Origin: a virus
Virus record (IMG/VR): IMGVR_UViG_3300032240_000470
Location: 1-20,994 of that record
Length of the DNA: 20,994 nt
Reading direction: 5' to 3' (one strand)
Notes under the pieces: model-generated
Database searches by the model: none
Told to the model about the DNA's origin: nothing
What the model saw: the letters and a program-made list of their open reading frames with translations, nothing else
Shown: piece after piece, positions 1-20,994 of the stretch
How positions within the stretch are numbered: the stretch's first letter is position 1
Layout of the letters: every line of letters begins with the position of its first letter
Position numbers and translations under genes: made by a program

Positions 1-480
1 AGTAGTAGTAGCTGATACAATTCTTGATCCGTTGTCAAAGTCTATACTCCCTTTGTTATAACTCACAACCCCTGATCTGATGTAGTCAGGGCATAATTCG
101 TATCCATAACGGATACGTTGCATAATTTCCTGTGAACCTGTGTATTTGTGTGCGGCCACTAGGATGGTTTGATCCGGATGGAACATGGCGAACCAAAGCA
201 GATAAGCTGATGCACAAGTGGTCTTGCCGCTTTGACGCGGCAGCATATTGATGTTGAAACGAAAGTCATGATAACTTTGTAACAATCGTTCCTGATACTC
301 ATACGGTTCAAACAGCATCTTGCCTTTGACAGGATGTTGGATGTAGAAAAAGTGTTCGGCAAAGTATTGATACCCGTTGACAGGGTCGGAACATTTTAAC
401 AAATGTTCAACTTGTTCTTCCGTGAACTTTTCTTTGCTGTGAGCTTTTTTGGTTAATACACCATCTAATGATTTTGCCAT
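1..480 (-). CDS. 17: Terminase large subunit, T4 gp17-like (partial, N-terminal 160 codons)
   Basis: This is the DNA-packaging motor ATPase and nuclease; only the N-terminal part lies in the window and the frame stays open to base 1. The sequence shows a Q-motif-like stretch (FEPYEYQERLL, residues 58-68) and a Walker A motif PRQSGKTT at residues 81-88, matching the SRQxGKT form of T4 gp17. The Walker B and the C-terminal nuclease domain would lie outside the window. The start is the ATG at 478-480. It has no Shine-Dalgarno, and a late-promoter-like TGTAAATA ends 5 nt before it. A strong terminator separates it from the upstream 347-aa gene, so it leads its own transcription unit. The identification is secure from the P-loop and from gp16 and gp4 nearby. 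Confidence 0.93.
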   Translation of the reverse strand, partial: MAKSLDGVLTKKAHSKEKFTEEQVEHLLKCSDPVNGYQYFAEHFFYIQHPVKGKMLFEPYEYQERLLQSYHDFRFNINMLPRQSGKTTCASAYLLWFAMFHPDQTILVAAHKYTGSQEIMQRIRYGYELCPDYIRSGVVSYNKGSIDFDNGSRIVSATTT

Positions 481-485
481 ACGCT

Positions 486-493
486 TATTTACA
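486..493 (-). promoter_or_regulatory. Late-promoter-like box (TGTAAATA) before gp17
   Basis: The minus strand reads TGTAAATA, one mismatch from the T4 late -10 element TATAAATA. It lies just after the terminator T-run and 5 nt before the gp17 ATG. With T4-type spacing, transcription would start at or next to the A of the ATG. Position and match are seen; promoter activity is inferred. Confidence 0.55.
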
Positions 494-522
494 TAAAAAA
501 ATAGCCCCCGAAGGAGCTATTT
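494..522 (-). terminator. Rho-independent terminator with C(UUCG)G loop after the 347-aa gene
   Basis: On the minus strand AAATAGCTCC and GGGGCTATTT form a 10-bp stem (one G-U pair) closed by a TTCG tetraloop, followed by a run of T. It lies between the stop of the 347-aa gene and the gp17 start. It should end the six-gene unit that begins at the 331-aa gene. Confidence 0.9.
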
Positions 523-554
523 GGCACTGGAAACAGAGTGCTAACTGCGACGAA

Positions 555-1598
555 TTACTTTTTATATTTGTTGTATTCAGCACGTACTGGTTCTAAGTCC
601 TTGCCTTCTGCCTCTGCATCACGCAATGCCTGCATACCATCTTTACCATATTTCTTTATGCCTTTGGCTGCACGACTCATTTGGCGTTTGCCTTCTTCCA
701 TAGATGGAGGCGCTGATGGAGAAGAACTATGAAACCCTTTCTTGAGATTTCTCCAAGCTGTTTCGATCCAATCTACTCCGCTACCTAACGCACTACCAAT
801 TTTTTGAGCCATGCTTGCGGCATCTGGATGCTCCAAGTCCTGGGCTGTATTGTGGAAATTCATAGCTTTATCATATGCTTTTTTAGTTAGTGGTCCATTC
901 AAACCGTCAGTTGGTAAATTGTATCCACGTTCATTATTCAACCATACTTGTATATCGTATAGTTTAGGATCGCCGCTAGGAGCAAGCCCTGGGCGTTTTG
1001 CTTGAGGCTTAACATTTTGTACTATATGATTAGTAGCTTGGTTAGGCATTGCAGGGCCTTCGGCTTCTTTGATTGCTTGATATAAACTTTGTAGTCTTTC
1101 TACTAGACCTTCTTGCAATGGGTTCTCACCACCGTTAACACGTAGACGTTTTACTGATCCTTTGCTGTGCATGTCATCACCGTGACGTGTAACTGAATCT
1201 ATACCAAATTGGTGTGCATCACTGCCGCCAGGAGCACTGTTACCATAACTTTCATCACCTGCACCAGCACCATGTTGTTTGTGCGGATCAGCAAGCATAT
1301 CTTCATCTGCTGTGCCTAATACAATATCAACATTGTCATCATGGTCATGCCCAACATGATGTGGTTCAGCAACCATAGGTTCTTGATGATCATGTTCAGC
1401 GGCTTGTTCAATATTGCGTAGGATATCCATTAGGTCTTTGATACCACCAGCACCGCTACCATTCATGCTTACATTCATAGTAACTGAATTTGATTGTTGT
1501 GGAGCATGTGCTATCATTGAGGGCATCATATCGCCGCATTCAGCAACTGATGATTCGTCGATTGCTCTTAACTTTGCACTTAGATCGTAAAAATTCAT
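555..1598 (-). CDS. Probable internal head protein, His-rich, with a peptidoglycan-binding-like segment
   Basis: A 347-aa protein without a firm family assignment. The N-terminus (MNFYDLSAKLRAIDE, residues 1-15) is short, amphipathic and ends in IDE before Ser, which fits the (L/I)xE cleavage rule of T4 prohead protease gp21. A second fitting site is IKE/A at 176-179. Residues 69-88 are rich in His and Asp (HDH, HH, HDHDD) and could bind metal. Residues 212-246 (VWLNNERGYNLPTDGLNGPL at the core) resemble the PG_binding_1 fold. The C-terminus is basic and helical. The start has a good Shine-Dalgarno (AAAGGA) overlapping the end of the upstream gene. It is the last gene of its unit, before a strong terminator. 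A role as a packaged or scaffold-associated head protein is inferred from the cleavage sites and the neighbouring gp4, gp16 and gp17. Confidence 0.65.
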   Translation of the reverse strand: MNFYDLSAKLRAIDESSVAECGDMMPSMIAHAPQQSNSVTMNVSMNGSGAGGIKDLMDILRNIEQAAEHDHQEPMVAEPHHVGHDHDDNVDIVLGTADEDMLADPHKQHGAGAGDESYGNSAPGGSDAHQFGIDSVTRHGDDMHSKGSVKRLRVNGGENPLQEGLVERLQSLYQAIKEAEGPAMPNQATNHIVQNVKPQAKRPGLAPSGDPKLYDIQVWLNNERGYNLPTDGLNGPLTKKAYDKAMNFHNTAQDLEHPDAASMAQKIGSALGSGVDWIETAWRNLKKGFHSSSPSAPPSMEEGKRQMSRAAKGIKKYGKDGMQALRDAEAEGKDLEPVRAEYNKYKK

Positions 1599-1599
1599 A

Positions 1600-2247
1600 T
1601 TATTTTCCTTTTACCTTAGCCGCAACGTTAAGGCTGTTTTTATGTTTAACAGGAACTAGATTAACTTTTTTCTTGCTAAATGTACCAACTGTATTAATTT
1701 TAGTTTCTTGGGCTTTAATTTTTGTATCAGCTTTAGGCATAGTCTTAGCTAATAAGTCGTCATTAATGCCAGTAACCTGTTTGAACTTTTCTTCATTCTT
1801 TAATGATTTTAAGAATTGCAAACGCTTATCGCCGACTAGATCTTGATGATCTGCTTTTTCATAGTCAGTACCGCCAATTGCTTCGCCAGTTGCTTCATCA
1901 TTAGCATGATTCAACGCAACTTCTTCTTGTTCTTTTTCGTTAAGGACTTTAACACTACCAGGACTCATTCCTAATCCTTGTGCAACTTTATTAAGAATCT
2001 GTTCGCTAGTTGCTGGATAGTGCGTAGTTGCATCAAATACTGACATTGCAACATTTTTGTGTTCTGGAAAATCTTTGTGATTTGCGCTGATAGGAGTAGT
2101 TTTAGCTGTACCAACAGAAGCACAACTATACTCAGATAGTGCCAGCTTGATCTTTTCAGCGCAGTCCTTAGGGCAATCGCCTACGACTTTAATTTTAAAT
2201 TTGTAGATTTTTTTATTTTCTACTAGGTATTCTTTGAATGATTTCAT
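1600..2247 (-). CDS. Probable internal head (prohead core) protein with a capsid-targeting-like N-terminus
   Basis: A 215-aa protein. The first ten residues MKSFKEYLVE closely parallel the T4 internal-protein capsid targeting sequence (IPIII begins MKTYQEFIAE), ending in LVE, a fitting gp21-type cleavage site. Residues about 15-103 alternate as strand-helix-strand-strand-helix-strand (KFKIKVV, DCAEKIKLALSEY, KNVAMSVFD, SEQILNKVAQGLG, SVKVLNE), suggesting a ferredoxin-like alpha/beta fold. The remainder is polar and Lys-rich. The start ATG has AGGA about 8 nt upstream, and the stop is 1 nt from the next start. The targeting signal is seen directly; residence inside the capsid is inferred. No enzymatic function is recognisable. 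Confidence 0.7.
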   Translation of the reverse strand: MKSFKEYLVENKKIYKFKIKVVGDCPKDCAEKIKLALSEYSCASVGTAKTTPISANHKDFPEHKNVAMSVFDATTHYPATSEQILNKVAQGLGMSPGSVKVLNEKEQEEVALNHANDEATGEAIGGTDYEKADHQDLVGDKRLQFLKSLKNEEKFKQVTGINDDLLAKTMPKADTKIKAQETKINTVGTFSKKKVNLVPVKHKNSLNVAAKVKGK

Positions 2248-2264
2248 GGTCTAGTCCTGATACA

Positions 2265-2768
2265 TTATTTATTCATATTTTTAAGTTTTTCAAGAAGACT
2301 ATTACGGTCACTGAGAATATAACCATCTCCGCTTAAGGTAACACCTTCGTCACTATTTACAGATTCTTGATCCAACTTTTGCTTTTTAAGCTGTAACTCT
2401 ATCATTTTTAGCTTTTTATCAATTTTTGCGGCTTTAGCATCGATAGCATTTTTAAGCATACCCCCCGCTACTTCAAAAATTCGCCCACTATAACGTGCTT
2501 CTACATTCATGCCTAAGTCCATTAAGTCATCATAGGCATCTGTAGCACGTTGAGCCAGGGCATCGAATTCTGAATCGCTTGCATCGCCCAGTCCCTTAAC
2601 AGCAGGCAATGCGGCTGAGATCTTATCAAATTCACTAATATCCCTTAACAAGGGCTGTGCGGCGGCCAAAGGTTGAGGTTTTTTCTTTTCCTCTTCTTTA
2701 ACCAGTTTTTTGCTTTCGGGCAGATTTAACAAATCTTCAAGTTTTTTAGTCATACTATTACTTATCAC
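2265..2768 (-). CDS. 16: Terminase small subunit, T4 gp16-like
   Basis: A 167-aa protein, close to T4 gp16 (164 aa). The N-terminal third is charged and Pro-rich (KEEEKKKPQPLAAAQPL). A central helical region (about residues 45-85, DFDALAQRAT-type helices) leads into a coiled-coil-prone segment (about 95-133, NAIDAKAAKIDKKLKMIELQ), as expected for the ring-forming core of T4-type small terminases. Sequence divergence makes the family call depend partly on context: gp4 directly upstream and gp17 two genes downstream. The longest frame starts with GTG at 2768, overlapping the gp4 stop as GTGA. An ATG six codons in (2753) is the alternative start. Neither has a convincing Shine-Dalgarno, so translational coupling to gp4 is likely. 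Confidence 0.72.
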   Translation of the reverse strand: MISNSMTKKLEDLLNLPESKKLVKEEEKKKPQPLAAAQPLLRDISEFDKISAALPAVKGLGDASDSEFDALAQRATDAYDDLMDLGMNVEARYSGRIFEVAGGMLKNAIDAKAAKIDKKLKMIELQLKKQKLDQESVNSDEGVTLSGDGYILSDRNSLLEKLKNMNK

Positions 2769-3199
2769 ACACCTGTATGGAAAAGATCATTTTCATTGAT
2801 AATGCGAAACTTAATTCCTTGCTGTCTACACCAAGCACTAGCTGCCGCCCATTTGGCTTGATTTTTAATAAATTGGGCTTGATTGTATTTGTTCTTGCCC
2901 ACACGTTCTAGTATAGTTTGGCTAGCTGGTTTAATTTCAATTAGTTCAGTTAGTACATGATTGAATTTATCTTTATACTGAATAAAGAAATCGGGTACAT
3001 AAACTGTTTGCTTTCCAGTGAGAGGATCTCTATATGGTATTTGTATAGCCTCACTAGCCCACTTGGCTATGTTAACATTTGTATCGCAGAAGTTCATAAA
3101 ACTCCATTCCCAACTAGATCGATACGTAGGCATCTTTGTACCTACATACTTTTCAGGGTGGCGCATTGTAAACTTGCCATGTGCAAATTTGCTAGCCAT
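2765..3199 (-). CDS. 4: Head completion protein, T4 gp4 (gp50/65)-like, PD-(D/E)xK nuclease fold
   Basis: A 144-aa protein matching T4 gp4 (150 aa) along its length, including TYRSSWEW near residues 25-32 and the C-terminal GIKFRI(I/L). It carries a TnsA-like nuclease signature: Glu31 in WEW, Pro69-Asp70 (VPDFF) and Glu88-Ile-Lys90 (EIKP). T4 gp4 acts on filled heads before neck attachment. The nuclease residues here appear complete; activity is inferred. The ATG follows the stop of the 120-aa gene by 1 nt (TAACATG) with no Shine-Dalgarno, which implies re-initiation. Its stop overlaps the gp16 start. Confidence 0.9.
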   Translation of the reverse strand: MASKFAHGKFTMRHPEKYVGTKMPTYRSSWEWSFMNFCDTNVNIAKWASEAIQIPYRDPLTGKQTVYVPDFFIQYKDKFNHVLTELIEIKPASQTILERVGKNKYNQAQFIKNQAKWAAASAWCRQQGIKFRIINENDLFHTGV

Positions 3200-3200
3200 G

Positions 3201-3563
3201 TTATACTAATATGTTGCGTGTTTCGTAGAGATTTACTACAGGAGCAATTCTGTAACCTAATAGGCTTGTTTTTTCTCTGTACGCATTAAGAACTTGTGCT
3301 ACAACCTGACTTAGTTGTACATCTGTTAACGACCTTAAAGTATCGATTAATTTAAAAACAGCTACTCCATCAAGCCGAGCTTGATTTAATAGAACAATGC
3401 TCGTGCTTCTAGCACTTTCTTGATCGAATCCACGTTTTAGAAAAAAACCTACAGTAGCATCAATTTCACCCGCTGGAAAACTTACTTGATTAGTGAAAAA
3501 TTTATCAAAAAATTCTCTTGTATCAGAAGTTGAACTATTAATTTTTGGTAAATTACTTGACAT
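3201..3563 (-). CDS. Small virion-associated protein (unknown, conserved in T4-like aquatic phages)
   Basis: A 120-aa protein beginning MSSNLPKINSST and ending in a SLLGYR...NLYETRNILV segment. This overall pattern (LPxIN start, SLLG and RNILx end) recalls a small protein found near tail genes in marine T4-like phages, but I cannot attach an experimental function. The middle (residues 30-95) is predicted helical. The ATG follows the stop of the 331-aa gene by 1 nt (TAATATG) and has AGGA upstream, so the two are translationally coupled. A structural or assembly role with the tube-like protein is inferred from this coupling. Confidence 0.6.
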   Translation of the reverse strand: MSSNLPKINSSTSDTREFFDKFFTNQVSFPAGEIDATVGFFLKRGFDQESARSTSIVLLNQARLDGVAVFKLIDTLRSLTDVQLSQVVAQVLNAYREKTSLLGYRIAPVVNLYETRNILV

Positions 3564-3564
3564 A

Positions 3565-4560
3565 TTATCCTGTTCCTACATTAGAGTTAGTGGCTACTGT
3601 AGAATTATTAGTAGACGTTGTTGGAAATTTTGTATCTTGTATCCCGCCAGTGGACTGACTAGGTTGTGCCGTTGATATCCCTAAGTTTGGTGATGTTGAT
3701 ACTTGCTCGGGATTATTTTGATAGGTATTGTTTGTTGCCACTAGATTCGCTAAGAAGCTAGCACTATTATTAGTAACTGATGATGTATTTAAAAAATTAG
3801 GACTTATTGTATTTAAAGAGCCGTTGGGTGCTAATGGGCTTGGAGTAGAATCATAGTGCTCAGCACCGAATCCAATCGGTTCGACCCCCGGTTCAACTAG
3901 ACCTGAATCATAACTTACCGATTCATAGCCTACTGACATAGAAAAATCATTAAAATTTTTATCTTCATAGGCTACTTTATTATGATCCCAACTTTGAATA
4001 ATAGGATTATGTAACGTATAACTAATGTACTCATGTCGGGCCATTTGATAGATTCGAATGTAGTTAAAAAATTGCGTCGTAGCACCGTTATCTAATCCAA
4101 ATCTGTTAGTAATACTGTCAGAATTTCGAATAGCGTTTCTATTATATGCACCTGGTTTTTTAGCAGAAGTCGAGTCTGCAAAATAATAACTATAATAGTT
4201 CTGCCATAGTTGATTAATCAACCCCATGTTATCATCATGAAATACGATTGTCGAACTTTCGTATTTGTGTTGAATTTGTATTTGTTTTTTTCTATTATAC
4301 TGATTAACTTGATCAGTTGCTACAGTAAACTTTGGCAAAGTTACACTCTTGACCAGCATACCTATTTCATTCCCATGTTTTTGCGCAATGTCAATAGTTT
4401 TTAATGTGCCACTGTTAATGCTAAATGTCACATGAAATATCCATTTAGCTTTTGGTGCTAAACGGAACTGATCATCTGCAAACAATCTAGCCGCATGACG
4501 TTGGTCACGCAACAATATATTAGACGAATTTTTTAGTAAGTTGTTAGGTGTAAAGGCCAT
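3565..4560 (-). CDS. Tail-tube-fold protein, T4 gp54/gp19 family (probable baseplate tube initiator)
   Basis: A 331-aa protein. Residues about 35-220 carry features of the T4 tail-tube superfamily: WIFHVTFSIN, then LVKSVTLPKF followed by a YNRKKQIQIQ strand and a STIVFHDDN turn leading into a helix (LINQLWQNYYSYYF). This resembles gp19 and gp54 rather than the true tube gene, which is next door. T4 gp54 is 320 aa, a similar length, and polymerises the first tube ring on the baseplate. Residues about 235-331 are low-complexity and rich in Ser, Thr and Asn, probably disordered. The ATG at 4558-4560 has no Shine-Dalgarno, and an exact late-promoter box ends only 4 nt upstream. gp48 is an alternative identity. 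Confidence 0.7.
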   Translation of the reverse strand: MAFTPNNLLKNSSNILLRDQRHAARLFADDQFRLAPKAKWIFHVTFSINSGTLKTIDIAQKHGNEIGMLVKSVTLPKFTVATDQVNQYNRKKQIQIQHKYESSTIVFHDDNMGLINQLWQNYYSYYFADSTSAKKPGAYNRNAIRNSDSITNRFGLDNGATTQFFNYIRIYQMARHEYISYTLHNPIIQSWDHNKVAYEDKNFNDFSMSVGYESVSYDSGLVEPGVEPIGFGAEHYDSTPSPLAPNGSLNTISPNFLNTSSVTNNSASFLANLVATNNTYQNNPEQVSTSPNLGISTAQPSQSTGGIQDTKFPTTSTNNSTVATNSNVGTG

Positions 4561-4564
4561 ACAG

Positions 4565-4572
4565 TATTTATA
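4565..4572 (-). promoter_or_regulatory. Exact T4 late-promoter box TATAAATA before the tube-initiator-like gene
   Basis: TATAAATA on the minus strand lies between the terminator after gp19 and the ATG of the 331-aa gene. Only CTGT separates box and ATG, so a T4-type start point would fall on the start codon. Confidence 0.75.
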
Positions 4573-4606
4573 AGTATCATAATATGGTCAGATAATGATG
4601 ACCCAA

Positions 4607-4630
4607 TAAAAAACCCACCTAAGTGGGTTA
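4607..4630 (-). terminator. Rho-independent terminator after gp19
   Basis: On the minus strand AACCCAC and GTGGGTT form a perfect 7-bp stem with a TTAG loop, followed by TTTTTTATT. It begins only a few bases beyond the gp19 stop codon and closes the sheath-tube unit. Confidence 0.9.
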
Positions 4631-4634
4631 ATTA

Positions 4635-5276
4635 TTAAGCCGGACTTGAACCGCCAGCACCTGTTACTGCTGTGCCGCGAGTTTGTACGAATCCTGGATT
4701 ACCTAATCCACCTGCTGGAATAATTTGCTGTGCGTTATCATACTGGATTGAAAGATCGATCATTTGTACATCTGCACCGGCATATTTCAATGCTTGATAG
4801 TTTGCGCTATCAACATAGCACCCGTATAATTCCCACTCTTCTAAGACGTTAACAGTTTCTGCGCCGTTTCCGCCGTCGAGCATTTCGATACGTAGCAAGA
4901 ACTTGTAATCACCTGCACTTGCCGCTGAACTTTGTTCAAAGAAATCAAATTGCTTTTGAACTTGTTCACCAACTAGTTTAGTAACAGCGTTAGTTACATC
5001 ATCACGTAGTTTGATTGTTACAGGTTGCCATGTTGGTTTGCCTGCATAGTGAATTTTACTGTTGTAAACTTCGATAGTTTTATCTTCAAATTTTACGTTT
5101 GGACGAGCTGCCTCTGCTACTTGTTTTGTTAATTCAACAGTACTTCCGCTAACACCGAAGTTTTCAAAACTAATTCTAAAACGATAGCTTAGTTTTGGCA
5201 TTAGCATGCCTTGAGTGGCACTGCTTTGATTACTAGCTAGCGGTACTGTGAATCTTGATAATGATGCGATTGACAT
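4635..5276 (-). CDS. 19: Tail tube protein, T4 gp19-like
   Basis: A 213-aa protein forming the inner tube of the contractile tail. It shows the T4_gp19 pattern: YRFRISFENFGV near residues 31-42, a variable loop, KFEDKTIEVYNSKIHYAGKP (about 81-100) and WQPVTIKLRDD, then a WELYGCYVDS segment and the closing IDLSIQYDNA strand. It is longer than T4 gp19 (163 aa), partly through a Gly/Ala/Ser C-terminal tail. It lies 23 nt downstream of the sheath gene, with an AGGAG Shine-Dalgarno about 10 nt before the ATG, and is followed by a strong terminator. Sheath and tube therefore share one late transcript. Confidence 0.92.
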   Translation of the reverse strand: MSIASLSRFTVPLASNQSSATQGMLMPKLSYRFRISFENFGVSGSTVELTKQVAEAARPNVKFEDKTIEVYNSKIHYAGKPTWQPVTIKLRDDVTNAVTKLVGEQVQKQFDFFEQSSAASAGDYKFLLRIEMLDGGNGAETVNVLEEWELYGCYVDSANYQALKYAGADVQMIDLSIQYDNAQQIIPAGGLGNPGFVQTRGTAVTGAGGSSPA

Positions 5277-5299
5277 TTAATTGTTCTCCTAATTAGGTA

Positions 5300-8200
5300 T
5301 TAACCTAGACCTTTGATTTCGCCGGTATTCTTCAAACGCAATGGAATGTAGATGAATTCCACAGCCTTAACTGGTTCAATCGCGATATCTAAATAAAGTT
5401 CGCTTCGATCGATTCTAGCAGGCGTATTGTTACTAGTATCGCAAACTACTAAGAAGTCATAGATAGCACGTTGGCCAACTAGTTCTAATAATAATTGTTC
5501 TGCGGCTTGTTTGATTTCGTTACGTGTAATTGTATCATTCGGTTCAAATACATACGGCTTAGCCAATAGTGATAATTGACGACGTAGATAAACAACTAAA
5601 CGAGCAACATTGATACGATCCAATGAACTTGCTGTTAGCTGACGTGTATATTGTCCGTAAGCAACTAATCCAGTGCCTGTCAAATATGTTAATGGGTTAA
5701 CATGAATACCGGCTAGTGTATCGCGTTGTCCTGTATTCAATGCTGTAACTTGGAATTCGCTAGTCTGTGCATCGATATATCCAACTGAGCTAGCATTAGT
5801 AATACCGCCACGACGTACACCGGCTGGTGCAAACCATGGATAAGCTACGTTATCATTTAATGCGATTGTACGTAACATCATATGACTTGGTGGAACAACA
5901 ATGTTATTACCCAACAAGTCTGTTGTATAACCCCATGGATAATAAACACCCAAGTATGGATCTGTTGTAACAAGTCCATCATCTCCGTTGTCGGCAGCGT
6001 TATTAACGTTCTGACCCCAGTTGTTTAATGTTGTTGCATCTGGTGTTAACCGTGCTGGTGTATCTCCGACTACAAATGCTGTTAATCCGCGATCATAATT
6101 TAAAGTAACTAATGGTTGAATCATTTCTGGATATCCAGGTGATGCCATTAGATTAAACACACGTGATTCTTCATCACGGATCTGTTGATTTTCGTTACAA
6201 AGAGCAACCAATGCTTTAAGTACAACTGCACGTTGAGCATGTCGGCCAAACTGTCCTGCACCTTTATAATCATTAGGTGCTTGTGAAACCCAACGATTAG
6301 CATAGTAACTAGTCATTACTTCGTTGTTATAAACTACGTTACGTAAACCAGTGTTGATATAATTTTTTACATATTTCTTAACATTGTAACCACTTCTACG
6401 CAAGTTCCATAGCAACATACCTTTTGGATATAGTGCTGGGCTCGGGCAGTCTGGGTCAAAATAGTTGCTCGATAACAATGAAACGATGCTAGCGGCTGTA
6501 CCAGAATTAGCACCAGATGATCCCCAACGAGCATCTGCAAATACAACGCCATTTTCACTTGTTTGATCTGTGTTATCAACTAATACCCAAGTCTTTGTCA
6601 AGTAGTTATACTTGTAGATCTGCGGAAACTCTTCAACGTTTGCAGTACTAATCCACAAGTCGCCATTAGCTAATGGCGTACCATCGCTTTGTACAGTTGG
6701 TTGGGTAGCACTTACTATTGGTCCGGCTGGATCACAAGTTGTACCACCTGCTTGATTTTGTGTGTAATTTAGATAACCTTGCCATGTAGTACCGTTGTTG
6801 ATTAAAATATCAACATCGTTAAGAGCACTATCGTACCATAATTGACCATCTGCAGGAATGCTTGTTGGAGCAGAATCAGAAACTGTTACAAAACCTGACC
6901 CAGATACTGTTGGACTCCAGAGGCTTGCAATATAGTTTTTAGCTGTGCCATTTGGATTAGCAAAAAAGTTAGCAGTAGTTGTAGTTGAGAATAGCTTGCT
7001 TAAAGGATCGTTAGCAGTGTCTACTAAACGAATTTCACCACCAAGTTTGTGACTGATAGTAATCGAATTATCGCTGTTTAAACTTGCCTGAACATTGGTT
7101 AATCCAGCGGCTGTTAATGCTGTTAGCAATAGACCGGCATCTGACGAAGCGGCGGTTGCAGTAAACGAAACTGATACTGCGGTAGTCATTGTTGAACTAC
7201 CTAATACACTTTCTGAAATTGTAAATGTATTAGTACCAGATGTAAATGTACTTGCGCCAATTATGTTTGAGATAATTCTAGTTGCACCTACTCCTGAACG
7301 GATATAGAATTTAAAATGAGGCAGTGCAGGTGTTGCTTCATCATCGTTATATTTGACATAGACTTTACCGACAGCTAGATTAATACCACCACCAGTTGGA
7401 TCTAAATTATTCAATGCTGTACTTCCGTTAGCATACAATCCAACTGATTGTGCTTGGAATGCTGAGGCAGCGGCATTATATTTTTGTAGAATATAATCTG
7501 AACCTAGATTAGCTGATGTTGTTTTAATCCATAATGAACCTGTTGGATAACCGTTAACACTAGTTGTCGTGTCAGTAGATTTGTATAAAGGAACTGATGT
7601 ATGCGGAGCAATACTCAATCCCGGTGCAAGGTAAATCCAAGCAGTTGCGGCTAGGTTTGACCCTTGATTTAAACCTACTTTAGCTACAGTTGTACCACTA
7701 ATTGTAATACTGCCTGTTGGAGCAGAACTGTAACCTGCGTTTGTACCTGCTGAATAAAAATTCAAGTAATTATTAATTACTGCTGTTTTAATACCTGCGG
7801 AAATCATTGTAGCATTGGCATTAATCGCTGTTGATAATGCTGATAGTGTTGTTACGCCAGTAAATGTAGTACCATTAACTACAATACTATCACCAGTTAA
7901 CAAAGTTGGATTCTGTATGTTACCTGTTGCTGCCGGCCAGCTTGCTACCCAGTTACTTGTACCAACTTCCACCCAAGTACCTGCCGCTGTATCTGTTTGA
8001 TACTTTTTCATGTACATTTTTAATAGTGTAGTTGTTGCTACGATTGCATATTGTCCAATACTTCCATAGCTAGCTAATGGGACTCCACTACTAACTAAAG
8101 TTGAATCTGTGATAACTGTTACATTTTGAACGGCAAATTGTTGACCGCCAGTAGTAGTTGCACTAGCAGAGTTCCATTGGAATAATCCCCACTTAGTATT

Positions 8201-8623
8201 AGCTGTGTCTAACCAATATGTGCCATCTGATGGTGGACTTGTCGGTGCAGTTGAACTAGCTACAAGTTGACCTAGATCTAAATCAGCACGTACAACAAAT
8301 GCACGATTGCTAACTCCTAAGAAACTGTAGGCAGCTTCTAAACCGTATTCGTTTAATTCGCCACCATGAATCGGATTGTTTCCTGAATCTGTATAAAATT
8401 TAGGAATACCAAACGTATCCGACAAATCTTTTTGGCTTGTTAACAAATACACTTTGCCGGCGTTAGCGGCTAGTGTTCCTGGTGCTGTGCCTGTACCAGC
8501 TCCGTTTTGTTTGTTGCTAGCAGAAGCAACGATGAATAAAGGTACTGTTCCAGCGGCTGCGGGTGTATAGAACGATTCGTCTATAACGGTTACGCTTACG
8601 CCTGGTGAACTAAGTTGAGCCAT
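5300..8623 (-). CDS. 18: Contractile tail sheath protein, T4 gp18-like, greatly enlarged
   Basis: A 1107-aa sheath protein against 659 in T4. The N-terminal arm and domain (SSPGVSVTVIDES, residues 5-17; up to about 120) and the C-terminal half (about 690-1107, including NPLTYLTGTGLVAYGQYT and the final VEFIYIPLRLKNTGEI) are typical gp18. Residues about 121-690 hold inserted beta-rich material, including four related units of the form P-T-x-x-x-x-DG-x-L/Y-W followed by a second Tyr/Trp strand (about 126-152, 350-390, 585-617, 641-682). These should project from the sheath surface. An exact TATAAATA promoter and a GGAG Shine-Dalgarno 8 nt before the ATG mark the start. It is the first gene of the sheath-tube unit. 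Confidence 0.95.
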   Translation of the reverse strand: MAQLSSPGVSVTVIDESFYTPAAAGTVPLFIVASASNKQNGAGTGTAPGTLAANAGKVYLLTSQKDLSDTFGIPKFYTDSGNNPIHGGELNEYGLEAAYSFLGVSNRAFVVRADLDLGQLVASSTAPTSPPSDGTYWLDTANTKWGLFQWNSASATTTGGQQFAVQNVTVITDSTLVSSGVPLASYGSIGQYAIVATTTLLKMYMKKYQTDTAAGTWVEVGTSNWVASWPAATGNIQNPTLLTGDSIVVNGTTFTGVTTLSALSTAINANATMISAGIKTAVINNYLNFYSAGTNAGYSSAPTGSITISGTTVAKVGLNQGSNLAATAWIYLAPGLSIAPHTSVPLYKSTDTTTSVNGYPTGSLWIKTTSANLGSDYILQKYNAAASAFQAQSVGLYANGSTALNNLDPTGGGINLAVGKVYVKYNDDEATPALPHFKFYIRSGVGATRIISNIIGASTFTSGTNTFTISESVLGSSTMTTAVSVSFTATAASSDAGLLLTALTAAGLTNVQASLNSDNSITISHKLGGEIRLVDTANDPLSKLFSTTTTANFFANPNGTAKNYIASLWSPTVSGSGFVTVSDSAPTSIPADGQLWYDSALNDVDILINNGTTWQGYLNYTQNQAGGTTCDPAGPIVSATQPTVQSDGTPLANGDLWISTANVEEFPQIYKYNYLTKTWVLVDNTDQTSENGVVFADARWGSSGANSGTAASIVSLLSSNYFDPDCPSPALYPKGMLLWNLRRSGYNVKKYVKNYINTGLRNVVYNNEVMTSYYANRWVSQAPNDYKGAGQFGRHAQRAVVLKALVALCNENQQIRDEESRVFNLMASPGYPEMIQPLVTLNYDRGLTAFVVGDTPARLTPDATTLNNWGQNVNNAADNGDDGLVTTDPYLGVYYPWGYTTDLLGNNIVVPPSHMMLRTIALNDNVAYPWFAPAGVRRGGITNASSVGYIDAQTSEFQVTALNTGQRDTLAGIHVNPLTYLTGTGLVAYGQYTRQLTASSLDRINVARLVVYLRRQLSLLAKPYVFEPNDTITRNEIKQAAEQLLLELVGQRAIYDFLVVCDTSNNTPARIDRSELYLDIAIEPVKAVEFIYIPLRLKNTGEIKGLG

Positions 8624-8655
8624 ATTGTAATCTCCATGATGACATGCTGTTCATG

Positions 8656-8663
8656 TATTTATA
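8656..8663 (-). promoter_or_regulatory. Exact T4 late-promoter box TATAAATA before gp18
   Basis: TATAAATA on the minus strand, 32 nt before the sheath ATG, leaves room for a normal leader with a GGAG ribosome binding site. Just after it ACATG-AACAG-CATGT could fold as a small hairpin near the 5' end of the message. Confidence 0.82.
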
Positions 8664-8697
8664 GCTTTTGGCTTTTTTGTAGTTATTATACGCTGAT

Positions 8698-8720
8698 AAA
8701 AAGGCCGCAAAAAGGCTTAA
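8698..8720 (-). terminator. Weak candidate terminator ahead of gp18
   Basis: On the minus strand AAGCC and GGCCTT can pair (one bulged C) around a T-rich loop, followed by TTTTT. It could end the leftward transcript from the dNMP kinase before the gp18 promoter. The stem is short and imperfect. Confidence 0.3.
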
Positions 8721-8723
8721 ATA
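8716..8723 (+). promoter_or_regulatory. Possible late-type box (CTTAAATA) before the HNH-like gene
   Basis: The plus strand reads CTTAAATA (two mismatches to TATAAATA) with AAAT before the ATG, the same 4-nt spacing as at the 331-aa and gp14 genes. The match is weak, and a sigma70-type promoter further upstream is possible. Confidence 0.3.
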
Positions 8724-8727
8724 AAAT

Positions 8728-9054
8728 ATGAGACCTTTATGTACTTGCGGACGATATCCTGTAGCAGTTAATTACTACAAAAATGGAAAACCGTTTTATA
8801 GAAGCCAGTGCGGACCATGTAGTCGTGGTGTTAAACAACCACGATGGGTTAATGCTGGCTATATATTGAAAAATATGTGTGATAAATGCGGAGTTAGATC
8901 ACCGCATAAAGAAATTTTTATGGTTTTTCATGTTGACGGAAATCTTAATAACTGTCAACATGCTAACTTAAAAACTGTATGTTCTAACTGTGCTCGAATC
9001 CTGCATAAAGAGGGAGTTCGCTGGCGTCAGGGCGACTTGATACCAGATCTTTAA
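8728..9054 (+). CDS. Small HNH-like / zinc-ribbon protein
   Basis: A 108-aa protein on the strand opposite its neighbours. Four Cys pairs are visible: Cys5/Cys7, Cys28/Cys31, Cys51/Cys54 and Cys85/Cys88, enough for two zinc sites. Residues 68-88 (H-V-D-G-N, then N-L-K-T-V-C-x-N-C) follow the HNH pattern HxDGNxxN...NLxxxCxxC with His68 and Asp70. The first half (LCTCGRYPVAVNYYKNGK) resembles small zinc proteins found in T4-like cyanophages. Nuclease function is possible but unproven; a DNA-binding regulator is the alternative. Its last 71 nt overlap the 3' end of the dNMP kinase gene on the other strand. No clear Shine-Dalgarno precedes the ATG. Confidence 0.75.
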   Translation: MRPLCTCGRYPVAVNYYKNGKPFYRSQCGPCSRGVKQPRWVNAGYILKNMCDKCGVRSPHKEIFMVFHVDGNLNNCQHANLKTVCSNCARILHKEGVRWRQGDLIPDL

Positions 9055-9667
9055 TTTGAGCAAATAGGTCATCGATACTGCCATTGTTGTCAAACACATG
9101 ATCGAACTTAGTTCCGACCCAAGCAGTTTCGCTAGCATGTATGCCTAGTTTTTCAAGCCTTGTTCTGCTAGTGGCCCATGCAAAATTACCACTTTCTCCA
9201 CGATTAGCATTAATCGCATCATCATACCATTCAGGTTCAGGACCACGTTTTACACGGATAACAATGCCTCCTGCTTCTTTTATTGATTTGATCTCATTAG
9301 GAAAACGGCAGTCTGAAATTACAATATCATCTCGGCTGTTACGTAGTTTATTTTCTAGGCTGGCAATCCAGATATCGTCGTGAAACCCTCGACGACACAC
9401 TTCTGTTCCCCAAAGTTGTAGCATTAGCCGAGGAGTAAGGTCGGGCATTTCTAAACGTTCTGCCCACCAAGTATCTACTTGTTCTCGCCATTCACGAGCT
9501 TGTTTAGTGCGACCTTCCAACATAGTTCGATCCCAACCAAAGACCATACTGACTGCATCTTTTAGTGTGTTAGCAAAACTTTCTCGTCGGAATCCATAGA
9601 AGTTAGTCAAATAATCAGCAATAGTGTCTTTGCCTGAACCAATAAACCCACAAACTCCAATAATCAT
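8984..9667 (-). CDS. 1: Deoxynucleoside monophosphate kinase, T4 gene 1-like
   Basis: A 227-aa enzyme (T4 gp1 is 241 aa) that phosphorylates dNMPs to dNDPs for phage DNA synthesis. The P-loop GFIGSGKDT is at residues 7-15. The LTPRLMLQLWGTEVCRR-type segment (77-93) and the DCRFPNE motif (119-125) are hallmarks of this family. The ATG has a full AGGAGG Shine-Dalgarno 5 nt upstream and a sigma70-like promoter beyond it, unlike the late structural genes around it. This fits expression before or independently of late transcription. The 3' end overlaps the opposing HNH-like gene by 71 nt, and the C-terminal residues after about 190 are probably less constrained. Confidence 0.92.
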   Translation of the reverse strand: MIIGVCGFIGSGKDTIADYLTNFYGFRRESFANTLKDAVSMVFGWDRTMLEGRTKQAREWREQVDTWWAERLEMPDLTPRLMLQLWGTEVCRRGFHDDIWIASLENKLRNSRDDIVISDCRFPNEIKSIKEAGGIVIRVKRGPEPEWYDDAINANRGESGNFAWATSRTRLEKLGIHASETAWVGTKFDHVFDNNGSIDDLFAQIKDLVSSRPDASELPLYAGFEHS

Positions 9668-9689
9668 AAAGCCTCCTAAAAGTAGCTCT

Positions 9690-9718
9690 AGTATATAACA
9701 GTTAGATTACAAGGTCAA
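9690..9718 (-). promoter_or_regulatory. Sigma70-type promoter for the dNMP kinase gene
   Basis: On the minus strand TTGACC (9713-9718) and TATACT (9690-9695) are separated by exactly 17 nt, each one base from the sigma70 consensus. The -35 box overlaps the stop region of the upstream oxygenase gene. Transcription would begin about 16 nt before the kinase ATG, close to the AGGAGG site. Confidence 0.7.
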
Positions 9719-10350
9719 ATATTTCTTCGCCAAAGTTTTAATGGAACTTGTCCTATTAAATTTACAGTAAAAACATAACGACTTTCATTAGATTGATTGA
9801 CTTCTGTTTTATGAGGTAGCCAACCTGGAAATATAAACAAGTCACCAGTAGCTATGTCTACTGGATACCATTCTGAACCTGTAGTATGTCTGTATTCGCT
9901 AGGTTGGCCCGCCCAATGATATGCTAAAGGATCTCTAAACATAATGCGGCCGCTATTAGGAGGAGCATATAGATAAAATGCTATTGCTATTTGTACACCC
10001 GGATGTGTATGTTCGTCAGTCCATGCACCCTTATCGTGTCTATTAACCCAACTGTTAGTAACTTCGTAACGCTGATTGGTCAGTTTCCATAGAGCTACGG
10101 CTTCGTCAATCCTAGGCATGATCCACTGCCTTAGTTGATCAAACTCGGTCCAAGTATGTGGCTGATCAACAGGATCGTCTTGCAAATCTACAGTGCTAAT
10201 GCCACCACCTTTTTCAAGGCTAGTATTTCGAGTAACTTTGTCAATTAATGCATCTACTCGAGGTTTAACAGAAGCCCAGTCCAACCCATCATAGTGGTCT
10301 TTAAAAATTACTGGACTCCAGGGATCGGTTATTTGCAATAGTTTAGTCAC
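9715..10350 (-). CDS. 2OG-Fe(II) oxygenase-like protein (PF13759 type), copy 2
   Basis: A 211-aa protein with the double-stranded beta-helix pattern of 2OG-FeII_Oxy_5: SWVNRHDKGAW (100-110), EHTHPG with His114 and His116, AFYLYAPPNSGRIMFRDP (124-141), a GDLFIFPGWLPH strand with distal His180, and Arg191 followed by FTVNL. Such enzymes hydroxylate protein or small-molecule substrates using 2-oxoglutarate. The substrate is unknown. The usual HxD metal motif reads HxH. The start is GTG (10348-10350), overlapping the stop of the previous gene by 8 nt. Only a weak GAGA precedes it, so translation is probably coupled. It shares the fold but little identity with the other oxygenase two genes upstream. 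Confidence 0.85.
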   Translation of the reverse strand: MTKLLQITDPWSPVIFKDHYDGLDWASVKPRVDALIDKVTRNTSLEKGGGISTVDLQDDPVDQPHTWTEFDQLRQWIMPRIDEAVALWKLTNQRYEVTNSWVNRHDKGAWTDEHTHPGVQIAIAFYLYAPPNSGRIMFRDPLAYHWAGQPSEYRHTTGSEWYPVDIATGDLFIFPGWLPHKTEVNQSNESRYVFTVNLIGQVPLKLWRRNI

Positions 10351-11032
10351 GGAAAATTCTCTGCTTCATTAATCCAACATAATTTTTAGCCATCTTGTAC
10401 AGTGCATTGAGATTAGTGCCTGGTAAATCTCGTTTGACTTGGAGACAAGCATTCATCACTTGTTGTAGTTCAGGTGTTACCACAGTTTGTTCGAGCCTTA
10501 CAGTATCATCGTCTTCTGTGGTAAACTGTACACAATACAAGGGCTGTCCTCTACGAAATTCGATAGGTTGATCGTTGTAAATTTCTACCCCGTAATTTTG
10601 AGGACGTATCCAGTTGTTTATTGTAAATGCTCCGGGAACAAATCCTACAGAACTTGGTGCAAAAAAATAAGGTAATGCAGTACACTTAACAGGCTTGTCT
10701 GCGTCAGTTATAAAAATATAACGTGGAGGAAAACTAACTATCATAGGATCGCTAGCATGCGACCGTTGACTAACTATGATATAATTTGGATTAATACCTT
10801 CTACTGCTATCCTGTTGGTTTTAAACTCTGGTTGTACTTTAAAATCATAAGGACATTTAAGCACAAACGTATTTTTAAAATATCCTGACATGGCAGGACA
10901 CATTAGAAATTCGCTGTCAACTCGTGATGATTTTACATATTTGAACAAGGGTTCTGGTTCAAAATGTGTGATGTTAAAATGTGAATGGGCACCGTTTACA
11001 TTATCTGTAGGTGCCCATTTGATTGTGATCAT
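10343..11032 (-). CDS. Unknown protein between two 2OG oxygenases
   Basis: A 229-aa protein without a family I can name with confidence. It is rich in aromatic residues and beta-strand-like segments (NTFVLKCPYDFKV, YIIVSQRS, PMIVSFPPRYIFI, GQPLYCVQF). It contains a CPAMSGYFKNTFV segment that recalls an uncharacterised family seen in marine phage and bacterial genomes. No signal peptide or membrane helix is visible. The start has an AGAGGA Shine-Dalgarno 7 nt upstream. A 53-nt gap separates it from the upstream oxygenase, and its stop overlaps the start of the downstream one. Because it sits between two 2OG oxygenases it may be their substrate, partner or a related beta-rich enzyme; this is inference only. 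Confidence 0.6.
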   Translation of the reverse strand: MITIKWAPTDNVNGAHSHFNITHFEPEPLFKYVKSSRVDSEFLMCPAMSGYFKNTFVLKCPYDFKVQPEFKTNRIAVEGINPNYIIVSQRSHASDPMIVSFPPRYIFITDADKPVKCTALPYFFAPSSVGFVPGAFTINNWIRPQNYGVEIYNDQPIEFRRGQPLYCVQFTTEDDDTVRLEQTVVTPELQQVMNACLQVKRDLPGTNLNALYKMAKNYVGLMKQRIFRD

Positions 11033-11085
11033 GCTATAATCCTCTACAGTACAATATATATCATTGTGCCGGCCTGCTGAGATTT

Positions 11086-11682
11086 TTATTGATATTTAAA
11101 ATTCATTGAAATACTAATTCGATCTTCATTGCTGAGATTTTGTGATACCATGTGTTGTAGATTAGCTCTAAATGCTACTAACATACCTTCTTTAGCTGGT
11201 ACTCGAATTTGATGAGCACTTGCAGGAAACATTGAATCTTCTTTACAGGGTAGCGGACAGTTATCAAAAAATGCCTCAGTACTTTTAAAGTGTATATCAC
11301 CTGAATTTTTAGGAACTTGCACATAATAAACAATGCTAAAATGATTGTTAGGATGTGCGTGATATTCTTGAAAGTCACCGGGTGCCGCTATGTTTGCCCA
11401 AGCATCGGTGCAGATTATTTTTTTACCTATAATGCCATAGCTTGCACCAAATTGCATGACTTCAGCAGTGATTGCGTCGACTAATGATTGAAAAAGAGGA
11501 TCTGACTTTAAATCGTAAGAATTTAATGTAGTGTAAGTATTGCAAATCCAATTAGCACGATCGGTTGCAAATTCTTTTTTTAATTCTTGTATCCTAGTAG
11601 CATACTGCGGATTTAATGATTTAAAATCTTCTAAATCTTTACAATATAATAGTGTTTGAAATATCGCTACTAGGCTACTCAT
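11086..11682 (-). CDS. 2OG-Fe(II) oxygenase-like protein (PF13759 type), copy 1
   Basis: A 198-aa protein showing the same family pattern as the other oxygenase: AWANIAAPGDFQEYHAHPNN (94-113) with His108 and His110, FSIVYYVQVPKNSGDIHF (115-132), then EGMLVAFRANLQHMV with distal His177 and the closing RISISMNF with Arg188, the likely 2-oxoglutarate-binding Arg. The N-terminal 85 residues are helical. The ATG has AGAGGA 7 nt upstream and follows the stop of the 122-aa tail gene by 9 nt, so it is co-transcribed with the fibre module. The substrate is unknown; modification of fibre or host-surface components is one possibility. Confidence 0.83.
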   Translation of the reverse strand: MSSLVAIFQTLLYCKDLEDFKSLNPQYATRIQELKKEFATDRANWICNTYTTLNSYDLKSDPLFQSLVDAITAEVMQFGASYGIIGKKIICTDAWANIAAPGDFQEYHAHPNNHFSIVYYVQVPKNSGDIHFKSTEAFFDNCPLPCKEDSMFPASAHQIRVPAKEGMLVAFRANLQHMVSQNLSNEDRISISMNFKYQ

Positions 11683-11691
11683 TAAATCCTC

Positions 11692-12060
11692 TTAAGGCTT
11701 TGGATACTTGTCTTTAACTGCTTTGATCTTAGCAGCCATATCTGCAGGGAATACTCCCGCATGATATAATGCATCTAACTGATCGCCGACTGAAGGATAT
11801 TCAAGTCGTCTTAAAGGTTGATGGGTGATTGATTCTTCGACTGCTTGTAGTCGAATAATTTCTGCTTGAATTTGACTCCAAGTTACTGGAAAATCAGCTG
11901 GGTCTGCAGAAAACGCTGTTGAACCATCAGCATGTGTACCTTTACCAATATAGAATCCTGAATAGAATCCTGCTTCTGAATTTACTTCGTCAGCTTTCCC
12001 TTCAAAACGCCAAGGAGTTCCGTGAATTAAACTTGATAGTGCTGTTATAATGTTTGCCAT
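11692..12060 (-). CDS. Small tail-associated protein with a conserved YPSVGDQLDALYHAG motif
   Basis: A 122-aa protein. Residues about 84-120 (RRLEYPSVGDQLDALYHAG, then FP and a Lys-rich helix ending KDKYPKP) form a motif widespread in T4-like and other aquatic phage tail genes, sometimes as a separate protein and sometimes fused to fibres. The N-terminal half (residues 1-60) is Gly- and aromatic-rich, without recognisable homology. The function is unproven; fibre assembly or attachment is the usual guess. It lies 23 nt after the third fibre-tip-like paralog, with an AAGGA Shine-Dalgarno 10 nt before the ATG. Confidence 0.7.
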   Translation of the reverse strand: MANIITALSSLIHGTPWRFEGKADEVNSEAGFYSGFYIGKGTHADGSTAFSADPADFPVTWSQIQAEIIRLQAVEESITHQPLRRLEYPSVGDQLDALYHAGVFPADMAAKIKAVKDKYPKP

Positions 12061-12083
12061 TTTTATTATTCCTTGTTTACTTA

Positions 12084-12725
12084 TTATTGTTTAATTTCTT
12101 GTACGGTAATTACGATGTTAGAATCCATACTGTTACCTGCACCTTGGTCTACAGAGTATCCAAAACCTAACGTTTGTGTACTACCTTCTGTAGCCACCTG
12201 AAAACCATACGATATAGCACTAGTAGTACCCGGCGAATCTATCAGTACGCAGGTAAAATTTCCACCGTCCGAACCGTTATTGCCATTGCTCGCACGAGTA
12301 CTATATCCAGCCATACCTGCTCTAGTTGCACCACTATTGCTTTGATTCCCGCAACTGGTAAGATTGTTTGCTGATCCTGATACAACTCTTATAGCATTAT
12401 ATCTAACGATATAGTTTGGCGCAGGCCAACTTGGGTAAGAATGCGCTACGTGATACGATATAACCATTAGACTGTTTGAATACACAGGAGTAATGCTAAC
12501 TCTATAATTACTACTAGGTTCTGCAAATGTATTAGTACATGTTAAACTAACACGAGTAGTTGAGTTAAGATATTGCATTTGCACAACTTGTCCAGCAGAG
12601 AATGACATCTTAGCGGCAGTGGCCGCGGCACTATTAAGTGTAGCTGTTGTAATAGAGCCTGCAGGAACCGGATCTGTTTGTCCGCCCGTAACTGTTCCTG
12701 CTGATCCGTTAAAAGTAATAGCCAT
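12084..12725 (-). CDS. Tandem fibre-tip-like paralog 3
   Basis: A 213-aa paralog of the two genes upstream. Shared features are the MAI-x-F/I-x-GSAGTVTGG-type N-terminus with a TATLNSAAATAAK-like trimerising segment, LNSTTR, SSNYRVSITPVYSNS, an SYH strand, the TTSA...YGF segment and the final NIVITVQEIKQ. It is the most divergent of the three in its distal half. It probably forms a small trimeric fibre or adhesin tip. Its start codon overlaps the stop of paralog 2 (TAATG), and its ribosome binding site lies inside the coding end of paralog 2. Its own C-terminal codons use CAA GAA instead of CAG GAG, so no such site is carried forward. Confidence 0.72.
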   Translation of the reverse strand: MAITFNGSAGTVTGGQTDPVPAGSITTATLNSAAATAAKMSFSAGQVVQMQYLNSTTRVSLTCTNTFAEPSSNYRVSITPVYSNSLMVISYHVAHSYPSWPAPNYIVRYNAIRVVSGSANNLTSCGNQSNSGATRAGMAGYSTRASNGNNGSDGGNFTCVLIDSPGTTSAISYGFQVATEGSTQTLGFGYSVDQGAGNSMDSNIVITVQEIKQ

Positions 12726-12743
12726 TATTGTTTAATCTCCTGA
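12714..12743. repeat. 30-bp repeat at the paralog 2 / paralog 3 junction
   Basis: This 30-bp block covers the end of paralog 2 and the start of paralog 3 and is identical to 13331-13360. It carries the CAGGAG ribosome binding site, the TAATG stop/start overlap and the first codons MAIT. Confidence 0.9.
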
Positions 12744-13342
12744 CAAGTTATAACAATGTTTGCATCCCAGGCAAATCCTCCGCCTGAATATGCGCTATAA
12801 CCATAGTACATTGTTCCACCTTCGGTACCAGCATAAAATCCATATTGTACCGCACTAGTAGTGTTTGGAGCATCATATAATACACAACCCCAGTTGTTCA
12901 TATCATTTCCGTCATATCCGTTGTGTGGGCGATCAGCATAGCCAGACATTAACCATCTACTGCCGTTGCTAACACCTACTGAACTTAGATCAGTTGCACC
13001 TGCACCGCCAATCCAACGTTTGGCACTGAATTTTACAAGATAGTTTACTGCCCAGCTACCGCCCATGTTCCAGGGCACGTGATAGGTAATTTTAATAATA
13101 CTATTGGTGTACAATGGTGTTATACTACATCTATAGCTACTACTAGGTTCACCTAGTGTGTTACCAGGAGCATGAGTAGTTCTAGTTGTTGAATTTAAGT
13201 ACGTTGTTTGTAGTACTGTGCCTGCACCCAATTTAGCTTGGGTAATGGCACTACTGGCTAAGGCATTGGTACCAACAGAGTTTGCTGGTAATCCGCCAGC
13301 GTTAAGTCCTGTAATTGTTGTTCCACTAATAGTAATAGCCAT
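12725..13342 (-). CDS. Tandem fibre-tip-like paralog 2
   Basis: A 205-aa protein paralogous to its neighbours on both sides. It begins MAITISGTTITGL with a Gly-rich turn and a TNALASSAITQAKLG helix typical of fibre N-termini. A beta-rich body follows (LNSTTR, SSYRCSITPLYTNS, ITYHVP, GYDGNDMN, TTSAVQYGFYAGTEGG) and it ends NIVITCQEIKQ. Closest similarity by eye is to paralog 1, mainly in the second half (NGYD-N-DM, GYS, WDANIVI). The start overlaps the previous stop as TAATG, with CAGGAG 11 nt upstream encoded by the Gln-Glu codons of paralog 1. A receptor-binding role is inferred from the fibre context. Confidence 0.74.
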   Translation of the reverse strand: MAITISGTTITGLNAGGLPANSVGTNALASSAITQAKLGAGTVLQTTYLNSTTRTTHAPGNTLGEPSSSYRCSITPLYTNSIIKITYHVPWNMGGSWAVNYLVKFSAKRWIGGAGATDLSSVGVSNGSRWLMSGYADRPHNGYDGNDMNNWGCVLYDAPNTTSAVQYGFYAGTEGGTMYYGYSAYSGGGFAWDANIVITCQEIKQ

Positions 13343-13360
13343 TATTGTTTAATCTCCTGA
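13331..13360. repeat. 30-bp repeat at the paralog 1 / paralog 2 junction
   Basis: Identical over 30 bp to 12714-12743, spanning the end of paralog 1 and the start of paralog 2. It is a likely crossover point for gain or loss of a paralog. Confidence 0.9.
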
Positions 13361-13962
13361 ACCATGATTACAATATTGGCATCCCAACCCCACGAGCCGT
13401 TGCCGTCTCGACTATAACCATAGTAGACTGTGCCGCCTTCTTGGCTGGCATAAAATCCATATTGTATTGCTGATGTGGTATTAGGTAAATCAATAACTTG
13501 ATATGCCCATACCTGCATGTCATTATAGTCATAACCATTGCCGGGGCGTTGATGATATCCTGCTACTAGCGTTCTAGTGCCATTAGTAACACCCACTGAA
13601 CTAATATCTTGTGCTGATCCACTGACAAATCTTTTAGCACTTACACGCATCACATAGTTCGCCGCCCAGTCAGTTCCCCAACCAGTCGGTATATGGTATG
13701 AAATTAACATTACACTATTTGAAAATAATGGCGTAATACTTACTCTATAACTACTACTAACTTCAGACATACTACTACCAGTACCTGTTGCCCTTGTAGT
13801 TGAGTTTAATATTTGTGTCTGTACAACTGCACCAGCATACCCCATTTTAACACCAGTGGCTGCGTTCGCCGCAAGACTAGTTGTGCTAATTGTTCCTGCT
13901 GAAAATCCATCAGTGCCGATGCCCGATATAGTTCCGCCCCCACCATCTATAACGATTGCCAT
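13342..13962 (-). CDS. Tandem fibre-tip-like paralog 1
   Basis: A 206-aa protein, first of three tandem copies behind the large fibre gene. The N-terminus is Gly-rich (VIDGGGGTISGIG) with the TISTTSLAANAATGVKMG segment that resembles fibre trimerisation starts. The body carries LNSTTR, SSSYRVSITPLFSNS, SYH, NGYDYNDM, NTTSAIQYGFYASQEGG and WDANIVIMVQEIKQ. Trp and Tyr are frequent in the distal half, as in carbohydrate-binding surfaces. The ATG overlaps the stop of the fibre gene by 1 nt (TAATG), with AAAGG upstream in the fibre's Lys-Gly codons. It is probably an adhesin or tip protein carried by the large fibre; this is inferred. Confidence 0.74.
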   Translation of the reverse strand: MAIVIDGGGGTISGIGTDGFSAGTISTTSLAANAATGVKMGYAGAVVQTQILNSTTRATGTGSSMSEVSSSYRVSITPLFSNSVMLISYHIPTGWGTDWAANYVMRVSAKRFVSGSAQDISSVGVTNGTRTLVAGYHQRPGNGYDYNDMQVWAYQVIDLPNTTSAIQYGFYASQEGGTVYYGYSRDGNGSWGWDANIVIMVQEIKQ

Positions 13963-16900
13963 TAGATTTTACCTTTTAATTCGTCGATTTGTTTTTGTTG
14001 TTCTTTAATAGCTTCGATCAACAATGCAACAGTATTGGCATATGCGACAGACTTAATACCGTCTGCATCTGTGAATACCAGTTCTGGAACAACCTGTTCA
14101 ACTTCTTGCGCTATGGTACCCATTTCATGTGCGCCTGTTGAAATACGATCATACATTACACCGCGTAGTGCTAGTACTTTATCTAATGCTCCAGTAATTG
14201 TTTCAACATTAGTTTTTAATCTTGCATCCGAGTTTGAAGTAATTGTACCTGCCACTGTAACATTACCGCTATAGTCTAAGGTCATACCTGTATTGGTGAT
14301 GCCACTTCCATAACTGTTTGATGTACCAAAAAGCATACTACTACCAGACCCCGCGGCAATAACAGCAATTCGAGCTATTGCGTTTGAGCCACTATTTCCA
14401 TTTGTTGATCTAAAATCTATACCCGAGTAGTCATTTGAGCTAGTAGAACCTCTAACAGTAAGTCCTAATGACGTAGTTCCAGTAAATGAAGTTACTCCAG
14501 ATGTACCCGATACTGTTAAACTAGAAAGTGTTCCAACAGATGTAATGTTTGTTTGGGCGGCAGTTTGTAATGTGCCAGTTATTGTTGCACTACCACTTGC
14601 ACCAATGCTAGTTACGCCCCCTAATGTTGTAATATTAGGTTGACTTGCAGTTTGAATCGTGCCTGTTAATTGTGTAGCACTTAAATTACCAGAAGATGCG
14701 TTGAATGTTAATTTACTTGCTGTTGTTTTTGCAGATGTTAAACTACCAGTAGCACTGGTTGATAACACTGGGTATAGGGTGGTTGTTGATGTATCGTCTG
14801 CAAGTGTAGCACCTGCGGCCGACCAACTTAATACACCACCGGTAGTACTAACTAATGCAAGGCCGTCTGATACCGGAACTGCTGTTGGTAGTGTATATGA
14901 TTGTGTGCCTGCTGTTGCTGGTGCAATAAATTTTACAGTACCGCTTGTTGATCCAGCAAATGATAGTGTACCTTTGATCGTAGTTGTACCGTTAGCATTA
15001 CTAATGTTAACGTTGCTGGCGCCACTGCCTCCTGCAATATTAAGTGTACCAGTTGTAATACCGTTGGCAAAGTTAACAGTACCAGAGGTAACACTGGCCC
15101 ATTCGTTAACTGTACCAGTTGTAACATCTGTTGATAAATTGATTGTTCCGCCTGCTGTGCTGGCAATCTTTACTGTGTTTCCAGTGATGCCGCCACCGAC
15201 AGTAACAGTATTTGCCGCGCTGGTATTATTACCAATTTGTACTGTGGTTAGACCGCTACCGCCTAATGTAACGCCTGTAGTACTATTACCACCTAATGTC
15301 GGTGTAACGGCTGATGCTAATACGTTACTTGAATCTAATACAGTGACGTTGTTAATTTTAAATGTTTTACCGGTAGCAATATTCCAGTTTTCTGATGAAG
15401 TCCAATTATTATTAGCACTGTCCCAGATAATTGTCTTGTCACTAGCACCTTTAAGAGTAATGCCGCCACCGTTGGCTGTAGTATCTGTTGGACTTGCAAC
15501 ACTTCCTAATTCAATATTAATGTCATCAACTGTAACTGTAGTAGAATTAACGGTAGTAGTTGTACCGTTGACTGTTAAGTTGCCTGTGATAACTACGTTT
15601 GCATTATTGATCGTAGCAGTACCAGTACTTGCTCCAATACTTAAAGTAGTTGCCGCACCACCAAAGTTGATAGTAGTTGCTGTGGTATTGAGTAAACTAA
15701 CCGTTCCAGTATTTGATGTAGTAATACCTGTAGCAATATTAAGGTTACCGCTGGCATAAATGTCCTTCCATTTATAGCTAGAAGATCCTAGATCGTATGT
15801 GGCGGTGGTTGCAGGACTAATACTCTGATATGCCGCACCTAAATATGTTGTGACTGCATTTTGTGTCGGGACTTTAAGATTACTATTTTGACTCAGTGTG
15901 CCATCTGTTGAAAATTCATTAATTTGTGCGCCTAATTGAGCACCAATCGAACCTAGTCGCAAGCTGGTCAAGCCACTCAAGTTGAATGCACTAGCATTAA
16001 GTGTTGCGCTACCTGTTGCTTGGTTAACAGAAAAGTATTGTCCTACATTAAAGTTTCCTTTTTCGTCTGTACTTACATAATAAACACGACCTGGGAATGT
16101 GTAAACAATTTGATTACTCGGAACCGCGTTAGCAGCCACAATGTTTGGATAGTTAGTAGCTGAAATGCCGCCTGTTCCAATGTATAAGAAATCATGTGAT
16201 TGCAGTCTGACTAAGCTGAAATTGTAACGAATGTTAGCAATAGTACCGTCAGTGCTTGGCGTAACTTTTTGTTGAGCCAGTGTGATAATGTAAACAGTTA
16301 CACTATTAACCACTGCGGTACTAGTTGCTGAAATAACATAAGCACTTGTATCACCTGTAGCAAACTGGATACTTGCACCAACTTGTGGAACCGCGCTCAG
16401 TGAACTTAAAACTAATACATAGTTGGCTTGTCCGCCAACTACTGTCGGAGTCATAGTAGCACCGCTACTGCCGCCAGTTACTAAGTTAGTAGTGTTAAAA
16501 GTTCCACTAGTTAATTTATAATACAAGTATCCGGTTTGGACACTGGTTACTACACCTTGTGCTCCGCTAGTCGCTTGAGTAATTGTTTCACCTTGTGCAA
16601 ACGTGCCGGTAGCCAATGCATTGTTATAGGTTAACATGCCTCCATATACGGTAGCTGTTACTGCTGTTTCTGTTGTGTCATAGCCTAGACTTACAGCACC
16701 ATAAGTGCCATAACTACTATTACCTGCAATACTACGGATCTGTCCGCCTCCGCTGGCTACATAACTAAAGTAGGCAAAGTATGTGAACACGCTTACTGCT
16801 TCAATACGTCCGCCATTCTTTGCATAGATACCTACACCGTTATCCATAACGATATTATAGGCCCAGAATACCATTGACTTGTAACCACTACCATGTACAC

Positions 16901-17921
16901 TACCGTCAACAATGGCACCAACACCGCCCGAACTTTGTGCTGTACAATCTTTAATATACGGTGATTTATTAGCGATAGGACTTGCTGGATTTAAACGTAG
17001 ATAAACTCCACCAATAGTAGCAGTTGTAATATCATTAGCCGTTGAACCAGCAGTAAATCCTGTCATTCCCTGTAGTAACAACCCTTGTAACATGGTCTGA
17101 TCACTAAGATAAAACATAGTACTTAAATTGTTAGTCACTGGACTTGCATCAGTACTTAAATGTCTAAATGTTAATGTACCACTTGGTGTTGTATCAGGAA
17201 TTGCAGATATTGTTAAGGTAGTACTGTCAACTACGATTGTAACTTTTTGTGCAGATGCAAACCCAGTACCAGTAATAGTCATGCCGACTGCAATACCGCT
17301 AGTACTTGCTACTTTTAAAGTTGTTCCTGAACTGCCAGACGGTGTATAAGTAGTTGATGCTGATCCTAATAATGGCGTGATAACAGTATTACGCATTCCG
17401 TCGCCGACAATAGTAACGTTAGCTGGAACTGTAATAGGTAATTTTTCGTTGTAGGTACCTGCTTTGACATAGATTGTTGCAGGGCCAGTAACTGTATCAC
17501 AGGCTTTTCTTAGAGTTTTAAATGCCGCATTAAGACTAGTACCGTTGTTAGTATCGAGACCCGAGTCATCACTTACATAATAAACATTACCTTCAGCATT
17601 AGGATTACCCCAACTAGGATATCCACTTGAATTAACTGTTAATACTTGTCCAGCAGTACCAATTGGTAATCTTGCATTTCCGCTTGCGCCATAATATGTA
17701 ATATCACCTGCAGTGGTATTTTGACTTGCGCCTTGCGCCATTAGTTGCCAATCAGCAGAAGCTAGATCTGTTGCAAATGTTCCGCTAGTATGTCCTACAA
17801 TACATACATAGCTTGAACCGCCATAACTGACAGCGTCATTGACTACATATGCTGTGGTAGTAGCCCATGGGCCTTTCCAATTTAATCTTATTTTACCTAG
17901 GTTTACTGTGGTTATACTCAT
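13962..17921 (-). CDS. Large tail fibre with beta-helix region and S74 intramolecular chaperone
   Basis: A 1319-aa fibre. Residues 1-62 hold a WKGPWATTTAYVVNDAVSYG-type module like those at fibre N-termini. Residues about 110-420 look like a pectate-lyase-style parallel beta-helix (GTSLNAAFKTL, TIYVKAGTYNEKLPI, VTIVGDGMRNTVI). Residues about 640-1220 are repetitive Thr/Gly/Ser/Asn shaft segments. The last 89 residues are a Peptidase_S74 chaperone: SDARLK gives the Ser1231/Lys1236 dyad, and a C-terminal helix ends the protein. S74 domains trimerise the fibre and then cut themselves off, so the mature fibre should end near residue 1230. It has AGGA 8 nt before the ATG, in an operon behind the 140-aa protein. 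Confidence 0.9.
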   Translation of the reverse strand: MSITTVNLGKIRLNWKGPWATTTAYVVNDAVSYGGSSYVCIVGHTSGTFATDLASADWQLMAQGASQNTTAGDITYYGASGNARLPIGTAGQVLTVNSSGYPSWGNPNAEGNVYYVSDDSGLDTNNGTSLNAAFKTLRKACDTVTGPATIYVKAGTYNEKLPITVPANVTIVGDGMRNTVITPLLGSASTTYTPSGSSGTTLKVASTSGIAVGMTITGTGFASAQKVTIVVDSTTLTISAIPDTTPSGTLTFRHLSTDASPVTNNLSTMFYLSDQTMLQGLLLQGMTGFTAGSTANDITTATIGGVYLRLNPASPIANKSPYIKDCTAQSSGGVGAIVDGSVHGSGYKSMVFWAYNIVMDNGVGIYAKNGGRIEAVSVFTYFAYFSYVASGGGQIRSIAGNSSYGTYGAVSLGYDTTETAVTATVYGGMLTYNNALATGTFAQGETITQATSGAQGVVTSVQTGYLYYKLTSGTFNTTNLVTGGSSGATMTPTVVGGQANYVLVLSSLSAVPQVGASIQFATGDTSAYVISATSTAVVNSVTVYIITLAQQKVTPSTDGTIANIRYNFSLVRLQSHDFLYIGTGGISATNYPNIVAANAVPSNQIVYTFPGRVYYVSTDEKGNFNVGQYFSVNQATGSATLNASAFNLSGLTSLRLGSIGAQLGAQINEFSTDGTLSQNSNLKVPTQNAVTTYLGAAYQSISPATTATYDLGSSSYKWKDIYASGNLNIATGITTSNTGTVSLLNTTATTINFGGAATTLSIGASTGTATINNANVVITGNLTVNGTTTTVNSTTVTVDDINIELGSVASPTDTTANGGGITLKGASDKTIIWDSANNNWTSSENWNIATGKTFKINNVTVLDSSNVLASAVTPTLGGNSTTGVTLGGSGLTTVQIGNNTSAANTVTVGGGITGNTVKIASTAGGTINLSTDVTTGTVNEWASVTSGTVNFANGITTGTLNIAGGSGASNVNISNANGTTTIKGTLSFAGSTSGTVKFIAPATAGTQSYTLPTAVPVSDGLALVSTTGGVLSWSAAGATLADDTSTTTLYPVLSTSATGSLTSAKTTASKLTFNASSGNLSATQLTGTIQTASQPNITTLGGVTSIGASGSATITGTLQTAAQTNITSVGTLSSLTVSGTSGVTSFTGTTSLGLTVRGSTSSNDYSGIDFRSTNGNSGSNAIARIAVIAAGSGSSMLFGTSNSYGSGITNTGMTLDYSGNVTVAGTITSNSDARLKTNVETITGALDKVLALRGVMYDRISTGAHEMGTIAQEVEQVVPELVFTDADGIKSVAYANTVALLIEAIKEQQKQIDELKGKI

Positions 17922-17943
17922 TTTTTATCCTGTATTCCAATAT

Positions 17944-18366
17944 TTAGCTGGTGAATGTAACTATTAAATTACCGCTGGCGTTGACACTGTAATTATATTT
18001 GTCAGTGCCCAAATCAGTAGTATAATATACATCTGTTCCGTTGCTGTCTTGCAAGTCTATATTTGTATCAGTGACTTGATAGTACATTAAGTCGCCATTG
18101 GCAGCTACTGAAAAAGCATGTAATACGTTTGTAACTGAAACTGTAATAGTAATGTCAGCAGTACCATCAAATGGAATATTATTAATATTACGTGCTGTGG
18201 CTAATTTTGTAGTTGTGGCGGCATTTCCGGCCAGTACATAATTTTTAAGAACTGCTAGAGTAGACTGTTGGCTAGTTAGTGTACTAGCTACATTAGCGAC
18301 TATTGGAAATACATTAGTATCGGCAAGTACGCTTGTTGATGGTAATTGTGAGATTTTAATTGCCAT
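17944..18366 (-). CDS. Small fibre-associated structural protein
   Basis: A 140-aa protein. The N-terminus MAIKISQLPS-x-x-V-L-A-D-TNVFPIV is a common opening of baseplate- or fibre-anchoring proteins in T4-like aquatic phages. Residues about 54-75 (KLATARNINNIPFDGTADIT) match the repeat unit of many tail fibres. The rest is short beta strands with Asp and Tyr. It may be a short fibre or an adaptor joining the large fibre to the tail. It sits 9 nt after the gp13 stop with an AAGGA Shine-Dalgarno, and precedes the fibre gene by 22 nt. Confidence 0.7.
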   Translation of the reverse strand: MAIKISQLPSTSVLADTNVFPIVANVASTLTSQQSTLAVLKNYVLAGNAATTTKLATARNINNIPFDGTADITITVSVTNVLHAFSVAANGDLMYYQVTDTNIDLQDSNGTDVYYTTDLGTDKYNYSVNASGNLIVTFTS

Positions 18367-18375
18367 AACTATTCC

Positions 18376-19161
18376 TTAACCTAATACAAATGTATAACCG
18401 GTGCCGCCAGCTACATATGTGTCAATTTCTTTATCTAATTTTTCAAATTCTTTTTCAGCTTCACCTTTTAAAGCAGTACCATTTAACGTGATAGCACTTC
18501 CTGGTCCTGCAATATTACCAAATTTACTACGAGCTTCACCTAGCATACTTTTGCAAACTGCTAGGGTATAATCCTTAAGCCATTGTTTAGCATATGTGTC
18601 TTGTAATAAAACCCAATCAGGACGAAAATTATAGCTTTGAATTAAGATCTGTTCGCCTTGGGCAAATGGTCGTTGTAATATATTTAAAATATGACTTGTT
18701 GGCTTCCAACTAAATTCAATATAACTACCAAACATTCTACCGACTAATTTCTGATAGCCTGCAAACATATCGTATGTTGCTAAACCGCCCATCATGCTTC
18801 CGCTCATCAAGTACGTGTTTGTGTACGCCAAGTTGAATGGTTCGAACAATGTTCCACCTGCACCCATACCCGTTCTCGATCCGATTGCTCTACGAAAAAC
18901 CTGTCTAACTGTGATAATTTCATCAGGTAATCTATATTCGTTTTGATCTTGTATTAATTCTAAAAAACTGTAGCTTTCTTCTACTGCGTTGGGACTTTTT
19001 TGACGGTAACGATTTAGTGATCGATCTAGTGCAGTTTCGTAGTGGATAGGATCTAATTCTACTTCAACCATGCCATCGCCCAGCATGGCTTTAACGTAAT
19101 CAAATACCTTATTTCGCTCAATTGTGCTGTTACTTTGTGTTGAAGGTGCTAGATCGTCCAT
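18376..19161 (-). CDS. 13: Neck protein, T4 gp13-like
   Basis: A head-tail connector protein that closes the filled head. The sequence has the T4 gp13 pattern of aquatic phages: VFDYVKAMLGDGMVEVELD, ETALDRSLNRYRQKSPNAVE, an EYRLPDEIITVRQVFRR strand and, near the end, QWLKDYTLAVCKSMLGEARSKFG. The longest frame starts at 19179, but that ATG overlaps the late-promoter-like GATAAATA and would not be transcribed from it. The ATG at 19159-19161 has GGAG 8 nt upstream and is preferred, giving 261 aa. It heads the leftward fibre unit and is divergent from gp14, whereas in T4 genes 13-14-15 are collinear. Confidence 0.85.
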   Translation of the reverse strand: MDDLAPSTQSNSTIERNKVFDYVKAMLGDGMVEVELDPIHYETALDRSLNRYRQKSPNAVEESYSFLELIQDQNEYRLPDEIITVRQVFRRAIGSRTGMGAGGTLFEPFNLAYTNTYLMSGSMMGGLATYDMFAGYQKLVGRMFGSYIEFSWKPTSHILNILQRPFAQGEQILIQSYNFRPDWVLLQDTYAKQWLKDYTLAVCKSMLGEARSKFGNIAGPGSAITLNGTALKGEAEKEFEKLDKEIDTYVAGGTGYTFVLG

Positions 19162-19178
19162 ATTTTGGTCTCCACTCA

Positions 19179-19186
19179 TATTTATC
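19179..19186 (-). promoter_or_regulatory. Late-promoter-like box GATAAATA for the leftward gp13 unit
   Basis: One mismatch to TATAAATA. With T4 spacing the message would begin about 19173, at the GGAG site, 12 nt before the preferred gp13 ATG. Confidence 0.6.
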
Positions 19187-19190
19187 TAAC

Positions 19191-19198
19191 GATAAATA
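19191..19198 (+). promoter_or_regulatory. Late-promoter-like box GATAAATA for the rightward gp14-gp15 unit
   Basis: One mismatch to TATAAATA, 4 nt before the gp14 ATG. There is no Shine-Dalgarno between box and start codon. Confidence 0.6.
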
Positions 19199-19202
19199 TC
19201 AT

Positions 19203-20663
19203 ATGCCAAGACTTTCCCTATACAAGCCCGAACGTGGGCAAGATTATAAGTTTATAGATCGCCAAGCTAGCGAGATGTTTCAAGCTGGGGGCACTGATTT
19301 ATACCTGCACAAATATCTAGGACCTACTATAAAAACGTCAGGTACAGCTGATCAACCAGTTTATGCCACGCAAAATGTGGCAAATATACAAGATCTTTTA
19401 TTTTTAGAAAATCGTGATCGTGCGTATGATACTGAAATTTATCGCATACGCGGCATTTATAGTGTGGCAAATATCGACTTTAATCTTAGTCAGTTTGGTC
19501 TTTTTATAGATAACGATACAATTTATATGACCGTTCATATTAATGACATAGTTAAAACTATCGGTCGTAAACCTATTTCAGGCGATGTGTTTGAATTGCC
19601 GCATTTACGTGATGATTTTGCACTCAATGATTTTGACCTAACATTACCACGTTATTATGTAATCGAAGATGTAGGTCGTGCTAGCGAAGGATTTTCAGTA
19701 ACTTGGTACCCACATTTATACAGACTAAAATGCAAGAAAGTCACAGACAATCAGCAATTTGCACAGATTTTTAACCAAGCGGCTAAAGATGCCAACGGCG
19801 ATGATGTTGTTGGAACAACACTTAAAGATCTACTCAGTACCTATAACAAAGAAATAGCGATCAATAACCAAGTGATTGCACAAGCAGAAGCCGATGCTCC
19901 TAAGAGCGGATATGAAACTCGACAGTTTTATACACTAGCTGTTGATGATCAAGGTAAACCTATGCTAGAAACTGCTGACGAATCTACATTAGATGCTAGC
20001 AATGTCAGCAACATCAAGGCTAGTGCATCAAACAGTATACCTGCACGTACTGGTTATACCGGATATTTGGTAGGAGATGGATTTCCTGTTAACGGATATG
20101 ACTTTGGTTTCGGTATTCAATTTCCAGCAAGTGCTCGGCAAGATGATTTCTTCCTAAGAACTGATTTTCTTCCTAATAGATTATTCCGCTTTGATAGTAC
20201 ACGCTGGGTTAAAGTAGAAGATGCAGTTCGAATGAATATGACCAATAGCGACACAAGACAATCTTATATCAGTCAATTTATCAATAACACCAACTATACA
20301 TACAATGATCAAGTTGCGACAGGGTTCTCACATAATCTTTCACCAATAACTGGTCAAGCTGATGGTTATATTTTAACTGGTACTACTGTTGTTTATACCT
20401 TGATTGATTATATTACAGCGGCCTATGTAGTTTTAAAATTAGATATAACTCAATTAGGCTATGCTATTTCAGACTATCCAACAATATTAAGTTCGTATAG
20501 TTATACAGATAGTATAGGAATTATAAAAACTAAACTAAAAATAACACTTCCAGCTGGGCAAACTATACCATATGATGGTGTTTGGTCAGTTTCATTATAT
20601 AATTATAGAGAAGCTCAACGCTCAAGTTTGAGTACTGCTCTTAAACCCAAGGCGGATTTCTAA
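19203..20663 (+). CDS. 14: Neck protein, probable T4 gp14 counterpart
   Basis: A 486-aa protein starting MPRLSLYKPERGQDYKF. The frame is open for another 27 codons upstream, but that stretch is antisense to the gp13 start and crosses the promoter. The core (residues about 64-185) has FLENRDRAYDTEIYRIRG, QFGLFIDNDTIYMTVH, a GDVFELPHLRDD segment and RYYVIEDVGRASEGFS. These resemble the neck/connector protein of T4-like aquatic phages, in which a loop of the form GD(V/I)-x-ELP precedes a strand pair. T4 gp14 is 256 aa; the extra length is a C-terminal half rich in Tyr, Asp and Asn, including a hydrophobic YTLIDYITAAYVVLKLDI stretch. The stop overlaps the start of gp15, which supports gp14 by gene order. 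Other virion roles are not excluded. Confidence 0.68.
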   Translation: MPRLSLYKPERGQDYKFIDRQASEMFQAGGTDLYLHKYLGPTIKTSGTADQPVYATQNVANIQDLLFLENRDRAYDTEIYRIRGIYSVANIDFNLSQFGLFIDNDTIYMTVHINDIVKTIGRKPISGDVFELPHLRDDFALNDFDLTLPRYYVIEDVGRASEGFSVTWYPHLYRLKCKKVTDNQQFAQIFNQAAKDANGDDVVGTTLKDLLSTYNKEIAINNQVIAQAEADAPKSGYETRQFYTLAVDDQGKPMLETADESTLDASNVSNIKASASNSIPARTGYTGYLVGDGFPVNGYDFGFGIQFPASARQDDFFLRTDFLPNRLFRFDSTRWVKVEDAVRMNMTNSDTRQSYISQFINNTNYTYNDQVATGFSHNLSPITGQADGYILTGTTVVYTLIDYITAAYVVLKLDITQLGYAISDYPTILSSYSYTDSIGIIKTKLKITLPAGQTIPYDGVWSVSLYNYREAQRSSLSTALKPKADF

Positions 20664-20994
20664 TGTTACATTTTTATGACGGACAAATAAGACGTTACAT
20701 ATCTCAGACGATTCGTGTTTTGAGTAATTTTGTTGTTAAATATGGTGACGGAACTTTACATCGTATTCCAGTTATATACGGAGATGCTGATCGACAAGTT
20801 GCCAGCATCATAAGAAATAACAGCGAAAATAAAGTTAATAGCACACCTAGAATCAGTGTTTATGTTAGCAGTCTTGCATTAGATAGAAATAGAACTAGTG
20901 ATGCTTCTTTTGTTAGTAAAATGCATTTTCGTGAACGCGATACACAAGTTGATCCTGTTACAGGACATGTAACTTATAATCAAACACAGGGCAG
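20663..20994 (+). CDS. 15: Tail terminator / sheath stabiliser, T4 gp15-like (partial, 110 codons)
   Basis: The frame runs from the ATG at 20663-20665 to the window end without a stop. It begins MLHFYDGQIRRYISQTIRVL, then has SNFVVKYGDGTLHRIPVIYG and ADRQVASIIRNNSENK. This aligns by eye with the T4 gp15 start (FYNSSFRRYATLMGDLFSNI, then FIRVPITYAS), including the FY-x(4)-RRY and R(I/V)P(V/I)-x-Y landmarks. gp15 caps the tail tube and links tail to neck. The ATG overlaps the gp14 stop by 1 nt (TAATG), with AAGG upstream. Confidence 0.85.
   Translation, partial: MLHFYDGQIRRYISQTIRVLSNFVVKYGDGTLHRIPVIYGDADRQVASIIRNNSENKVNSTPRISVYVSSLALDRNRTSDASFVSKMHFRERDTQVDPVTGHVTYNQTQG

Follow-up and report, generated by a model that had tools for sequence, protein, structure and literature searches.

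T4-type late promoter boxes 4 to 5 nt before start codons predict leaderless transcription of a fixed set of late genes in uncultured myoviruses

In a clade of uncultured myoviruses, a fixed subset of late genes carries a T4-type late promoter box 4 to 5 nt upstream of the start codon (here called a near box), and we consider it likely, on the basis of sequence, that gp55-type late promoters produce leaderless mRNAs for these genes. The window that we analyzed is the complete 20,994-base IMG/VR record IMGVR_UViG_3300032240_000470, a fragment of a myovirus genome; gp55 lies outside its 21 kb. The gene order of the window matches that of PA5oct, and among cultured phages the nearest relatives of its tube and tube-like proteins occur in jumbo phages, for example, PA5oct, Atu_ph07, and 121Q. 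If the prediction is true, the textbook T4 late promoter also sets the translation mode in these phages: a shift of the box by ~12 to 30 bp would toggle a late gene between leaderless and Shine-Dalgarno (SD)-led expression, with the choice of mode fixed for each gene across a large uncultured clade and recurring in a distant cultured phage.

Late boxes and start codons in the window

The focal gene (3565 to 4560, minus strand; ATG at 4560 to 4558) encodes a 331-amino-acid protein of the tail tube family, with matches to PHROG tail tube families. An exact late box, TATAAATA, lies at 4565 to 4572 on the minus strand (read 4572 to 4565) and is separated from the ATG by the 4-nt spacer CTGT (4561 to 4564); the predicted transcription start (+1) is the next base, the A of the ATG, within a nucleotide. 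No SD-like tetramer was found upstream of the focal ATG. The rho-independent terminator of the gp19-like gene (4605 to 4629, minus strand), with AACCCACTTAGGTGGGTT-TTTTATT at 4629 to 4612 (fold z = −4.0), ends ~33 nt before the focal box, and every element that the sequence-only reading had claimed for this locus was verified, namely, a perfect box, a 4-nt gap, and an ATG with no ribosome-binding site, directly behind the gp19 terminator. The gp19-like tail tube gene itself (4635 to 5276, minus strand) lies downstream of the sheath gene, is SD led, and provides a contrast case. The focal gene had also been called tube-initiator-like. Its identity as a second tube-family protein is upheld by the PHROG tail tube families and by synteny with PA5oct, whereas the initiator role is plausible, not proven; a sequence search of the PDB with the tube-like family returned no solved-structure match. 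At the N terminus of the focal protein, M1 and A2 are invariant in 15 homologues, including those of PA5oct and Atu_ph07.

Three further window genes have a box at a comparable distance. The 5′ part of terL (1 to 480, minus strand; named from PA5oct synteny) runs off the window, and its ATG (480 to 478) is preceded at 5 nt (AGCGT) by TGTAAATA (486 to 493, minus strand), with a terminator hairpin and T-tract (498 to 523, minus strand) abutting the box. On the plus strand, CTTAAATA (8716 to 8723) lies 4 nt (AAAT) before the ATG of an HNH-like gene (8728 to 8730), and GATAAATA (19191 to 19198) lies 4 nt (TCAT) before the ATG (19203 to 19205) of a virion structural gene (19203 to 20663).

Four additional TAAATA sequences, all on the minus strand, are located 17 to 32 nt before genes that have an SD site and are therefore termed leadered here: TATAAATA (8656 to 8663), 32 nt before the sheath ATG at 8623; AATAAATA (2266 to 2273), 18 nt before the ATG at 2247; GCTAAATA (17941 to 17948), 19 nt before the ATG at 17921, as judged from the window sequence; and GATAAATA (19179 to 19186), 17 nt before the ATG at 19161 of the divergent head-tail adaptor gene. 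The adaptor and virion structural genes are separated by back-to-back late boxes that lie 4 bp apart (TATTTATC-TAAC-GATAAATA, 19179 to 19198), an arrangement kept in relatives, with a leadered gene leftward and a predicted leaderless gene rightward. The mechanical ORF starts of these two genes (19179 and 19122, respectively) are probably wrong, with the adaptor starting at 19161 (ATG, with SD site) and the virion gene starting at 19203. We also noted a small inverted repeat, ACATGAACAGCATGT, in the sheath leader (8623 to 8663), between the late box and the SD site.

Box position, not box number, is informative in the window. Sites resembling TATAAATA with at most one mismatch showed no excess (55 seen versus 59 expected), and TAAATA occurs 16 times in total on the two strands. 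By itself, one exact TATAAATA-N4/5-ATG match carries little weight, since 13 of 100 shuffles contained one. However, TAAATA was found exactly 4 to 5 nt before the ATG at 4 of 23 gene starts versus 0.018 expected (P ~4e-9). These 23 starts were picked from the ORF list, and near-box start codons were set by ORF and not by proteomics; those of terL and the virion structural gene agree with conserved N termini in relatives.

Conservation of box position among relatives

Two IMG/VR scans yielded ~150 related loci, in which the TAAATA-to-ATG distance had sharp peaks at 4 nt (112) and 5 nt (189), few occurrences per position beyond this peak, and a second rise at 16 to 19 and 32 to 33 nt. Since related loci share genes, counting was done gene by gene. 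Among 106 orthologues of the focal gene, 103 carried TAAATA 3 to 6 nt before the ATG and 3 had an SD-like tetramer; a T-run was present upstream in 92. For terL, the near box was present in 57 of 64 relatives, an SD-like tetramer in none of the 64, and a T-run 8 to 30 nt before the ATG in 59. The HNH-like gene kept its near box in 60 of 62 relatives; an SD-like tetramer was present in 35 of these 62, at or above the edge of the box and hence outside a leaderless transcript. The virion structural gene had a near box in 31 of 41 relatives. Recurrence at independent transcription units, to which the sequence-only reading had appealed, was likewise verified. The chance occurrence of such boxes in AT-rich sequence, suggested by the shuffles and by the unexceptional number of box-like sites, has a negligible probability; it is refuted by the conservation of the near box in the focal orthologues, and the position controls also argue against it.

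Near boxes were also present in several relatives before genes for a large virion protein after terL, a 79-amino-acid protein, an AlgH-like protein, and a metallophosphoesterase, and before a PAAR protein gene in relative G001. Boxes stand before late genes (terL and the tube-like, virion structural, PAAR, and sheath genes), and some boxed genes, such as those for the metallophosphoesterase and the AlgH-like protein, are not clearly structural. Within each gene family, the codons right after the near-box ATG are conserved from M1 onward.

Other genes are as consistently leadered. All 63 relatives examined for sheath had a far box with an SD site, the neck (head-tail) adaptor gene was leadered in 43 of 44 relatives, and the box of the gene starting at 2247 lay further upstream in 73 of 76. 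The gp19-like gene, downstream of sheath, had a near box in 0 of 98 relatives and an SD site in all 98. In eight relatives, 61 of 414 RTAAATA sequences were located 4 to 5 nt before an ATG and almost none at 8 to 16 nt; a second, broad mode began at 17 nt, where 95 of 126 had an SD site. Spacings of ~8 to 16 nt would give a leader too short to hold an SD site.

To guard against redundancy among loci, we used a test on long single genomes in which TAAATA was counted 4 to 5 nt upstream of the start ATG of every ORF with 80 or more amino acids, with expected counts derived from permutations of the box as controls. The test is conservative because some of these permutations overlap the box itself. 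The sequence-only reading had named the lack of genome-wide enrichment of the box-ATG spacing as a refutation; the test, run on relatives, did not refute it and gave a clear enrichment, with 21 near boxes versus 1.7 expected in G001 (P ~4e-16) and 20 versus 1.3 in G002. The cultured Pelagibacter phage HTVC008M had 13 near boxes versus 1.4 expected (P 3e-9). No near-box excess was seen in T4 (2 versus 1.2) or PA5oct (3 versus 2.5), and unfiltered counts at 4 to 5 nt compared with 8 to 9 nt showed no excess in Atu_ph07, Phosso, 121Q, SCTP-2, syn9, P-SSM2, or KVP40. Of 11 relative contigs, 4 encode a gp55 homologue (PHROG late sigma, E 9e-73), with 47 to 49% identity to PA5oct gp55.

Predicted transcription starts and alternative readings

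T4-type late promoters are recognized by an 8-bp box at −10 with no required −35 element in a gp55-encoding phage; gp55 and gp45 are needed for transcription, which begins at the sixth base after the box. An 8-bp box like TATAAATA is exact at the focal gene in the window and retained as TAAATA in its orthologues, and we infer that it would occupy the −10 position of a real start site. The T4 late box spans −13 to −6 (PMC1524935). With this placement, +1 coincides with the A of the AUG when the gap is 5 nt; when it is 4 nt, as at the focal gene, the canonical +1 falls on the U, so that a leaderless start would need initiation one base early. The base before the near-box ATG is a pyrimidine in 57 of 61 genes, and Y/A is the usual context of a transcription start. 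At leadered promoters, the fifth base after the box is A in 69 of 126 cases and the fourth is T in 54 of 126, a bias that makes the fifth base a plausible start.

A canonical +1 on the U of the AUG could also mean that transcription starts within the gene and that translation begins at a later codon, the conserved ATG not being the start. We judge this highly improbable, as the codons just after the ATG are conserved across relatives in each gene family and a restriction of the gaps to 4 to 5 nt is sensible only if the ATG matters. Our preferred reading is that the T4-type late boxes would be read by the RNA polymerase of the host together with a gp55-like sigma factor of the phage and that, in the near-box subset, transcription would start on, or within ~1 nt of, the A of the AUG. 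Such transcripts would have neither a leader nor an SD site and would be translated via recognition of the 5′-terminal AUG, as is known for leaderless mRNAs (PMC9031893). Other late genes, including those for sheath and the neck adaptor, would use the same box 12 to 50 nt upstream together with an SD leader. Low structure near the 5′ end is a tendency of leaderless mRNAs and not strictly a defining property; by folding energy, the first 40 nt of near-box genes were no less structured than those of SD-led genes (P 0.36).

An upstream promoter or read-through could instead dominate expression of the focal gene, giving a short or long leader, with the near box acting as a minor promoter. No sigma70-like promoter was found on the minus strand of the window between 4400 and 4760, but in many relatives a dyad accompanied by sigma70-like hexamers precedes the focal gene, which makes a second, short-leader transcript possible, and terminators are rarely complete. 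The dyad, similar to ATTAACTACGTAGTTAAT, lies ~7 bp upstream of the focal late box (G001:32187, G002:167495, G006:9703, G007:43142, and G008:41482); the window version, ATCATTATCTGACCATATTATGAT, is degenerate. In four relatives (G001, G004, G005, and G006), gp55 is preceded by a TTGACT-N17-TATAAT promoter whose 17-bp spacer holds a similar dyad, and it is possible that the dyad is a shared operator joining the late sigma gene and the tail gene. We nevertheless regard dominance of upstream transcription as unlikely. A transcript from such a promoter would still have no SD site, and the dyad core is present in only 63 of the 106 focal orthologues, far fewer than retain the near box. Moreover, the near-box pattern repeats at many unrelated genes, and at terL the terminator T-tract lies right against the box in 59 of 64 relatives, leaving no room for an upstream leader.

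We also considered that TAAATA before the ATG is an AT-rich, Kozak-like element of translation initiation and not a promoter. In Bacteroidetes, mRNAs have no SD site and use Kozak-like sequences (PMC6847099). In the present phages, however, the same box precedes SD-led late genes of these genomes by 12 to 50 nt, agrees with the gp55 consensus, stands back to back at the divergent pair (19179 to 19198), and is missing before downstream operon genes such as gp19, and ordinary SD sites serve other genes of the phage. Such an element is therefore also very improbable, if marginally less so than a start within the gene, and a late promoter that yields leaderless mRNAs remains the preferred reading.

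Comparison with known systems and translation genes

T4 late promoters depend on gp55, gp33, and gp45. The present clade resembles T4 in having the same box, TATAAATA, before late structural and packaging genes and gp55 homologues in relatives. It differs in that a fixed gene subset has the box at 4 to 5 nt, by which the leader would be removed, whereas in the T4 genome the distance from TATAAATA to an ATG is never below 13 nt. In addition, the first base of the box is free in this clade (G, A, T, or C), and variants such as TGTAAATA or CTTAAATA are in use. Deinococcus-Thermus promoters are similar in that a core promoter element lies a few base pairs from the start codon, with little or no 5′ untranslated region (PMC12340547). 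There, however, host RpoD acts on a TANNNT −10 motif adjoining the ORF (PMC12340547), while here the element is a phage late-sigma box in a virus and the late genes divide by gene into predicted leaderless and leadered classes.

A parallel in spacing comes from HTVC008M, a cultured T4-type phage in which 13 ATGs that are annotated starts have a box, 12 of them at a distance of exactly 5 nt and 1 of 4 nt, mostly at head, tail, and baseplate genes. This phage encodes bS21 and a late sigma factor; it belongs to a distant family, and its box is followed mostly by GT, with gaps that are nearly all 5 nt. In pelagimyophages, late promoters were reported to be undetectable with existing methods (PMC7029224), which our prediction, if true, would account for.

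PA5oct, a Pseudomonas jumbo phage of the Arenbergviridae, offers the closest cultured synteny, sharing the order adaptor, kinase, sheath, tube, tube-like, head closure, and terL, as well as a gp55 homologue and bS21. It differs in having neither an excess of boxes at 4 to 5 nt nor a TAAATA box ahead of the ATG of its tube-like gene. Two PA5oct genes (NC_071039.1) have the spacing nonetheless. At 180252 to 179881 (minus strand), an ATG five codons within the ORF annotated from 180267 has GATAAATA 5 nt upstream of it, which suggests that the start codon should be corrected and that even PA5oct has a gene of the leaderless type; at 144985 to 145854 (plus strand), a structural protein gene is preceded by TATAAATA-CGTGT-ATG. 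Better start codon annotation would be one practical consequence of the prediction. Leaders in phage AR9 measure 26 to 491 nt, although the authors of the AR9 study note that phage transcripts frequently lack a leader. In the open-access literature, to which our search was confined, we found no earlier account of late transcripts without leaders in jumbo or T4-like phages. Late promoters and leaderless mRNAs are each known, and their systematic pairing in T4-type phages is apparently new within that literature.

Both G001 and G002 encode bS21 and a tRNA-Met with a C1:A72 mismatch, which is typical of initiator tRNA (G001:269086-269161 and G002:43271-43344, both minus strand); such a tRNA is also present in PA5oct (270167 to 270243). 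These genes suggest a link to translation that is only a lead, because PA5oct has both. For the same reason, bS21 and the initiator tRNA were rejected as discriminators, PA5oct having both without a leaderless excess. It is doubtful, though conceivable, that these phages run late translation with two classes of mRNA, a fixed leaderless group and an SD-led group, and that late in infection phage bS21 and initiator tRNA would bias host ribosomes in favor of the former. If leaderless late mRNAs are confirmed, they would provide testable ground for asking why viruses carry these two genes. Freshwater phages that encode bS21 were earlier tied to late-stage translation, and the word leaderless is absent from that report (PMC9723584). 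As a means of host assignment, the bS21 sequence gave best bacterial matches of 54 to 56% from mixed phyla.

Two further features were observed. G001 contains an array of 27 tRNA genes (264184 to 276020) and a tmRNA-like gene call (278207 to 278623). In the window, three tandem ORFs of ~205 to 213 amino acids (12084 to 13962) without PHROG matches are alike at their starts and ends and are probably duplicated tail or fiber proteins.
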